A DNA stretch of 64,000 nt from Ensifer sp. LC163 (GTDB lineage Bacteria; Pseudomonadota; Alphaproteobacteria; Rhizobiales; Rhizobiaceae): contig NZ_MBSS01000023.1 of NCBI RefSeq assembly GCF_001695855.1, forward strand, positions 310,001 through 374,000, written 5' to 3'. The notes beneath the pieces are model-generated. The model was not told the DNA's origin and did no database searches. It saw only the letters and a list, made by a program, of their open reading frames with translations. Both the position numbers and the translations under genes were made by a program. Numbering within the stretch: the stretch's first letter is position 1; each line of letters opens with the position of its first letter. Shown here in pieces: positions 1 through 64,000 of this stretch.

Positions 1-521
1 TCTCCGGCATGGTGGACGACATCTTTAATCGCGCGGCAGAGGCATTGCGGGAGGCGCGGCACGACCTCGACCTCGATTCCCTGCGCCGCGCTGTCGATCT
101 TCTGGCGAAGGCTCGCCGGATCGACATCTATGGCTATGGTGGATCCGGCTTTCTGGCAGGAGAGGCCCAGCATCGCATGGCCTCTCTCGGGATCGCCAGC
201 GTCGCCTATGCCGATCCGACCTTGCAGATGGTCTCGGCCGCCCGCCTGTCCCCTTCAGATGTGCTGTTCGTCCTCTCCTTCTCAGGTCGTACCAGCTACC
301 TGATCTCCAACATCGAGATCGCCAAGAAGTCGGGGGCGCGCATCGTTGCCATCTCCCCCGGCGGCTCCATCGTCGCCTCACTGGCCGACGAGAACATCAA
401 TCTCAATGCCTACCGCACATCGGCGAGACCGCTCATCGTGCCCACCGGCCGCGCGCCGATGTATGTGATGCTGGACGTGCTCTTTGCCCTGCTGGCGCCT
501 AAGCTTCACGAGACGGGCTGA
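1..521 (+). CDS. RpiR-family transcriptional regulator, C-terminal SIS part (5' truncated by window)
   Basis: The reading frame is open from the window edge to a stop at 521, so the start lies outside. What is visible is a sugar isomerase (SIS) domain: a glycine-rich phosphosugar loop (IYGYGGSGFLAGEAQHRM) followed by the second SIS strand-turn LSFSGRTSYLI and a third strand IVAISPGGS. This layout is that of RpiR/HexR regulators, in which an N-terminal HTH binds DNA and the SIS domain senses a phosphorylated sugar. The HTH is not in the window, so a stand-alone SIS protein cannot be excluded. The sugar is unknown. Confidence 0.8.
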   Translation, partial: SGMVDDIFNRAAEALREARHDLDLDSLRRAVDLLAKARRIDIYGYGGSGFLAGEAQHRMASLGIASVAYADPTLQMVSAARLSPSDVLFVLSFSGRTSYLISNIEIAKKSGARIVAISPGGSIVASLADENINLNAYRTSARPLIVPTGRAPMYVMLDVLFALLAPKLHETG

Positions 522-634
522 ACCGGAGGGTCATCATCGTCGCTGACCTCGATGCCCCGATAACGATCGCCCGGCGCTGGTATCTATGAGCGCTGCCAGC
601 GCCAGCGCGCAACATTCCGGATCGGCTGGCAGAC

Positions 635-1216
635 ATGGGTAAAGTTGCACGGAAGGGACAGACCAGCGAGATGAACGGCATTTCCACCACGCTCAACTCC
701 CCCACGAACACCGCCGAGGGGCAGCCTTCCTCCCCGGGCCTTCACGTCTTCACGGATGGTTCGCATGAACCGATCTCCGGCAAAGGCGGATGGGCATTTG
801 TCGTCTATCACGATGGCGCGGAAATAGCGGCCGCGTTTGGTGGCGCGCAAGGCTCCGCCGACAACACAATGGAGCTGACCGCGTTGCTCAAGGCAGCGCT
901 GTGGATCAACAGCAATGCTTCTGGGCAGCCGGCGGTCGTCTGGTCCGACTCTGCCTACACAGTCAAGGGCTGCAACAGCTGGCGTCAGATCTGGAAGAAC
1001 AACGGCTGGAGAAAGATCGTCCCGAATGCAAAGGCCCGAAGCCGAGCGATAGCCAATCGCGACCTTTGGATGGCAATCGATCTTCAACTATCCCGCGCCC
1101 CTCTCCTGACCGTCGCATGGTGCAAGGGCCACTCCGGGATAGTCGGCAACGAACGCGCGGATACACTCGCATCGCATGGACGCCAATCGATCCGGAGCGG
1201 CGAACCGGCGCCCTAG
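635..1216 (+). CDS. Ribonuclease H family protein (RNase HI type)
   Basis: The protein carries the RNase H acidic set in order: Asp41 in FTDGS, Glu80 in NTMELTA, Asp105 in SDSAY, His166 in KGHSG and Asp176 in NERAD. The H-to-D spacing of 10 matches E. coli RNase HI. It should cleave the RNA strand of RNA-DNA hybrids in the cytoplasm. A roughly 34-residue low-complexity N-terminal leader precedes the fold. Neither ATG 635 nor the internal ATG 671 has a good Shine-Dalgarno sequence, so the start is uncertain. It diverges from the housekeeping rnhA type in its N terminus and is probably a second, accessory RNase H. No operon partner is apparent. Confidence 0.8.
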   Translation: MGKVARKGQTSEMNGISTTLNSPTNTAEGQPSSPGLHVFTDGSHEPISGKGGWAFVVYHDGAEIAAAFGGAQGSADNTMELTALLKAALWINSNASGQPAVVWSDSAYTVKGCNSWRQIWKNNGWRKIVPNAKARSRAIANRDLWMAIDLQLSRAPLLTVAWCKGHSGIVGNERADTLASHGRQSIRSGEPAP

Positions 1217-1317
1217 AAACGCAGAAACCGTCCTCGAAGGAAGACTGTTGGCACAGCGCGCATTCGTTGACGCTGTCAAAGCCCTTTGCAAGCCAACGAA
1301 GGCACCGCCCAGAACGT

Positions 1318-1626
1318 CTACTGGCGCACCTCCGAAGTGCTGTTCATGACAGCGGTCGCCGCGCGGCCGGACCGCGTTGAAGACAGATGCACAAGATTTA
1401 TTCCCAATTCGAGGAGCAACTCGGCCGGCTTGAGATCATGTTCTGCAAGGTTGTCCGTGTATCCGCGGATCGTACCCGCCACACATTTCGAGTGGGTGGC
1501 GAAGCGCGTGTCGCCCAGATCGTCGGCCTCTTCGGCGATGGCATCGAGCGCACAGGCCACCGTCTCGAGCATGCCGCACCGCTCGCGCAAGCTCATTTCT
1601 TCAAGCGTCTTCGGAATCCCGTTCAT
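1318..1626 (-). CDS. Small hypothetical protein
   Basis: The 102-residue protein is not recognised. It is supported by a strong AAGGAGG Shine-Dalgarno sequence 5 bases before the ATG at 1626 and by a protein-like composition rich in Leu, Glu and Ala with predicted helices (ERCGMLETVACALDAIAEEADDLG). It has no membrane segment and no known motif. It is soluble, helical and stands alone between the RNase H gene and the HTH-citrate synthase gene. Overlapping plus-strand frames here lack a ribosome site and are taken as shadows. Confidence 0.5.
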   Translation of the reverse strand: MNGIPKTLEEMSLRERCGMLETVACALDAIAEEADDLGDTRFATHSKCVAGTIRGYTDNLAEHDLKPAELLLELGINLVHLSSTRSGRAATAVMNSTSEVRQ

Positions 1627-1910
1627 ATCGCCTCCTTCGCGCCCGGCAGGCTCGCTGCGGCGCTGGCATCGCGTTCGACGTCAGGTGTTAGGCAACATAT
1701 GGAGTTCCGTGCGAACATTAGCAAATCATGTCCGCCATGCGGCTAATGCATGACATGCGCCGGCCAGCTGACGACGCGCCGTGGAATTTAACCGAGAGCC
1801 CAGTGTTGGAGAGTAAAGGGTTCGGAATGGCGATCGCATTCGCGCTGCATCCCAGTAGAGCGGGTGACCGTCGGCAGATGACCGTCCAAACGGTGCGCTC
1901 GCCTGTTATT

Positions 1911-3041
1911 TCATTGTCCGGAGTAACGCGCTCGCGGACGGATCATGTGGCCGCTCTCCACCTGCTCCATCGCATGGGCAAGCCAACCGACGGTACGCGA
2001 AAGCGCAAAGATCACCAGCGGCGCTTCGTCAGGCAGCCGGAACGTGGCCGCGAGCGACGCCAGTGCGAAATCGATATTGACCGGCTCTCCCAGAAGTTCT
2101 TCGCCTGCTTCGGCCAACAGGCCGTAGAGCGGCGGAGCCTCGAAACTTGCCATGATCGCCTTGGCGCGCGGGTCACCGTGGGGATACAGCCGATGGCCGA
2201 AGGCGCGAACAGCCCCTTCAGAGGACAGCATGCCGCGTATCGCCTCGCGTGCGCCGACTGCGTTCGTCCGCTCTGCAAGCTGCGTGACGCTGAGCCAGGC
2301 ACCGCCATGGCGAGGGCCGGTCAATGTCGCCAGCCCGGAAAGAACTGCGGCCGAAAGAGCGGCGCCGGACGAGGCCGTCACGCGCGCCGCAAACGCGGAA
2401 ACATTGAGTTCGTGCTCCGCCGCCAACACCAGCGCCTTTCGGATAGGCTCCGTCGCTTCTGGCCGCGCCCATCCGAGTGCCAACCGCCGATGCAGCGGCA
2501 GCGGTTCCGGCCACGGTGCCAATGCTGCCGCCACTGTCGACAACACATCGGCGGCCTCAATCCTCAAAATAGGCGACGCACGACCAAGAGCGGGCAGGTC
2601 CTCGGCCACACGGGCGGCAAGGCTCATCAAAGTCGCCGCCAGCCGCGATCGATCCGCCAAGTCGCAGCCGGCGGCGTGGACAGCGACCACTTGGGTTTGC
2701 CAGAGCAGCGCGGCGACCTCCTCCAGCTCGGCCGTGACGGCGAGCTCGACCGCATCATGGCCGCGATAGGATAGCCGTCCGTCGGCAATGCTGGATATCG
2801 TCGTCGGCAAGACGGGGTCGCCCCAGCGGATCGCCTCGGCCGCGACGGCCGACGTGCGCGGGCGGCCGGCATGCCGTTCCGCAAGCCGCCTCACGTCGTC
2901 GGCGTGATAAAGGCTGCGGCGCGAGTCGAGCGGATCAGGCTTGGCGCGTATGCGCCCGCGGCTCACATTCGCATAAAGCGTCTGCGGTTTGGTGCCGAGC
3001 TGGCTGAGCGCCTCCTCAGCGGTTATCCAGAGTGCGTTCAT
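1911..3041 (-). CDS. Citrate synthase family protein with N-terminal HTH domain
   Basis: Residues 1-55 form a MerR/excisionase-like helix-turn-helix (WITAEEALSQLGTKPQTLYANV, then the basic RGRIRAKPDPLDSRRSLY). The remainder is a citrate synthase fold that retains a PRHGGA histidine, the AFGHRLY histidine and an Asp in NIDFA, so all three catalytic residues are present. The ATG at 3041 is preferred over an upstream one because the HTH begins immediately after it and it leaves a 74-base divergent promoter region. The gene faces a second citrate synthase homologue at 3116. Fusion of an HTH to a CoA-condensing enzyme suggests a metabolite-sensing regulator, or an enzyme that binds its own promoter. 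Enzymatic activity and substrate (oxaloacetate or other 2-oxo acid) are unknown. Confidence 0.85.
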   Translation of the reverse strand: MNALWITAEEALSQLGTKPQTLYANVSRGRIRAKPDPLDSRRSLYHADDVRRLAERHAGRPRTSAVAAEAIRWGDPVLPTTISSIADGRLSYRGHDAVELAVTAELEEVAALLWQTQVVAVHAAGCDLADRSRLAATLMSLAARVAEDLPALGRASPILRIEAADVLSTVAAALAPWPEPLPLHRRLALGWARPEATEPIRKALVLAAEHELNVSAFAARVTASSGAALSAAVLSGLATLTGPRHGGAWLSVTQLAERTNAVGAREAIRGMLSSEGAVRAFGHRLYPHGDPRAKAIMASFEAPPLYGLLAEAGEELLGEPVNIDFALASLAATFRLPDEAPLVIFALSRTVGWLAHAMEQVESGHMIRPRARYSGQ

Positions 3042-3042
3042 A

Positions 3043-3072
3043 TTGATCAAATTTATCAAGATTGACGTCAAT
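3043..3072. promoter_or_regulatory. Palindromes between divergent citrate synthase genes
   Basis: Two dyads lie in the 74-base divergent intergenic space. One is TTGAT-N7-ATCAA at 3043-3059, and the other is a perfect 12-base palindrome ATTGACGTCAAT at 3061-3072. Their position just upstream of both starts fits operators, and the HTH-bearing citrate synthase next door is the obvious candidate ligand. That link is inferred. Confidence 0.45.
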
Positions 3073-3115
3073 ACATCTAAGCTGGACCATTCTCCCGCGT
3101 AAAGGAGAAACGCTT

Positions 3116-4204
3116 ATGAAAAACGGACTTGAAGACGTCGTCGCCGCTGAAACGCAGCTCTCCGACGTGGACGGCGAGGCAGGCCGATTGGTTATCCGCG
3201 GCGTGTCGCTCGACCATCTTGCCGAATACGCCAGCTATGAGGATGTCGCGGCCCTCTTGCTCGACGGCCTGATCGAAGGAAACCTCGAAAAGGAAAATCT
3301 GCGCCGGCGCCTGGGACAAGCACGAACAGAGGTCTTCGCGCACATCCGGGCCATCGACGACGATATGCTGGGATTGCCGCCAGTGGACATCATGCGCGCG
3401 CTCACCGCCCGCCTGCCGGACGGTGACGATCTTGAGGCCGCGCTCGGCCTGCTTGCGGCACCGGCCGTCTTTCTGCCGGCAATCCTGCGCCTGAAGAATG
3501 GCGACGAGCCGGTTGCTCCATCGCCATCGCTCTCCCAATCGGCGGACATTCTCGCTATGCTTGGGGGGGGGAGACCGAGCAAGGAAAAGGTGAAAGCGCT
3601 CGATACCTATCTCGTGACGATTTCGGATCACGGCCTCAACGCTTCGACTTTTGCGTCAAGGGTGATCGCCTCCACCAAAGCCGGCCTTACCTCGTCGGTA
3701 CTCGGCGCGATCGGCGCCCTGAAAGGGCCGCTCCATGGCGGCGCGCCTGGACCGGTGCTGGACATGCTGGATGCGATAGGAAGTCAGGACAACGCGAAAG
3801 CATGGCTCAACCAAGCGCTTGATCGGGGCGAACGCCTGATGGGCTTCGGCCATAGGGTTTACCGCGTCCGGGATCCCCGCGCCGATGCGCTGAGGTATGC
3901 TTTGCGGCCCCTGATCGACGCCGATCAAGTCGATCGCGAACGCATCAAGCTTGCAAATGCGGTCGAGCTGGCAGCACTGGCGATCCTGAAGGAGCGCAAG
4001 CCGGACCGGCCTCTCGACGTCAATGTTGAATTCTATACGGCACTGTTGCTCGATGCATTGGGCTTCCCGAGAGATGCCTTCACCGGTGTCTTCGCCATCG
4101 GTCGCACCATCGGCTGGATCGCCCATGCACGCGAGCAGGCGCTTAGAGGTCGCCTGATCCGTCCGCGCTCGCTCTATGTCGGACCGCTGCCACAGGCGGC
4201 CTAG
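3116..4204 (+). CDS. Citrate synthase family protein (citrate/2-methylcitrate synthase-like)
   Basis: The 362-residue citrate synthase fold condenses acetyl- or propionyl-CoA with a 2-oxo acid. Visible are DHGLNASTF at 171, the catalytic His207 in PLHGGA and His246 in GFGHRVYR. The third catalytic position, normally Asp in NVDFY, is Glu305 in NVEFY; whether this is a subfamily norm cannot be told here. The start at ATG 3116 is chosen because it follows AAAGGAG with good spacing; the longer upstream frame runs into the divergent promoter. A run of nine G at 3563-3571 lies in frame within the gene. It pairs divergently with the HTH-containing paralogue. The protein is shorter than GltA (about 430), as in the CitA/PrpC-like group. 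Confidence 0.85.
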   Translation: MKNGLEDVVAAETQLSDVDGEAGRLVIRGVSLDHLAEYASYEDVAALLLDGLIEGNLEKENLRRRLGQARTEVFAHIRAIDDDMLGLPPVDIMRALTARLPDGDDLEAALGLLAAPAVFLPAILRLKNGDEPVAPSPSLSQSADILAMLGGGRPSKEKVKALDTYLVTISDHGLNASTFASRVIASTKAGLTSSVLGAIGALKGPLHGGAPGPVLDMLDAIGSQDNAKAWLNQALDRGERLMGFGHRVYRVRDPRADALRYALRPLIDADQVDRERIKLANAVELAALAILKERKPDRPLDVNVEFYTALLLDALGFPRDAFTGVFAIGRTIGWIAHAREQALRGRLIRPRSLYVGPLPQAA

Positions 4205-4274
4205 GTCGCATCTGTGTTGACCGCCGCTGGCCGACGGCAGTGGTCTATGCCGGGAGGCCAGGTGGGGCCGCCGA

Positions 4275-4378
4275 CTGCATAATTCCTTAAATCGAAATCG
4301 ATTTAAGGATAAATTATGCAGCAAGTTTAAAGTGTTACAGCGTCCTTCGCGCATCATATTTGATGCGCGGCGCTGTAG
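4275..4378. repeat. RIME1-like intergenic mosaic element, copy 1
   Basis: Two adjacent palindromes make up the element. The first spans 4275-4321, with outer arms CTGCATAATT/AATTATGCAG and inner arms CTTAAATCG/CGATTTAAG. The second spans 4337-4376, with ACAGCG/CGCTGT and GCGCATCA/TGATGCGC. The size of about 104 bp and the double-palindrome plan match the Rhizobium-specific intergenic mosaic element RIME1. An inverted second copy is at 18312-18416. It lies between two convergent genes. Confidence 0.75.
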
Positions 4379-4393
4379 CCAATCGTGCCTTGA

Positions 4394-4762
4394 TCATTCG
4401 CGCGTCGGCGCTGCCCTCGGCTCCAGCGGCACATAGCCGTCGGCGGTGAGCCAGTCGAGCGTCGTCTTGCCCACCCCGCGCAAATAGGCCACGGCTTCAA
4501 TGAGAAGAGGATCGGTCAAGTCTGCCGGGCCGAGCAGACGGCTGGTCTCGCCATCCAGACACGACACTATCGCCGCTCGATCTCCCTCCTCAATGTAGGA
4601 CCGAACGACATAGGCCTTTCCCCCTTCCGAAAATCGATAGATGTCATACTCGTAGTGATAGTCGTAAAAGCCTTCCGCGTCGGGCGCCGAAGCATCGATA
4701 TGATGGCTGACGTCAACGCGCATGGCAGCAACCCGCGATGCTTGATTCGGTTCGGCCGTCAA
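4394..4762 (-). CDS. Hypothetical protein translationally coupled to AraC regulator
   Basis: This 122-residue soluble protein is not recognised. It starts with TTG at 4762 inside a TTGA overlap with the stop of the upstream AraC gene, which implies translational coupling; an alternative ATG is at 4723. The sequence is acidic and aromatic-rich in the middle (EGFYDYHYEYDIYRF) and ends in a proline-rich tail. There are no transmembrane segments or metal motifs. Its function is possibly tied to the AraC regulator or the adjacent efflux gene, but nothing in the sequence proves this. Confidence 0.6.
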   Translation of the reverse strand: MTAEPNQASRVAAMRVDVSHHIDASAPDAEGFYDYHYEYDIYRFSEGGKAYVVRSYIEEGDRAAIVSCLDGETSRLLGPADLTDPLLIEAVAYLRGVGKTTLDWLTADGYVPLEPRAAPTRE

Positions 4763-5739
4763 TGATCATGCCCGACCTCCCCGAGGGCGGCGGAGCCGGC
4801 TGAAGGCAAGCGCGAATTCTGGGCCGAATTCCTGCTTCGATAATGGCTTGGCGGCGCCCCGATGATCTTGCGGAACGCACGGCTGAAAGAAGCTTCCGAA
4901 TCGTAGCCGAGGCGGCCCGCGACAAGGGCCACCCGCTGCCCTTCCTGCAGCCATTGATGCGCCTGGTGCATCCGCATGCGCGCGACATAGCGGGCCGGCG
5001 TCTCGCCCACGGTGTCGACAAAACGCTGGGCGAAACCCGATCGCGACGCCCCCATGAGCTTTGCCAGTTCGGGCACTGTCCAATCCCTTGCAGGTTCGAG
5101 ATGGATGGCTGCAAGGACACGTCCGAGTTCCGGGTTGCGAACGGCCGCAAGCCAGCCGGTCGCCGTGCCGCAGCCATGCTCCACCCAGGTTCGAATGAGC
5201 GTAGCGGTGAGCACATCGGCGAGCCGCGCGAGAATGCCGCCCGAGCCGACGCGCTGCATTTCTGCTTCCCGCATCATGGCATCGAGCAGCGGCGGGATCG
5301 ACGGTTCGCTCGACGCAAGGTCGCTGGTGCGCATGACGGCGGGCATCAATTGCAGCAGCGGATGCAGACGATCGACATTGAACCGCATCACCGCAAAGAA
5401 GATGAGGTTCTTGCTGTCTGTCGATGGGCATTGCACGTCGATGATGCCGTCGCACAGCTGCCGCCTCGGCAGGTCGCTTATCGAAACCGCAGGGATGCCC
5501 GGCTTGCTGGCAAGCACATGCGCATCACCCCTGGGCAATAGCACCGCATCGCCCTGGGCGAGCTCGATCCATTCGCCATCCGGTGTCTGAAGATGGGCCG
5601 AGCCTGCCGCGAGAAAATGGAAGCGTGCGGGCTCCTGCGCCGGGTAAGCCGTCGCCCAGGGCGCACAGGGTTGGCAACGCCCGTATTCGACGCCGTCGAG
5701 CCTCAGCCCGCGCAAAATCTCGGTCAATGCATCGCTCAT
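4759..5739 (-). CDS. AraC-family transcriptional regulator with cupin sensor domain
   Basis: The 326-residue protein has an N-terminal cupin-like effector domain (PARFHFLAAGSAHLQ, GDAVLLPRGDAHVL) and a C-terminal double HTH (WTVPELAKLMGASRSGFAQRFV, then VALVAGRLGYDSEASFSRAFRKI and GAPPSHYR). The cupin_6/AraC_binding arrangement is known from regulators of small-molecule resistance and efflux. The ATG at 5739 is chosen because the preceding in-frame residues are low-complexity and run into the divergent promoter. It is transcribed divergently from an MFS exporter at 5850, its likely target, with a TTTCTA-GCA-TAGAAA dyad between them. Confidence 0.88.
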   Translation of the reverse strand: MSDALTEILRGLRLDGVEYGRCQPCAPWATAYPAQEPARFHFLAAGSAHLQTPDGEWIELAQGDAVLLPRGDAHVLASKPGIPAVSISDLPRRQLCDGIIDVQCPSTDSKNLIFFAVMRFNVDRLHPLLQLMPAVMRTSDLASSEPSIPPLLDAMMREAEMQRVGSGGILARLADVLTATLIRTWVEHGCGTATGWLAAVRNPELGRVLAAIHLEPARDWTVPELAKLMGASRSGFAQRFVDTVGETPARYVARMRMHQAHQWLQEGQRVALVAGRLGYDSEASFSRAFRKIIGAPPSHYRSRNSAQNSRLPSAGSAALGEVGHDH

Positions 5740-5782
5740 GGGGCGCTCCGCAAGTTTGGACGAACGGCATAGTCTTTTGGAT

Positions 5783-5797
5783 TTTCTAGCATAGAAA
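5783..5797. promoter_or_regulatory. Inverted repeat in AraC/MFS divergent promoter
   Basis: A perfect 6-base dyad with a 3-base spacer, TTTCTA-GCA-TAGAAA, lies midway between the AraC start (5739) and the MFS start (5850). It is a plausible operator. AraC proteins often prefer direct repeats, so the assignment is tentative. Confidence 0.3.
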
Positions 5798-5849
5798 CTC
5801 CGAACGGTCATGCCTACCTTCGCCATCAACAGTAGCGGAGATAAAAAAC

Positions 5850-7049
5850 ATGGATGGCGTCGTGACGAAATCAGGTGCCCCGACTAATGAGCAGAGCAAT
5901 GCCCGCTGGGGCGCTGTCGTTTCCCTTTCGCTCGGGGTTTTTGGCCTGGTGACGGCAGAATTTCTGCCGGCAAGCCTGCTGACCCCGATGTCGGCGGACC
6001 TCGGGGTCAGTGTCGGAGCGGCCGGACAATCGGTGACCACGACTGCGGTCGTCGCGGCGGTCGCCGGCCCGGCGATCGTTGTCTACACGGGACGGTTCGA
6101 CCGGCGCACGGTTCTTCTGGCCCTGACTGGCCTGCTGGTCGTCTCGAGCCTGATGGCGGGCTTCGCACCGAACCTTCCGTTCCTGCTTGCGGCCCGCGTC
6201 TTGCTCGGCGTTGCGCTCGGCGGTTTCTGGGCCATGTCGCTGGCGCTGGCCATGCGGCTGGTTCCGGGCAGGTTGATGCCTCGCGCCATGGCAATCGTGA
6301 TGTCAGGCGTCTCGATCGCGACGGTTTGCGCCGCACCCGTCGGCGCCTGGATCGGCGCGACGCTCGGCTGGCGTTATGCGTTCCTGCTTGCAGCCGCAGT
6401 CGGGGTGATAACCTTTGTCGTCCAGGCCCTGACCGTTCCATCCCTGCCGCCGATCGGGACCACCGGCCTTGGCACGATCGCAAGAGTGCTGAGACGCCCG
6501 GCGATCCGGCTTGGGCTTGCCACGATCCTGCTGGTGGTCACCGGCCACTTTGCCGGCTTCACCTACATCCGCCCCTTTCTCGAACAGGTGCCGCGTTTCG
6601 ACGTCGAAATGATCACCGCGATCCTGCTTGCGTTCGGTATCGGCGGCTTCTTCGGCAATATCGCCGGCGGCTTCCTGGCAGAGCGCAATACGCGCCTGTC
6701 CATGACACTGGCGGCCGTTGGCATCGCCGCCACGGCACTCCTGCTCGCCGTAGCCGGCATGCTGCCGGCCATTGCCGCCGCTGCCACGGCAGCCTGGGGC
6801 TTCGCCTTCGGTGCGCTTCCGGTCAGCGTCCAGTCCTTCATCAGCCGGGCCGCCGGCGACGAGGCGGAGGGTGCGGGTGCAGCGACATTGACGACATTCC
6901 AGATCGCCATCTCGACCGGGGCAATCCTCGGCGGCCTCATTGTCGAGCTCCAGGGCCCCGCCGGCGTCTTCCTGTTCGCGTCACTGGCCGCCTTGCTGGG
7001 CGCTTCACTCGTCGCGGTCTCCCGCAGGATGGCGCTCCAAGCCGGCTGA
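5850..7049 (+). CDS. MFS transporter, NepI/drug:H+ antiporter-1-like
   Basis: This 399-residue protein has about twelve hydrophobic segments. The MFS loop 2-3 motif appears as GRFDRRTVLLALTGLLV, and GWRYAFLLAAAVGVI fits motif C/TM6. The overall layout resembles E. coli NepI (purine ribonucleoside efflux) and other DHA1 exporters. It should export a small organic solute by proton antiport across the inner membrane. It is divergent from a cupin-AraC regulator, which probably induces it, and is followed at once by a broken AraC gene that may once have controlled it. The substrate is unproven. Confidence 0.85.
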   Translation: MDGVVTKSGAPTNEQSNARWGAVVSLSLGVFGLVTAEFLPASLLTPMSADLGVSVGAAGQSVTTTAVVAAVAGPAIVVYTGRFDRRTVLLALTGLLVVSSLMAGFAPNLPFLLAARVLLGVALGGFWAMSLALAMRLVPGRLMPRAMAIVMSGVSIATVCAAPVGAWIGATLGWRYAFLLAAAVGVITFVVQALTVPSLPPIGTTGLGTIARVLRRPAIRLGLATILLVVTGHFAGFTYIRPFLEQVPRFDVEMITAILLAFGIGGFFGNIAGGFLAERNTRLSMTLAAVGIAATALLLAVAGMLPAIAAAATAAWGFAFGALPVSVQSFISRAAGDEAEGAGAATLTTFQIAISTGAILGGLIVELQGPAGVFLFASLAALLGASLVAVSRRMALQAG

Positions 7050-7050
7050 G

Positions 7051-7481
7051 ATGAAGGACCTGCCAGTTGGCGGCCACGACCCAGAGTCTCGGCCGCCAAC
7101 TGCGCTCCTGATAACAAACCGGCGCCGTTCATGTCGGCGACCGCGCGTCGGCGCAGCGATCGGTTGGGCCATCGAGCATCTGGGCGAGCCACTGTCTCTC
7201 GAAAGGCTGGCGGCGCGGGCCGGAATGAGCCTGTGCAGTTTCACCCGGCATGTCAGGAAGGCGACCGGAACCACCTCACGCAACGGCGTCTCAACCAACG
7301 GCTGGCGACCGCGCAGCGCCTGCTGGAAACCGGCTCCTGCTCGATCGGCCGCATCGCCGAGATGGCCGGCTTCGGCTCCACGGTATCGCTGCGCCAGCAT
7401 TTCACCCGGGCCTTCTCGATCTCGCCCGCGAGCTATCGCCGACAGTTCAGGAAGAAGCCCGCCGCCCTGGCGGCTTGGTGA
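7051..7481 (+). pseudogene. Frameshifted, N-terminally truncated AraC (FtrA/GlxA-type) regulator relic
   Basis: Two reading frames together spell one AraC DNA-binding domain. The first, about 7120-7270, gives IGWAIEHLGEPLSLERLAARAGMSLCSFTRHV. The second, shifted frame, from about 7270 to 7481, gives LNQRLATAQRLLETG, IGRIAEMAGFGSTVSLRQHF and ISPASYRRQF. The frame changes near 7270. The DJ-1/PfpI-like sensor domain that precedes this HTH in FtrA-type regulators is absent, so the gene is both truncated and frameshifted. It begins one base after the MFS stop codon. Confidence 0.7.
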
Positions 7482-7593
7482 AGAGCTCCAAGGTCAGGTT
7501 TGTGACTATTCTACGTGAGCAGATCGGAAACACAGCGTTCGGCCTTCAACGCCTGTCGCCCGAGCCTGTCTTATGCCATCTAGGAGAGTAGCA

Positions 7594-8640
7594 ATGACAC
7601 ATTCTCAGGGCGCTCTCGTGAAGAAAATCGGATTCCTTTCCTTCGGCCATTGGACCCCCTCCTCCCAGTCGCAAACCCGCTCGGCGGGCGATGCGCTGCT
7701 GCAGTCCATCGATCTTGCGGTTGCCGCCGAGGAGCTCGGCGCTGATGGCGCCTATTTCCGCGTCCACCACTTTGCCCGGCAGCTGGCTTCCCCGTTCCCG
7801 CTGCTGGCCGCCGTCGGTGCCAAGACGAAGCGCATCGAGTTCGGCACGGCGGTCATCGACATGCGCTACGAGAACCCGCTTTACATGGCCGAAGACGCCG
7901 GTGCCGCCGACCTGATCTCCGGCTCCCGTTTGCAGCTCGGCCTCAGCCGCGGGTCGCCCGAACAGGTGATCGACGGCTGGCGATATTTCGGCTACCAGCC
8001 GCAGGACGGCGCATCGGATGCGGATATGGGCCGCAGCCACACCGAAGTGTTTCTCGAAGCACTGAAAGGCAACGGTTTCGCCCAGCCGAACCCGCGCCCG
8101 ATGTTCCCGAACCCGCCAGGCCTGCTGCGCCTCGAGCCCCATTCCGAAGGGTTGCGCGACCGCATCTGGTGGGGATCCAGCTCGAACGCCACCGCCGTCT
8201 GGGCGGCCAAGCTCGGCATGAACCTGCAGAGTTCGACGCTGAAGGACGACGAGACCGGAGAGCCGTTTCACGTCCAGCAGGCCGCACAGATCCGCGCCTA
8301 CCGGCAGGCGTGGAAGGAAGCGGGCCACGCGCGCACGCCGAGGGTTTCCGTCAGCCGCAGCATCTTTGCGATCGTCGATGATCGCGACCGCGCTTATTTC
8401 GGCCGAAGCGGCAAGGAACAGGATACGATCGGCTTCATCGACGAGAACACGAGGGCGATCTTCGGACGGTCCTATGCGGCCGAGCCTGACGTGCTCGTCA
8501 GGCAACTCGCCGGCGACGAAGCCGTGGCCGAGGCGGACACGCTGCTCTTGACCGTCCCCAATCAGCTCGGCGTCGACTACAACGCCCACGTCATCGAAGC
8601 TATTCTGAAGAATGTCGCTCCCGCACTGGGTTGGCGGTAA
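7594..8640 (+). CDS. LLM-class (bacterial luciferase-like) flavin-dependent oxidoreductase
   Basis: The 348-residue TIM-barrel flavoprotein belongs to the luciferase-like monooxygenase superfamily. Visible are the N-terminal strand IGFLSFGHW, the AEELGADGAYFRVHHF segment, the RIEFGTAVIDMRYENP block and the GSRLQLGLSRGSPEQV flavin-binding region. It is expected to use reduced FMN to oxygenate or oxidise a small organic substrate in the cytoplasm. The ATG at 7594 is chosen over 7573 because AGGAGAG sits just upstream. It stands downstream of the AraC relic and upstream of a dicarboxylate transporter. The substrate is unknown. Confidence 0.87.
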   Translation: MTHSQGALVKKIGFLSFGHWTPSSQSQTRSAGDALLQSIDLAVAAEELGADGAYFRVHHFARQLASPFPLLAAVGAKTKRIEFGTAVIDMRYENPLYMAEDAGAADLISGSRLQLGLSRGSPEQVIDGWRYFGYQPQDGASDADMGRSHTEVFLEALKGNGFAQPNPRPMFPNPPGLLRLEPHSEGLRDRIWWGSSSNATAVWAAKLGMNLQSSTLKDDETGEPFHVQQAAQIRAYRQAWKEAGHARTPRVSVSRSIFAIVDDRDRAYFGRSGKEQDTIGFIDENTRAIFGRSYAAEPDVLVRQLAGDEAVAEADTLLLTVPNQLGVDYNAHVIEAILKNVAPALGWR

Positions 8641-8851
8641 ACAGCGAAACCGCCTCATTCGAACGGCGGCTGGATTGTGCCGGCGCGGAAGAGCGCGGAC
8701 CGGCGACCGCTACGCGCAGGAAAATTATTCCACCTATGGTGGGCCACGTGTCAAAGCATTGCTTATCCCAGGCAGCAAGCTTGACTAGATTGCGCCAGTT
8801 GCGGAAGCTCTCTGCGAACGCTCCTCGCCTGCCATCAATCGAGTGTGAATC

Positions 8852-10210
8852 TTGTCCCAAGCTACTACCAAATCCCCGTCGAAGCCGTTTTTCCTGTCGT
8901 TCGGCTTTCAAGTTCTGGCAGCCATGGTCATCGGGCTGCTGCTCGGCCTCATCGCCCGAAATATGGGTGCCGATGCGGCCGGCAACCCCAACTGGCTGAC
9001 CGTGACGCTCCAGACCATCGGCTCCATCTTCGTGCAGCTTTTGCGCGCCCTGGTCCCACCGCTCGTCTTTACGGCGATCGTCGCGTCCATCGCCAATCTG
9101 GCGACGCTCCAGAATGCGGCGAAATTGGTCTGGCAGACGCTCCTCTGGTTCGCGATCACGTCGCTCATTGCGGTTATCATCGGCATCGCGCTCGGCCTTA
9201 TCATTCAGCCGGGCATCGGCTCGGCCGTGTCGCAGGAGGCTGCCAAGGCGCCATCCTATGCCGGCTCCTGGCTTGATTTCCTCAAGGGCCTGGTGCCCGC
9301 CAACATGCTGGGCCTTGAGGCAAGCACCAAGCTGACGGACGGAAGCGCCAGCACATCGCTGAATTTCAACGTGCTGCAGATCCTCGTCGTTTCCATCGCC
9401 TTCGGTGCAGCCGCACTGAAGGCGGGCGAAGCGGCCAAGCCCTTCCTCGCCTTCAACCAGTCGCTTCTCGCCATCGTCCGCAAGATCCTGTGGTGGGTCA
9501 TTCGCCTGACGCCGATCGGCACCATCGGCCTGCTCGGCCGCGCCGTGGCGCAATATGGCTGGGGAACGCTCGCGCAGCTCGGCTGGTATGCCGCGGCAGT
9601 CTATATCGGCCTCGCCATCGTGCTCTTTGTCGTCTATCCGGCACTGCTGATCGCGCACGGCCTGAAGCCGTCGCGCTTCTTCGCCGGTGCCTGGCCGGCG
9701 ATCCAGCTTGCTTTCGTGTCGCGCTCTTCGGTCGGCACCCTGCCCGTCACCGAAACCGTGACGGAAAAGAGCCTCGGCGTGCCGCGCGAGTTTGCGGCCT
9801 TTGCAGTCCCGCTCGGTGCAACGACCAAGATGGATGGTTGCGCTGCGATCTACCCGGCGATCTCGGCGATTTTCATCGCCCAGTTCTTCGGCGTGCCGCT
9901 TGGGCTGCAGGAATATGTGCTGATCATCTTCGTCTCCGTGCTCGGCTCGGCAGCGACCGCCGGCCTGACCGGGGCGACAGTCATGCTAACGCTCACCTTA
10001 TCGACGCTTGGCCTTCCGCTCGAGGGTGTGGGCCTGCTGCTTGCCATCGACCCGATCCTCGACATGGGCCGCACCGCCGTCAACGTCGCCGGTCAGGCAC
10101 TGGTGCCGACGATCGTTTCCAAACGCGAAGGCATTCTCGATGAGACCGTCTACAATGCCGGCAAGTCCATAGAGGACCCGGAACCGGCCGCTGTGCTCCA
10201 GACGGCATGA
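8852..10210 (+). CDS. Dicarboxylate/amino acid:cation symporter (DAACS family)
   Basis: The 452-residue membrane protein has eight or more hydrophobic segments plus re-entrant loops. Its hallmarks are the serine-rich hairpin SRSSVGTLPVT, the GATTKMDGCAAIYP segment equivalent to the NMDGT substrate/cation motif, and a C-terminal DPILDMGRTAVNVAGQ that matches the family's last helix. It should import C4-dicarboxylates or glutamate/aspartate with Na+ or H+. The start is TTG at 8852, since no in-frame ATG precedes the first helix; the Shine-Dalgarno sequence is weak. The motif has Lys for the usual Asn before MDG. A strong terminator follows the stop. Confidence 0.9.
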   Translation: MSQATTKSPSKPFFLSFGFQVLAAMVIGLLLGLIARNMGADAAGNPNWLTVTLQTIGSIFVQLLRALVPPLVFTAIVASIANLATLQNAAKLVWQTLLWFAITSLIAVIIGIALGLIIQPGIGSAVSQEAAKAPSYAGSWLDFLKGLVPANMLGLEASTKLTDGSASTSLNFNVLQILVVSIAFGAAALKAGEAAKPFLAFNQSLLAIVRKILWWVIRLTPIGTIGLLGRAVAQYGWGTLAQLGWYAAAVYIGLAIVLFVVYPALLIAHGLKPSRFFAGAWPAIQLAFVSRSSVGTLPVTETVTEKSLGVPREFAAFAVPLGATTKMDGCAAIYPAISAIFIAQFFGVPLGLQEYVLIIFVSVLGSAATAGLTGATVMLTLTLSTLGLPLEGVGLLLAIDPILDMGRTAVNVAGQALVPTIVSKREGILDETVYNAGKSIEDPEPAAVLQTA

Positions 10211-10226
10211 TCGCCTTCACATCCAG

Positions 10227-10261
10227 AGAAAGCCGGCACCTCGCCGGCTTTCTTGCTTCTT
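10227..10261 (+). terminator. Rho-independent terminator after symporter gene
   Basis: There is an 11-bp perfect stem, AGAAAGCCGGC/GCCGGCTTTCT, with a 5-base loop and a following T-rich stretch (TGCTTCTTTT), 16 bases after the symporter stop. Confidence 0.8.
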
Positions 10262-10561
10262 TTGCTGGCCATCCGCCGGATGCCTCGGGTTGTTGCAGTT
10301 CGGGGACCTGCGCCTCGCATCGGCCTTCCGCGTTTTTGCACTGCTTTCATCGATAGCGTCAGCGAAGCAGGACCGCGAAGGTCGGTAGACCAAAATCATG
10401 ACCGATCCATTCCGAATGCAAAACTTGCCGGCAGCATTCGCGCTTCAATCAGTGCGTTTCGATTACGACCAGCGATACCGTAGAGTTGTTCTCGGCCCGC
10501 GATTGGAATACTGAGTGACTGTGATTTCTGCCTTAACAGCACGTTACGCAGCGGAGCTTGG
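10262..10561. other. Intergenic stretch, no gene seen
   Basis: These 300 bases between the terminator and the GNAT gene contain only short overlapping frames with biased composition. The last 20 bases include GGAG, a modest ribosome site for the GNAT gene. I see no dyad or repeat. Confidence 0.5.
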
Positions 10562-11008
10562 ATGCCGGTCATCTTCCAGCGGATAAATCAGGACCACGCG
10601 TTGCAGGCGGCTACCATTATCGTCAAGGCATATAGTGAGCCGCCTTGGAATGAGGAGTGGACGTTTGACAGGGCGGCGGCGCGCATGGGCGAGTTGTCGA
10701 CCACTCCGGGCTGGCTCGGCGTCGGGGCACTCGAGGATGGCAGGTTGTATGGGTTTGCCATCGGCCTTCCTCATACGTCGGCTTCAGGCCGAGGCCTGTA
10801 TATACCTGAGATCGCGGTGCTTCCATCTCACCAGGCCAGAGGCATTGGGAAACAGCTGCTCAAACTGCTCGAGGCTGAAGCCCGGAACGCCGGTTTCTCG
10901 AGCGCATGGCTTTTGTCGCAAGGTCAGGGCGCCGCTGCAGAATATTACAAGGCAAGCGGCTACGAACAGGCCGCGAGGCTCAGGGTCTATTCAAAATCGC
11001 TACAATGA
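10562..11008 (+). CDS. GNAT-family N-acetyltransferase
   Basis: The 148-residue single-domain protein has the GNAT fold. The acetyl-CoA pyrophosphate loop is HQARGIGKQLLKLLE, preceded by strand beta-4 LYIPEIAVLP, and it ends with the typical AAEYYKASGYEQAARLRVYSK. The N-terminal segment YSEPPWNEEWTFDRA resembles small-molecule or aminoglycoside-type GNATs that begin with this substrate loop. It probably acetylates a small amine or antibiotic, and the target is unknown. GGAG precedes ATG 10562. It is convergent with the small gene at 11021. Confidence 0.85.
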   Translation: MPVIFQRINQDHALQAATIIVKAYSEPPWNEEWTFDRAAARMGELSTTPGWLGVGALEDGRLYGFAIGLPHTSASGRGLYIPEIAVLPSHQARGIGKQLLKLLEAEARNAGFSSAWLLSQGQGAAAEYYKASGYEQAARLRVYSKSLQ

Positions 11009-11020
11009 CGTTCTGACGCC

Positions 11021-11239
11021 CTACCCCTCGTAGTGCCCCGATGATGCGGCGGCGGCCGACTTGACGACCAACGCCACGTCCGCACCCTTGATCACGCTCA
11101 CCCCTGCCGCGCGCAAATCGGCAACTGTCTTCAGTCCGCCTGCCTTCGGTGCTTCAAGTGGCTCGACGCTGCGAGCATCCAGATCGACAACCCAAAGACC
11201 CTCTTCGCCTTCGATACCTATGACAACAACTTTGGCCAT
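11021..11239 (-). CDS. Small hypothetical protein
   Basis: The 72-residue protein is not recognised. The AGAGGGGAAA sequence a few bases ahead of the ATG at 11239 and a strand-helix pattern (MAKVVVIGIEGEEGLWVVDL, KTVADLRAAGVSVIKGADVALVVKSAAA) support a real gene. It has no Cys, no membrane segment and no known motif. It lies 33 bases downstream of the SARP-like regulator on the same strand, so co-transcription is likely. Confidence 0.55.
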   Translation of the reverse strand: MAKVVVIGIEGEEGLWVVDLDARSVEPLEAPKAGGLKTVADLRAAGVSVIKGADVALVVKSAAAASSGHYEG

Positions 11240-11272
11240 CCGTTTTCCCCTCTTGCTATGGATTTGCCCGGT

Positions 11273-13222
11273 TTAAAATCCCGCCCTCTTCAAGCCTTCT
11301 CGATAGAGGTCCTTGTGCCATTGTTCCTTGCTGGGAACGGCGGCAAGCCATGTGTCCAGATCGAAATTGGGGTTGGCTTCGCGCACTCGGCGAACGAAGA
11401 CACGCGCCTTGTCCCGCTGGCCCAACATGGCCCAGTTTGCAGCCGACAGCCTGTCCGCCAGGCTCGGATCGGCCATCCGCCCGATGAAGTCGAGCGAGGT
11501 CTCGAATTCGCTGAGCGCGTAGTTCGCTCCCGCAGCGGTCCAAAGATAGGAGTCCGGGCTCAAAGGATTGAGCTCGATCGCGCGTTCGATCTTTTGCAAC
11601 GCCTTGCCGGGAAGTGAACAATGCACGAGAGTATCGGCATGGTCGGCGATGATATCCGCGTGGTGGGGACCAAGCGTCTCGGCCAGCTCCATCGCTTCGG
11701 CGCTTTCATCGAAGCCCCCCTGCAGCAGCTTGGCCACGCCGAACTCGCGATAGCCGTCAGCCAGATTCCGACGGGCATCGATGGCACGCATCGCGAACAC
11801 CTCGGCCGACTTCAGCAGTTCGATATCGCCACGTGCCGTCAGCAGCCATTCCTTGGAGTAGGTCCTGGCGATCGAACTCAGAGCCGGCGCAAAATCGGCG
11901 CTCGCATGCAGCGCGGCCTTCATCTCCTTGCGCGCGCGCCGCAGATCCGGAAGCGTGAGCCGGTTCAAGTGTCGCCTTCCAACGAGATAACTATGATACG
12001 CAGCCGGGTTCAGTTCGCGATAGATGCGCGCCGCCTCATGCCGTTCGATCTCGCTTGAAACCGAAAGCGCGATGTTTCGCGCGATCACGTGTCGGGTACC
12101 GACAAGGTCCGGATGGTTCAGACTGAACCGTTCCGCCCACACAACCTCGTTGTCAGGAAAGAAGACGAGCTGAACGAACAACGTGCCGTCGCGATCGTGA
12201 TTGTTGAACCGGCTATCGAGGATATAGCTGAGAGAATGACGCTCGAAGAAATCGGTCCGGCCCTCGAACTGATGACCTATCTGGACGGCAGAATGATGCG
12301 CAATCACCTGAAGGCTGTTGAAGGCGCAAAATCCGATCGTGATGTCCTCGATCAAGGCGTTTGCGATGAAACGGCTGTCCGGGTGCCCGGCGTGGTCGCT
12401 CGGGGGCAGCAGCACCAGACGAGGAACCGTCTGTTGGCGGACCTCTGCAGATCCGGCCTGGGAGCCGAGTTCCGACATGCTCGCGGGACGAGCGTTCACC
12501 CCGGCGCCCGGCGCCGTTTCCCGCATGCTTCTGTTCGCCGTAGCGTTCACGAGATCGACGCCGCGTGCAAGCGCACGGCTTCGCCTCTCGACAATCTTGC
12601 TGAGATGATCGACTTGATCTTCGGCGTGAAAGACTTCGACAAGCAATTGCAGCGTGTCCGAATCCGCGTGTTCGACTCCGAGCAGCAGGATCCCCGCGTC
12701 CTTCAGAACTTCGGCATCTTCCTCCGACCGCGCCGAGCGCGACGCCTTTCTCAACAAAGCCTTGAGTAGAGCGTTTTGGCGGTCCTTCTGCTCGGCAACC
12801 CAGCCATAAAATTCACCGCTCTGACAGCCGACCTGCCCAAGGAAAGAGCGATGCATCAGCGTCGCAAGGTTGCCGAGCTGGGCCAAAGGCTCGGCAACGT
12901 CCCCATCGATGGTCCAAACCATATCCGACAATAGGGATACTCGATCAACCAGGATCATACTGTCAGTAAAGGACAGGAACTGCACTCCGAGTTCCTTCTG
13001 GCGGAGCCTGATCCTCGAGATCATCTTGCGCATGTTCACGAGAGAAACGGCACTGTCTTCGTTGCCCCACAGGAATGCGGCCATCGCCGTCCGGTGTTCG
13101 GCTCCTTCTCTGGTCGTCAGCAAATAAGCGAGAAGTAACAAACCTTTTTCGGGATAGGCGACCTGTCGTCCTTCCGGATCAACAAGCTTCAGACCGCCAA
13201 AGGTTTGCAAAAAGAAAGCCAT
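11273..13222 (-). CDS. SARP/winged-helix transcriptional regulator with TolB-like and TPR region
   Basis: This protein of about 650 residues opens with an OmpR/SARP-type winged helix (FFLQTFGGLKLVDPEG, EKGLLLLAYLLTTREG, LVNMRKMISRIRLRQKEL). A bacterial transcriptional-activation-like helical stretch follows. A TolB/adenylate-cyclase-associated segment (LVLLPPSDHAGHPDSRFIANAL, ILDSRFNNHDRDGTLFVQL) comes next, and the C-terminal third holds TPR-like repeats (YREFGVAKLLQGGFDESAEAME, KALQKIERAIELNPLSPDSY). The start at ATG 13222 has AAAGG upstream and sits directly before the domain; a TTG at 13357 would add 45 residues. Such proteins are cytoplasmic one-component regulators. The ligand and targets are unknown. 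Confidence 0.8.
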   Translation of the reverse strand: MAFFLQTFGGLKLVDPEGRQVAYPEKGLLLLAYLLTTREGAEHRTAMAAFLWGNEDSAVSLVNMRKMISRIRLRQKELGVQFLSFTDSMILVDRVSLLSDMVWTIDGDVAEPLAQLGNLATLMHRSFLGQVGCQSGEFYGWVAEQKDRQNALLKALLRKASRSARSEEDAEVLKDAGILLLGVEHADSDTLQLLVEVFHAEDQVDHLSKIVERRSRALARGVDLVNATANRSMRETAPGAGVNARPASMSELGSQAGSAEVRQQTVPRLVLLPPSDHAGHPDSRFIANALIEDITIGFCAFNSLQVIAHHSAVQIGHQFEGRTDFFERHSLSYILDSRFNNHDRDGTLFVQLVFFPDNEVVWAERFSLNHPDLVGTRHVIARNIALSVSSEIERHEAARIYRELNPAAYHSYLVGRRHLNRLTLPDLRRARKEMKAALHASADFAPALSSIARTYSKEWLLTARGDIELLKSAEVFAMRAIDARRNLADGYREFGVAKLLQGGFDESAEAMELAETLGPHHADIIADHADTLVHCSLPGKALQKIERAIELNPLSPDSYLWTAAGANYALSEFETSLDFIGRMADPSLADRLSAANWAMLGQRDKARVFVRRVREANPNFDLDTWLAAVPSKEQWHKDLYREGLKRAGF

Positions 13223-13692
13223 TTGTACCTTTAGGCGGTTGCGCCAATATTGATCAGCGTCCCCCGCGCAGAAAAACTCAACGGCAGCGTCTAAGCCTTT
13301 CGGGCGATAGTCGGGAAGCACTTTGGACAAACGATTGCTCGACAGAGTTTGTATCAAGGGCTTCCAGAATTCAACCAGGAATTTACATCGATAGTCGAAA
13401 CCTGTGATAGTTTACCGACAGATATTCCCCGAGCATTTGCAGCTTATTCTACTTTCAATTGCAGACTTTATTCCAAACGACCCCGCAAAGACTGAAAAAC
13501 CTCTTCGAATGACACAAGTGCCGTGTGCACCGGGATTGGCACTTCGCTCCGCTCTTCAGATCTGCTGCGGAACCACCCCTGACCTCACGATCCGTTGAAC
13601 TCGCACGGAGATCAGCTGGGCATCGCCGAAGGACAAGGGGTCGTGACCTCGTACCAGCCTGCACCGGCATGACGCTTGCGCCTGAGAAACGC
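13223..13692. other. Intergenic region upstream of SARP-like regulator
   Basis: About 470 bases hold the divergent promoters of the regulator (minus) and of the first duplicated cassette gene (plus). If the TTG start at 13357 is used, the first 135 bases are coding. I see no convincing gene in the rest. Confidence 0.4.
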
Positions 13693-13778
13693 CATCGTGA
13701 TTGGACTTCGCAGCCTTGTGGAGTCACGACAAAAAAAAGGGCTGGCGCAAAGCATCTATCGTCTGAATGGAGGCGACA
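13693..13778 (+). repeat. Duplicated leader region, copy A
   Basis: The stretch starting CATCGTGATTGGACTTCGCA and ending at the GGAGG ribosome site recurs, diverged, at 14816-14910. Both copies share the 5' 20-mer, a GAGTCACG block, GGGCTGGCGCA-AGCATC and AATGGAGGCGACA before the start. Conservation of non-coding spacing implies the promoter and leader were duplicated with the gene. Confidence 0.7.
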
Positions 13779-14171
13779 ATGAAGCACCGAACGCGCGAGC
13801 AACTGCTGGCCGTTGCGCAGGTTGAACAGGACCTGCGGCCAGCAAGCATGTCTCGCAATCAACGTCTTGAACGCTGGGCGGAACGTCTCGAGCTGATACC
13901 GCAGCAGCTTCTCTCAACAATCTTCGAAACCGAGTACAGGCCCGTCGAGGTCCGCGCCATGTTGCGCAGCGACAATTCGCCGATCTCGGTCGCGTTCGCG
14001 GATGCGGCGCTGCGCTCCGCCGGATTGCAGAGCGACACTTACGGCGAAGCAAAGCGGTTCTTCGAACTGAGCGACGCTCAACTGCACGAGGTCATCTGCT
14101 ATTGTCACTTCGGAACCACCGTCAGCGCGACAACAGCGGCACGCATCATCCGATCGACGCTGATTGAGTGA
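13779..14171 (+). CDS. Hypothetical protein, tandem paralogue A
   Basis: The protein of about 130 residues has an unrecognised fold. It shares roughly half its residues with the protein at 14911: both begin MKH-TREQL, continue SMSR-RLERWA-LE and then NDxSPISVAF-like and TYGEAxRFFEL blocks, and end with ICYCHFG before an alanine-rich helix. The conserved Cys and His in ICYCHFG could bind a metal but may be structural. The start at ATG 13779 has GGAGG at 13769; a 12-base upstream ATG overlaps the ribosome site. It is preceded by the duplicated leader. Confidence 0.65.
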   Translation: MKHRTREQLLAVAQVEQDLRPASMSRNQRLERWAERLELIPQQLLSTIFETEYRPVEVRAMLRSDNSPISVAFADAALRSAGLQSDTYGEAKRFFELSDAQLHEVICYCHFGTTVSATTAARIIRSTLIE

Positions 14172-14349
14172 TCGTCGAGAACGGCGCGCGGCAGGAGACG
14201 ATAAGGACCAATTGAGTGCGGTGAGCGCTTTTTGCGATATCATCGAGGGCCACCCAGGCGAGGCTTGGGTGCCTGGCGCGGGCAACAGCAGGCACACGTG
14301 CGGATCGCAAGGCATGAACCGACGGCGCCGTCCTGCCCTCAATCCAATT

Positions 14350-14685
14350 TCAATCCGGATCAGATGCGGCCGGCTCATCCGCTGGCAACGGTTCGGACTC
14401 CTGATCTCCTGTCACGACATCTCTTGCCAGCACCGCAACCTCTTGCTTCCCCCAGGCTTCGGCTCGATCCATCAGCGAACGCATCTCGGCGTTGAGCGCA
14501 TGGGAGCGCAGGATGTGATCGGCGTGGCTGGTATTGGTGCGCGGATCGTAAAAGCTGCCGATGTCCTCGCCGGTGACGCGCCTGGCCTGCTCCAGCAACG
14601 CACGCAGCGCGGTGAGTTCAGCCTTTGCCACAAAGTATCGTCTCATCACGTCGATGAGTTCGCGATCGCGCGCTTTCGTTTTCAT
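14350..14685 (-). CDS. Hypothetical protein between the tandem paralogues
   Basis: The 111-residue protein is not recognised. The ATG at 14685 follows a clear GGAGG, better than a start at 14724 inside the upstream region. The sequence is helical and charged (RDRELIDVMRRYFVAKAELTALRALLEQARRV, LNAEMRSLMDRAEAWGKQEVAVLA), suggestive of a coiled coil, with an acidic proline-containing tail. It is oriented against both paralogues that flank it, so it either arose within or was duplicated around the cassette. Confidence 0.5.
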   Translation of the reverse strand: MKTKARDRELIDVMRRYFVAKAELTALRALLEQARRVTGEDIGSFYDPRTNTSHADHILRSHALNAEMRSLMDRAEAWGKQEVAVLARDVVTGDQESEPLPADEPAASDPD

Positions 14686-14815
14686 GAATGCCTCCGTCAC
14701 AATGCAATTTGAGTGATCCCACAAGATGTCAAAATCTGGATCTTCAGCCGGGAGCAGGCGCGTTGCCTGTGGATGATTTGCCGCGGCGTCGGCTTGGAAG
14801 CGCAGGGCAAAGCGT

Positions 14816-14910
14816 CATCGTGATTGGACTTCGCACCCAACAAGAGTCACGCTTTCCCACAGGGAAAAATGGGCTGGCGCAGAGCATCAATCGTCCAAAT
14901 GGAGGCGACA
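14816..14910 (+). repeat. Duplicated leader region, copy B
   Basis: This is the second copy of the 13693-13778 leader, with the same opening 20-mer and the same ending AATGGAGGCGACA directly before the start codon. It differs by an insertion (TTTCCCACAGGG) in the middle. Confidence 0.7.
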
Positions 14911-15348
14911 ATGAAGCACCATACACGCGAGCAATTGCAGGTCTTTGCACAGATCGAACCGGACTATCGGCCGCTGAGCATGTCTCGCAGGGAACGTCTT
15001 GAGCGCTGGGCGGCGCTTCTTGAGCAGAGCCCGACCCGACATCTGGCGACGCTCTATGAAACCGAGCACCAGCCGGCCACCGTGCGCGATACCCTGCGCA
15101 ACGACGGCTCGCCAATCTCCGTGGCATTCGACGACCCCATGCTGCGTGCCGCCGGCATGGAAGACGACACCTACGGCGAGGCGCTCCGGTTCTTCGAACT
15201 ACGCGACTGGCAGCTACACGGCGTGATCTGCTATTGCCACTTCGGTGCAACGGTGAACGCCGAGACGGCAGCTAAGCTCGTCCGGTCAATTCTGACTGGC
15301 GAACGCAGCGGCCTGTTTGCCCGGCTGCGCGCGCTGTTTGTCGGCTGA
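14911..15348 (+). CDS. Hypothetical protein, tandem paralogue B
   Basis: The 145-residue paralogue of the 13779 product has the same block order: MKHHTREQL, SMSRRERLERWA, NDGSPISVAF, DTYGEALRFFEL, VICYCHFGATV. It is extended by a short amphipathic tail (GLFARLRALFVG) missing from copy A, which might associate with the membrane. GGAGG lies just upstream of ATG 14911. The conserved CYCH motif in both copies argues for function. No characterised family is recognised. Confidence 0.65.
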   Translation: MKHHTREQLQVFAQIEPDYRPLSMSRRERLERWAALLEQSPTRHLATLYETEHQPATVRDTLRNDGSPISVAFDDPMLRAAGMEDDTYGEALRFFELRDWQLHGVICYCHFGATVNAETAAKLVRSILTGERSGLFARLRALFVG

Positions 15349-15468
15349 CGCGAGCCGCATTTCGTCATGGTGGGAGCGGTGGTGTCAGCGGGATCACGGT
15401 TCGCTGAGGGACCGATGATGCCTGGATGAAGCGCGCACGGCCCTGCGGCCGGTTGCGTCAATTCTCCG

Positions 15469-16803
15469 TCATTCGATCTCAGCGTCGCCGGGGACGGAGG
15501 CCAGCAGGGATCGGATCACGTGAAGCCCGCGCTCCAGGTCCTTGAGCGGCGGAGCGGAGATCGCGACCCGCACCGCGTTTGGCGCACGCCCTGGGATGGC
15601 ACCAAACACGCCAGCAGGCGTGATGGCGACACCTTGCAAAGCGGCGGCCGATACGAACGCCTCGGCATTCCATGCCTCGGGGAGTTCGAGCCAGACATAA
15701 AACGCGTTGCTACCTGCCGGCGGCGGCGCGCGGCCGAGGATTCGCGCCGCCAGCAACTGCCGATCGCCCGCGTCCTTCCGCTTCAGGCTGGTGATACGGG
15801 CGGCTGTGCCGTCCGAGATCCACGATAACACCAGGCGCATGGATAACGACGACGCCATCCAGCCACCGGCGCGCATCACAGCGGCAATGCGATCCTTGGT
15901 CGACGGCGGCGCGACGACCAACCCGACACCGATGCCCGGCCCAAGTCGCTTTTGCATGCTGTTAACATAGATGACCTGCTCCGGCGCATAGGCCGCAAGC
16001 GGTGTCGCGTCGGAAAGGAAGGCAAAGGCCGCGTCCTCGATGCAGAAGATCCCGGTCTCTTCAAGCACTTCGGCGAGAGCAGCCCGCCGCGCGTGCGACA
16101 TCGAGAAGCCGAGCGGGTTATGGATCGTCGGCTGGATGTAGATCGCGTCAAGCGGCTTGGTGCGATGCGCCCTGGCAAGGGCCGCGATATCGACACCGTC
16201 ATTGTCGACCTCAAGTGCCACGAGCTGCAAGCCGAGCCGCGCCGCCATACGGATGATCGAAGGGTAGGTCAGCGGCTCGACGCCGACGCGATCGCCGGGC
16301 TTGCAAAGGGCCGCCATCACGCACGCGATCGCCTGACGCCCACCACCGGCAAAGAGGATGCCATCGGGCCTGGGGGTCCAGTGATCGTGCCCGAGGTAGT
16401 GCGAAACGATCGCGCCTGCTCCCTTTGGCCCGAAGGGACCGAGAGCGTCCATGGCGCCAAGGAGCACTGCCGGGTTGGCCAGGCTCTCGAACGCCGGCGC
16501 CATCAGGGCCGCCTGCTCCAGGGAACCCGACGTCGCCAGTTGCAAATCGATCGGCGCGTCGGCGATCTCGCTGATCCGCGTGGACTGCGGCCGGTCCGGT
16601 GTCCTGACGAAGGTTCCGCGCCCGACTTCGCCGACAACCAGACCGCGGCGGACAAGTTCGGCATAGACGCGGCTCGCGGTCGAGACCGCTATTCCTCTTT
16701 GATAGGCAAAGGCTCGCTGCGGCTGAAGTCGCGCACCGGCCGGCAGTTTTCCGGAGGCGATCTCGGCGGCAACGGCGTCGGCGACGGCGCGGTAATCCAG
16801 CAT
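15469..16803 (-). CDS. MocR-type GntR regulator with aminotransferase-like domain
   Basis: The 444-residue fusion has a GntR winged helix at residues 1-67 (VADAVAAEIASGKLPAGARL, ISTASRVYAELVRRGLV-like) and a fold-type I aminotransferase domain that keeps the PLP-binding Lys in VNSMQKRLGPGIG near residue 285. MocR proteins sense PLP-linked amino compounds and usually regulate a neighbouring gene. This one is divergent from a PLP-dependent dehydratase (16889), the likely target. Two near-identical sites, ATCAATTGCA at 16827 and ATCAAATTGCA at 16863, lie in the shared promoter. Confidence 0.9.
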   Translation of the reverse strand: MLDYRAVADAVAAEIASGKLPAGARLQPQRAFAYQRGIAVSTASRVYAELVRRGLVVGEVGRGTFVRTPDRPQSTRISEIADAPIDLQLATSGSLEQAALMAPAFESLANPAVLLGAMDALGPFGPKGAGAIVSHYLGHDHWTPRPDGILFAGGGRQAIACVMAALCKPGDRVGVEPLTYPSIIRMAARLGLQLVALEVDNDGVDIAALARAHRTKPLDAIYIQPTIHNPLGFSMSHARRAALAEVLEETGIFCIEDAAFAFLSDATPLAAYAPEQVIYVNSMQKRLGPGIGVGLVVAPPSTKDRIAAVMRAGGWMASSLSMRLVLSWISDGTAARITSLKRKDAGDRQLLAARILGRAPPPAGSNAFYVWLELPEAWNAEAFVSAAALQGVAITPAGVFGAIPGRAPNAVRVAISAPPLKDLERGLHVIRSLLASVPGDAEIE

Positions 16804-16826
16804 CTCAAATGCTCCGAGGGCAATAT

Positions 16827-16873
16827 ATCAATTGCACTCTTATGCCATCGGTGCATTTGTAAATCAAATTGCA
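16827..16873. promoter_or_regulatory. Direct repeats in MocR/dehydratase divergent promoter
   Basis: ATCAATTGCA (16827-16836) and ATCAAATTGCA (16863-16873) are same-orientation repeats about 36 bases apart between the two divergent genes. MocR regulators such as PdxR bind direct repeats, so these are candidate sites. Assignment is by position only. Confidence 0.4.
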
Positions 16874-16888
16874 GCACCGGATCATCTC

Positions 16889-17905
16889 ATGACCTTTCCC
16901 GCCTCCTCCGCACCTTCCTTGCCGACGTTGCAAGACGTCGAAGCCGCCGCTCGGCTGATCGGCAGCTACTGCATCGAGACGCCGCTGCTGGAATCGTCCT
17001 ACCTCAACCGGAAATATGGAGGCCGGTTGCTGCTCAAGGCTGAAAACTTGCAGGTCACCGGTTCGTTCAAGCTGCGTGGGGCGGTCAACAGGGTCGGGTC
17101 GCTGACCGACGACGAGCGGCGCCGTGGCGTCGTTGCCCGCTCTTCCGGAAATCACGGCCTTGCGATTGCCTATTGCGCCGGCCTGATGGGCACATCAGCC
17201 GTGGTTGTCGTACCTGAGACCGCACCGGCGGCAAAGGTCGAACGGATCGCGGCCTATGGGGCACGCGTCGTCATGGTTCCGATGAAGGACCTCGCCGACG
17301 TTGCCGCCAAAATCACCGAACGCGAGAATCGGGTGCTTATTCCGCCGGCCGACGATTTCTGGGTGGTTGCCGGCGCCGGCACCGTCGCGCTTGAAATGGC
17401 CAAGCAAGCCGCAAAGCTGAACGCCCGGATCGACGTGCTGCTTACCTGCTGCTCCGGTGGTGGACTGACCGCCGGTTGCCTGCTGGGCCTGAGCAAGATG
17501 TCTCCGGCCACCAAGGTCTATGGCGTCGAGGCCGTCGGTTTCGAGAAGATGGCAAAATCGCTCGCCGCCGGCAACCGCATCAACCTGGCACCAGGCGGCC
17601 ATTCGATCTGCGATGCCATCAGCGGGCTCTATATGGCAGAGATCCCCTTCGAGATCATCAAGCCTGATTTGGCCGGCACGTTCGCTGTCACGGATGACGA
17701 GGCAAAGGAGGCGATGCGCGTCGCCTTCAGCGAATTCGGCCTCGCACTAGAGCCGGGAAGCGCCGTGGCGTTGGCGGCCGTGCTCGCCGGCAAGATACCG
17801 CTCGAAGGCAGAACATTTGCCGTCACGCTATCCGGCCGGAACGTCGATCTGGACCTTGCGGGCGGGATACTGGCGGGTGATGCGCCAACGGTCGGCAGGG
17901 CATGA
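16889..17905 (+). CDS. Threonine/serine dehydratase-like PLP enzyme
   Basis: The 338-residue fold-type II PLP enzyme has the Schiff-base Lys in GSFKLRGA, the SSGNHGLAIAYCA phosphate/substrate loop and a glycine-rich CCSGGGLTAG cofactor loop. The family includes catabolic threonine dehydratase, serine racemase and hydroxyaspartate dehydratase. It deaminates a beta-hydroxy amino acid to a 2-oxo acid and ammonia. The length, with no C-terminal ACT domain, fits the catabolic type. ATG 16889 is preferred over 16832, which lies among the putative MocR sites. It overlaps the VOC gene by ATGA, so the two are co-translated. Confidence 0.87.
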   Translation: MTFPASSAPSLPTLQDVEAAARLIGSYCIETPLLESSYLNRKYGGRLLLKAENLQVTGSFKLRGAVNRVGSLTDDERRRGVVARSSGNHGLAIAYCAGLMGTSAVVVVPETAPAAKVERIAAYGARVVMVPMKDLADVAAKITERENRVLIPPADDFWVVAGAGTVALEMAKQAAKLNARIDVLLTCCSGGGLTAGCLLGLSKMSPATKVYGVEAVGFEKMAKSLAAGNRINLAPGGHSICDAISGLYMAEIPFEIIKPDLAGTFAVTDDEAKEAMRVAFSEFGLALEPGSAVALAAVLAGKIPLEGRTFAVTLSGRNVDLDLAGGILAGDAPTVGRA

Positions 17906-18336
17906 GCATGTTCAGCCACGTCACGGTCGGCTGCAGCGACCTCGGCCGCGCCACCCTCTTCTATGACGCCGTTCTCGAACCTCTCGGCCTCGTCCAGCGG
18001 CCAGTTTCTCCCGATGGCGGGCCGGCATCGTCCTGCTGGATCGCGCCGGGTCAGGCATTGCCCCGCTTTTACGTCTATGAACCGTTCGACAGGAAACCCG
18101 CCAGCGTCGGAAACGGCAGCATGGTCGCCTTTCTCGCGCCGGCTTCTGCGGCGGTCGACCGAGCCTACGCTGCGGGCCTCGCTGCCGGCGGTACGGACGA
18201 GGGCGCTCCCGGTCCACGCCCGCATTATGGAGACGGCTACTACGGCGCATATCTGCGCGATCCCGATGGCAACAAAATCCATCTCGTCTTTCGAGGCGAC
18301 CTTCAGCCCGCCTACAGCGCCGCGCGTCAAATATGA
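17902..18336 (+). CDS. VOC-family protein (glyoxalase/dioxygenase superfamily)
   Basis: The 144-residue protein has a vicinal-oxygen-chelate fold: SHVTVGCSDLGRATLFYDAVLEPLGL at the N terminus and YYGAYLRDPDGNKIHLVF at the C terminus. The usual first-strand metal His and the last-strand acidic/His pattern are visible. It probably isomerises or opens a small metabolite and is coupled to the dehydratase by an ATGA overlap. The final codons, about residues 137-144, and the stop lie inside a RIME element that begins at 18312, so the element has donated the protein's C terminus. Confidence 0.82.
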   Translation: MSMFSHVTVGCSDLGRATLFYDAVLEPLGLVQRPVSPDGGPASSCWIAPGQALPRFYVYEPFDRKPASVGNGSMVAFLAPASAAVDRAYAAGLAAGGTDEGAPGPRPHYGDGYYGAYLRDPDGNKIHLVFRGDLQPAYSAARQI

Positions 18337-18416
18337 CGCGCAAAGGACGCTGTAGCACTTTGAACTTGCTGCATAATTTTATCCTTAAGTCGATTCCGAC
18401 TAAAGGAATTATGCAG
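18312..18416. repeat. RIME1-like intergenic mosaic element, copy 2 (inverted)
   Basis: It is the reverse orientation of the 4275 copy. The CTACAGCG/CGCTGTAG palindrome (GCGCGTCA/TGACGCGC inside) comes first, then CTGCATAATT with a CTTAAGTCG/CGACTAAAG inner dyad. Loop and spacer bases (TCCTT/AAGGA, GG) are conserved while stems differ at paired positions, the pattern expected for a structured RNA or DNA element. It overlaps the VOC stop codon. Confidence 0.75.
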
Positions 18417-18429
18417 TCGTGTCGCAGCC

Positions 18430-19647
18430 TTATCGGGCAGTCGCTGCAACGACCGCAGCGACCGTCGCCGGGGAAAGCTCCACCTCTGCCAGCACCTCGG
18501 CCGTATGCTCCCCAAGCGCCGGCGCCGGGCGCCGGAAGCGCCCCGGTGTTTCGGACATGCGCGGCACGATATTGTGCATCGGCAGCGCCCCGTGCTCCGC
18601 ATCGTCCAGCGACACGATGACCTCGCGCTCGGCGAAATGCGCGTCGTCAGTGGCGTCGGCAATATTGTAGATTGGCCCGACCGTTGCGCCACTGTCGCGC
18701 ATGATGGCAAGCGCTTCGTCATGAGAACGGACGGCAAACCAGGCGCCGATCGCCTCATCAACCAGATCGCGGTGTTTGAGGCGCTCGCTGTTGGAGCGGA
18801 AGCGTGGATCGTCGTTCATGTCGGCGCGGCCGATGATCTCGAATATCCGCCGGGCGACGGCCGGCGTCGAACCGGAGAGCGCGACGTATTTGCCATCGGC
18901 GCATCGGTAGACGTTGCGCGGGCAGGCGGTGTTCGAGGCGCTGCCGATGCGCTCCTTGACCGTGCCGTTGAGCGCATAGATACCGGCCTCGGGGCCAAGC
19001 ACGGAAAAGATCGGCTCCAGCAGCGACAGGTCGATGACCTGCCCGCGCGCCCTGCCCTGTTGGCGCGCAAAGAGCGCCGTCATCGTCGCCGACATGCCGT
19101 AGACACCGGCGATCATGTCGGCGAGCGCCAGCGGCGGCAAGACAGGCTCCCGATCGGGAAAGCCGGTGCGGTACGCATAGCCGCTCATGCCTTCGACGAT
19201 GGTTCCGAAGCCGGGAAATGCCGCATAGGGCCCGGTCTGGCCGAAGCCGGAAATGCGCACGACGACGAGATCGGGATTGCGCGCCAAGAGCGCCTCCGGG
19301 CCAAAACCCATTTGCTCCAAGGTACCCGGGCGAAAATTCTCGATGAGGACGTCGGCACTCGCCACCAGCGCCCAGAGCGCCTCGCGGTCAGCCGTTTCGC
19401 GCAGGTTGAGGACCACCGAACGTTTGTTGCGCCCGTAGGTCTTCCAGAACAGCGACAGCCCTTCGTCTTTCCACTCGCGCAGCGGGTCGCCGGCCGGCGG
19501 TTCGATCTTGATCACGTCGGCGCCGAAATCGGCAAGCTGCAGCGACAGCATGTTGCCGGCGACCAGACGCGAAAGGTCGAGAACCCTAATCCCTTCGAGA
19601 GGGCCTTCGGCGCTCGGGTCCCAGTGTTTTCTGGCAAATTCGCTCAT
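18430..19647 (-). CDS. CaiB/BaiF-family (class III) CoA transferase
   Basis: The 405-residue protein has the family III layout: [15 protein letters not shown] at the N terminus, [16 protein letters not shown], the YGRNKRSV substrate loop, [14 protein letters not shown], and the catalytic Asp in [12 protein letters not shown]. These enzymes move CoA between carboxylic acids through an aspartyl-CoA thioester. The gene is the last of the lacI-led operon and overlaps the ATPase gene by ATGA. A CoA transferase at the end of a sugar-type ABC operon suggests activation of an acid released from the imported compound; the acyl group is unknown. Confidence 0.9.
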
Positions 19648-20699
19648 TGGATGCGTCCGCCCGTCTTGTCGTCGAACAGTAGCAAGTTGGCGGTGTCGAA
19701 GCCGATCGTCACGTTTGCGCCCGATTGCAACAGCGCGCTTTCGCCGAGAACCATGGTGAAATCGGTGGCCCCAACCCGCAGCATCACCTCCTGCGCCTCC
19801 CCGGTCGGCTCGACCAGCACGACCTCGGCGGCGATGCCGCTGTCGGCAGGATGGATATGCTGCGGACGTATCCCATAGACCACCTTGCGACCCTCTGCGA
19901 GCCCATGACCGGGCGGCAACGGCAGACGGGCGCCATCGGCAAGCCGCAGCATCTGGCCGTCGATCTCGCCGCGATGCAAGTTGATCTCGGGCGATCCGAT
20001 GAAACTGGCGACGAACAGGTTCTGAGGATTTCTGTAGAGGTCCAGCGGTGGCCCCATCTGCTCGATCTTGCCGCCGTTCAGAACCACGATCTTGTCGGCC
20101 ATGGTCATGGCTTCCGTCTGGTCGTGGGTGACATAGATGGTCGTCTTGCCCAGGCGCTGGTGCAGCTTCTTGATCTCGCCGCGCATCTTCACCCGGAGTT
20201 TGGCGTCGAGGTTGGAAAGCGGCTCGTCGAAGAGGAAGGCGCGGGGATCGCGGACGATGGCGCGCCCCATGGCCACGCGCTGACGCTGGCCGCCCGACAG
20301 CTCGCGCGGAAGCCGTTCGAGCAGATGCTCGAGCCCTAGAATATCGGCGGCCTCGTTGACGCGACGATTGATCTCGGTCTTCGAAACGCCCGCAAGCTTC
20401 AGCGCGAAGCTCATGTTGTCGGCGACCTTCATGTGCGGATAGAGCGCGTAGCTCTGGAACACCATCGCAAGGTCGCGCTCCTTGGCCGGCATGTCGTTGA
20501 CGATGCGGCCACCGATGGTGATTTCGCCGGCGCTGATGTCTTCCAGCCCAGCAATCATCCGCAGCAGCGTCGACTTCCCGCAGCCGGACGGGCCGACCAG
20601 GACCACGAATTCGCCGCTGCCCATGTCCAGCGAAATATCATCGAGCACCGACAGGCTGCCGTAGCTCTTGCCCACACTCCGCAGTTCAATCTCGGACAT
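19644..20699 (-). CDS. Carbohydrate ABC transporter ATP-binding protein (MalK/UgpC-like)
   Basis: The 351-residue ATPase has Walker [10 protein letters not shown], the Q-loop in [14 protein letters not shown], signature [14 protein letters not shown], Walker [13 protein letters not shown] and H-switch YVTHDQ. A C-terminal TOBE-type beta domain of about 110 residues is typical of MalK/UgpC. It powers the two permeases encoded upstream. GGGAGGAGAG precedes ATG 20699. An 86-base gap separates it from the preceding ARH fusion gene, but strand and spacing keep it in the operon. Confidence 0.93.
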
Positions 20700-20785
20700 G
20701 GTCTCTCCTCCCACTTGATAGGCCGATGCGCTCCTTGCTCGCCCACCGGCCCGTTTCACGGACCGGCAGGCGGGATCAAAGCCGC

Positions 20786-22894
20786 TCAGGCGGTCTCGAC
20801 AATCTCGATCGTTCCGACGCTCATGCGACCGAGCGCACCGAGGCGAAGGCCGGCCATGCCATAGGCAAACTGGTCGTCGCTTGCCTCGATCAGCGGCTTG
20901 CCGTCGATCGCGAAGGACAAGGCATTGCCCTCAACGGAAAACGCGAAACCGTAGTCCTTTCCGTTCTCGCGCTTGAACGGGGCACGCGCGAGAACGGTGG
21001 TGCCGAAATCCTCCTTGAGGATAACCACGTCGTCGCCGTCGAAGCCTGCGGCATAGAACCGGCTCGTGCCCTGCACGCGGGCCGTAACAAGTTGCGACGG
21101 GCCGGCGAGCGGCCGGACATCCGCCAGGACCTTGACGTCGCGGGCGTAGTAATGGCCCGTCCACATATCGGCATCATTGGCCGTATGGGCGTGAATATGG
21201 CCATCCTGCAGGGTCCAGTGGCCACGGTTCCAGGTAAAGCGCGAGATCGCGCCCCACTCCTGCACTTCCGCCTTGGGATCGATGACGGCCTTGCCCGGGC
21301 CTTCCACCTTGAAATCGGCGAGGAACAGGCGGCCGAGGAATTTCAGTCGGCCGAAATATTCGACCTGAATGCCGATCTCGTCGATCGCCTCCACGCCCTC
21401 AGGTACGGTAAATCCATAGTCCTGCCAGCCTTCATGATTGGGCAGGTGCCACGCGCCGGTCTCCTCGATCGCGCCAGACATCGCCCGGCGGATATAGGGC
21501 GCGACGCGCAGGTTTCCGTCACCGTTCCACGGGTCGAGCCACAGCTTGAACGACACCTTCTGGCCAGCATCGACGAGCGGCGAGAACATCGGGCGATAAC
21601 GCTCGTCGTCGAAATCGGAGCGGCGATAGAACGGCTTCCAAAAGATCCGTCCGCCCTGGCCGCGCTCGAGCCGATCGAGCTGGATTTCGAGCGAACCGCG
21701 CGATCCTTCGGTCTGCCTTTCGCTCGAGCCCTTGAGGCTGATCTGGTTGAAGCCCTCGGTGCGGAAACCATGGGTCGAACCGGGCAGGTCGAAATCGAAA
21801 CGGACGCCGCGGCGGGTGAAGTCTTCCAGCCAAAGGGCCGGCACGTCGTCGCCGCGCAGTTGCAGCGCAAGCACCGTCAGTTCCCGGGCAAAGGACGGGA
21901 TGTCGACGATGTTGATCGAGCCGACGATGCCGGAGGCAACGATGAAGTCGTTGATGGGTTTGCGGTATTTGTCCCAGTTCGGCTGGAGCCCCTGGAACGT
22001 GCCGACAATGGCGCCCGCATTGCCGGCATTGCAGTCGGTGTCCCAGCCGGCCATGGTCGCGATCTCGGCCGTGCGCGGCAGATCGCCTTCGCCATAGAGG
22101 ATCGCCATAACCGTGACGCCGGCATTCGGGATGATGTGGCAGACGCCGGGATAGCGGTCATAGCCCCATTCAGCGGTCAGCATGTCGCGGCAGGCCCGCC
22201 AGTTGCCGGGGTTGGCCTTGTGGAAGTCGATGACGGCCTGCGCCACGCGGGCATAGGTCGATTTCGCGTCGATGGTCGCCATGGCAGCGGCGATCACCTC
22301 GGCGATCGACGTCGCCTCGAATGCCTTGGCGATGGCGGCGGCGCAGAAGCGGGCGCCGTTCAGCCCGTCGCCGTCGTGAGCAACACTTGCCGCGCGGGCG
22401 GAGGCGTCGGCCGCCTTTTGCGGCTCGCCCGGATGCACCCAGCCCCAGCTGTCGATGAAGATCTGGCCGCCGATCTGCTCGGCGACCGTCGCGCCGTTCT
22501 GAGCGATCGAGCCGGATTGCGGTGCCGGAATGCCGGCGCGCAGGTTGCGATAGGCGGTGTGTTCGGTCGAGACGCCGAAGCCGCCCCACCAGTACATGCC
22601 GTGCTCTTCGGCGGCATAGTTCACCCAGGTCTTGCCGACGTCGGCGGCGCTGGCCTTGAGCCCGTAGTCGCGCAGCGCGCGGATGAAATAGACCGGGCCA
22701 TTGGTGTCGTCGTCTGCGGCGAAATTCTTGAAATCGCGCAGGTACTGAGTGACTTCCCCGTAGGTCTTCTGGATGCGCTCATAGCTCCAGATCGTCGGCT
22801 CGACCGGCGCGCCAAGGCGAACGCCAATGGCCTTGCCGATGAAACCGGCATAGATCTTCTCGTAAATCATCTCTTTGCTGAGCTTGGGCATCAT
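20786..22894 (-). CDS. ADP-ribosylglycohydrolase-family protein with C-terminal beta-rich domain
   Basis: This is a 702-residue two-part protein. The N-terminal part of about 340 residues is ADP-ribosylglycohydrolase-like: [17 protein letters not shown], the metal-site ADDDTNGP and a late [13 protein letters not shown], equivalent to the paired Asp clusters that hold two Mg ions. The C-terminal part of about 350 residues is rich in beta-strands and aromatics ([47 protein letters not shown]) and resembles lectin-like carbohydrate modules. There is no signal peptide. The start is ATG 22894 or 22891. It follows a second ARH gene by 17 bases, suggesting cooperative cleavage of an N- or O-glycosidic bond in an imported compound. 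Confidence 0.85.
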
Positions 22895-22911
22895 GCGTCT
22901 TTCGTTATCAA

Positions 22912-24096
22912 TCAAAATGTGAGGGCGGCGCGGAAGCTGGCCCGCCTGTCGGCGGTCGCCTGGTCGGCGGCCAGGATGGCTGTTGCCGTTTCGGTGAACC
23001 GATCGGCGGAGACGGTGAGGTCGAGCCTGTTGACCTGGTCGAGCAAGGCGCAGTCGGCAGCGTCGATGACGCCTTCGCCGTGCATCGCGCCGAGGATCGC
23101 ACCGGCCATGACGCCGATGGAATCCGTATCGCGGCCGGAATTGATGCCGTCCTCGATCGAGCGGCGGAAATCGCCGTCGTTGAACAGGCAAAATCCGAGC
23201 GCCAAGGGCAGTTCTTCGATCGAGCCGAGGCGGTTGGGCTGATAGGCGCCAGTCAGCCGTCCGGCCTTGGCAGCGGTGTGGTTGACGTCGTCGCCCATGG
23301 GAGAATAGGGCGCGATGGCCGCATGGAAAGCGGCGACAACCGTCGCATAGTCGGCGCCCTGTGCCTTGAGCTTGCGGGCCACTTCGGCGATGTCGGCAAT
23401 GGCGTTGCGCGTGCCGTCCTTGGCCAGCGCCAGAACGGTACCGATCACGCCTTCGATATCGGTGGCCGGAATGAAGGCGGCGGCAACCGCGGCGGCGAAA
23501 ACGCCTGCTGCTTCGAGGCCAAAACTTTCCTGGTGGCCGGAGGCGAACGCGATCGCCTCGTCATAGGCAGCCTTCGGATCGCAGGCGTTGACGACACCGA
23601 TCGGCGCCACATACATCGCCGCGCCGCAATTGACCATGTTGCCGATGCCGCCCTGGCGCGGATCGCAAGATGCCAGCTGATGGCGCTGGAAGATCCATTT
23701 TTCCGGATAGAACAGCCGCTCGATCAGCATCGCTTCGCGCTGCAGTTCCGGCACGTAGCGCGACACCCAGGCGATCTGTTTGACCATGCCGTCGGCCATG
23801 TCCCAGGCATCGAGATGCCTGCCGACCTCGCCATAGATATCCATCAGGCAGAGCGTCATCAGCGTGTCGTCGGTGACAATGCCGTTGCCGCGCACCCGGC
23901 CGTTGCGGGCCGTGGCGTCGAGCGACATCTTGTGCCACTCGGTGTTAAGCGACGTCACCCGCCCATATCGCGCCGCGATCTCGGCGGCCGACAGTTTTTC
24001 GACCGGCGCCCCCATGGCGTCGCCGAGAGCGACGCCATGGATGAGCGCGCGGACCCTCCCCTTCAGGGAGAGCCCTTGAACGCTACTTTTCTGCAT
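22912..24096 (-). CDS. ADP-ribosylglycohydrolase-family protein
   Basis: The 394-residue single-domain ARH-fold enzyme has HGVALGDAMGAPVEKL at the start, the first metal cluster in GIVTDDTLMTLC and the second in INSGRDTDSIGVMAGAI, the residues that coordinate the two-magnesium centre in ARH/DraG proteins. It hydrolyses an N- or O-ribosyl (or related) glycosidic linkage. The gene overlaps the binding-protein gene by 14 bases, so the two are coupled. The neighbours point to catabolism of an imported glycoside rather than reversal of protein ADP-ribosylation, but DraG-like protein demodification is not excluded. Confidence 0.9.
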   Translation of the reverse strand: MQKSSVQGLSLKGRVRALIHGVALGDAMGAPVEKLSAAEIAARYGRVTSLNTEWHKMSLDATARNGRVRGNGIVTDDTLMTLCLMDIYGEVGRHLDAWDMADGMVKQIAWVSRYVPELQREAMLIERLFYPEKWIFQRHQLASCDPRQGGIGNMVNCGAAMYVAPIGVVNACDPKAAYDEAIAFASGHQESFGLEAAGVFAAAVAAAFIPATDIEGVIGTVLALAKDGTRNAIADIAEVARKLKAQGADYATVVAAFHAAIAPYSPMGDDVNHTAAKAGRLTGAYQPNRLGSIEELPLALGFCLFNDGDFRRSIEDGINSGRDTDSIGVMAGAILGAMHGEGVIDAADCALLDQVNRLDLTVSADRFTETATAILAADQATADRRASFRAALTF

Positions 24097-25507
24097 CTAG
24101 AACCGTCCTTGCATAGTCATTGAGACGTTTGCCGCCGGCCGCTTCCCACTCCGCGACATACTGGTCCCACTGATCCATCTTGGCGGCGCCGGAAATGAAC
24201 TTGTAGACCCAGGACCGATAGACGTTTTCGGTCGCATCGAGATCGGCGGCGTAGTCGGCCGGCCATACGAAGGTGTTGTCCGGCTTGAAGTCTTCCTGGA
24301 TCGTCGCCAGCGACTGCTGGGCTGCTTGCGACTGCCAGACGACGGGCGGGGTCCAGTTGGCCGCAACCATGAAGCGGGCGTACCAGGTGGCGATCTTGTC
24401 GGTGACCTTATAGGCATCGCCGTCCTTGGTGTATTCCTGGCCCTCGAAGCCGAGGCGGTCGAACATCTGGCCTTCGGGACTTGCCATGAAGTCCAGCAGC
24501 TTCATCACTTCGGCCTTGTGCTCGGAGATGGTCGAGATCGCCAGGCCGCGCGATTCCTTGGAGACGTCGACGGCGGCGAGGCCCTGGCCTCCCGGTCCCT
24601 TCGGCGGCGCCAGAAGCACGAGCTCGGCGCCCGGATGGACCTGGCGCATCTTGCCGCCATAGATGTCGATGACCTCGCCGGAGGAGCCGAAGATCACCCC
24701 TGCCTTGCCGGTGTAGAACTTGTCTTCCTTCACGTCGAACTTGGTGGTGATGTACTCTGGATCGTAGAGGCCCTGTTCGCGCAGCGAGGCGTAGAAGGCG
24801 ATCTTGTCCTTCTCCTCAGCGGTGACGCGCGCATGCACCCACTCGCCGCCTGCGTTCTTCATCCAGGTGCCGGTGATGCCGAATGCCTGGTTGAAGATAG
24901 AATCGAGCTCGTTTGTGTTGTCGGCGGTGGTCACGCCGTAGCTGTCGGCGACGCCGTTGCCGTCGAGATCGCCGTCCTTGATGGCCTTGAACAGGGTGAC
25001 GTAGTCTTCGACGGTTTCAGGCGCCTTGAGGCCGGTCTTTTCCAGCCAGTCCTTGCGGATCACCGGCTGGGGACCACGCACGGGATAGACATAGAGCAGG
25101 TAGGGATAGTTCTTCAGCCGCTCGACATTGTGCGGCCACAGCGCGTCTTTGAGATATTTCGTGTCGGCAAGCATCGGGCCGAGGTCTTCAAGCACGCCCT
25201 GCTCGACCATCTTGGCGTCGCCGCCCTGGAAATAGATCAGGTCCGGAATGTCGCCCGACAGCAGCATGACCGACAATTTGTCGGCGTAGCCGGAAGACGG
25301 CAGGTCGACGAGTTCGATGTCGAGATCGGTGCCCTGCGCCCTGAGCGCGTCCTCAATGCGCTGCAGGTGCTTGACGTCGTCAGGATTGGATGGGGTGAAG
25401 TCCTTGGACACCACCCGGATCTTGATCGGTTCGGCCATTGTCGGGGCGGCCGCGCCGAGGCTGAGCGCCAGGGCTGTCGATGCCAGCAGGACCATTTTTC
25501 TAAGCAT
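24083..25507 (-). CDS. ABC transporter extracellular solute-binding protein (family 1, LplA/YtcQ-like)
   Basis: The 474-residue protein has a Sec signal peptide (MLRKMVLLASTALALSLGAAAPTMA, cleavage after AMA-like AEP) and a mature family 1 binding-protein fold with LSGDIPDLIYFQGGD and DYVTLFKAIKDGDLDGNGVADSYG, the latter a calcium-loop-like DxDxNG segment common in LplA/YtcQ proteins. It binds the substrate in the periplasm for the permeases upstream. AAACGGAGGAGACG precedes the start. It lacks an N-terminal lipobox Cys, as expected in a Gram-negative bacterium. The ligand is probably an oligosaccharide or glycoside. Confidence 0.92.
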   Translation of the reverse strand: MLRKMVLLASTALALSLGAAAPTMAEPIKIRVVSKDFTPSNPDDVKHLQRIEDALRAQGTDLDIELVDLPSSGYADKLSVMLLSGDIPDLIYFQGGDAKMVEQGVLEDLGPMLADTKYLKDALWPHNVERLKNYPYLLYVYPVRGPQPVIRKDWLEKTGLKAPETVEDYVTLFKAIKDGDLDGNGVADSYGVTTADNTNELDSIFNQAFGITGTWMKNAGGEWVHARVTAEEKDKIAFYASLREQGLYDPEYITTKFDVKEDKFYTGKAGVIFGSSGEVIDIYGGKMRQVHPGAELVLLAPPKGPGGQGLAAVDVSKESRGLAISTISEHKAEVMKLLDFMASPEGQMFDRLGFEGQEYTKDGDAYKVTDKIATWYARFMVAANWTPPVVWQSQAAQQSLATIQEDFKPDNTFVWPADYAADLDATENVYRSWVYKFISGAAKMDQWDQYVAEWEAAGGKRLNDYARTVLDAEK

Positions 25508-25556
25508 TTCGTCTCCTCCGTTTAGATAGGCTTCTTTGTTTGAATTCCTGTCGTGT

Positions 25557-26453
25557 TCAGCCCTTGAGCGCGCCGCTCATGGTTCCCTTGGTGAAGAATT
25601 TCAGGATCAGCGGGTAGATCGCGAGGATCGGCACGATGGTCAGAAGGATCATGCCGGCCTTGAGCGCGCGCAGGTTGATCTGGCTGGCGCCGGTGTTGTT
25701 GCTGGCGTTGTTGGCACCGACGATCGCGACCTTGTCGCCGTCGATGACGAACTGGCGCAGCACCACCTGCAGCGGCCATTTCTCCTGGTCGTTCAGGTAG
25801 ATCATCGCGCGGAAGAACTCGTTCCAGTGAAAAACGAGGTAGAACAGCGAGATGGTCGCGAGCGCCGGCTTGGCCAGCGGCAGGACCAGATGCCAGAAGA
25901 CCTGGAAAGGGTTGGCACCATCGAGTTCGGCGGCTTCCAGCAGCTCCTTCGGGATCTCCTCGAAGAAGCGGATGAGGATGATCAGGTACCAGGCATTGAC
26001 CGCCTTGAAGAGGATCACCGACCAGTAGCTGTCGAGCAGGCCCAAGCGCTTGTTGACGAAGTAATCGGGAATGATGCCCGGCTCGAAGACGATGGTGACG
26101 AGTACGAGGATGAACAACGCCTTGCGGCCGGGCAGACCCGGTCGCGAAAGGCCCCAGGCCATCAACGCGGTGCCGACGACGCCGATCACGGTGCTGACGG
26201 CGGTGATGAAGATCGAGTTGAAGATGCCACGCTGCACATTGGGGTGCTGCAGCAGAACGCTCCAGACCTCAAACGAAAGCCCGTCCGGCACGATCGTCAA
26301 GCCGCTCATGCCCGGCACCTTGCCGGGTTCCGAAAGCGAGATGGCCAGAAGGTTCAGGATCGGCTGGACCGTGACGACGACGAGCAGCAGCAGCGTCGAA
26401 ACGATGATCGCATATTCGATGCGTTCGAGCGGAGTCTTGCGCGACAGGGCCAT
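25557..26453 (-). CDS. Carbohydrate ABC transporter permease (LplC/YtcP-like)
   Basis: The 298-residue inner-membrane protein has about six hydrophobic segments. The EAA loop that docks on the ATPase is visible as EAAELDGANPFQVFWHLVLP. The long periplasmic stretch after TM1 and the carboxy-terminal KFFTKGTMSGALKG ending are typical of the LplC/YtcP group. It overlaps the preceding permease stop by one base (TAATG), and the binding-protein gene follows after 49 bases. Confidence 0.93.
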   Translation of the reverse strand: MALSRKTPLERIEYAIIVSTLLLLVVVTVQPILNLLAISLSEPGKVPGMSGLTIVPDGLSFEVWSVLLQHPNVQRGIFNSIFITAVSTVIGVVGTALMAWGLSRPGLPGRKALFILVLVTIVFEPGIIPDYFVNKRLGLLDSYWSVILFKAVNAWYLIILIRFFEEIPKELLEAAELDGANPFQVFWHLVLPLAKPALATISLFYLVFHWNEFFRAMIYLNDQEKWPLQVVLRQFVIDGDKVAIVGANNASNNTGASQINLRALKAGMILLTIVPILAIYPLILKFFTKGTMSGALKG

Positions 26454-27430
26454 TACCAGACTCCCTTTCCGGTCAGGCGCTTGGAGACGAAGTGGGCGAT
26501 CACGATCATCATCGTGCCGAGCACGGCCTTGAACAGGCCGGCCGCCGTTGCCAGCGAATACTCGCCGGTCTGCAACCCGATGCGGTAGACATAGGTGTCG
26601 ACGATATCGATCTTGCTGCGCACCACGTCGTTGGAGAGGTTGATCACCTGGTTGAGGTCGGCGTTGAGGAACATGCCGGCATTGAGGATGAACAGCGTCG
26701 CAATCGTCGGCACGATGCCCGGCAGGGTGACGTGGCGGATCTTCTGCCAGCGGTTGGCGCCGTCGATCTCGGCGGCATCATAAAGCTGCTGGTCGATGGC
26801 GATGATGGCGGCGAGATAGAGCAGGCTGTCCCAACCGGCCGAACGCCAGATTTCGGTAAAAACGAGCACCCAGCGGATGGCGCCGGTATCGGTCATGAAC
26901 GACCGCGGCGCCATGCCGGCCATGCCCATGAGATTGTTGACGGCACCGTCGGTCGGCGACAGCGCGGCGATGAAGATGCCGGCGATCACCACCCAGGACA
27001 GGAAATGCGGCAGGTAAATCGCCGACTGGATGAACTTGCGCAGCGAACCGCCGCGGACCTCGTTCAGCAACAGCGCGACGATGATCGGCACCGGCAGGAA
27101 GAACACCATCTTCATCGCCGAGATGATCAGCGTATTGGCCAGCACCTGCCAGAACACCGGCGAGGAGAACAGCACCTGGAAATGCTTGATGCCCACCCAG
27201 ATGTTGGGCGGGACGATCCTGACCTGTTCGAAGGCGATGCGCGCTTCCCAGATCGGCAGGTAATGGAAGACGAGGAAGAACAGGATGCCCGGCGCCATCA
27301 TGACGTAATAGGGCCACCAGCGACGCCAGCCATCGGCGGCGAGCGCGAGGCGTCCCAGCCTGCGGCGTGCGCTCGATTTGGGAACGTTCCCAAACTTAGG
27401 CGAAATCATCGCCTCCTCGCGATTGGTCAT
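26453..27430 (-). CDS. Carbohydrate ABC transporter permease (LplB/YteP-like)
   Basis: The permease of about 325 residues has an EAA loop DAAEIDGANRWQKIRHVTLPG and about six membrane segments after an N-terminal arginine-rich cytosolic tail. The start is uncertain: ATG 27430 follows GGGAGGGGG, and ATG 27409 follows GAGGAGG more closely. The gene begins 4 bases after lacI. An 18-base perfect palindrome, TTTGGGAACGTTCCCAAA, lies inside the first codons at 27377-27394 and looks like an operator embedded in coding sequence. Confidence 0.92.
   Translation of the reverse strand: MTNREEAMISPKFGNVPKSSARRRLGRLALAADGWRRWWPYYVMMAPGILFFLVFHYLPIWEARIAFEQVRIVPPNIWVGIKHFQVLFSSPVFWQVLANTLIISAMKMVFFLPVPIIVALLLNEVRGGSLRKFIQSAIYLPHFLSWVVIAGIFIAALSPTDGAVNNLMGMAGMAPRSFMTDTGAIRWVLVFTEIWRSAGWDSLLYLAAIIAIDQQLYDAAEIDGANRWQKIRHVTLPGIVPTIATLFILNAGMFLNADLNQVINLSNDVVRSKIDIVDTYVYRIGLQTGEYSLATAAGLFKAVLGTMMIVIAHFVSKRLTGKGVW
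27377..27394. promoter_or_regulatory. LacI-type operator inside permease coding sequence
   Basis: TTTGGGAACGTTCCCAAA is a perfect 18-base palindrome with the central CG typical of LacI/GalR operators. It lies within the permease 5' coding end, about 40 bases after the adjacent lacI gene. A related site is at 28510. Confidence 0.75.
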
Positions 27431-27434
27431 TCCC

Positions 27435-28481
27435 TTACCCCCTCCCGGAGCTGGCTGCGCGTCTGGGCTGGTTGAGCGACAGATCGGCCAACGAGCCGCG
27501 CTCGATAAGCCGGCATGGCATGAACACCCGGCCATGCTCGGGGCGGCCGGCGATTTCGTCGAACAGGCAGTCGACGGCGCGCACGCCGATCTCCCGCCCG
27601 GGCTTGGCGACCGTCGTCAGTCCCGGCCAGGAAAACGCCCCGGCGGGAATGCCGTCGAACCCCAGGATCGAGACATCCTCAGGGCAGCGCAACCCGGCTT
27701 CGCGCACGGCGACCATGGCGCCGAGCGCCATGAGATCGTTGGCGGCGAATACAGCGAGATGGCCGACCCGGTCGCGTTGCAGGAGCCGCATCATCGCCGT
27801 GCGCCCACCTTCAACGGTGTATTCGCCATCCTCCATCGGCAATGCCGCCGGGTCGATGTCGCGATCGACGCAATGCTCATGGAAGGTCCGCAGAAACCGG
27901 GCGCGCGCGATGCGCGACTTCGGCCCCAGGATCAGTGCCGGTGCATGATGCCCCTTGGAAACCAAGTGGTCCATGCCGAGCCGTACGGCCTGGGCGATAT
28001 CGGAACCGACGCTGGAGGTCGCCGGAAAACGCTCGGCACTCGAGCCGATCAGCACGAAGGGCAGCCCGAACCGGTCGAGATCGTCGAAATTGTCGGCGAC
28101 CGGATTGATGATGGCGCCATCGACCCGCGCCTGCCGCAGGGCCCGGAGATGGCTGGCTTCGCGGCTGTGATCCCAATCGGAAGAAAACACCAGGAGCGAG
28201 GTCCCGTTTTCGGCGGCGCGGTCCTGCGCGCCGCGCGCCACCTCGGCCCAGAACGGGTTGGTGATGTCTGGAATGACAAGGCCGAGCAGACCGGTACGGC
28301 CGGATCGCATGCCGACGGCGAGATCGTTGCGCTCATAGCCGACGGCACGGGCAGCATCGAGAACCCGCTCTCGCGCCTCATCCGTAACATTGGACGCGCC
28401 GGAGAGTGCCCGGCCGGCGGTGCTCTTGGACACCCCTGCCTTGCGCGCGACGTCAATGATCGTCGGTCGCCTCCGCTGCAT
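27435..28481 (-). CDS. LacI-family transcriptional regulator
   Basis: The 348-residue protein starts with the LacI HTH (TIIDVARKAGVSKSTAGRALSG, then hinge ERVLDAARAVGYERNDLAVGM) and continues with a periplasmic-binding-protein-like sensor domain (LGLVIPDITNPFWAEVARGAQD, DGAIINPVADNF, VSILGFDGIPAGAF). ATG 28481 is chosen because the HTH begins right there and GGGAGAG precedes it; upstream in-frame residues are non-homologous. As the first gene of the eight-gene operon, with GGGAACGTT palindromes before it and just after it, it probably represses itself and the transporter until a sugar-like inducer arrives. Confidence 0.93.
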   Translation of the reverse strand: MQRRRPTIIDVARKAGVSKSTAGRALSGASNVTDEARERVLDAARAVGYERNDLAVGMRSGRTGLLGLVIPDITNPFWAEVARGAQDRAAENGTSLLVFSSDWDHSREASHLRALRQARVDGAIINPVADNFDDLDRFGLPFVLIGSSAERFPATSSVGSDIAQAVRLGMDHLVSKGHHAPALILGPKSRIARARFLRTFHEHCVDRDIDPAALPMEDGEYTVEGGRTAMMRLLQRDRVGHLAVFAANDLMALGAMVAVREAGLRCPEDVSILGFDGIPAGAFSWPGLTTVAKPGREIGVRAVDCLFDEIAGRPEHGRVFMPCRLIERGSLADLSLNQPRRAASSGRG

Positions 28482-28509
28482 CAGACACGCTCTCCCATGG
28501 CATGAACTC

Positions 28510-28525
28510 GTGGGAACGTTACCAC
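28510..28525. promoter_or_regulatory. LacI-type operator upstream of lacI
   Basis: GTGGGAACGTTACCAC is a near-perfect 16-base palindrome sharing the GGGAACGTT core with the internal site at 27377. It ends 29 bases upstream of the regulator's ATG, the place for autorepression. Confidence 0.65.
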
Positions 28526-28587
28526 GGCGATTTCGAGTCCGCAAGTCCGCCCCTTTTCGGGTGTGGTTTTGCCAGCAGTCGAGACGT

Positions 28588-28705
28588 TGAAAAGAAAAAG
28601 GCCACCATTCAGACGGCGGCCTCAAGGTGAGAGGTATAGCCTCCAGAGGGAACATCGCTATCGCAGCCGGGAGGATGGCTGCACATCAAGCGACCCTGAT
28701 AATGT
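28588..28705 (-). ncRNA. Candidate small RNA with anti-Shine-Dalgarno loop (alpha-r14-like)
   Basis: Read on the minus strand, three hairpins follow one another. The first is GCAGCC-ATCCTCCC-GGCTGC (28663-28682), which exposes a CCTCC anti-Shine-Dalgarno loop. The second is ATAGC/GCTAT enclosing CCCTCTGGAGG (28636-28661). The third is a terminator GGCCGCC-N8-GGTGGCC (28600-28621) followed by TTTTTCTTTT. This plan matches what I recall of the rhizobial alpha-r14 family (NfeR1/Smr14C2). The 5' end is approximate; a CATTAT box at 28699 may be the -10 element. No protein frame is needed to explain it. Confidence 0.5.
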
Positions 28706-28719
28706 GACAGCTCCGCGCC

Positions 28720-29027
28720 CGGTTCTCAATCAATGCAAAACCAGAACCAAAGCCGGAGTGGGATCGCTCTTCCAATATTCGGGTAGCCGCCGGGATTTTT
28801 TCCTACTCGGGAAGGCATCGCCTGTGTTGGCTCTGTGGAAGGCGCCCCGGCTTGAAACCGCCTTTGGACCCGGGTGACGGACAGCGCGGGGTTCGCCGTG
28901 GTTCCGTTCAATTCGGCGACTGCGCCGCGGTCGGCGATCTTGCTTGGCTGAGCCGAACAGAAGCCGCTGGCACCGACGACGGAAGCACCTGGAGACTGCG
29001 ACGGCTCAGCGCATCGGGCCCATCGCC
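28720..29027. other. Intergenic stretch, no gene seen
   Basis: About 300 bases between the candidate sRNA and the putative promoter at 29028. A minus-strand frame of about 100 codons crosses it but has no ribosome site and a shadow-like composition. I see no clear repeat or structure here. Confidence 0.35.
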
Positions 29028-29055
29028 TTGACATATGCTCCGTCGCATTTACGAT
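29028..29055 (+). promoter_or_regulatory. Possible sigma-70 promoter
   Basis: TTGACA at 29028-29033 and TACGAT at 29050-29055 are separated by 16 bases, a reasonable match to rhizobial housekeeping promoters. It faces the gene at 29274 with a long leader of about 210 bases. There is no other support. Confidence 0.3.
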
Positions 29056-29273
29056 AGTGGCATGCTGATCGTGACTTCATATGCCCTTCGAGAACCCGTG
29101 CGCCTCAAAGCGGGATCGTAACCCGGCCGCGGCTTTTGTCGTACGCGTCCGGGGCATGTCACTCCATCCCAGCTATCTCCCTTCTAGCTGAGACGATGAA
29201 ATCGATTGCCGGCTCGTACCGCCTCCAGCGGACTTCCTGATAGCGAGCAGGCCCTTAGTTCTCGACAGCGTAA

Positions 29274-30089
29274 ATGAAAAATATCCCGCAAACTGACAGC
29301 TGGCGCTCGGGCCTGTTCACCGAGTTCGACATCGTAACCGCATTCGGAGAAAGCCGGGCAGCGCTCGGCGAACTGTTCGATTGCGACATGCTGATGAGCG
29401 CACGACGCTCGGCCAGCGCGGGCAAACCTGAGCGCTTCGAACTGTGCTCGACGGCGCGTGTCAGCCTCGCCATCATCCACGCCCTCTGGCGCCACGCCGG
29501 CCTGACGCTTCGCGTGGCCGAGCAGGCGCTTTCCAACTGGCCGCAAGTCGTCGTGTCGGTCGCCCGCGTTGTCGACTTCGAGCCCGAAGCTTCTCAGGAC
29601 AATAGCGCAAGCTGGGAACCGGCCCATGCGGATCCCTTCCAGTTCTTCGGGCCGTTTGCCGAAGAAAGTCTGCCCGTCGCCGCGGTCGACGAATATATCG
29701 ACCTGATCGACGCGCGATTTCTGCTGTGGCGGAAACCGAAGCATGGTTCGCACGGGATCGCGGCCGCGATCCACGCCAGCCAAGAGCGCCTTCTTCTCGA
29801 CCCGCAGGACGCAGCCGCTCAAGCGCATTTTCTGGAGGCTGCCGGCTTTCTCAGGCGGCCGGCCGAGCACGAGTTGATCTGGTTGGGCTCGACGAGGGAC
29901 GAGCTGTTCCGCCCGACGTCGGCGTCAAGCGGCCCTCACGCTCCCGAGCGCTTGCCCACGGAAACCCTGATGGCCGAAGCAGGCAGCGCGGCGACATTGG
30001 CCACGAACTACCGCTCTAAACGCTCGGTCAATATCTCGCTTGCCGCCCGCGTCATGAAACGGCGGGCGCTCGGGCTGACCGTCAGATAA
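29274..30089 (+). CDS. Hypothetical protein upstream of nspC
   Basis: The 271-residue soluble protein is not recognised. Residues 14-85 (LFTEFDIVTAFGESRAALGELF, RFELCSTARVSLAIIHALWRHAGLTL) read like a MerR-like or winged HTH followed by a helical segment, so a DNA-binding role is possible but unproven. The C-terminal region is helical with an Arg/Lys-rich end (NYRSKRSV, MKRRALGLTVR). The start lacks a clear Shine-Dalgarno sequence. It lies 51 bases ahead of nspC on the same strand and may belong to that transcript. The opposite-strand frame over it is a shadow. Confidence 0.55.
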   Translation: MKNIPQTDSWRSGLFTEFDIVTAFGESRAALGELFDCDMLMSARRSASAGKPERFELCSTARVSLAIIHALWRHAGLTLRVAEQALSNWPQVVVSVARVVDFEPEASQDNSASWEPAHADPFQFFGPFAEESLPVAAVDEYIDLIDARFLLWRKPKHGSHGIAAAIHASQERLLLDPQDAAAQAHFLEAAGFLRRPAEHELIWLGSTRDELFRPTSASSGPHAPERLPTETLMAEAGSAATLATNYRSKRSVNISLAARVMKRRALGLTVR

Positions 30090-30140
30090 CCCTCCTCCTT
30101 TCCACCGACAGCGCAAGCTTTTGAAGACACAAGGCACATC

Positions 30141-31238
30141 ATGATCCAGACCCCCTATTATCTGATCGACAAGGCAAAGCTGCTTCGCAACATGGAGAAG
30201 ATTGCCTATGTGCGCGAACGATCAGGCGCCAAGGCGCTGCTCGCGCTCAAATGTTTCGCCACCTGGTCGGTGTTCGATCTGATGCGCGAATACATGGATG
30301 GCACGACCTCTTCCTCGCTCTACGAGGTGCGGCTCGGGCGCGAGAAATTCGGCGGCGAAACCCACGCCTACAGCGTCGCCTATGGCGACGGCGAAATCGA
30401 CGAGGTGATCGGCCATGCCGACAAGATCATCTTCAACTCGATCGGCCAGCTCGATCGCTTCACTGACAAGGCATCGGGCATTGCACGCGGCCTGCGCCTC
30501 AACCCGGGCATGAGCTCGTCCAGTTTCGACCTCGCCGATCCCGCCCGCCCCTTCAGCCGGCTTGGCGAATGGGATGCGGCCAGGGTCGAGGCGGTCATGG
30601 ACCGCATCAACGGCTTCATGATCCACAACAATTGCGAGAACAAGGATTTTGGCCTGTTCGACCGGATGCTGTCGGAGATCGAGGAAAAGTTCGGCGCGTT
30701 GCTTGCCTGCGCCGAGTGGATCAGCCTCGGCGGCGGCATTCACTTCACCGGCGACGATTATCCGGTCGATGCCTTCTGCGAGCGCCTGAAAGCCTTTTCG
30801 GGCCGCCATGGCGTTCAGGTCTACCTCGAGCCGGGCGAAGCCGCGATCACCAGGAGCACGACGCTCGAGACCACCGTTCTCGACACGCTCAACAACGGCA
30901 AGGATCTCGCCATCGTCGACAGCTCGATCGAGGCGCACATGCTCGACCTGCTGATCTACCGCGAAAGCGCAAAGGTCGAGCCGAATGCAGGGCCGCACAG
31001 CGTCATGATCTGCGGCAAGTCCTGCCTGGCTGGCGATATCTTCGGCGAGTTCCGCTTTCCCGAGCCGCTTGAGGTCGGCGACCGCGTCTCGTTCCAGGAC
31101 GCGGCCGGCTACACCATGGTCAAGAAGAACTGGTTCAACGGCGTCGGCATGCCTTCGATCGCCATCCGGGACCTTGACGGCAGCGTCAGGCTTGTCCGCG
31201 AATTCACCTTCGCCGACTACGAACAGAGCCTCTCCTAG
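30141..31238 (+). CDS. nspC: Carboxynorspermidine decarboxylase
   Basis: The 365-residue fold-type III PLP decarboxylase has the cofactor Lys37 in LLALKCFATW, the LGGGIHFTG glycine-rich phosphate loop and the cross-subunit Cys in ICGKSCLAGDIFGEF. The enzyme decarboxylates carboxynorspermidine or carboxyspermidine to the free triamine. With the next gene it forms the aspartate-semialdehyde-based spermidine/norspermidine route used by Rhizobiaceae and Vibrio in place of the SAM-dependent route. ATG 30141 follows a short gap after the unknown gene at 29274. A RIME-like element separates it from its partner. Confidence 0.92.
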   Translation: MIQTPYYLIDKAKLLRNMEKIAYVRERSGAKALLALKCFATWSVFDLMREYMDGTTSSSLYEVRLGREKFGGETHAYSVAYGDGEIDEVIGHADKIIFNSIGQLDRFTDKASGIARGLRLNPGMSSSSFDLADPARPFSRLGEWDAARVEAVMDRINGFMIHNNCENKDFGLFDRMLSEIEEKFGALLACAEWISLGGGIHFTGDDYPVDAFCERLKAFSGRHGVQVYLEPGEAAITRSTTLETTVLDTLNNGKDLAIVDSSIEAHMLDLLIYRESAKVEPNAGPHSVMICGKSCLAGDIFGEFRFPEPLEVGDRVSFQDAAGYTMVKKNWFNGVGMPSIAIRDLDGSVRLVREFTFADYEQSLS

Positions 31239-31239
31239 A

Positions 31240-31341
31240 GCATCCCGCCTTCAAGTGATGCCACTGAAGGCGGACAAGATGCTTTGGAATCAAAGGGCTG
31301 GAGCGTCCTTAGTGCGTTCTTCTGAACGCACGGCGCTCCAG
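31240..31341. repeat. RIME-like double palindrome between nspC and carboxynorspermidine synthase
   Basis: The first palindrome, 31240-31282, is GCATC..GATGC with inner GCCTTCA/TGAAGGC. The second, 31298-31341, is CTGGAGCG/CGCTCCAG with inner GTGCGTTC/GAACGCAC. The second keeps the same bulges (TCCTT-A on one side, GG on the other) as the RIME1-like copies at 4337 and 18312, with different but complementary stems. It begins immediately after the nspC stop. Confidence 0.65.
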
Positions 31342-31381
31342 GCCCGTCACGTCCCCAAGGGAAAAGGAGAAATCCCCCGAA

Positions 31382-32623
31382 ATGAAAAAGAACGTTCTCA
31401 TCATCGGCGCCGGTGGCGTGGCTCAGGTCGTGGCGCACAAGTGCGCACAGAACTGCGATGTACTGGGAGACATCCATATCGCATCCAGAACGGTCGAAAA
31501 GTGCCGCGCGATCGTCGACTCGATCCGCGAAAAGAAGAGCCTCAAGACCGATGTGACGCTCGAAGCCCAGGCGCTCGACGCCATGGATGTCGAGGCGACA
31601 AAGGCGCTGATCGAAAAGACCAAGGCCGGCATCGTCATCAATGTCGGCTCCGCCTTCGTCAACATGTCGGTGCTGCGCGCCTGCATGGATACGGGTGCTG
31701 CCTACATGGACACCGCGATCCACGAGGATCCGAAAAAGATCTGCGAGACGCCGCCTTGGTACGGCAACTACGAATGGAAGCGTGCGCAGGAATGCAAGGA
31801 GAAGGGCATCACCGCCATTCTCGGCATCGGCTTCGACCCCGGCGTGGTCAACGCCTATGCGCGCCTCGCCAAGGATCAGTATTTCGACAAGGTCACCGCC
31901 GTCGACATCGTCGACATCAATGCCGGCAGCCACGGCAAATATTTCGCCACCAACTTCGACCCGGAGATCAACTTCCGCGAATTTACCGGCGTCGTCTATT
32001 CCTGGCAGAACGGCCAGTGGCAGACCAATTCGATGTTCGAGATCGGCAAGGAATACGACCTGCCGGTCGTCGGCAAATGCAAGGCCTATATGACCGGCCA
32101 CGACGAAGTTCATTCGCTGGCCAAGCACATGGACGGCGCCGACGTCCGCTTCTGGATGGGTTTTGGCGATCACTACATCAACGTCTTCACCGTCTTGAAA
32201 AACCTCGGCCTGCTGTCGGAACAGCCGGTGAAAACGGCCGAAGGTCTCGAGGTCGTCCCGTTGAAGGTGGTCAAGGCGGTCCTGCCGGATCCGTCTTCGC
32301 TGGCGCCGAACTATCAGGGCAAGACCTGCATCGGCGATTTCGTCAAGGGCGTGAAGGACGGCGAGGAACGCGAAGTCTTCATCTACAACGTCGCCGACCA
32401 CCGGGAAGCCTTCGAAGAAGTGGGTTCGCAGGGCATTTCCTACACCGCCGGCGTGCCGCCGGTCGCCGCCGCCATGCTGATCGCTTCGGGCGAATGGGAT
32501 GTGAAGCGGATGGTCAACGTCGAGGAGCTGCCGCCGCGCCCGTTCCTCGACATCCTCAACCGGATCGGGCTTCCCACCCGCATCAGGGATGCGGACGGCG
32601 ACCGCGCGTTGACCTTCTCCTAA
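31382..32623 (+). CDS. Carboxynorspermidine synthase (saccharopine dehydrogenase family)
   Basis: The 413-residue protein has a Rossmann NAD(P)H site at the N terminus (MKKNVLIIGAGGVAQVVAH, GAGGVA at 9-14) and the saccharopine dehydrogenase C-terminal domain (GITAILGIGFDPGVVNAYARLA, GISYTAGVPPVAAAMLIASGEW). It condenses aspartate beta-semialdehyde with diaminopropane or putrescine and reduces the imine to carboxy(nor)spermidine, the substrate of NspC. AAAGGAGAAATCCCCCGAA precedes ATG 31382. A terminator follows at 32687, closing the unit. Which diamine is used cannot be told from sequence. Confidence 0.9.
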   Translation: MKKNVLIIGAGGVAQVVAHKCAQNCDVLGDIHIASRTVEKCRAIVDSIREKKSLKTDVTLEAQALDAMDVEATKALIEKTKAGIVINVGSAFVNMSVLRACMDTGAAYMDTAIHEDPKKICETPPWYGNYEWKRAQECKEKGITAILGIGFDPGVVNAYARLAKDQYFDKVTAVDIVDINAGSHGKYFATNFDPEINFREFTGVVYSWQNGQWQTNSMFEIGKEYDLPVVGKCKAYMTGHDEVHSLAKHMDGADVRFWMGFGDHYINVFTVLKNLGLLSEQPVKTAEGLEVVPLKVVKAVLPDPSSLAPNYQGKTCIGDFVKGVKDGEEREVFIYNVADHREAFEEVGSQGISYTAGVPPVAAAMLIASGEWDVKRMVNVEELPPRPFLDILNRIGLPTRIRDADGDRALTFS

Positions 32624-32686
32624 GCGAACAGAGCCGACTATCTCAGTAAGCCGTCATATCGAACGGTCTACAGAGGCAGAAGCGAG

Positions 32687-32727
32687 GCCCAATCATCACG
32701 AAGTGATTGGGCTTCCGCCATTTTTTT
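32687..32727 (+). terminator. Rho-independent terminator after carboxynorspermidine synthase gene
   Basis: A perfect 9-bp stem, GCCCAATCA/TGATTGGGC, with an 8-base loop is followed after TTCCGCCA by a T7 run, about 65 bases past the stop codon. Confidence 0.75.
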
Positions 32728-32849
32728 ACAGGCTCCTCGGCGCGGCCGTCGATGAGCACCCAGCTAGCGAAACGCTTCATTAACGCGATTCACTTAGCTG
32801 CCCGTACCCCGGCGTCTCGCCGGTTAACCACGTATGAGTTGCAAGTGAC

Positions 32850-33242
32850 ATGCCCCCATTGACTGCCCCGGTTCACAGTTTTCATCAAAAGATTGAATCG
32901 TTTTGCGAGCTCCGGCTCGCCCGCGCCCTTCCCAAGCACGACTACGAAAACCTCCGTCACTACATGCTGGACTTCGTGACCCGGCGTACGATGCCACCCC
33001 AGACCGGCAACAAGCTCGACTGGAAGGAAATCGGCGTCGCCTGCGATCTCGACGACGACAGTCTGCGGATCACGAAACGCCTCGCCAAGCACGGCTTCGA
33101 GGCCATCATTCGCTGGCTGAAGGGACCGAGCGCCAGCAGACCCGATAGAAAGCCGCCGACCGGCCAAGGCTGGGTCAAGGCGCCCGCGGCGCCGGCGCGC
33201 AGGATCGGTTTGGAACAACGGCGCGTAGGCGCCGCGCGCTAA
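32850..33242 (+). CDS. Hypothetical protein
   Basis: The 130-residue protein has no recognised family. The first 90 residues are helical with aromatic and charged positions (FHQKIESFCELRLARALPKHDYENLRHYMLDF, DWKEIGVACDLDDDSLRITKRLAKHGFEAIIRWLK), the second stretch resembling an HTH. The last 40 residues are proline/arginine-rich and probably disordered. There is no good Shine-Dalgarno sequence. It could be the DNA-binding N terminus of a lost recombinase or a small regulator; neither can be shown. It stands alone between a terminator and a convergent LysR gene. Confidence 0.45.
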   Translation: MPPLTAPVHSFHQKIESFCELRLARALPKHDYENLRHYMLDFVTRRTMPPQTGNKLDWKEIGVACDLDDDSLRITKRLAKHGFEAIIRWLKGPSASRPDRKPPTGQGWVKAPAAPARRIGLEQRRVGAAR

Positions 33243-33346
33243 ACATCCCCGCACGGCGTCCCCGGAATCGCTTTTGTTTTAGGGAACTGCGCCTCAGACT
33301 AAGCAACGGCAGCGGGCAGGACATCCATGTGCCGCGCCCGCGGCAT

Positions 33347-34264
33347 TCAGGACGCTGACAGCTCGATCTTCGGCCACGTCTTTTGCGCCGACGTCTCGGT
33401 TTCGCTCGAAGCCGAATGCCGCTCCCTAAAGGCGGCGGCAAGGGTTTGCAGGGCCTTGCGGGATCGCGCATCGGTCAAGGTCGAATGCAGAACGATCTCC
33501 GAGGACGGAAGCGGCGGCAGGCCGAACCGCTTGCTGACTTCGACCGTATCGGAGGGTGCAAGGCGGCATGAGAAGGGGGCAACGGCGAGCCCCGCCGAAA
33601 CTGCCGCGTTGACGGCAGTCGACACGCCGACGAACACCTCGACCCAGGGAACGCCAGCCGCATCGAGCGCGCGGGTGGCGATATCGCGCACGCCGCAGAG
33701 CGGCGCAAGCGCCGCCAAGCGAAGCGGTTCACCCGGCGCGCGTGCGAAGCCCGGTGAAGCGAACCAGCCGAAGTGTTCCGGTCCAAGCGTCTCGCCGTCG
33801 CGCCGGTCCTCGTCGCGGCGGATGATGACGGCATCGAGCTCGCCACGATCAAAGGCGCCAAGCAGGTTTCGCGATGTCTCGAGCCTGACCTCGATGCACA
33901 ATCCCGGGTCATGGGCATAAAGACGCGCCAGCAAGGTCGGCACTTCGGGCCCGGCGACATGGGCGGCGATGCCAAGGCCGAAGCGGCGACGCGTGGACGA
34001 CAGCCCGGCCAGGGCTCGCTCATGGGCGGCAAGGAATTCGCGCGCGCCCTCGATGAAGACGGCGCCCTGTGCCGAAAGCCGGACCTGTCTCGGCGTCCGC
34101 TCGAGCAGCCTGACCCCGAGCCGATCTTCGAGCCGTTTCAACTTGACGCTGATCGCCCCTTGCGTGCTGCCGAGGAACTCCGCCGCGCGGGTAAAACTCT
34201 GGAAATCGGCAATCGCGACAAATGCCTGAACCGCGTCCACATCCAGCGTCGTCATTCCAATCAT
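33347..34264 (-). CDS. LysR-family transcriptional regulator
   Basis: The 305-residue protein has the LysR HTH at residues 4-65 (VQAFVAIADFQSFTRAAEFLGSTQGAISVKLKRLEDRLGVRLLERT) and a periplasmic-binding-type effector domain (LGIAAHVAGPEVPTLLARLY, GELDAVIIRRDED, SAGLAVAPFSC). The start is ATG 34264 or 34255. It is divergent from an MFS transporter at 34421 that it likely controls; the 156-base space contains an ACAA-N5-TTGT dyad (34297-34309) of the T-N11-A type LysR proteins prefer. The effector is unknown. Confidence 0.92.
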   Translation of the reverse strand: MIGMTTLDVDAVQAFVAIADFQSFTRAAEFLGSTQGAISVKLKRLEDRLGVRLLERTPRQVRLSAQGAVFIEGAREFLAAHERALAGLSSTRRRFGLGIAAHVAGPEVPTLLARLYAHDPGLCIEVRLETSRNLLGAFDRGELDAVIIRRDEDRRDGETLGPEHFGWFASPGFARAPGEPLRLAALAPLCGVRDIATRALDAAGVPWVEVFVGVSTAVNAAVSAGLAVAPFSCRLAPSDTVEVSKRFGLPPLPSSEIVLHSTLTDARSRKALQTLAAAFRERHSASSETETSAQKTWPKIELSAS

Positions 34265-34420
34265 CCGATTTTGTTATCTCTGAAATAGCTACGCATACAA
34301 TTCAGTTGTGATCAAGGCCCGACTATGGTGCCCCGGTCCCCAAGCGATATCAATTCGGGCGGAGCGTGTCGAAAGGCCTTACCCGGATTTCCACGCGACC
34401 CGCCGCAGCATCGAAAGACC

Positions 34421-35962
34421 ATGAGCATGAACGAACCCATAACCCGCCGCAGTGCGCTGGCACTAGCAGCCGTCTGCCTGTCCTCGCTGATGTTCGGCCT
34501 GGAGATTTCGAGCATTCCGGCAATCCTGCCGACGCTGGAGCAGGTGCTGGGCGCAGATTTCAAGCAGCTGCAATGGATCATGAACGCCTATACCATCGCC
34601 GTCACGGCGGTTCTGATGGCGGCCGGAACACTGGCCGATCGCTACGGCCGCAAGCGCGTCTTCGTCGTTGGTATCATCGCCTTCGGCATCGCCTCGCTGA
34701 TCTGCGGATTGACCGACAACACCTCGGTATTGATCGTCGCTCGCTTCATCCAGGGCATGGCCGGCGGCGTGATGCTCATCTGCCAGATCGCCGTCCTGTC
34801 GCACCAGTTCCAATCCGGCCGCCAGCGCGGGATCGCGTTCAGCTGGTGGGGCATCATCTTCGGCATCGGGCTCGGCTTTGGTCCGATCGTCGGTGGCGCG
34901 ACCGTCGCGCTGTTAAGCTGGGAATGGGTGTTTCTGGTCCACGTCGTGCTTTCAGGCATCACGATGGCGCTTGCGCTCGCGGGCGTACAGGAGTCGCGTG
35001 ACCCTGAAGCCGAGAGCCTCGACATCGCCGGCATCGTGACGTTGTCGGCCGCGGTCTTCTGCCTCGCTTATTTTATCACACAAGGCCCTGAACTCGGCTT
35101 TACCAGCCCGACCGCACTGTCGATCCTCGGCATTGCCATCGTCAGCCTGATCGGCTTCGTCATTGCCGAAAAAGTCAGCGCCCGGCCGATGTTCGATTTT
35201 TCGGCGTTCCGCATCCGCAGCTTCTCCGGCGCGCTGTTCGGTTCGATGGGCATGAACATCAGCTTCTGGCCGTTCATGATCTATCTGCCGATCTGGTTTC
35301 AGGCAGGACTCGGCTATGACGGCGTGACCGCGAGCATCGCACTGCTGGCCTACACGCTTCCCCCGCTCGTGGTCCCGCCCTTTGCCGAGCGCCTGATGCT
35401 TCGCCTTCGTCCCGGGATCGTCATCCCGGCCGGGCTGTTCACCATCGGTCTCGGCTTCCTCATGATGAAGATCGGCAGCAGCGTCGCCAACGCCAGCTGG
35501 CTGACGATGCTGCCGGGATGCGTGGTGGCGGGTATCGGCCTCGGCTTCACCAACACGACAGTCACCAACGCCGCGACCGGCGCGGTCGCCGCTGAGCGCG
35601 CCGGCATGGCCTCGGGCATCGACACCAGCGCACGGATGATTTCGCTGGCGATCAACATTGCGCTCATGGGCCTGATCCTGGTCGAAGGCGTCCTGTCTTC
35701 GCTGCAAAGCTCGCTTTTCGGGCAGACAGCCGACACCGGGCTGCGCACGCTCGCCGAGAAAATCTCGGCCGGCGGCATGCTGTCGTCCGACGACGGCCTG
35801 TCGGAAACCGTCATCCAGACGGCGCTGCGGGACGGTTTTGGCTGGGTCATGCTCTACGGCGCGATCGGCGTCTGGCTCTCGGCCGCAGCAAGCCTGCTCG
35901 TCTTCGGCCTGCGCGCCAAGGCGGAAACCGCACTCGAGTGTTCGACCGCAAAATCGTTGTGA
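34421..35962 (+). CDS. MFS transporter, DHA2 (14-TM) family
   Basis: The 513-residue membrane protein has about 14 hydrophobic segments. The motif GTLADRYGRKRVFVVG fits the cytosolic loop 2-3 signature, and the TM5 block is GIGLGFGPIVGGATVALLSWEWVFLV. This is the EmrB/QacA-type DHA2 family, which exports drugs or toxic metabolites by proton antiport. ATG 34421 is chosen (MSMNEPITRRS) because upstream residues are unrelated to the family and fall in the divergent promoter. Its regulator is the neighbouring LysR protein. Confidence 0.9.
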   Translation: MSMNEPITRRSALALAAVCLSSLMFGLEISSIPAILPTLEQVLGADFKQLQWIMNAYTIAVTAVLMAAGTLADRYGRKRVFVVGIIAFGIASLICGLTDNTSVLIVARFIQGMAGGVMLICQIAVLSHQFQSGRQRGIAFSWWGIIFGIGLGFGPIVGGATVALLSWEWVFLVHVVLSGITMALALAGVQESRDPEAESLDIAGIVTLSAAVFCLAYFITQGPELGFTSPTALSILGIAIVSLIGFVIAEKVSARPMFDFSAFRIRSFSGALFGSMGMNISFWPFMIYLPIWFQAGLGYDGVTASIALLAYTLPPLVVPPFAERLMLRLRPGIVIPAGLFTIGLGFLMMKIGSSVANASWLTMLPGCVVAGIGLGFTNTTVTNAATGAVAAERAGMASGIDTSARMISLAINIALMGLILVEGVLSSLQSSLFGQTADTGLRTLAEKISAGGMLSSDDGLSETVIQTALRDGFGWVMLYGAIGVWLSAAASLLVFGLRAKAETALECSTAKSL

Positions 35963-36170
35963 CCGACGCCGCCAACCAGCGACCGGCGGCTGATAGGCGC
36001 ATCGCGCCGAACAAGTCAGGTCGATAGGCCCGAATAGCGGTTCCAGCGACCCGATCGACCTCTGCCGCGTCGACAAAACCCGTCGGCGCGGCGAAAAGTC
36101 CATTCACGGCGGCACCGGCGAAGGCTATAGCGGGACTATCGTTGACGCAGATATATTGGACGCTTTGCCC

Positions 36171-37403
36171 ATGACCGACACTGTTATCGACCGCTTTCTT
36201 CGCTACGTCGTTATCGACACCCAATCGGATGCCAAATCGAAGACCCAGCCCACAACCGAGAAACAGAAGACCCTCGGCCGGCTTCTGGTCGAAGAGCTGC
36301 TGGCGATGGGCGTATCGGACGCGCATCTCGACGAATACGGCTATGTCTATGCAACCATTCCGTCAAACGTCGACAAGCCGGTCCCGGTCATCTGCTTCTG
36401 CTCGCACATGGACACGGCACCCGATTTTACCGGCACCAATGTCAAGCCGCAGATCGTCAGGAACTACCAGGGCGGCGACATCCGGCTCACCGGCGATCCG
36501 CAGCAGGTCATTCGCGTCAGCGAGCACCCGGTTCTGCTCGACCAGATCGGCAATGACATCATCACAACCGACGGCACCACGCTTTTGGGTGCGGACGATA
36601 AGGCCGGCGTTGCCGAGATCATGTCGGCGGCACAGTTCCTGATGGACAATCCTGATGTCAGGCACGGCACCATCCGTATCCTGTTCACCCCCGACGAAGA
36701 AGTCGGTCGCGGCGCCGACACGGTCGACCTCAAGAAGCTCGGCGCCCAGTTCGGCTACACCATCGACGGCGAAACTGCCGGCCATATCGAAGACGAGACC
36801 TTCTCCGCCGACGGTGTCGAGATCACCATATCAGGCGTCGCCATCCATCCGGGCTTTGCCAAGGGCAAGATGGAGAACGCCATCAAGATCGCCGGCGCCA
36901 TCATCGACCGCCTGCCGAGGGACATCGCCCCTGAAAGTACTGAAGGCCGCGAAGGATTCATTCACCCGACCGGCGTGACCGGCACGATGGAAAAAGCCAG
37001 CCTCAGCCTGATCGTCCGCGATTTCGAGGACGAGAGCCTGGCGACCAAAGAGGCCATGATCGAGGGCATCGTCAGGCAAGTGATCGCCGCCTATCCCGGC
37101 TCTTCCTACACCTTCGAGGTCAAGCAGCAGTATCGCAACATGAAGGCGATCCTTGCCCGCAATCCCGAGATTGCCGACAATGCGCTCGAGGCGGTGCGCC
37201 GCGCCGGCATGACGCCGGTGCGCGGCAGCATCCGCGGCGGCACCGACGGCTCGCGCCTGTCGTTCATGGGTCTGCCCTGCCCCAACATCTTCGCCGGCGG
37301 CCATGCCTTTCATTCGCCGCTGGAATGGGTGAGCCGCCAGGACATGGAGCGGGCCGTCAAGACGCTGGTCGAGCTGGCGAAGGTCTGGGAAGAGCGCGCC
37401 TGA
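36171..37403 (+). CDS. pepT: Peptidase T (tripeptide aminopeptidase)
   Basis: The 410-residue M20-family metallopeptidase has metal ligands His and Asp in FCSHMDTAPD, the bridging Asp in LLGADDKAGVAEI, the catalytic/ligand Glu pair in LFTPDEEVGRG and the final His in FAGGHAFHSPLEW. The blocks NVKPQIVRNYQGGDI and ITTDGTTLLGADDKAG match E. coli PepT closely. It removes the N-terminal residue from tripeptides in the cytoplasm. ATG 36171 is chosen over 36156 from the family's N terminus (M-D-x-x-x-x-RFLRYV). It is single-gene and convergent with the ABC-F gene. Confidence 0.94.
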   Translation: MTDTVIDRFLRYVVIDTQSDAKSKTQPTTEKQKTLGRLLVEELLAMGVSDAHLDEYGYVYATIPSNVDKPVPVICFCSHMDTAPDFTGTNVKPQIVRNYQGGDIRLTGDPQQVIRVSEHPVLLDQIGNDIITTDGTTLLGADDKAGVAEIMSAAQFLMDNPDVRHGTIRILFTPDEEVGRGADTVDLKKLGAQFGYTIDGETAGHIEDETFSADGVEITISGVAIHPGFAKGKMENAIKIAGAIIDRLPRDIAPESTEGREGFIHPTGVTGTMEKASLSLIVRDFEDESLATKEAMIEGIVRQVIAAYPGSSYTFEVKQQYRNMKAILARNPEIADNALEAVRRAGMTPVRGSIRGGTDGSRLSFMGLPCPNIFAGGHAFHSPLEWVSRQDMERAVKTLVELAKVWEERA

Positions 37404-37451
37404 CGCCGTTCGCCCGAACCGGCGCTGCCATTTCGGGATAGAGCATCGAAA

Positions 37452-37496
37452 AACGACAAGAGCCGAAGCACGTGACGTGCTTCGGCTCTTGTCGTT
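37452..37496. terminator. Long perfect hairpin between convergent genes
   Basis: 22-bp perfect arms around a single central base form the core AAGAGCCGAAGCACGT-G-ACGTGCTTCGGCTCTT, extended by AACGAC/GTCGTT. It lies between the convergent ends of pepT (37403) and the ABC-F gene (37535). No T-run follows, so it is either a bidirectional stop for transcription or an unclassified repeat. Confidence 0.6.
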
Positions 37497-37534
37497 ACAG
37501 GCATCGGTCGCGGCAGAACCGCGACCGATCGAAA

Positions 37535-39157
37535 TTAGCTGCGCAGGCCCGGCGCCTCCTGGCCGGTGCGCGCGACATATTCGGTATAGCCACCGCCATA
37601 TTGATGCACGCCGTCGGGCGTCAATTCCAGGACGCGATTGGACAGCGCCGCCAGGAAATGGCGGTCGTGCGAGACGAACAACATCGTGCCTTCGTACTGC
37701 GCCAACGCCTTGATCAGCATTTCCTTGGTGTCGAGATCGAGGTGGTTGGTGGGCTCGTCGAGCACCAGCAGGTTCGGCGGATCGAACAGCATCATCGCCA
37801 TCACCAGCCGCGCCTTCTCGCCGCCCGAAAGCACACGGCAGCGCTTCTCGACGTCGTCGCCGGAAAAGCCGAAGCAGCCGGCAAGCGCCCGGAGCGGCCC
37901 CTGGCCTGCCTGCGGGAACGTATCTTCCAGCGACTGGAACACCGTGCGCTCGCCATCGAGCAGATCCATGGCGTGCTGGGCGAAGTAGCCCATCTTCACG
38001 CTGGCTCCGAGCGCAACGCTGCCCTCGTCCGGATCGGTCGAGCCCGTCACCAGCTTCAAAAGCGTGGACTTGCCGGCGCCGTTGATGCCCATGATGCACC
38101 AGCGCTCGCGGCGGCGTACCATAAAGTCCAGGCCCTCATAGATGCTGCGCTCGCCGTATTTCTTGTGCACGTTCTTGAGGTTGACGACGTCTTCGCCCGA
38201 CCGCGGCGCCGGCCGGAACTCGAACGACACGGTCTGCCGGCGCTTCGGCGGCTCGACCCGGTCGATCTTTTCGAGTTTCTTGACCCGGCTTTGCACCTGG
38301 GCTGCGTGCGAAGCGCGCGCCTTGAAGCGCTCGATGAACTTGATCTCCTTGGCGAGCATCGCCTGCTGGCGTTCGAACTGGGCCAGCTGGTGCTTTTCGT
38401 TCTGCGCCCGCTGCTGCTCATAGAACCCGTAGTCGCCGGAATAGCTGTTGAGCGAGCCGCCGTCGATCTCGACCACCTTGGTGATGATCCGGTTCATGAA
38501 CTCGCGATCGTGCGAGGTCATCAGCAGCGCGCCTTCATAACCCTTGAGGAAGGCTTCAAGCCAGATCAGGCTTTCGAGATCCAGGTGGTTGCTCGGTTCG
38601 TCGAGCAGCATCACATCGGGGCGCATCAGCAGGATGCGGGCGAGCGCGACGCGCATCTTCCAGCCGCCCGAAAGCGCGCCGACGTCGCCGTCCATCATCT
38701 CCTGGGAGAAGCTCAAGCCAGCCAGCACTTCCCGCGCGCGACCCTCCAGCGCGTAGCCGTCGAGTTCCTCGTAGCGTGCCTGCACCTCGCCGTAGCGCTC
38801 GATGATCGCGTCCATCTCATCGAGACGATCGGGATCGACCATGGCGGCTTCAAGCTCGTGCAGTTCGGCGGCAACGGTGCTCACCGGACCGGCACCGTTC
38901 ATCACCTCAGCCACAGCGCTGCCGCCCGACATCTCGCCGACATCCTGGTTGAAGTAACCGATCGTCACGCCCTTATCGACGGCGACCTGGCCCTCGTCCG
39001 GCATCTCTTCCCCGGTGATCATCCGGAAGAGCGACGTCTTGCCCGCACCATTGGGGCCGACAAGGCCGACCTTCTCGCCCTTGTTGAGGGCTGCGGATGC
39101 CTCGATGAAGAGAATCCGGTGGCTGAGCTGCTTGCTGATATTCTCGATACGAATCAT
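37535..39157 (-). CDS. ABC-F family ATP-binding protein
   Basis: The 540-residue protein has two ABC domains in one chain and no membrane segment. Walker A GPNGAGKTS and GINGAGKST, signatures LSGGWKMRVALAR and LSGGEKARLVMAM, and Walker B LLDEPSNHLD and VLDEPTNHLD are all present. The linker of about 80 residues (FERQQAMLAKEIKFIERFKARASHAAQVQSRVKKLEK) is the basic helical P-site tRNA-interaction motif. The family acts on ribosomes as translation factors or antibiotic-protection proteins. The overall form resembles YbiT-like housekeeping members. Confidence 0.93.
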   Translation of the reverse strand: MIRIENISKQLSHRILFIEASAALNKGEKVGLVGPNGAGKTSLFRMITGEEMPDEGQVAVDKGVTIGYFNQDVGEMSGGSAVAEVMNGAGPVSTVAAELHELEAAMVDPDRLDEMDAIIERYGEVQARYEELDGYALEGRAREVLAGLSFSQEMMDGDVGALSGGWKMRVALARILLMRPDVMLLDEPSNHLDLESLIWLEAFLKGYEGALLMTSHDREFMNRIITKVVEIDGGSLNSYSGDYGFYEQQRAQNEKHQLAQFERQQAMLAKEIKFIERFKARASHAAQVQSRVKKLEKIDRVEPPKRRQTVSFEFRPAPRSGEDVVNLKNVHKKYGERSIYEGLDFMVRRRERWCIMGINGAGKSTLLKLVTGSTDPDEGSVALGASVKMGYFAQHAMDLLDGERTVFQSLEDTFPQAGQGPLRALAGCFGFSGDDVEKRCRVLSGGEKARLVMAMMLFDPPNLLVLDEPTNHLDLDTKEMLIKALAQYEGTMLFVSHDRHFLAALSNRVLELTPDGVHQYGGGYTEYVARTGQEAPGLRS

Positions 39158-39300
39158 ATTTTAGGGGCCCGAAACGTTGCGGCGCCCTTATGTCACGGGT
39201 AGCGGCTCGGCGGCAAACGCTGATTCGCGGCGTCTGCCCACCCAAAAATGCACGGGGAACGAGGCATCAAGTCGCTTTGACGCCCCGTTCAGCCACAGGA

Positions 39301-41331
39301 TTACTGCTCGGAATAGAAGCCGTAGAGAACCGGCATCAGCCCGACCAATGCCTCGAAGCGTTTGAAATTCTTGCGCTCCGGGCGGGTCCAGCCGGTTTCG
39401 GCCAGAGCCGACAGCCGCGGGAACACCAGGCGATCGAACACCCCTCGATCGGTCATCGGCTCGGACCAGATGCAGCACTGCAGCCCGCGCAGATGCTTCT
39501 TCTGGCTGTCGGTCCAGCCTTCGATCGGATCGAACAGGTACAGTTTTTCCGGATCCGACCACCCCGCCCAGCTGGCGCCGGGCTCGGACCAGGCCGGGCT
39601 GTTGGCCATGTCGAGATAGTAGACCTGGCCCGGGCAAACGACGATATCGTAGCCTTCGCCGGCAAGCTCCGCATTGGCCTCGACCGTTCGCCAACCGAAG
39701 AGCAGCGATTTTTCCTTGTCGATGACGTTGCCATGGGCGGCCTCCTGCCAGCCGCCGGTAACGCAGCCGCGGCTTGCGAGGAACCCCTGGACACGGGCGA
39801 GGAACTCCGCCTGCAGCACCGCCGCCCCCGATCCGTCGATCTCGTCGGCCCCATGGGTGTTGGTGACGACATTCAGCCGTCGAGCGTGGGTCGCCGCCAT
39901 CTCATCGCCGGCCATGGCGCGCAACCGCTCGAGCGCCTGCGGCGAACCCGACCAGGCGCCGAGCGGCACCTCGTCGGCACCGACATGGATGATCTTCGAC
40001 GGGAAGAGTTCGATCAGTTCGTCGAAGACGACCTCGAGCACCCGATAGGTTTCTTCGCGCGCCGGGTTGAGGCAATTGTCCGGGAAACCCTGCACGGAAT
40101 AATAGCTGCCGGCTTCGTTGGGATCGCGCAGCTCGGGAATGGCCTGCAGCATGGCAAAGGAATGTCCGGGGACATCGATCTCCGGCATCACCTCGATGCC
40201 GAGGGTCTGCGCCAAGGCGACGATCTCGCGAACGGCAGCCTTGGTGTAGTAGCCGCCAGTGACCTGCGGGCCGGAGCCGAGCAGCGGCGGGATCTTGCGG
40301 CCATGACCGCGCCAGGCGCCGATATCGGTCAGCGCCGGATAGGCGTCGATCTCGATCCGCCAGGCTTCGTCATCCGACAGATGCCAGTGGAAGCGGTTGA
40401 GTTTGTTCCAGGCCATCAGCCGCAGGAACCGGGAGACCTCGGCAGTGCTGTAGAACTGCCGGGCAACGTCGAGATGGGTGCCGCGCCAGCCGAGCGCGGG
40501 CTCGTCCCGGATCTCGCCGCCGGCCGGAAACAGGAATGTGCCGGGGTGAAGCCTCGCGCCGCGCAGGATCTGCCCGAGCGTGATCAGGCCGTAGAGGAGG
40601 CCGGTGCGCGTGCCGCCGGTCACCGCCACTCCCGCTGGCGAGAAGCGGATGACATAGGCTTCCTCCGCAAGATCGCCGGAGAGTGAGAGGGTTGCCGGAA
40701 GGCCACCTTCCGCCACCGGCCGGACAATGCCTTCGACCGGAAACAGGCTGCCCGTCAGCTCGGCAAAGGCAAGTGCTGCGGCCCCGGCTTCCGCCCCTTC
40801 CGGCGCAAGATCGAGCCCGAGCGGCGGTGTCATACGGCCGGAGACGGACACGTCCTGCGGCCAGGGCACGACCGAAACGGCGACGGGTGCGACCTTCGGT
40901 ACGGGATAGATGACAGCACCGCGTTTCAGTTCGGCATTGTCGCCGTGGGCGCGCGACGGCAAGACCGAGATTGGCGCGGTGCTGCCGTCGGCAAGAACGA
41001 GATAGGCGGAGTTGGCGCCATCGGTCCAGTGCTGCGGCTCGAAACTCATTCCATGCGCTTTCACTGTCCACGCGCTGCCCGGCTGAAGCACCAGCTCAGC
41101 CGGCGGCGCGAACTCGGAATGGTTGGAAAGCCGGCTCAATAATGTCCCGCCTTCGACGACCGCTGCGGGGTCGATGCGTGCTGGCCCGGAGACGCAAAGG
41201 CGAAAACCCTTCAGCGGGCGATCGGAGGCGTTCGTCAGTGTCAGCGAATAAACCGCTTGGGTATCCGTCTTTGCCGGCGTCCAGAGCGTTTCCAGCCGAA
41301 ATTCCGGTTTGGTGGCGATCGTCATCATCAT
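39301..41331 (-). CDS. Beta-N-acetylhexosaminidase (glycoside hydrolase family 20)
   Basis: The 676-residue protein has an N-terminal region (1-150) of unclear fold, a GH20b-type domain, then a GH20 TIM barrel (GWRGTHLDVARQFY, FHWHLSDDEAWRIEIDAYP). The catalytic Asp453-Glu454 pair in HVGADEVPLGAW provides substrate-assisted hydrolysis. It releases terminal N-acetylglucosamine or N-acetylgalactosamine. There is no signal peptide, so it acts in the cytoplasm on imported oligosaccharides. Three consecutive ATG codons at 41331, 41328 and 41325 follow CCTGGAG; the last has the best spacing. It follows a GNAT gene by 11 bases. Confidence 0.9.
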   Translation of the reverse strand: MMMTIATKPEFRLETLWTPAKTDTQAVYSLTLTNASDRPLKGFRLCVSGPARIDPAAVVEGGTLLSRLSNHSEFAPPAELVLQPGSAWTVKAHGMSFEPQHWTDGANSAYLVLADGSTAPISVLPSRAHGDNAELKRGAVIYPVPKVAPVAVSVVPWPQDVSVSGRMTPPLGLDLAPEGAEAGAAALAFAELTGSLFPVEGIVRPVAEGGLPATLSLSGDLAEEAYVIRFSPAGVAVTGGTRTGLLYGLITLGQILRGARLHPGTFLFPAGGEIRDEPALGWRGTHLDVARQFYSTAEVSRFLRLMAWNKLNRFHWHLSDDEAWRIEIDAYPALTDIGAWRGHGRKIPPLLGSGPQVTGGYYTKAAVREIVALAQTLGIEVMPEIDVPGHSFAMLQAIPELRDPNEAGSYYSVQGFPDNCLNPAREETYRVLEVVFDELIELFPSKIIHVGADEVPLGAWSGSPQALERLRAMAGDEMAATHARRLNVVTNTHGADEIDGSGAAVLQAEFLARVQGFLASRGCVTGGWQEAAHGNVIDKEKSLLFGWRTVEANAELAGEGYDIVVCPGQVYYLDMANSPAWSEPGASWAGWSDPEKLYLFDPIEGWTDSQKKHLRGLQCCIWSEPMTDRGVFDRLVFPRLSALAETGWTRPERKNFKRFEALVGLMPVLYGFYSEQ

Positions 41332-41342
41332 CTCCAGGAGGT

Positions 41343-41819
41343 TTAGTCGTCGATCTTGAGCATGCCGGCATAGATGCCGGGCGCGGAATTGGGGATTGGC
41401 ATGGCGCCGACGGTCCGCTCGTAGAACTCCGACGGTCCGACGTCGCCGATGATGGCATAGGCGTAGCCCATCGTCTTCAAGTCGAACAAAGAAGCAAGCA
41501 GCAAAGCATGCCCGATACCTTCGCCGCGGGCCGCTTCATCGACGCCGGTCGGACCGAAGAAGCCTCGCGCGATCGACTCGTGGCAGGCAAAGCCGATGAG
41601 GTTTCCGTCGCGCGTGGCGAGAAAGCAGGTTGGCGGCTGGCGGGCGAATGCGACGGCGGTCTCACCGGCCCAACCGGACCCGAATTTCTGCCGCACCCAG
41701 CCGGTCACCCGTTCGAACTCGGGCGCCAGAGCGCGCCTGATCGTCACCCCGGCGGCATCCATCCGCTGGTCGAGGTCGGGCTTTGGTCGAAGCAGCGATA
41801 GATTGACGAGATAATCCAT
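41343..41819 (-). CDS. GNAT-family N-acetyltransferase
   Basis: The protein has 158 residues from ATG 41819, with an acetyl-CoA loop EAARGEGIGHALLLASL, the strand FLATRDGNLIGFACHE before it and the C-terminal FYERTVGAMPIPNSAPGIYAGML. Residues upstream of this ATG are not domain-like, so the longer frame is rejected. It is the first gene of a pair with the GH20 hexosaminidase (11-base gap), suggesting acetylation of an amino sugar or its product. A 33-bp palindrome lies about 107 bases upstream and may control the pair. Confidence 0.85.
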   Translation of the reverse strand: MDYLVNLSLLRPKPDLDQRMDAAGVTIRRALAPEFERVTGWVRQKFGSGWAGETAVAFARQPPTCFLATRDGNLIGFACHESIARGFFGPTGVDEAARGEGIGHALLLASLFDLKTMGYAYAIIGDVGPSEFYERTVGAMPIPNSAPGIYAGMLKIDD

Positions 41820-41925
41820 TGGGAAACCTGTGACGTTGGAACTAGGTGGCCATGATCCCGCCGACAACCTAACCGAAACGCTGCTCAACTGCCGACATCA
41901 CGACCTCCCCTCCAGGTTTCAATTT

Positions 41926-41958
41926 CATTAATAAGTCAAGCAACTTGACTTATTAATG
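41926..41958. promoter_or_regulatory. 33-bp perfect palindrome (candidate operator)
   Basis: Arms CATTAATAAGTCAAG and CTTGACTTATTAATG are perfectly complementary (15 bp) around a CAA spacer. It is AT-rich in a GC-rich neighbourhood and lies upstream of the GNAT/hexosaminidase pair (minus). It also overlaps the first codon of the relic frame on the plus strand. It could be a MarR/GntR/ROK-type operator; the regulator is not visible nearby. Confidence 0.6.
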
Positions 41959-42228
41959 TCAAGGATCGAAGGCGTGTCAATCTCCGTCTTTCAACGCCGA
42001 TTTGTCGCTCACAGGGCGTGGATGATCCGCTCCTTCGCGTTGACCTTCGTCGCGGTCACGGTGCGCCTCGACCTCATCCTGCCCGATTTCCTGCCTGTCC
42101 CCATTGAAGACGGATACGGCGCCATCTCCTTTCTTTGCTCCGTTCCCAACTGGATTGTCGCGGAGGTCGCCGTTTATCGCCGCCGTGAAGGCGCCGACGG
42201 CCCGGTGTACCGGAAGCCCGCACTATGA
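41956..42228 (+). pseudogene. Relic of a DUF2306-like membrane protein
   Basis: Ninety codons encode what looks like only the C-terminal end of a multi-pass DUF2306 protein: FVAHRAWMIRSFALTFVAVTVRLDL, then FLCSVPNWIVAEVAVYRRRE. The HRxWMIRSxALTFxxVTxR block is the recognisable part. The preceding membrane segments are missing, and the frame opens inside a perfect palindrome rather than after a ribosome site. Most likely a truncated remnant, though a small peptide cannot be excluded. Confidence 0.45.
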
Positions 42229-42250
42229 TGCGAGCCCGGCACCGGGATAC

Positions 42251-43606
42251 TTATGCCGCCGCCTGCCGGCCGAGCTCGCCAAGGCTCGCCTCGACGATAT
42301 CAAACATCTCGTCGATCTCCGCCGCCGTGATGATCATCGGTGGGCAAAAGGCGATCGAGTCGCCGATATTGCGGCAGATCAGGCCATTCTTCTGCAGGAT
42401 CGCAGCAGCCCGCGCGCCCGTCGCCCCGGCGGCAGCACCATCCGCCGGCTCGAGTTCGAGCGCGCCGATGAGGCCGACGCCCCGCGCTTCGACCGCAAGC
42501 GGATGCCGTTCGAGCGCGTTGAGCCGGCCAAGGAATTGGGGCGCAAGACGGCGGACGTTGCCGACCAGGTCCTTTTCCTCGATGATTTCAAGGTTTTCGA
42601 GCGACACGGCAGCGGCGACCGGATGTCCGCTGGCCGTAAATCCATGCCCGAGCGCTCCGATCCGGTTCGCCTCATTGGCGAGCGGCTCATAGACGGTGTC
42701 GTTGATGACAAGGGCAGCGATCGGCTGATAGGACGAGGACAGCTGCTTGGAAAGCGTCATGATATCCGGCCGCATGCCGAAGGTCTCAGATCCGAACATG
42801 TTGCCGGTGCGCCCGAAACCGCAGATCACTTCGTCGGCAATCAGCAGGATGTCGTATTTCCGCAGCACGTCCTGGATGGCCGCCCAATAGCCCTCCGGCG
42901 GAACGATGACGCCGCCGGCGCCCATCACCGGCTCGCCGATGAAGGCAGCGATCGTCTCCGGTCCCTCCTCGAGGATGAGGGCCTCCAGCTCTTCGGCGCA
43001 GCAGCGCGAAAAGGCAAGCTCGTCCTGCCCGGGTTCTGCACCGGTGCGGTAGTGCGGGCAGGTCGTGTGCAGGATGTTGGGAAACGGCAGATCGAAGGAG
43101 CGATGGTTGTTGGGCAGGCCCGTCAGGCTGGCGCTCAACGCTGTGACACCATGATAGCCCTTGATGCGCGAAATGATCTTTTTCTTCTCCGGCTTGCCAA
43201 GCGCGTTGGAACGATACCAGACCAGCTTGATCGCGGTATCGTTCGCTTCGGATCCGGAGTTGGCGAAATAGGCCTTGGACATCGGCACCGGCGCCATGGT
43301 GATCAGCTTCTCCGCCAGATCGGCGACCGGCCCGTGCGATTTCTGCGAGAAGGTATGATAGTAGGGCAGCCTCTCCATCTGGCTGCGCGCCGCCTCGACC
43401 AGCCGTTTCTCGCCGAAGCCGACCGCCACGCTCCAAAGCCCGGCCATGCCCTCGATATAGCGCTTGCCGCTGCTGTCGAAGACGTGGATGCCCTCACCCC
43501 GGTCGATGATCAGCGGCCCCTCTCGCTCCAGCCGCCGCGGGTTGGTATAGGAATGGAGATGGTAGGCCATGTCCCGCGCTTCGGTGGAATTAGGCTGTGC
43601 GGTCAT
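42251..43606 (-). CDS. Class III aminotransferase (omega-transaminase-like)
   Basis: The 451-residue fold-type I PLP enzyme shows ANSGSEANDTAIKLVWY, the pyridoxal ring stack in IKGYHGVTALSAS, LLIADEVICGFGRTGNMFG with the cofactor Asp, and the Schiff-base Lys in MTLSKQLSSSYQP. These resemble omega-amino acid:pyruvate, beta-alanine or polyamine transaminases. ATG 43606 is used since GGGAGA precedes it. It is the last gene of the long minus-strand array and probably removes the amino group from the compound left after amide hydrolysis. The amino donor is unknown. Confidence 0.9.
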   Translation of the reverse strand: MTAQPNSTEARDMAYHLHSYTNPRRLEREGPLIIDRGEGIHVFDSSGKRYIEGMAGLWSVAVGFGEKRLVEAARSQMERLPYYHTFSQKSHGPVADLAEKLITMAPVPMSKAYFANSGSEANDTAIKLVWYRSNALGKPEKKKIISRIKGYHGVTALSASLTGLPNNHRSFDLPFPNILHTTCPHYRTGAEPGQDELAFSRCCAEELEALILEEGPETIAAFIGEPVMGAGGVIVPPEGYWAAIQDVLRKYDILLIADEVICGFGRTGNMFGSETFGMRPDIMTLSKQLSSSYQPIAALVINDTVYEPLANEANRIGALGHGFTASGHPVAAAVSLENLEIIEEKDLVGNVRRLAPQFLGRLNALERHPLAVEARGVGLIGALELEPADGAAAGATGARAAAILQKNGLICRNIGDSIAFCPPMIITAAEIDEMFDIVEASLGELGRQAAA

Positions 43607-43647
43607 CGGCGTCTCCCGGTCTGATGCGTGATCACTCTGATGCGTGC

Positions 43648-44091
43648 TCACAGGGCAATATCATAAGTCAGCCAATCCGTTCTGGTGGCCAGTTGATCGT
43701 AAAGGCCGCGGGCCCTGTAATTGTTGTCGCGCGTGATCCAGCGGATGACGGACCAGCCGCGTTCGCGCCCAATGTCAGCGACGGCGCGGATCAGGGCGGG
43801 TGCCGCGCCACTGCCGCGGGCCTCGGGCGCAACGAAGAGATCGTCGAGAAAACCGCCGCGTGCCGCCATCAGTGGCCTTATGTATTCGCGAAAATGGGTC
43901 AGCCCGATCGGGCGGCCAGAGCGATCGAACGCCAGCCGGCATTCGAGCTCACCGTCGCGGATCCAGCCCCACACCCGATCCCGCATCTCGTCGGTCTGCT
44001 GAACCCCATAGAAGGCGGCAAATCCCGCATGAAGTTCGTTCCATGCGGGCCTGTCCGCTTCTCCCGCGGCGACGATCGTGATGTCTGTCAT
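43648..44091 (-). CDS. GNAT-family N-acetyltransferase
   Basis: The 147-residue protein has an acetyl-CoA loop EARGSGAAPALIRAVADIGRERGW preceded by the strand FLDDLFVAPEAR and followed by VIRWITRDNNYRARGLYDQLA, the Rimi-like or spermidine-type GNAT arrangement. ATG 44091 lies within the hyuB-aminotransferase spacer and gives a typical N terminus (MTDITIVAAGEADR). It lies between hyuB and the aminotransferase on the same strand, so an amine product of the pathway is a plausible target. Confidence 0.85.
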   Translation of the reverse strand: MTDITIVAAGEADRPAWNELHAGFAAFYGVQQTDEMRDRVWGWIRDGELECRLAFDRSGRPIGLTHFREYIRPLMAARGGFLDDLFVAPEARGSGAAPALIRAVADIGRERGWSVIRWITRDNNYRARGLYDQLATRTDWLTYDIAL

Positions 44092-44145
44092 ACCTACCCC
44101 CAATTTCGGGTGGGCGAGCCGCCCACCCACCAATCGTTTCCACCC

Positions 44146-46101
44146 TTACTGCCAGGCGGCGGCCGACCGTTTGCGATACATGTCGCGGAACTGTTCGGTT
44201 GACGCGGGCAGCAGGTCGCCCGTGTCCCAGTCGAGGATCACCGCATGGCGGCGCACGGCATCGAGCGCATCGATCTCGCCGGCCTTGAATTTCTCTGAAA
44301 CCTCAGCCGGATCCGTCTCCAACCACCCCAGGCGCTCGGTTCGGATCTGTCGCCTCAACTCGGCCGTCGCGGCGGCATCGATCTCGTAAGCGCAGATTTC
44401 GGGATCGACGGGGTCGATGACGACGCCGTAGTCCTTCGCCGCCCGCTCGACCGAGACGTAATCGTCGATCACATCGGCAAGAACCCGTTGCGGATCGCGC
44501 TCGAGCGGATCGCCGAAGCCGCCGCCGCCGGCCGTCGGACGCGAGAAAACGTCCCCGGCTTCGATTGCGACATCGGAGAAGGTGGCGCCGAGCCATTCCT
44601 TTTCGCCAGTCTTTTCGCGCGTCAGCGTCAGCCCATGCGGCATGGAGGGCAAGCCGCCCTCGATGCCCCAGACGATGGCGCGCTCTCGATCGCAGATATA
44701 GGAAATGACCGTGTTTTCGGCTTCGAGCATGCGGGAGGTCTTGAGCACTCCGGCGCCGCCGCGCCATTTCCCGGGGCCGGCCGAATCCGTCAGCACCTCG
44801 AACTCGGTGGTCAGGATCGGGTTTGCGCGCTCCTGCCCCTCGACCGGCTGGGCCATCAAGCCGGTTCCAAAGCAGGCGGTCGTCACGTTGCAGCCGTCCA
44901 TGCCGTTGCGCCCGCCCCAACCGCCGGGCAGCCAGTCGTAGAACATGAAGATCGGCTTTTCCGCTGCCCGTGCGTCGCGTCCGCCGGTCAAAAGATATTC
45001 GAGGTTGAAGGCGCAGGCGATGGCGCGCTCCGGGATGATCTTCGACCAGATCTCGTAGATCGCGTTCATGATCTTCTCGAAGGGCATGAGGAAACCGGTG
45101 ACGGCGACCGGCCACTTGGCATCGACGATCGAGCCTTCCGGCGCGATGATTTCGAACACCCGGTAGAAGCCGCTGTTGAGCGGCAGGTCGGGAAAGAAGG
45201 TCTTCATCCCGGCCGCAACCGCCGAGAAGGTCGCGCCAAAGGCCGAATTGTAGATCGAGCCGATGGTCGGGTGGCTGCCGGTAAAGTCGTAGATCGCCCG
45301 GTCGCCCTTGATCGTCAGCTTGACCTTGATCGGGATCATGCCCTCGTTGCCGGCCGGGTCGCGGTCGATGAAGTCCTGCGTCTCCCATTCGCCGTCGGGC
45401 AGTGCGGCGATGCGCTGGCGCATGGCCCGCTCGACATAATCCTGCACGGCGCCAAGCCCCTGCTTCACCGTGCCCTCGCCGTATTTTCCGACGAGCCGCA
45501 GGATCTCGCGCTCGCAGACCTGGGTCGCCTGCGCCTGGGCGTGAATGTCGCCGATGATCGAGGCGGGGTCGCGGGTGTTGGAGGCGATCAGATGGGCGAC
45601 GTCCTTGCAGAATCGCCCCTTGTCGTAGAGCCGGATCGGCGTGATGCGCATACCCTCCCTGAACATCTCCTTGGCGGCGACATCGAAGGAGCCGGGCACA
45701 CTGCCGCCGAGATCCGACCAATGTCCGTTCGACTGGCTGAAGGCAATGATCCTGCCGTCGACGAAAATCGGCCGGATGAGCCGAACGTCGTTGAAATGGG
45801 TGCCGCCGGCATAGGGGTCGTTGATCGCGTAGACGTCGCCCGGATGCATATCGCCGTCAAAGGCGCGGATGACGTCCTTGCAGGTGAAATGCAGCGTACC
45901 GACATGGACCGCGATATCCTGGTTGCCTTGCGCGGCCGAATTGCCTTCGGCATCGTGAAGGGCGCTGGAGAAGTCTCTGTTGTAGATGACGAAGGAGTAG
46001 CAGGTTCTCAGGATCTGCTCGGCCATCTGATCGACGCTGGTGATGAAGGAGTTCTTCAGGACCTCGAAGGTCACCGGGTCAAGGTTTTGCTGTTCAGACA
46101 T
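44146..46101 (-). CDS. hyuB: Hydantoinase/oxoprolinase B-family subunit
   Basis: The protein has 651 residues from ATG 46101; the longer upstream frame is a shadow of hyuA. It begins DPVTFEVLKNSFITSVDQMAEQILRTCYS, the usual HyuB N terminus, and contains AVHVGTLHFTCKDVI, VYAINDPYAGGTHFNDVRLIRPIF and the late GGGGFGDPLERDP. The family forms the B half of ATP-dependent hydantoinase, N-methylhydantoinase, 5-oxoprolinase and acetone carboxylase. Its start overlaps the hyuA stop by 8 bases, so the subunits are made together. It opens cyclic amides; the ring is not identified. Confidence 0.9.
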   Translation of the reverse strand: MSEQQNLDPVTFEVLKNSFITSVDQMAEQILRTCYSFVIYNRDFSSALHDAEGNSAAQGNQDIAVHVGTLHFTCKDVIRAFDGDMHPGDVYAINDPYAGGTHFNDVRLIRPIFVDGRIIAFSQSNGHWSDLGGSVPGSFDVAAKEMFREGMRITPIRLYDKGRFCKDVAHLIASNTRDPASIIGDIHAQAQATQVCEREILRLVGKYGEGTVKQGLGAVQDYVERAMRQRIAALPDGEWETQDFIDRDPAGNEGMIPIKVKLTIKGDRAIYDFTGSHPTIGSIYNSAFGATFSAVAAGMKTFFPDLPLNSGFYRVFEIIAPEGSIVDAKWPVAVTGFLMPFEKIMNAIYEIWSKIIPERAIACAFNLEYLLTGGRDARAAEKPIFMFYDWLPGGWGGRNGMDGCNVTTACFGTGLMAQPVEGQERANPILTTEFEVLTDSAGPGKWRGGAGVLKTSRMLEAENTVISYICDRERAIVWGIEGGLPSMPHGLTLTREKTGEKEWLGATFSDVAIEAGDVFSRPTAGGGGFGDPLERDPQRVLADVIDDYVSVERAAKDYGVVIDPVDPEICAYEIDAAATAELRRQIRTERLGWLETDPAEVSEKFKAGEIDALDAVRRHAVILDWDTGDLLPASTEQFRDMYRKRSAAAWQ

Positions 46102-48133
46102 TCGCTTCACCTTCGATACGGATGATGATGTTGAGATAGGTGTCCACCTCCGCGGTCGTTCCCGGCGGAACGACAACGGTGGAATCGAGCTGCTCGACGA
46201 TGGCGGGTCCCTTGAAGACGAAGCCGGCAGGCAGAGTTTCGCGGGAGTAGACGGGCGTATCGAGCGCCGCGTCGGCTGCAAACCAGACGCTCCGCCGCGT
46301 CTTCGGCTCGGGGGTGAGCGCCGTCGGCTCGTGGCGTGCCAGCGACGCCTTCGGCACCATGCCGACCGCCTTCAAGTTGATGCGGAACAGGCTGACCGGC
46401 GTCTCGTCGCGACGGAAATTGTATTCACGCTGATGTTCGCGGTGGAAGGCCTCGACCAGCGGCGCGATGTCGGCGACCGGCGCAGGCGCCGAGACGGCCA
46501 GAGATCGCCACTGCCCGAGATACATCATGTCGATGCTGCGCTGGAGCACCACGTCCTTGGCCGCGACACCTTCATGGGCAAGCCGCTCGGACGCTTCCTG
46601 TTCGAGGCGGAGGAACGCCTCCTCGATCGCCGTCGCGTCGGCGTCGGCGGCCGGCTTCAGGTAGCTTTCCGAGAAGTCGTGCTGCATGTCGACGAGCAGG
46701 CAGCCGAGTGCCGAAGTGACGCCGGGGTTCGGCGGAACGATGACGGCGGGGATCGACAGTTCGCGGGCAATCGCCGCGCCATGCAGCGCGCCTGCACCGC
46801 CGAAGGCGACGAGCGCGAAGTCGCGCGGATCATAACCACGGCTGATCGAGATCAGCCGCACCGCGTCCGACATGTTGGCATTGGCGACGCGGATGATGGC
46901 ATCGGCGGCCGCATGCGGCTCGAGCCCGAACGGCTCGGCCACACCCTCGCGCACCGCCTCAAGCGCAAGGCCCGCGTCGAGCGTGATCTTGCCCCCGGCA
47001 AGGCTGGTGCCGAGTCGGCCGAGCACGACATTGGCATCAGTATTGGTCGGCTGCCGGTTGCCCTTGGAGTAGCAGGCCGGGCCCGGATTGGCGCCGGCCG
47101 ATTGCGGCCCGTTGCGCAGCGATCCGGCCTCATCGGTCCAGGCAAGCGACCCGCCGCCGGCGCCGATCGTCAGAACCTCGATCGAGGAGAAACGGATCGG
47201 ATAGCCGAACTCGATGAACCAGTCCTTGGTGATGCGCGACTGGCCGTCATAGGCGAGCGACACGTCGGTCGACGTGCCGCCCATATCGAGGCCGATGGAA
47301 TTTTTGAAGCCACAAAGCTCGGCGATATATTTGCTGGCGATCGCGCCGGCGGCGATGCCGGAACCGGCAAGACGGGCGGCAAAGTCCTCGACGCTCTTGG
47401 GCGTCATCACCCCGCCGCCGGTGTGCAGCAACAGAAGGTCGCGCTCATAGCCGTCCTGCTGCAGCCGCTTGCCGAGCCGCGATGTATAGTCGACGACGAC
47501 GGGGCTGAGCGCCGCGTTGGCAACGGTCGTCGAGAAACGCTCATGTTCGAAGATCTCGGGCAGGACTTCGGACGAGGTCGACACCGGCACGCCGGGCATC
47601 ACCTCCATCAGGATCTCCTTCATCCGGCGCTCGTTCGCTCCGTTCATGAAGGCGTTCATGAAGCAGACGGCGACGGCCGCGACCTTGCGGCGCTTGAGAA
47701 TGCGCGCGACCTCGCGGGCCTCGTCCTCGTCGAGCGTGGCGACGATCCCGCCTTGCGCATCGACGCGCTCGGAGACCACCAGCCGGTCGCGCCGCGGCAC
47801 ATAGGGCGGCACCACATCCTTGTAGGTATCCCAGAGGTCTTCCTTGTTGGCGCGACGGATCTCGATCACATCGCGGAAGCCGCGGGTACAAACCATCGCC
47901 GTGCGCGGCAGGCGCCTTGTGATCAGGGCGTTGGTGGCAACGGTGGTGCCGTGCGAAAACAGCGCCACCTTCGACAGGTCGATACCGGCTTTCTCTACCC
48001 CGGACATGATCCCGTCGATCGGGTCGGCGGAGGACGACGTCTTTTCGACCCGGATCCGGCCCGTGGTCTCGTCCATGATGCAGATGTCGGTAAAGGTGCC
48101 ACCGACATCGACCGCAACGCGAAGGTTCTGCAA
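46094..48133 (-). CDS. hyuA: Hydantoinase/oxoprolinase A-family subunit (ATP-binding)
   Basis: The protein of about 679 residues has the ASKHA-like ATPase start LRVAVDVGGTFTDICIMDE, LFSHGTTVATNALITRRL, the second phosphate loop IGLDMGGTSTDVSLAYDG, GAGGGSLAW and the glycine pair FGGAGALHGAAIARE. It phosphorylates the amide oxygen for ring opening with HyuB. The start is best placed at TTG 48133, 7 bases after AGGAG; an ATG at 48154 encodes that ribosome site as codons. It lies downstream of an AraC gene, separated by about 125 bases. Which lactam or imide is opened is unknown. Confidence 0.9.
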   Translation of the reverse strand: MQNLRVAVDVGGTFTDICIMDETTGRIRVEKTSSSADPIDGIMSGVEKAGIDLSKVALFSHGTTVATNALITRRLPRTAMVCTRGFRDVIEIRRANKEDLWDTYKDVVPPYVPRRDRLVVSERVDAQGGIVATLDEDEAREVARILKRRKVAAVAVCFMNAFMNGANERRMKEILMEVMPGVPVSTSSEVLPEIFEHERFSTTVANAALSPVVVDYTSRLGKRLQQDGYERDLLLLHTGGGVMTPKSVEDFAARLAGSGIAAGAIASKYIAELCGFKNSIGLDMGGTSTDVSLAYDGQSRITKDWFIEFGYPIRFSSIEVLTIGAGGGSLAWTDEAGSLRNGPQSAGANPGPACYSKGNRQPTNTDANVVLGRLGTSLAGGKITLDAGLALEAVREGVAEPFGLEPHAAADAIIRVANANMSDAVRLISISRGYDPRDFALVAFGGAGALHGAAIARELSIPAVIVPPNPGVTSALGCLLVDMQHDFSESYLKPAADADATAIEEAFLRLEQEASERLAHEGVAAKDVVLQRSIDMMYLGQWRSLAVSAPAPVADIAPLVEAFHREHQREYNFRRDETPVSLFRINLKAVGMVPKASLARHEPTALTPEPKTRRSVWFAADAALDTPVYSRETLPAGFVFKGPAIVEQLDSTVVVPPGTTAEVDTYLNIIIRIEGEANV

Positions 48134-48258
48134 AATCCCTCTCCTGTCTTTCATCCGTTGAAAAGCGGGTATCCGTTCAAAATCGGGCAAGGCTTCGCCC
48201 TTCGCCCGGACGGGCGTGCGATCACCTGATGTCTGTCTGGAGTTGTCTGTCGCCCGGC

Positions 48259-49230
48259 TCAGCCGGGTCCGCTCGGGCTCGTCAGATTGTAGCGCTCGCG
48301 CGCTTCTGTCGGGCTGTAGCCGAAATGGGCCCTGTAGTGGCGGCTCAACTGCGCATGGTCGCTGAAGCCAAGCGCATAGGCGATTTCCGAAACCAGCTTG
48401 CGGCAGGACGGATCGCGCAGCATCTCGTCGCAGCGCAAAAGCCGCTGGACACGGATCCAGTGGCACACGGAAGTGCCCTGCCGCTTCATCAGCTGATGCA
48501 GGTAGCGCACCGAGATGCCGCAGGCATCGGCGATCGTCTGCGGCCCGAGATCGGCCCGGGCCAGGTTGGCACGGATGTAACTCTCGACGCGATGCAGGTG
48601 GCCGACCTGCACCGAGCCGGCATCCGACGTCAGCATGCGCTCGTCGGAGCTGAGCGACATCGCAAGAATATCGACCAGATGTTTGCCCGTCATGTCGCGG
48701 GCGGGAGCATCCATCTCGACGAGCCGCGGCGCGATCAGCCGGATCATATCGACGAACAACGCGCCGGTGCCCCGGGTCGAATCGAAGCTCAGCGACGCGA
48801 TACGTTCGGGAAGGCCGACACGCGGCCGCAGCGTGGCGATCGGCACCTTCAGCACCCAAAGCGTGTTCTTGGCCGCGTAACTGAATTCGTAAGGCAGATG
48901 GCTGCGCTCGACGAGGAAGGCGCCCGGCTTGCAGCGCACTGCCTTGCCGCTCTGCTCGAAACTGATCTCCGCCGTCTCCGGCACCGTGATCAGGTAGCTT
49001 TCTTCGCGTTCGTGCAGCAGGTGCCGCTTCTGCCGGCGATAGAGCAGGCCGTCGGATTCAAGCCGCGACAGCGACACCGCGCCGAGATCCCAGACGTTCA
49101 GCTCACCGGAGAATTCCGCCGAGTTCTGGAAGCGCAGGTCGAGCGGGAAGTAGGTGCTCGATACCGCTTCGTCCCAATAGCGCTTGCGCTCGAACGCAAC
49201 CGTGCCTGCCGTGGAATAACTCACGTCCAT
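48259..49230 (-). CDS. AraC-family transcriptional regulator (NphR/FeaR-like)
   Basis: The 323-residue protein has an N-terminal AraC-binding-like domain (ITVPETAEISFEQSGKAVRCKPGAF) and a C-terminal double HTH (DLGPQTIADACGISVRYLHQLMKRQGTS, VSEIAYALGFSDHAQLSRHYRAHFGYSPTEAR). This overall form is found in NphR/FeaR-type activators of aromatic or amine catabolism. It is embedded between the amidase and hyuA in the minus-strand array, about 240 bases after the amidase stop, leaving room for its own promoter. It likely controls hyuAB or the entire array. Confidence 0.9.
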   Translation of the reverse strand: MDVSYSTAGTVAFERKRYWDEAVSSTYFPLDLRFQNSAEFSGELNVWDLGAVSLSRLESDGLLYRRQKRHLLHEREESYLITVPETAEISFEQSGKAVRCKPGAFLVERSHLPYEFSYAAKNTLWVLKVPIATLRPRVGLPERIASLSFDSTRGTGALFVDMIRLIAPRLVEMDAPARDMTGKHLVDILAMSLSSDERMLTSDAGSVQVGHLHRVESYIRANLARADLGPQTIADACGISVRYLHQLMKRQGTSVCHWIRVQRLLRCDEMLRDPSCRKLVSEIAYALGFSDHAQLSRHYRAHFGYSPTEARERYNLTSPSGPG

Positions 49231-49470
49231 GCGAAGCTCCCATCCAGTCCGCCGTCCGTTCGCTTCGGCTGTTCCCGTGTTGCCGAGGCGACGGCCGATC
49301 GCGGCCCATTTTTCCCGACCGGTCGCCTTGAACGTCGCAGCCTCTTCAGGGCCTTTGCGACCGGCGTTTCCGGAAGGTCGCCGAGCAGTAGACTACGCCT
49401 TTCCCGCCTCGGCTAGTCGCAAAGTGCGCTCGCTCTTGTCGGTGGGCGTAGTGTCGGGGCGACCAGCCCT

Positions 49471-50838
49471 TCAATCGGCACGGACGACCGCTTCCGCCGC
49501 AAGCGCCATCGACAAGAGATGCGCGTCGTGATGCGGCTGGGCGGAAAGGAGCAGGCCAACGGGCATGCCGGCGGCCCCGTGGCCGCAGGGCAGCGAGACG
49601 CCGCACCAGTCGAGGAAGTTGCCGATCGATGTGTTTCGCAAGGTTTTGGCGTTGGTTTCGACGAACAAAGCATCGTCAGTGAGAAGCGGCGCAGTGGGAG
49701 GCGCCACATGCGCGACGGTGGGATAGGCGATAAGCTCGTTTGGCCCGATATTGGCGGCGATCTCGGCGATCAGTGCCTCGCGTAACTCAAGCGTCTCGAC
49801 ATAGTCGGAAAGGCTGATCCCTCGCCCAAGCCGTGCCCGTGCCACGACGCGCTGGTCCATCGATGCGGCCTGCGGGCCTTCCAGCCGCTCGCGATGCAGC
49901 GCGAAGGCCTCGGCCGTGACCAGCGGCCCATGCCGCGCCAGGGCCTCGAAGATGCGTTCGAACGCCGGAAACGGCTGGCGGCGCACATGGGCGCCAACCC
50001 GTTCCAGCCGACCGAGCGCGGCTTCGAAGCTTGAGACGACACCGTCTTCGGCACCGTCGAAAACCACCGTTGTCGGCACCACGATCGACAGGCAGTCGAG
50101 ACTGCCGCGTCGGATCTCCGGCGCCGGCAGGCCGCGCATTGCGGCGTCGACCCAGACGGCATCCTGCACCGTCCGGCAGAGCGGGCCGAGCGAATCGAGG
50201 CTCTTGGCCAACGGAAAGACACCGCGCATGGAATAGCGACCCCGCGTCGCCTTGTAGCCGACGATGCCGTTGAAGGCGGCAGGGATGCGGATGGACCCGC
50301 CCGTATCCGTGCCGATCGACACCGGCACGAGGTCGGCGGCGACAGCAACGCCGGAGCCGGACGACGAGCCGCCCGGCAATCGATCGACATCCTGCGCGCG
50401 CGGATTGCGCGGCGTGCCGTAATGCGGGTTGATGCCGAGCCCGGAGAAAGCGAACTCGCTCATGTTGACCCGCCCGACACTGACCATGCCGGCGCTGGCG
50501 AGTGCCGCCACTACCGCCGCGTCCGCTTGCGCTACCGGCGCGTCCTTCAGAACCACCGACCCGGCCGTCGTCGGGATGCCTGCGATGGCAAACAGGTCCT
50601 TCCAGGCGACGGGAATCCCGTCGAGAAGACCGAGCGGGCGGCCGGCTGCAACACGTTTCGCGGAAGCGTCCGCTTCGCGCATCGCCCGCTCCGGCAGGAC
50701 CGTGGTGAAGATGACCTGGTCGTCGTGGCTGCGGATCCGCTCAAGCGTCCAGCCTGCCAGATCGCGTGGATCGAGCGCACCGGATTGCACGAGTACCGAA
50801 AGCTGCGCGATCGACCGTCCAGCAAGATTCTGCGTCAT
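49471..50838 (-). CDS. Amidase (amidase-signature family)
   Basis: The 455-residue enzyme shows the Ser-cisSer-Lys triad: Lys80 in PVAWKDLF, cis-Ser158 in LPGGSSSGSG and nucleophile Ser182 in TDTGGSIRIP. The distances of 78 and 24 residues are close to FAAH. It hydrolyses a linear amide, possibly the product of HyuAB ring opening or an N-carbamoyl compound, in the cytoplasm (no signal peptide). The gene is 12 bases after the signal-less binding-protein paralogue, so the two are likely co-transcribed. Whether it acts on the transported compound is inferred. Confidence 0.92.
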   Translation of the reverse strand: MTQNLAGRSIAQLSVLVQSGALDPRDLAGWTLERIRSHDDQVIFTTVLPERAMREADASAKRVAAGRPLGLLDGIPVAWKDLFAIAGIPTTAGSVVLKDAPVAQADAAVVAALASAGMVSVGRVNMSEFAFSGLGINPHYGTPRNPRAQDVDRLPGGSSSGSGVAVAADLVPVSIGTDTGGSIRIPAAFNGIVGYKATRGRYSMRGVFPLAKSLDSLGPLCRTVQDAVWVDAAMRGLPAPEIRRGSLDCLSIVVPTTVVFDGAEDGVVSSFEAALGRLERVGAHVRRQPFPAFERIFEALARHGPLVTAEAFALHRERLEGPQAASMDQRVVARARLGRGISLSDYVETLELREALIAEIAANIGPNELIAYPTVAHVAPPTAPLLTDDALFVETNAKTLRNTSIGNFLDWCGVSLPCGHGAAGMPVGLLLSAQPHHDAHLLSMALAAEAVVRAD

Positions 50839-50850
50839 CCCCGTTTCCCA

Positions 50851-52071
50851 CTATCTCTCGACCAGCTGCATCCAGCGGCGAACCAGGTAATTGTGCTCGT
50901 CCATGGTGGTGTTCCAGACCGCGATGCAGTTGGCGCGCTGCCAATAGGAGCCGCCGCTCCTGACCGATCCGGCCCGAATACGCATGGTGCCATCCGGTCC
51001 CGGCAGGTCGCATGCCGCAGGCAGGCCGCCATACCAATAGTCCCACTCGGCCACCGACATGAATTGCCGCGAGCGCTCCGGGGTTGAGATGTAATAACCC
51101 TGCCGCGCCACGACCGCGCCCGGCCAGCCGGAGATCCACCAGTTGAGATAGTCATAGGCGACGTCGCGCATGCGGCCTGACAGATGCCGCGCCAGACACA
51201 ACCCGCCATGCCAGGCGCGATAGCCCTCGGCCGGCACCGCTTGTTCCACCGGAACGCCCTGGCCGTTGAGGATGCTGATGCCGGTCGACCACATGCTCTG
51301 GATATCGGTCTCGCCGCGCACCATCAACCGCGCCGCATCCTCCGCCGTGCGCCAGAAGGCGCGGAAATAGCCGTTCTTCTTGCGCTCCTCCAAGAGCCCG
51401 ATCAGCCGGTCGATCTCGTCGACCGTCATGCTGCCGATGTTGTCGAACGACATGAGCCCGGATGCCTGTGCGGCAAGGGCGGCATCGAAGATGCCGATCG
51501 CCGGCTCGTCGACGAGGGCCGCGCGCCCGGCCCAGCGCTCGTCGAGCAGCGCCGCCCAGCTGTTCATCGACACCGTATTGGGCGCAACATCGGTTCGATA
51601 GGCGAAGCTGTCGAAATTATGCGTCGTCGGCAACATCGAGATCGTGCTTGACGGCGTGTCACCCAGCTCGAGATTGGGCTGCACGAACAGCTTCTTGACC
51701 GGCGCATCCCCCTGCCCGAGGCGGGCATTCGGGCCGATATGGCCCGTCTTCGTCAGATCGTTGATCTCGTCCCAAAGCGCGATACGCGCGATATCGATCG
51801 GCTGGATCGCCCGCCAGTACCAGACGATATCGAGGTTATGGAAACACTGGTCGTAGATGTCGTAACTATCAGGCTCCTGTGCCGCCTTGTGCTGGGTCGT
51901 CAGGAAGTCGTTGTTGTCGAACACGACATCGATGCCGAGATCCGCCTCGGCGCGGACCCGCAACTCTTCGAGCAGCGAGATCGCCGTGCCGAGCACGCGC
52001 AGACGTGGGCGACCGGAGAGATGAAGGGACGGTGTCGCTATTGTCGCTTGGTCAGGCTGGTGTTTGCTCAT
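50851..52071 (-). CDS. Binding-protein paralogue lacking a signal peptide (PotD-like)
   Basis: The 406-residue protein is related to the array's binding protein at 55732. Shared blocks include EGYRAWHGG/EGYRGWAIG, YDYLNWWISGWPGAVVARQGYYIST/YADYWLSGEPGITVSEQGYYSPS and WDYWYGGLPA/YAFWYEGKPW. However, its N terminus (MSKHQPDQATIATPSLHLSGRPRLRVLG) has no hydrophobic core, lipobox or twin arginine, so it should stay in the cytoplasm. It overlaps the CobW gene by ATGA and precedes the amidase. A cytosolic ligand sensor, carrier or degenerate duplicate are all possible. Confidence 0.75.
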   Translation of the reverse strand: MSKHQPDQATIATPSLHLSGRPRLRVLGTAISLLEELRVRAEADLGIDVVFDNNDFLTTQHKAAQEPDSYDIYDQCFHNLDIVWYWRAIQPIDIARIALWDEINDLTKTGHIGPNARLGQGDAPVKKLFVQPNLELGDTPSSTISMLPTTHNFDSFAYRTDVAPNTVSMNSWAALLDERWAGRAALVDEPAIGIFDAALAAQASGLMSFDNIGSMTVDEIDRLIGLLEERKKNGYFRAFWRTAEDAARLMVRGETDIQSMWSTGISILNGQGVPVEQAVPAEGYRAWHGGLCLARHLSGRMRDVAYDYLNWWISGWPGAVVARQGYYISTPERSRQFMSVAEWDYWYGGLPAACDLPGPDGTMRIRAGSVRSGGSYWQRANCIAVWNTTMDEHNYLVRRWMQLVER

Positions 52072-53147
52072 GAAAACGACTGATGTTCCTGCAGACTGCG
52101 TTTCGGGACGGCCGCCGTTTCGACTGGCGACTGGTCGAGGGCGAATGCCTCGAACGATCGTTTCAGCAGGCCAACGTCCAGACCGTCAACGATAAACACG
52201 ATGTGCGAGCGACGATCCTCGTCCGGCCACCGCTCCATGTGCACCGGCGTGTGCACCAGATGCTGAACGCCATGAATGGCGACCGGCCGCTCCTCGCCGG
52301 CAATATTGAGAATGCCCTTCACGCGCAGCACCTTTTCGCCGTGGCGGTTCAACAGCATCGTTAGCCAGATACCGAAGGCCGTCCAGTCTATGGCACGCTC
52401 CACCGTCATCACGAAGGATGTCACCGCCGACTGATGCGCGGCACCTCCCGCCGTTGCCAGTTGAACCGGCGCCTCACAGTAGAAGCCGCTTGTCGATTGC
52501 AGTGCCGCTGCACGCAGGCTGAGGTTCTCATCGACGAGGTCGGCGACAACGAAGGACGGATCGGTCGCCGTCAGAAGCGGCGCATCCGGATTGATGGTGC
52601 GCAGTTTCTCGCCAAGACTGGCGATATCGGCCGCGGGCGTCAGATCGGCCTTGGTGACGACCAGCCTATCGGCAACGGCTACCTGGCGGTTGGATTCGAC
52701 ATAGGTGCCGAGTTGGCCGGGCCCGTTGACTGCATCGACGGTGGTGATCACGTTGCCGGGGCGAAAATGGTGGCGCAGAACCGGGTCGGATTTGATCGTC
52801 GACAGCACCGGGAACGGGTCGGCAAGTCCGGTGCTTTCGACGACGATGCGGCGAAAGGGCGGGACCAGCCCGCGTTCCCGCTTCGAATGCAGATCCTTGA
52901 TCGCATCGGCAAGCTCGCCGCGCACCGTGCAGCAGAGACAGCCCGATTGTAAGAGCACCATCGTGTCGTCGATGCGCTCGACCAGATGATGGTCGAGCCC
53001 CACTTCCCCGAACTCGTTGATGAGAACGGCGGCGTCCGAAAGCGCGGGATCAGCGAGCAGGCGCGCAAGCAGCGTCGTCTTGCCGGAGCCGAGAAAGCCC
53101 GTGAGCAGGTTGATCGGGGTCAACAATGGGACTTGCGGTTCAGTCAT
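52068..53147 (-). CDS. CobW/COG0523-family GTP-binding metallochaperone-like protein
   Basis: The protein has 359 residues from ATG 53147: P-loop GFLGSGKTT at 17-25, the CxCC metal motif (Cys70, Cys72, Cys73) in SGCLCCTVRGEL, switch II ESTGLADPFP and a C-terminal CobW_C domain. COG0523 proteins hydrolyse GTP to insert Zn, Co or Fe into client enzymes. A client could be the PuuE-like deacetylase or another metal hydrolase in the array. It overlaps a small CxxC protein by 8 bases upstream and the binding-protein paralogue by ATGA downstream. Metal identity is unknown. Confidence 0.9.
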   Translation of the reverse strand: MTEPQVPLLTPINLLTGFLGSGKTTLLARLLADPALSDAAVLINEFGEVGLDHHLVERIDDTMVLLQSGCLCCTVRGELADAIKDLHSKRERGLVPPFRRIVVESTGLADPFPVLSTIKSDPVLRHHFRPGNVITTVDAVNGPGQLGTYVESNRQVAVADRLVVTKADLTPAADIASLGEKLRTINPDAPLLTATDPSFVVADLVDENLSLRAAALQSTSGFYCEAPVQLATAGGAAHQSAVTSFVMTVERAIDWTAFGIWLTMLLNRHGEKVLRVKGILNIAGEERPVAIHGVQHLVHTPVHMERWPDEDRRSHIVFIVDGLDVGLLKRSFEAFALDQSPVETAAVPKRSLQEHQSFS

Positions 53148-53472
53148 CGATCGCGGCCTCCGCGGCGTCAATCAGCGCCGGATCGAGCGGGTCGCAGGCG
53201 CGGCCGCAAAGCCGTTCGGCGGCGGGCCAGAGATGGCCCAGATCTTCGATGATCTCGCTTTTTCCCGTACGCGTCGACAACACGAAGGATGCACCCTGCC
53301 AATCCGAGATGGTCAGGCCGAAACGCGCCAGCATCGCATTGGCGATCCGCACGCGGTTGGCGCGTTCGCGCCTGCGATCGATGCGCTCGACATTGCGGGT
53401 GTAGACACCCGGCCGCGCCACGGCATCGGCCCAGTGTTCGTTGCCTCCAAGGACACCGCAGAGAGAGCACAT
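53140..53472 (-). CDS. Small CxxC protein coupled to CobW gene
   Basis: The 110-residue protein begins MCSLCGVLGG, a CxxC pair that could bind a metal, then is basic and helical (RRERANRVRIANAMLARFGL) and ends acidic (LWPAAERLCGRACDPLDPAL). There is a third Cys pair near the end. I recall small CSLC proteins beside CobW-type genes in rhizobial operons but cannot place a family name. The gene overlaps the CobW start by 8 bases, so coupled expression and a shared metal-handling role are inferred. The Shine-Dalgarno sequence is weak (AGGTTGGA). Confidence 0.65.
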   Translation of the reverse strand: MCSLCGVLGGNEHWADAVARPGVYTRNVERIDRRRERANRVRIANAMLARFGLTISDWQGASFVLSTRTGKSEIIEDLGHLWPAAERLCGRACDPLDPALIDAAEAAIDD

Positions 53473-53526
53473 CGTTCATCCAACCTGTCTGATAGACGGG
53501 GCGGTCAAACCGCCCCTGTCGGTGGA

Positions 53527-54408
53527 TCACTTCTTGCGCGGAAAGCGCTTGGCGAAATCGTCGGCTATCTCGTTCATCGTCACGAACTTCACGCCCGGAT
53601 GCTTGATCATGTGGGCATAGAGCCGCTCCAACATCATCAGCACCTGCGGGCGCCCGGCAACATCAGGGTGGATGGTAATCGGAAACACCGCATAGTCCAT
53701 CTCGCGATAGACCCAGTCGAACTGGTCGCGCCAGATCTGTTCGATGTCATGCGGATTGACGAAGCCGTGGCTGTTCGGCGACTTCTTGATGAACATCATC
53801 GGCGGCAGGTCGTCGAGGTACCAGGAGGCCGGAATTTCGATCAGATCGGTCTCCTTGCCGCGCTGCAGCGGCACCATCCAGTCGGAGGGTTTCTTGGAAT
53901 AATCGATCTTGGTCCACTTGTCGCCGACGCGGACATAATAGGGCGTGAAGTCGTTGTGCATCAGCGAGTGGTCGTACTTGATCCCGCGCTCGAGCAAGAG
54001 CTCGTTGGTGACATTGGAAAACTCCCACCACGGAGCGACATAGCCGGTCGGGCGCTTGCCCGAAAGCTTGGTGACCAGATCGATGCACTTGTCGAGGACC
54101 TCCGTTTCCTGCTCGCGTGTCATGGCGATCGGGTTCTCATGGGTATAGCCATGAATGCCGATCTCGTGACCGGCATCGGCGACGGCCTGCATCTGTTCCG
54201 GGAAGGTCTCGATCGAATGGCCGGGGATGAACCAGGTGGTCTTGATGCCGAAGCGCTCGAACAGCTTCAGCAAGCGCGGGCTGCCGACCTCGCCGGCAAA
54301 AAGGCCGCGCGAAATGTCATCAGGCGAATCCTCGCCCCCATAGGAACCGAGCCAGCCGGCGACCGCGTCGACGTCGATGCCGAAGCTGCAGAGGATTTCC
54401 TTGGCCAT
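53527..54408 (-). CDS. Polysaccharide deacetylase/PuuE-like amidohydrolase
   Basis: The 293-residue CE4-fold protein has the metal ligand Asp in FGIDVDA (Asp12) and the zinc triad's His86 and His90 in [21 protein letters not shown] and [14 protein letters not shown] are NodB-type motifs. The compact size and GxHGYTHEN pattern resemble PuuE allantoinase and cyclic-imide hydrolases rather than cell-wall deacetylases, which usually carry signal peptides; none is seen here. It probably opens a cyclic ureide or imide or deacetylates an amine. AGGAG lies just before the ATG. Confidence 0.88.
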
Positions 54409-54442
54409 GTATGTCTCCTTCGTGTTTTCTGCTCATAAGTCA

Positions 54443-54490
54443 GAGCGGGATGCGGGCGGAAAACCGCACACACTTTTCCTCATCCCGCTC
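54443..54490. repeat. Rhizobial intergenic inverted repeat
   Basis: GAGCGGGATG at the left and CATCCCGCTC at the right form a perfect 10-bp outer stem, with an inner GCGG/CCGC dyad and a CACACTTTTCCT side loop. I recall this sequence type as abundant in rhizobial intergenic regions. It lies between the ABC ATPase stop and the deacetylase start. Confidence 0.6.
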
Positions 54491-54496
54491 CAGTGA

Positions 54497-55603
54497 TCAT
54501 GCTGGAATGACGGTGGCTTCGCCCGGCTGCCAGCTGAGAAGAATGTCGGCGCCGACGGGGAAGGCGTCTGGCTGGTACTTGTCGACATGGGCTTCGAGCG
54601 AGACGGTGCGCCCGTCGCCAAGCGCCGCCGTCAGGTGGGACACGTGGCCGACGACGTCGAAACGACGCACGCTGGCGCTGACGACATTGCCACCGACCGT
54701 CTGTGCAATCTGGTCACGCGACACCCGGGCGGCCGGGTGCACCTCGATCGCTTCGGCCGGAATGACGACATTGACCCGCGACCGCGTGGAAAGCACGCCG
54801 TTCGGCCGGCCGCAAAGCTGGCCGAGCGGCGTCGAAACGAGCGTCCGGTCGTCGGAGGCACCATCGACTTCGCCCTGGAAGATCGTGTTGTTGCCGATGA
54901 ACTGGGCGACGAAGGCGGTGTTCGGCCGGGTGTAGAGCTGGTGCGGCGGACTGATCTGCTCGACCTTGCCCTGGTTCATCACCACGATGCGGTCGGAGAG
55001 CGCCAGCGCCTCCGACTGCGCATGGGTCACGAAGACGAAGGTGACGCCGAGCGTTTTCTGCAGCAGTTTCAGCTCGTTCTGGATCGCCTTGCGCAGGTTG
55101 GCGTCAAGTGCCCCAAGCGGTTCGTCGAGCAGAAGAATGTCCGGCTCGACGACGAGCCCGCGGGCCAGCGCGATGCGCTGGCGCTGGCCGCCGGAGAGCC
55201 TGTCCGGCTTCTTCTCGGCGATGTCCTCGAGCCCGAGCGTCGCCAGGATACGGTCGACCTTGGCGTCGCGCTCGGCTTTCGCCATGCCCTTGACGTCGAG
55301 CCCGTAGCCGACATTGCGGCGCACGGTCATATGGGGGAAGAGCGCGTAGCTCTGGAAGATCATCGACGTCGGCCGATGTTCCGGCCGGATGTCGTTCATG
55401 CGTTTGCCCTTGATCAGCATCTCGCCGGAGGAGATCGACTCGAAGCCAGCGATCATGCGCAGCGTCGTCGTCTTGCCGCAGCCGGAGGGACCGAGGAACG
55501 CGATGAACTCGCCCTTGGAAACCGACAGGTTGAAATCGATCACGGCGGGCGTGCCGTTGTCGTAGACCTTGCCGACATTGTTGAGTTCGAGGTCGAAGAT
55601 CAT
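54497..55603 (-). CDS. Spermidine/putrescine-type ABC transporter ATP-binding protein, copy 1
   Basis: The protein has 368 residues from ATG 55603. Walker A GPSGCGKTTT, Q-loop MIFQSYALFPHMTV, signature [14 protein letters not shown], Walker B ILLLDEPLGALDANLRK and the H-loop FVTHAQSEA are followed by a TOBE domain. The form is PotA/FbpC-like. It powers the permeases at 58577 and 59425. A second ATPase gene of the same type lies at 60385, so the importer has two ATPase genes. It is separated from the binding protein by a strong hairpin. Confidence 0.92.
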   Translation of the reverse strand: MIFDLELNNVGKVYDNGTPAVIDFNLSVSKGEFIAFLGPSGCGKTTTLRMIAGFESISSGEMLIKGKRMNDIRPEHRPTSMIFQSYALFPHMTVRRNVGYGLDVKGMAKAERDAKVDRILATLGLEDIAEKKPDRLSGGQRQRIALARGLVVEPDILLLDEPLGALDANLRKAIQNELKLLQKTLGVTFVFVTHAQSEALALSDRIVVMNQGKVEQISPPHQLYTRPNTAFVAQFIGNNTIFQGEVDGASDDRTLVSTPLGQLCGRPNGVLSTRSRVNVVIPAEAIEVHPAARVSRDQIAQTVGGNVVSASVRRFDVVGHVSHLTAALGDGRTVSLEAHVDKYQPDAFPVGADILLSWQPGEATVIPA

Positions 55604-55697
55604 CGTGGCTCTCCGGAGCTTGCTGAAATCGCTGGTATCGGGCGCGTGGCCCCGACCGCACGGTCGTTTGTGCAAGGGCCACGCACGATGTCTAAAG

Positions 55698-55725
55698 ATG
55701 CCGGGAAGCGCCTGCCTCCCGGCAT
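55698..55725 (-). terminator. Hairpin after binding-protein gene (attenuator/partial terminator)
   Basis: A perfect 9-bp stem, ATGCCGGGA/TCCCGGCAT, lies 6 bases past the binding-protein stop. No long T-run follows. Such hairpins after abundant binding proteins typically protect mRNA or reduce expression of downstream genes. Confidence 0.6.
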
Positions 55726-55731
55726 GTCCGA

Positions 55732-56964
55732 TCAGGCGTTGAGGAATTCGTCCCACTTCTGGATCAGATGGTCGTATTCGTCCGGCCACTGGTGCCAGTA
55801 GGCGACGTTCTTGGCGCGCTCTTCGAGCGAGCCGCCGTCGCGCAGGTCGCCCTCCTTGATACCGCGCTCTTCGGCGCCGACCCAGGGCTTGCCCTCATAC
55901 CAGAAGGCATATTTCTCCGGCGCCATGACGTTCTTGATGTTGGTCGATGGCGAGTAATAGCCCTGCTCGGAAACGGTGATGCCCGGCTCGCCCGAGAGCC
56001 AGTAGTCGGCATAGGCGATGACCGCCTCCTTGTTGGCCGTTCCGGCAATCATCGCCGGGCCGATCGCCCAGCCGCGATAGCCTTCCTTCGGCACGGCGTA
56101 GCGGCACGGCTTACCCTGCGCCTTGACCGCCATGACGGCCGGCTGCCAGGCATCGCAGACCACCATCTCGCCCGAAGCCATGAGATTGACGAGTTCGCCG
56201 AAATCGCCCCAAAGCGCGCGGAACTGGCCCTCTTTCTTCTTGGAAATCAGGAAGGCTGCAGCCTCGTCGATTTCGGCCGCCGTCGCATTGCCGGGGTTCT
56301 TGACGTCGGAAAGACCGAGCGAGTTCATCGCCATGATCGCCTGGCCGATCGCGATCAGCGGGTCGGTGTTGATGCCGGACTTGCCCTTCCACTTCGGATC
56401 AAAGATCGCGGTCCAGCTGTTGGCTTCCTCGGCCGACAGCACATCCGGATTGTAGCCGATCGAATCGTAGTTATAGACGGCCGGCACCATGTTCAGCGCC
56501 GTCTGGCTTTCGTCGGTCCAGATCTGGCCGATGATCTGGGCGCCACGATCCCACTTGTCGCTGGGGGTCGTGAAGGTATCGCGGATGTTGGCCCAGTTCT
56601 TCAGCGCCGAGGCCGGGATGGGCTCGACATTGTTGGTCATGACGATCGACGGCAGGCGCTCGGCAATGATTTCCCAGCAATCATAATCCTTGGAGCCGGA
56701 GAGGATCTTCGTCTGGGCGTCCGGGAAGGTCGCCGCCGTTCCGGAGGTACCGCCGACGCCGGCAGCCGCCTTGAACTGCTCGAGGATGCGCTCCTGGACG
56801 GTGACCGAGAGGCCGATGGTGCGCAACTGCTGGCCCGCGAGATCGGCGACCTGCGCGAAGGCGGCGCGCGACGACAGGAACGGCGTGCCGCCCCCCATTG
56901 CAAGCGCCATCATCCCGGCGGACCGTTTGAGGAGGGAGCGGCGATTGAGTTCCAGATTTGGCAT
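55732..56964 (-). CDS. ABC transporter substrate-binding protein, Tat-exported (PotD/PotF-like)
   Basis: The protein has 410 residues from ATG 56964. The N terminus has the twin-arginine signal LNRRSLLKRS followed by a hydrophobic core (AGMMALAMGGGTPFLSS) and AFAQ, so it should reach the periplasm folded via Tat. Mature blocks include DCWEIIAERLP and GYRGWAIGPAMIAGTANKEAVIAYADYW. It feeds the two permeases. Its paralogue at 50851 lacks a signal. GGAGAAGAGACA precedes the start. Probable ligands are amine- or amide-type compounds. Confidence 0.9.
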   Translation of the reverse strand: MPNLELNRRSLLKRSAGMMALAMGGGTPFLSSRAAFAQVADLAGQQLRTIGLSVTVQERILEQFKAAAGVGGTSGTAATFPDAQTKILSGSKDYDCWEIIAERLPSIVMTNNVEPIPASALKNWANIRDTFTTPSDKWDRGAQIIGQIWTDESQTALNMVPAVYNYDSIGYNPDVLSAEEANSWTAIFDPKWKGKSGINTDPLIAIGQAIMAMNSLGLSDVKNPGNATAAEIDEAAAFLISKKKEGQFRALWGDFGELVNLMASGEMVVCDAWQPAVMAVKAQGKPCRYAVPKEGYRGWAIGPAMIAGTANKEAVIAYADYWLSGEPGITVSEQGYYSPSTNIKNVMAPEKYAFWYEGKPWVGAEERGIKEGDLRDGGSLEERAKNVAYWHQWPDEYDHLIQKWDEFLNA

Positions 56965-57042
56965 TGTCTCTTCTCCAGTTGTTGTTGTTCCCCGGAGCCC
57001 GTTTGACACGCGCCCCTTGTTTCTTCGCCGCGTAGTGCAGCT

Positions 57043-57816
57043 TCAGTACCGCCCCACCAGGAGGCCTCCATCCACGACCAGCACCTGGCCGGTCATGTAT
57101 CTCGCGCTGTCGGACGCCAGGAACGCGATGACGTCGGCGATGTCCTCCGGCGTCCCGAGCCTTTTCATCGGGATGAAATCGGCAGCCGCCTCGGCACCAT
57201 CAGGTCCCAGCGAGTTTTCCTTTGAAAGCAATTGCGCCGTGCGGATGTAGCCGGGCGCAACGCCGTTGACGCGAACCCCGTCGCCGGCAAGCTCGACCGC
57301 AAGCCCACGCACCAGACCGACCACACCGGACTTGGCGGCGGAGTAGTGCACATGCTCGTCCCAGCCATAGGCAACGCCCATGATCGAGGAGAGCGCGATG
57401 ATGCTGCCTTCGCCGCGCCGGCGCATGCCGGGCGCGACGGCGCGCGCGAGACGGAAAATGCCCTTGAGGTCGATATCGAAGGTCAGGTCCCATTTGTCGT
57501 CGGTCAGCTCGGCAAGCGGCGTGCGATGGGCAATGCCGGCATTGGCGACGACGACGTCGATGTGGCCGTGCCGCTTTTCCAGGTCAGTAACCAGCGCGTC
57601 GGTCGCCGACGTCGAGCGGACGTCGTAATAGGCAAACTCGGCAGAGCCGCCGGCCTCTTGGATGGCATCGACCGTGGCTGATGCTTCGCGCTCGAGAATA
57701 TCGGTGACGACGACATGATCGCCCTTCGCGGCAAAGGCCCTGGCGGTCGCCTGACCGATGCCGATGCCGGCACCGGTGACGATGACAATGCGGGACGTCT
57801 TGGGAGGATTTGTCAT
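57043..57816 (-). CDS. SDR-family oxidoreductase
   Basis: The 257-residue classical short-chain dehydrogenase has cofactor loop TGAGIGIGQA, the NAG motif VVANAGIAHRTP, catalytic Ser in ALSSIMG and the YxxxK in HYSAAKSGV. A C-terminal VDGGLLVGRY completes it. The ATG at 57816 is 9 bases after AGGA; ATG 57822 is alternative. It oxidises or reduces an alcohol/carbonyl group with NAD(P). It sits with a second SDR between the permease and the binding-protein genes, indicating two redox steps on the imported compound. Confidence 0.9.
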   Translation of the reverse strand: MTNPPKTSRIVIVTGAGIGIGQATARAFAAKGDHVVVTDILEREASATVDAIQEAGGSAEFAYYDVRSTSATDALVTDLEKRHGHIDVVVANAGIAHRTPLAELTDDKWDLTFDIDLKGIFRLARAVAPGMRRRGEGSIIALSSIMGVAYGWDEHVHYSAAKSGVVGLVRGLAVELAGDGVRVNGVAPGYIRTAQLLSKENSLGPDGAEAAADFIPMKRLGTPEDIADVIAFLASDSARYMTGQVLVVDGGLLVGRY

Positions 57817-57830
57817 TTCCATCTTTCCTG

Positions 57831-58577
57831 TCAGAGCATCACGTCGCCGGAGTTGGGGCCGAGCGTCTGGCCGACGAACAGGCTCGCCGATGGCGAAGCC
57901 AGGAATGAAACGGTCGCGGCGATTTCGTCCGGCTCGCCGAAGCGCCCGAGCGGCAGCTGCGCCTTCTTGGCTGCTCGCCAATCCTCGGAAAGCCCCATGA
58001 CCAGCGGCGTATTGATCGGACCGGGCGCGACCGCATTGACGCGCACGCCGCGGCTCGAAACCTCGCGGGCGAGCGCCTTGGTCATGCCGATGATCGCGGC
58101 CTTGGCGGACGAATAATGAACGAGCTCGACGCCGCCGATCTGGCCGAGCTGCGAGGCCATGTTGACGATCACGCCCTCGCCCCGGGCAAGCATGGCCGGC
58201 AGCACCGCCTTGGTCATCAGGAAGGTACCGCGCACATGCACCGCAAACATCCGGTCGAAATCGGCGACCTCGAGATTTTCGAACAGCGCCTGATGCGCGA
58301 TGCCGGCATTGTTGACGAGCAGCACCACGGGGCCACGCAGCTGCGCCGCCCTTTCCGCCGTCGCCTTGACATCGGCTTCGCTCGAAACGTCGCCTGATAT
58401 CGCTGTTGCCACGCCGCCGGCAGCAGCGATCTCGCCTGCAACCGCCTGGCAGCGTTCCGGCGACAGGTCGTTGACGACGACGGCATAACCATCAGCCGCC
58501 AGCCGCAACGCGATGGCCCGGCCGATGCCGGAACCGGCGCCGGTGACGATCGCAGAGCCAAGAGCAGAGCCGGCCAT
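57831..58577 (-). CDS. SDR-family oxidoreductase
   Basis: The 248-residue classical SDR has TGAGSGIGRA at the N terminus, NNAGIAHQALF, the catalytic Ser in NMASQLGQIG and YSSAK for the YxxxK pair. The start is ATG 58577, overlapping the permease stop by one base (TGATG); a GTG at 58580 is a less likely start. The two adjacent SDRs differ in cofactor loops and C termini, so they probably handle separate steps. Confidence 0.9.
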   Translation of the reverse strand: MAGSALGSAIVTGAGSGIGRAIALRLAADGYAVVVNDLSPERCQAVAGEIAAAGGVATAISGDVSSEADVKATAERAAQLRGPVVLLVNNAGIAHQALFENLEVADFDRMFAVHVRGTFLMTKAVLPAMLARGEGVIVNMASQLGQIGGVELVHYSSAKAAIIGMTKALAREVSSRGVRVNAVAPGPINTPLVMGLSEDWRAAKKAQLPLGRFGEPDEIAATVSFLASPSASLFVGQTLGPNSGDVML

Positions 58578-59422
58578 CACGCCTCCTCCTGGATCGCGAT
58601 GCGCTTGGCACGACGCACGGAAAGCATCATCAGCGCCGCATAGGTGCCAAGCAGCGCAAAGGAGAACAGCGTCGTCAGCACGCCGAAGGCAAAGACGTTC
58701 GGATGCACTTCGACGGAGAAGGTGCCGTAGATCGCCAGAGGCAGCGTCAGGTCGCGACCCGAGGCGAAAAGCGTGCGGGAAAACTCGTCATAGGAGAGCG
58801 TGAAGGCAAAGAGCATGGCGGAGAGCACGCCGGGGAAGATCAGCGGGAAGGTCACCTTGCGGAAGGTGCGCGCCGGCGTGACGCCGAGCGACCAGGACGC
58901 CTCCTCCATGCTGGGGTCGAAGCGGTTGAAGATTGCCAGCATCACCAGGAAGGCAAAGGGGAAGGTGTAGACCACGTGGAGAACGAAGGCGGTGCTCCAC
59001 CAATGGCGGTCGATGCCGAGCGTGTTGGCAACGAGCGCCATGCCGAGACCGACGAGCACGCCCGGCACCATCATGCCGAGGACGATGAGGTAGAAGACCA
59101 CACCCGAGCCACGGAACTTGCGGCGGAAGGCTTGCGCTGCCGTGACGCCCAGCACCGTCGAGACGATCATGGTCATCACCGCAAGCCCGAGCGAGCGGAC
59201 CAGCGCCTGCTCGATCGGCAGCGGCGCGATGCGCGACGGCGGCGTCAGGCCGAAGAGGTGCTTGTACCAATAGGTCGACCACTCGATGATCGGGAACTGC
59301 GGCCCGCCTTCCGGCCCCGTCTGGAAGGACAGGATGGCAAGCACGACGAGCGGGCCATAGAGAAAGACGAGGAAGAGCGCGGTATAGGCGCCGAGGCTGA
59401 GTTTCATGCCGCTGGCATTCAT
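58577..59422 (-). CDS. Spermidine/putrescine-type ABC permease (PotC-like)
   Basis: The 281-residue protein has about six membrane segments and an EAA loop PSMEEASWSLGVTPARTFRKVTFPLIFPG, the PotC form. The FAFTLSYDEFSRTLFASGRDLTLPL block is a classic polyamine-type permease region. AAGGAGCTCTGATC precedes ATG 59422, two bases downstream of the PotB-like stop. It pairs with the PotB-like protein at 59425. Confidence 0.92.
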   Translation of the reverse strand: MNASGMKLSLGAYTALFLVFLYGPLVVLAILSFQTGPEGGPQFPIIEWSTYWYKHLFGLTPPSRIAPLPIEQALVRSLGLAVMTMIVSTVLGVTAAQAFRRKFRGSGVVFYLIVLGMMVPGVLVGLGMALVANTLGIDRHWWSTAFVLHVVYTFPFAFLVMLAIFNRFDPSMEEASWSLGVTPARTFRKVTFPLIFPGVLSAMLFAFTLSYDEFSRTLFASGRDLTLPLAIYGTFSVEVHPNVFAFGVLTTLFSFALLGTYAALMMLSVRRAKRIAIQEEA

Positions 59423-59424
59423 GA

Positions 59425-60324
59425 TCAGAGCTCCTTCCTGAGATCGACGACCCTCAGGAGTGCGGCTACGACCGCGCCCATCAGGATGGTAAGGACGACG
59501 CCCGCGACCGCCGCGAAGGCCCATTTCAGCGAACCGACCTGGGTGACGATGATGTTTCCGAGCAGGTTGACCTTGCGGCCGGAGAGCGCGGCCGAAGTTG
59601 CGAATTCACCGAGAACCATGACCGAGACGAAGATCGCACCGACGACCACGCCCGGCATCGACAACGGCAGGATGATCGTGCGGAAAATGCGCCAGAAGCC
59701 GGCGCCGAGATCCTGGGCGGCCTCGATGATGGAGGTGTCGATGCGGCCGAGCATGAACGCGATCGGGCCGACCATGAAGACGCAGTAGATCTGGGTCATG
59801 CCGATGATGACCGACAGTTCGGAAAACAGCAGCACTTCGATCGGGGCGTCGGTGATGCCGAGGTTCATCAGGATCATGTTGATCGCACCTTCCTTGCCGA
59901 GCATCGGCCGCCAGGCAAGGACGCGGATCAGGAACGACGTCCAGAAGGGGATGACGCAAAGCACCAGAAGCACCGTCTGCAGCGCCTTGTTCTTGACGAA
60001 CAGCCCGACGAAAAGAGCAGCGGGATAGCCGACCAGCACGGTGGCGACGAGAACGATCAGCCAGATGCGCACCGTCGTCCACAAGGCACCCAGATAGGTG
60101 TCGCTGGTGAAGAATGTGATCCAGCTTTTCAGCGTCAGTGTCGGTTCGATCGTGAAGGTCGTCTGCGTCCAGAAGGACACGTAGACCATCATCAGGATGG
60201 GCAGGACGAGGAAGAGGGTCATCCAGATGACGCCGGGGGCAAGCAGCCAAAGCGCCTTTCCCGGTGATTTCTTCTCGGCGACGGTCTCTGTTTCCGTCTG
60301 CTCCGCAACGGCCATCATGCTCAT
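59425..60324 (-). CDS. Spermidine/putrescine-type ABC permease (PotB-like)
   Basis: The 299-residue protein has about six segments after a short acidic, hydrophilic N terminus (EQTETETVAEKK). The EAA loop IEAAQDLGAGFWRIFRTIILPLSMPG and the TSFLIRVLAWRPMLGKEGAIN block identify the PotB group. It has two possible ATG codons at its start (MSMM). It lies between ATPase 2 and the PotC-like permease with a 60-base gap upstream. Confidence 0.92.
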   Translation of the reverse strand: MSMMAVAEQTETETVAEKKSPGKALWLLAPGVIWMTLFLVLPILMMVYVSFWTQTTFTIEPTLTLKSWITFFTSDTYLGALWTTVRIWLIVLVATVLVGYPAALFVGLFVKNKALQTVLLVLCVIPFWTSFLIRVLAWRPMLGKEGAINMILMNLGITDAPIEVLLFSELSVIIGMTQIYCVFMVGPIAFMLGRIDTSIIEAAQDLGAGFWRIFRTIILPLSMPGVVVGAIFVSVMVLGEFATSAALSGRKVNLLGNIIVTQVGSLKWAFAAVAGVVLTILMGAVVAALLRVVDLRKEL

Positions 60325-60384
60325 CTCTCATTCTCCGGGCGGGAACGGTGCGGCGCCTTAGCGCCGGGTTTTGCAAAAGCGGTT

Positions 60385-61461
60385 TCAGGCATAGACAAGG
60401 GCATCCTCCCGCTTCCAAACGAGCGCGTAGCGGCCCTGTTCGGCATAGGTCTCGGGCGCTGCGTGGCTGAGATGGCTTTCGACCTCGAAAACCCGGCCGT
60501 CATCGAGCGCGAAGAAGGAATTGACCGCGGCACCGGAATATTCGCTGGCGACGAAATTCGCCTCGATCCGGATCTCATCCTCAGTGATGGCGGCGTCGCG
60601 CGGCCGGACGGAAACCCGGTCGTAGCGGATCGCATAGGCGGGCGACGCCGAGCGCGCCGTCACCGCGGGGCCAAGCGCAAACCGGCCGACGCCGCCGACG
60701 AAGGCGCCGCCTTCGATCCGCCCTGGAAAGAGGTTGTAGCAATTGAGAAAGCGGGCAACGGCCGGCGACGCCGGGCGATTGTAGACGGTGTCGGAATCCG
60801 CCGATTGGGCGATGCGGCCGCTTTCCAGCACCAGCACGGTGTCGCCCATGGCCAGCGCCTCGGCCTCGCTGCCGGTGACATGCAGGAAGGTGACGCCGCA
60901 GCGCTCCCGGATTGCCCTGAGTTCCGCCCGCATCCGGGCGCGCAGATTGGCGTCGAGCGCGCCGAGCGGCTCATCGAGAAGCACCATGCGCGGTTCGGTA
61001 ACCAGCGTGCGCGCCAAGGCGACGCGCTGGCGCTGGCCGCCGGAGATCTGGGTGACCGCGCGACCTTCGAGACCGGAAAGGCCGACGAGGCTGATGATGT
61101 CGCGCACCTTCGCGTCGATGAGACGCCGGTCGGTCGACGGCTCGACATCCCTGTTTTCCAGGCCGAAGGCGATGTTTTGCGCGACGGAAAGATGCGGGAA
61201 AAGCGCGAAGTTCTGGAAGACGAAGCCGATGCCGCGCTTATCCGGCGCCATAGTGTCGATGCGCTTGCCATCAAACAGGATCGCGCCGCCATCCGGTTGT
61301 TCGAAACCGGCAATGACCCTTAAGAGCGTCGTCTTGCCGGATCCGCTCGGCCCGAGAAGCGAGATATAGGCGTCGCCGGGCAAAGCGAGATCGATGCCGT
61401 TGAGCGCGCGCATGTCGCCGTAGGTTTTGGTGATGTTCTTGAGCTGAAGGACCGTCGACAT
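60385..61461 (-). CDS. Spermidine/putrescine-type ABC transporter ATP-binding protein, copy 2
   Basis: The protein has 358 residues from ATG 61461 (AGGAAACCA upstream). It has Walker A GPSGSGKTTL, Q-loop FVFQNFALFPHLSV, signature [14 protein letters not shown], with Ile for the usual Leu at the start, Walker B MVLLDEPLGALDANLRA and a C-terminal TOBE-like region. The longer upstream frame is discarded because it starts in the divergent promoter. It is the first gene of the minus-strand array and, with copy 1 at 54497, gives the importer a choice of two ATPases. Confidence 0.92.
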   Translation of the reverse strand: MSTVLQLKNITKTYGDMRALNGIDLALPGDAYISLLGPSGSGKTTLLRVIAGFEQPDGGAILFDGKRIDTMAPDKRGIGFVFQNFALFPHLSVAQNIAFGLENRDVEPSTDRRLIDAKVRDIISLVGLSGLEGRAVTQISGGQRQRVALARTLVTEPRMVLLDEPLGALDANLRARMRAELRAIRERCGVTFLHVTGSEAEALAMGDTVLVLESGRIAQSADSDTVYNRPASPAVARFLNCYNLFPGRIEGGAFVGGVGRFALGPAVTARSASPAYAIRYDRVSVRPRDAAITEDEIRIEANFVASEYSGAAVNSFFALDDGRVFEVESHLSHAAPETYAEQGRYALVWKREDALVYA

Positions 61462-62005
61462 TGGTTTCCTGCCAGTTTGCCGTCCAGACACCCACCACCC
61501 AAAGCTTCGCCTTCGCCGGAGCCGAGGAGGCATCCGAACGGACAGGCGATTGCGTTCGCGCATGGTCATATGCGCGTCGGGGATGAAGGTCCTTTGCGGT
61601 TCAAAAAATAAGTTCCACCTGCACGCTTCTTCTGAGCGCTTGCATGTCACGAACAATGACATGAATGATTTTTGTATGCAATAGACTTTTATTCGTCTTT
61701 TAGGTCATCGCGAAATGCGCCATCACGCACTCGCGCGCTACTGACGCCGTTCCAGATCACAAAGTATATCCCTTGGTCGGTAACGCCGTGCAATCCGGGG
61801 CATCAATCAACTCCACCCTTCCGTGTAGCAGCAGGAGGGCAGCGACCAATTCATCACCGATTCCGTCATCCGACGTTCTGCATTCCGCTCTTCGACACCA
61901 AAAGCGATGAACAAACGCACATTTAATTTGCCAACTGGTATGCAAAATGCATTTATTTTCAGCTGTCACATTCCCCGGCAAGTGGCGTAAAGAAAGAGGA
62001 CAAAA
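61462..62005. promoter_or_regulatory. Divergent promoter region between importer array and GntR regulator
   Basis: This 544-base AT-richer space holds two candidate GntR sites. TTGTATGCAA (61672-61681) is a TTGyATrCAA quasi-palindrome of the type bound by GntR/FCD regulators. ATGCA-AAA-TGCAT (61940-61952) is a perfect 5-bp dyad preceded by GGT. Both share GTATGCA. No gene is convincing in this stretch. Confidence 0.55.
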
Positions 62006-63046
62006 TTGCCAGCCAAACGGAAGACGCCCGATCGCATGAGCGAGCCACGCCTCGGCCAGAATACCCAGCGCCGCTACGAAATTGCCGAGGACGTTCTGCG
62101 CAGCAATATCGCCGATGGCATTCTGCCGCCCGGACTTGTCCTGCTCGAGGGGCCGATTGCCGAGATCCTGCAGATATCGCGCGCGCCGGTTCAGCGGGCG
62201 CTGTTGCAATTGGAAAGCGACGGCCTCGTCCACCGCTTCAAGGGGCGCGGCTATCTCGTCGGGCCGCCGGGCCGCGCGATCGAGCCCAACCGGACCGACA
62301 TCAAGTCGCTCGGGCTCACCATCCCGCAACATGCCGACGAAGCGCTGCAAAGCCGCTCGTCCTGGGAGCGCATCTACACCGAAATCGAGAACGACGTGGC
62401 CGGCTGCGTGATCTTCGGTCAGTACCGCATCATCGAAAACGAACTCGCCAACCACTTCAGCGTCAGCCGCACGGTGGTGCGCGACGTGCTCACCCGGTTG
62501 CGCGAGCGCGGGCTGGTGCGCAAGAACCAAAGTTCGCACTGGATTGCCGGCCCGCTGACGGCCCAGACCGTCAAGGACCATTTCATGCTGCGCCGGCTGC
62601 TTGAGCCGCAGGCGCTTGCGCTTGGCGCGAGCCGTATCGACCGGGACCGGCTTGCCGCCCTGTTCAACCGGCTCAGCGAGCTCGACAGCGCGCAATCGGC
62701 GGACGCCTGGCAAGACCTCGAGGACATCCGCACGCAGTTTACCGAGTGCTGCGTGCTGGCCTTGCCGAACGAACGGCTGCGCGAACTGATCCGCAACAAC
62801 CTGCTGCCGGTGACGGCGACCGAGCGGCTGCTGCGCCAGCTCGGCCTGCCCGGCGACCCGGCGGTGATTGCGGAAATCCGACTGATCGTGGAGCTGATGA
62901 CGCGCGGTGCGACCGCGGCGGCGGCAGCGATGCTGGAGAACCACATCGACGCCTCGATGAACCGGACGATCGCGCAGATGAAGATCGTCGCGATCATTCC
63001 AGGCCCGAGCGTCACCGCCGCCTATCTGACGCGCGTCGTCGAATAG
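62006..63046 (+). CDS. GntR-family regulator with two winged-helix domains
   Basis: The 346-residue protein contains two successive winged-helix domains. The first, about 22-83, reads EIAEDVLRSNIADGILPPGLVL then ISRAPVQRALLQLESDGLVHRFKGRGYLV. The second, about 118-175, reads IYTEIENDVAGCVIFGQYRIIE then FSVSRTVVRDVLTRLRERGLVRKN. A C-terminal FCD-like helical effector domain follows (LRRLLEPQALALGA). TTG 62006 is chosen because AGAGGA lies 5 bases upstream; ATG 62036 lacks a ribosome site. It is divergent from the importer array and probably its repressor. Confidence 0.88.
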   Translation: MPAKRKTPDRMSEPRLGQNTQRRYEIAEDVLRSNIADGILPPGLVLLEGPIAEILQISRAPVQRALLQLESDGLVHRFKGRGYLVGPPGRAIEPNRTDIKSLGLTIPQHADEALQSRSSWERIYTEIENDVAGCVIFGQYRIIENELANHFSVSRTVVRDVLTRLRERGLVRKNQSSHWIAGPLTAQTVKDHFMLRRLLEPQALALGASRIDRDRLAALFNRLSELDSAQSADAWQDLEDIRTQFTECCVLALPNERLRELIRNNLLPVTATERLLRQLGLPGDPAVIAEIRLIVELMTRGATAAAAAMLENHIDASMNRTIAQMKIVAIIPGPSVTAAYLTRVVE

Positions 63047-63156
63047 GTAAAAACGCCCGGCATCGTTGCATAGCCGGCTCAGGTGGCTGAGCGCGGCTGT
63101 TGGTCCCTTATCCTTTTGCCCGCGCTTCATCTTGCCCTCCGTTTCCCCGGAACCCG

Positions 63157-64000
63157 TCAGCTCAGCGATGTGCGCAGCGCTTCCAGCCGGGCGTTTTCCT
63201 CAGCCCGCGCCGCCAGCGCCTCATCCATCGTCACCTCGACGAACCGGGTCGGCGTATGCGGCTGCATCTGCCCGATCAGGTCCATGTCGGCAGAAATCAC
63301 GGTTCCGAGCATGAAGTAGCCGCCGCCCGAAACCGCATCGCGATGCAGGATGATCGGCTCGGTTCCGCCGGGAACCTGGATCGAGCCATAGGGGTAGCAA
63401 CTGTCGACGATGTTGGACGGGTCGGAACCGGCACCGAACGGCTGCTGGCGCTCGATGAAGGAGAGTTTGCGGCCGCCGCGGAAGCGGTAACCCATGCGAT
63501 CTGCTTCGGGCGCCACTTTCCATTCGTCGGCAAAGAAGCTCTGCTTTGCCGCGTCGGCCAAGCGATCCCAGTAGAGACCGGGCAGGACACGCAGCGCCAC
63601 GGGTGCCGCTGGCAGGCGCCGCAGGGGCTCGCCGACCGAGCGGCCCTCACCGGAACCGTTGCCGGCACCGATCGGCAGTTCATCGCCGGCCGCAAGCGGC
63701 CGGCCCTTGTAGCCACCGAGCGCGCCGATCGGGTAGGTCGAGCGGCTGCCGAGTGCCACCGGCACATCGATACCGCCTGCAACGGCGATATAGATGCGGG
63801 CGCCGGACTTGAGGAAATCGAAGGTCAGGGTCTGCCCGGCGCGAACAGGGAAAGCTGTCCACCCCGGTTGCTCCACCCCATCAACCCTCGCCGGCATATC
63901 GGCACCGGTGACGGCAACCACCGTGTCTTCGGTAAATTCGAGCTTGGGCCCGAGGAACACCGCCTCCAGGCCGGCCGCGCCCTCATCGTTTCCAACCAGC
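63157..64000 (-). CDS. pxpC: Biotin-dependent carboxyltransferase family / 5-oxoprolinase subunit C (5' end outside window)
   Basis: The reading frame is open from the stop at 63157 to the window end, so the N terminus is missing. Visible is the AHS2/PxpC (KipA) C-terminal region: YIAVAGGIDVPVALGSRSTYPIGALGG, RVLPGLYWD, DRMGYRFRGGRKL, the SNIVDSCYPYGSIQVPGGTEPIILHRDA block and GGYFMLGTVISADMDLIGQM. PxpC and PxpB open 5-oxoproline with ATP in bacteria. It lies upstream of the GntR gene and fits the cyclic-amide theme of the adjacent array. The subunit partner (pxpB) is presumably beyond the window. Confidence 0.85.
   Translation of the reverse strand, partial: LVGNDEGAAGLEAVFLGPKLEFTEDTVVAVTGADMPARVDGVEQPGWTAFPVRAGQTLTFDFLKSGARIYIAVAGGIDVPVALGSRSTYPIGALGGYKGRPLAAGDELPIGAGNGSGEGRSVGEPLRRLPAAPVALRVLPGLYWDRLADAAKQSFFADEWKVAPEADRMGYRFRGGRKLSFIERQQPFGAGSDPSNIVDSCYPYGSIQVPGGTEPIILHRDAVSGGGYFMLGTVISADMDLIGQMQPHTPTRFVEVTMDEALAARAEENARLEALRTSLS

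Follow-up and report, generated by a model that had tools for sequence, protein, structure and literature searches.

The window analysed here is a stretch of 64,000 nucleotides from Ensifer sp. LC163. Its positions 18430-28481 hold eight minus-strand open reading frames that follow one another head to tail, an array that had already been recognised from the sequence alone. In order, the genes are lacI, permB, permC, SBP, ARH1, ARHf, ATPase and CoAT (Table 1). The spacings between them, in bases, are +4 (lacI-permB), -1 (permB-permC), +49 (permC-SBP), -14 (SBP-ARH1), +17 (ARH1-ARHf), +86 (ARHf-ATPase) and -4 (ATPase-CoAT). The earlier description of genes that overlap or nearly overlap is thus correct for most junctions, but it does not hold for the gaps of 49 and 86 bases.

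Table 1. Genes and putative operators of the minus-strand array (positions in the window)
Feature	Position	Strand	Basis or remark
Putative LacI operator 1, palindrome TGGKAACGTTCCCA	28511..28524	.	About 30 bases upstream of lacI
lacI, LacI-family regulator, 348 aa	27435..28481	-	Pfam LacI + Peripla_BP_3
permB, ABC permease, UgpA/LplB-like	26453..27430	-	Pfam BPD_transp_1
Putative LacI operator 2, exact palindrome	27379..27392	.	Within first codons of drawn permB frame
permC, ABC permease, UgpE/LplC-like	25557..26453	-	Pfam BPD_transp_1
SBP, periplasmic solute-binding protein	24083..25507	-	Pfam SBP_bac_1
ARH1, stand-alone ADP-ribosylglycohydrolase-fold enzyme, 394 aa	22912..24096	-	PF03747
ARHf, ARH domain + two beta-sandwiches	20786..22894	-	PF03747, predicted structure
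ABC ATPase, UgpC/MalK type	19644..20699	-	NCBIfam PRK11650, 473.3 bits (cut-off 432)
CoAT, class III (CaiB/Frc) CoA transferase	18430..19647	-	Pfam CoA_transf_3 (PF02515), 394.9 bits (cut-off 23.3)

NCBIfam and solved-structure matches place the importer in the carbohydrate class. Its ATPase has the Pfam domains ABC_tran with OB_MalK/TOBE_2. The N-terminus of the binding protein reads as signal-peptide-like, and the closest solved structures of this protein are AlgQ1/AlgQ2 (best E 8.3e-21). The LacI protein is probably a repressor that acts locally; its best NCBIfam matches are CytR, RbsR and others, every one of them below its cut-off.

The two ARH proteins have PF03747 scores of 166.4 and 134.7 bits (cut-off 26.2). 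The ARH1 model (pLDDT 88.4) has a fold that matches DraG, MJ1187 and ARH3. The ARHf model (pLDDT 92.5) shows an ARH domain at about residues 5-350, a CBM22-like beta-sandwich at about 360-536 and a CBM66-like beta-sandwich at about 536-702. The beta-rich C-terminal region that had been likened to a carbohydrate module is therefore real, and it is predicted to consist of two such beta-sandwiches. In the predicted structure, the last module has the CBM66 fold, with an rmsd of 1.6 over 153 residues; for the CBM22-like sandwich, a match to CBM22/27 is tied with one to galactocerebrosidase.

The paired Asp clusters that the sequence-only reading saw in both enzymes prove to be conserved. In ARHf, residues E32, D61, D62, D63, D285 and D287 are invariant in 35/35 aligned sequences, the window's included, at identities down to 33%. 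In the ARH1 slot, T75 D76 D77 T78, D323 and D325 do not vary among 23 aligned sequences (16 of the ARH1 type and 7 of other ARH types); E33 is kept in 17 of these and is R in the other six, which are of 328- to 344-residue types. The acidic positions we take to be metal ligands, an assignment that draws partly on general knowledge of the family and partly on alignments to MJ1187 and DraG. Inactive metal sites, which would have counted against the reading, were not encountered. When aligned with MJ1187, ARHf has D61 in place of the T of TDD and a VRL/IRL stretch in place of the classical GDALG, and C288 follows the second Asp pair in all 35 sequences. At the level of sequence, these departures from the classical motif mark ARHf as a separate subfamily. 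ARHf matches no NCBIfam model, and ARH1 scores 43.5 bits against the DraG equivalog TIGR02662 (cut-off 337.05).

ARHf loci were collected by an ARHf-profile scan of named genomes, and the best 80 of at least 497 confirmed stretches were compared. Among these 80 are alphaproteobacterial loci from Devosia, Ensifer, Pelagibacterium, Inquilinus and Flavimaricola, as well as loci from Firmicutes (Paenibacillus, Cohnella, Sporosarcina, Clostridia and others) and Spirochaetes. ARHf is present in 16/16 genomes examined of the window's genus, and a match of any degree is found in 16/151 sampled genomes of the family and 35/397 of the order. Thus, ARHf is widespread, yet patchy outside the genus. The sequence-only reading had staked itself on conservation of the gene set, and Devosia, Ensifer, Pelagibacterium and other taxa show the same gene order. 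Given this recurrence in relatives and the presence of ARHf throughout the genus, the operon arrangement is not chance. At E <= 0.001, at least 3947 ARHf relatives were found among at least 7996 scored candidates, and at least 5464 ARH1 relatives among at least 8000, counts in which many members will belong to other ARH subfamilies; the best 120 were examined.

ARHf is accompanied by genes for permeases, a binding protein, a regulator and a second ARH, along with one of three acid-splitting modules. Fourteen loci group in a clade of distant ARHf sequences (SH-aLRT 100), and the other 66 are referred to as core loci. Across three phyla, the majority of core loci have permeases, binding protein and second ARH beside ARHf. 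Gene clustering places a second ARH close to ARHf in 62/66 core loci versus 0/14 distant loci. Either the ARH1 type or types of 328 to 355 residues occupy this second slot, and one locus (L056) has both. These findings bear on the proposal that the substrates of the ARHs are ADP-ribose or molecules modified with it, CoAT and the transporter being coincidental neighbours. The fold and the metal-site positions do match those of the ADP-ribosyl hydrolases DraG, ARH3 and ARH1. Nevertheless, the recurrent company of ARHf, its two carbohydrate-module-like folds, the carbohydrate type of the importer and the low DraG score of ARH1 all argue against this proposal, which we consider very improbable.

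Genes within 8 kb of ARHf were tallied in the 80 loci by gene clustering. A module that splits a citramalate-type acid is carried by 58 loci, and 22 have none. The module takes three forms: CmlA with CmlB (25 loci, and two more with CmlA only), CoAT with a CitE-type lyase (22 loci, and one more with CoAT only), and CitE with CitF (seven loci, and one more with CitF only). It is present in 58/66 core loci versus 0/14 loci of the distant clade, the latter being the only internal control for module frequency. Besides these 14, the loci lacking a module comprise four on short contigs (L078, L081, L082 and L084) and four exceptions (L033, L049, L064 and L095, the last with one short flank). L033, the closest named locus, and L049 from Inquilinus have neither CoAT nor lyase; another Inquilinus locus (L050) has CoAT without a lyase. 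Since many core loci have a second ARH and many an acid module, while the distant clade has neither, the two ARHs are read as indicating two bonds to cut, the second one tied to the acid.

Matches to family models and solved structures suggest what the modules do. In the one CmlA/CmlB pair tested, from L061, the AtuA-family protein matches chain A of PDB 9erq/9evf (E 1.4e-135) and the DUF4387 protein chain B (E 3.2e-24); these chains are named there as the citramalate lyase subunits CmlA and CmlB. A literature search on DUF4387, DUF1446 and AtuA found nothing. A search of the window's genome with PF07287 (AtuA/CmlA) gave no match, and the control was likewise without any match. The RipC/Ccl and CitE models are matched by two tested CitE-type lyases, and solved acyl-CoA lyases by one. 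Two of the three modules contain lyases of this type, to which CmlAB, judged with the family models used, is unrelated. In the third module, CitD, CitE and CitF of L056 and CitF of L087 exceed citrate lyase cut-offs, and in L056 a citrate lyase ligase gene follows the citrate-lyase genes. The available text of one source describes clostridial citramalate lyase genes as annotated as citrate lyase and most probably homologous to it (PMC4682846). By these assignments, the substrate type common to all three modules is citramalate.

The modules were also placed on an ARHf tree of a quick kind, in which loci with CmlA, CoAT or CitF alone counted as having the full module and 11 module-less loci with short flanks were unlabelled. 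Explaining the module labels, "none" among them, takes 10 changes (minimum 3, shuffled mean 34.8), and the CoAT and CitE module of Sporosarcina is nested inside a CmlAB clade. As judged from this tree, the modules have been swapped repeatedly, which suggests different enzymes for one job.

The same lyases might instead serve another glycoside, from which the ARHs release a pentose together with citrate or a different 2-hydroxy acid such as a larger 2-alkylmalate or malate. The citrate lyase scores of L056 and L087 agree with this, the CitEF module could equally mean citrate, and among the solved relatives of the CitE-type lyases are malyl-CoA lyases and citrate lyase-like proteins. On the other hand, aerobic alphaproteobacteria should be able to feed citrate or malate straight into the TCA cycle, with no need for a CoA transferase, and the proteins that CmlA and CmlB of L061 match bear the name citramalate lyase. 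We regard such an acid as unlikely and favour citramalate.

CoAT is proposed to be a succinyl-CoA:citramalate CoA transferase. No named equivalog (succinate-glutarate, oxalate/formyl, mesaconate, carnitine) is matched over its cut-off; the best NCBIfam match is succinate-glutarate CoA transferase, at 259.7 bits versus a cut-off of 750. The tested alphaproteobacterial CitE likewise passes no equivalog cut-off. A CitE-type lyase gene accompanies CoAT in 22/23 loci with such a transferase near ARHf. Among the alphaproteobacterial loci, 20/23 have both genes, and in most of these relatives the lyase lies directly behind CoAT. No lyase gene adjoins CoAT in the window. This difference follows operon type within the genus (nine genomes were compared by coordinates, two of these being read as stretches, and all six window-type stretches were read): in genomes with the other operon type, 74-76% identical, the lyase stands right after CoAT in 9/9, and in those with the window's type (the window and six at 94-96%) an adjoining lyase is lacking in 7/7.

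All seven genomes of the window's operon type carry a close lyase elsewhere, and those of the six are 86-91% identical to the lyase of the window's genome. The same distant lyase occurs in 2/9 genomes of the other type (81% identical), a difference for which Fisher p is 0.003, although this value comes from two operon lineages and overstates independence. In the window's genome the distant lyase is at G000:C23:276295 and is 60% identical to a Devosia operon lyase. It is preceded by a second CoA transferase, 73% identical to that of the window, and upstream are an IclR-like gene and another ABC importer (products by reading except for CoAT, CitE and ATPase). Three of the seven genomes (G401, G404 and G409) keep the distant lyase without the second CoA transferase. 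This retention, together with the distribution across the seven genomes, fits a lyase that may serve the operon in trans.

With respect to the sugar, ribokinase-like genes are found in 27/80 ARHf loci, and 10 of the 12 tested pass the ribokinase cut-off TIGR02152 (L064 and L072 fail). No ribokinase-like gene was found in the 23 alphaproteobacterial loci; the window's genome has one ribokinase over this cut-off, unlinked to the operon. The site of action of ARH enzymes is the anomeric carbon of ribofuranose, and CBM66 binds the furanose ends of fructans. The kinase genes and these two specificities make ribose the likely sugar, an assignment less secure than that of the acid.

The sequence-only reading had envisaged import of a ribosyl- or glycosyl-linked compound, cleavage by the ARHs and conversion of a released acid to a CoA thioester. 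Comparative context supports this scheme and sharpens it: the sugar is probably ribose, in view of the ribokinase-like genes, and the acid probably citramalate, in view of the three alternative modules. We think it rather likely that the operon scavenges ribose conjugated to citramalate (2-methylmalate) or to a closely related 2-alkylmalate. The conjugate would be taken up by the AlgQ-like binding protein and the ABC importer, and the two ARHs would hydrolyse its bonds in the cytoplasm. ARHf, whose CBM66-like module may hold a furanose, would act on the ribofuranosyl end, and ARH1 would cut the bond that frees the acid. Released ribose would go to ribokinase. CoAT would make citramalyl-CoA from succinyl-CoA, and the CitE-type lyase encoded in trans would split this into acetyl-CoA and pyruvate.

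General scavenging of ribosides or oligoribosides, with citramalate as a separately acquired co-metabolite and neighbouring genes that are chemically unconnected, would account for the distant ARHf relatives, which have LacI, importer and ribokinase-like genes around them but no acid modules. Citramalic acid is also named among sugar beet root exudates in the available part of PMC6160592. We nonetheless find this explanation quite unlikely: no second transporter family appears in the gene clusters of at least 23 loci, the second ARH and the acid module are each common in the core and each missing from the distant clade, and clostridia and spirochaetes show the same linkage.

No natural ribose-citramalate conjugate and no such pathway were found in the literature searched, which covered few subscription journals. 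The same search gave nothing linking citramalate with ADP-ribosylglycohydrolase and, by title, nothing relevant for CBM66 combined with ARH. The prediction is of a natural sugar-acid conjugate not previously known to us and of a specific substrate for ARH-fold enzymes outside ADP-ribosylation, and it would give a role to many proteins listed in databases as ADP-ribosylglycohydrolase. Because the acid-splitting modules are exchangeable, the substrate prediction is unusually sharp. A broader proposal, which we put forward tentatively, is that a ribose-citramalate metabolite is common but unrecognised, and that bacteria of at least three phyla may live on it by means of paired ARH-fold glycosidases, one with carbohydrate-binding modules. 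The ARH fold would then also be a family of catabolic glycosidases, beyond erasing ADP-ribosylation.

Several known systems resemble parts of this operon. DraG, ARH1, ARH3 and MJ1187 share the PF03747 fold and the paired Asp motif, but the ARHs described here sit in a carbohydrate-type importer operon, and ARHf differs in its altered motifs (D61, VRL/IRL, C288) and its two C-terminal carbohydrate-module-like folds. Ribose utilisation (rus) loci of Bacteroides have an ARH-family protein with ribokinases for ribose scavenging; these loci differ in having a SusCD-type importer and no known citramalate module. In staphylococcal SCC regions, an ARH, a nucleobase-type permease and a ribokinase form a triple, according to the available part of PMC3637587. 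Here too an ARH lies beside a ribokinase and a transporter, but the transporter is of a different family, and the entries tabulated in that part include no second ARH or citramalate-type enzyme (PMC3637587). In systems that derive citramalate from mesaconate or glutamate, the same enzyme classes are found that fill, by taxon, one slot of this operon. Unlike those systems, the gene clusters of at least 23 of the 80 loci include no hydratase or mesaconase (smaller clusters are mostly unannotated), and citramalate therefore seems to be released from a conjugate. Itaconate and mesaconate were considered as the released acid and set aside for the lack of a hydratase in these common clusters, since both need a hydratase before the lyase, as described in the available text of two sources (PMC12290011, PMC4682846).

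Two putative operators may link the operon to its LacI protein. Because operator 2 is inside the drawn frame of permB, the start of this gene is uncertain (27430, 27409 or later). A palindrome with at most two mismatches from TGGTAACGTTCCCA is present in 18/24 stretches before permB or lacI, from alphaproteobacterial loci and the window (1.7 kb each, the window's 0.46 kb; no shuffle control). Over the genome, two-mismatch matches are at background, 28 in all versus 31 for the reversed control. Matches with none or one mismatch occur at two places only in the 6.5-Mb genome, both in this operon, so the scan gives no clue to the sugar or to the second lyase locus. Through these two operators, the LacI protein would control this locus alone.

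Distant relatives of ARHf, the ADP-ribosylglycohydrolase fusion protein, are found in the Rhizobiales loci L117–L126 (32–37% identity). An importer and a LacI gene lie beside them, ribokinase-like genes are present in some, and L125 and L126 have two ARHf-type genes apiece. The CoA transferase, CitE and the CmlAB (AtuA-family/DUF4387) pair were not found in L117–L126, and these loci are perhaps plain riboside systems.

Near ARHf genes in three other loci, a LacI-like N-terminus and a ribokinase-like motif share a single frame of about 640–650 amino acids (Table).

The AtuA-family/DUF4387 pair of L061 is present in 24 similar loci. In the PDB, relatives of the pair bear the name citramalate lyase; the Pfam labels are acyclic terpene utilisation for one member and domain of unknown function for the other.

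The genome of the window has a second CoA transferase, paired with a CitE-type lyase, at a distance of about 50 kb from the operon. Upstream of this pair are an IclR-like gene and a further ABC importer, and downstream are 2-hydroxyacid dehydrogenase-like and RraA-like genes, several products being assigned by reading only. This locus may itself import citramalate or a related acid.

Table. Positions of features in the window, its genome (G000, contig C23) and loci with ARHf relatives (L numbers)
Location	Position	Feature
L055	1683-3635	LacI-like N-terminus and ribokinase-like motif, one frame
L097	8023-9978	same
L100	3409-5334	same
L111	9965-14921	ARHf, then DXS/transketolase-like protein (by reading) and ribokinase
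L061	3607-5285	AtuA-family (PF07287) and DUF4387 pair
G000:C23	about 270100-278200 (L135 2143-10214)	locus of the second CoA transferase and CitE-type lyase, with the neighbouring genes
Window	30141-32623, plus strand	carboxynorspermidine decarboxylase-like and saccharopine dehydrogenase-like genes (by reading only)
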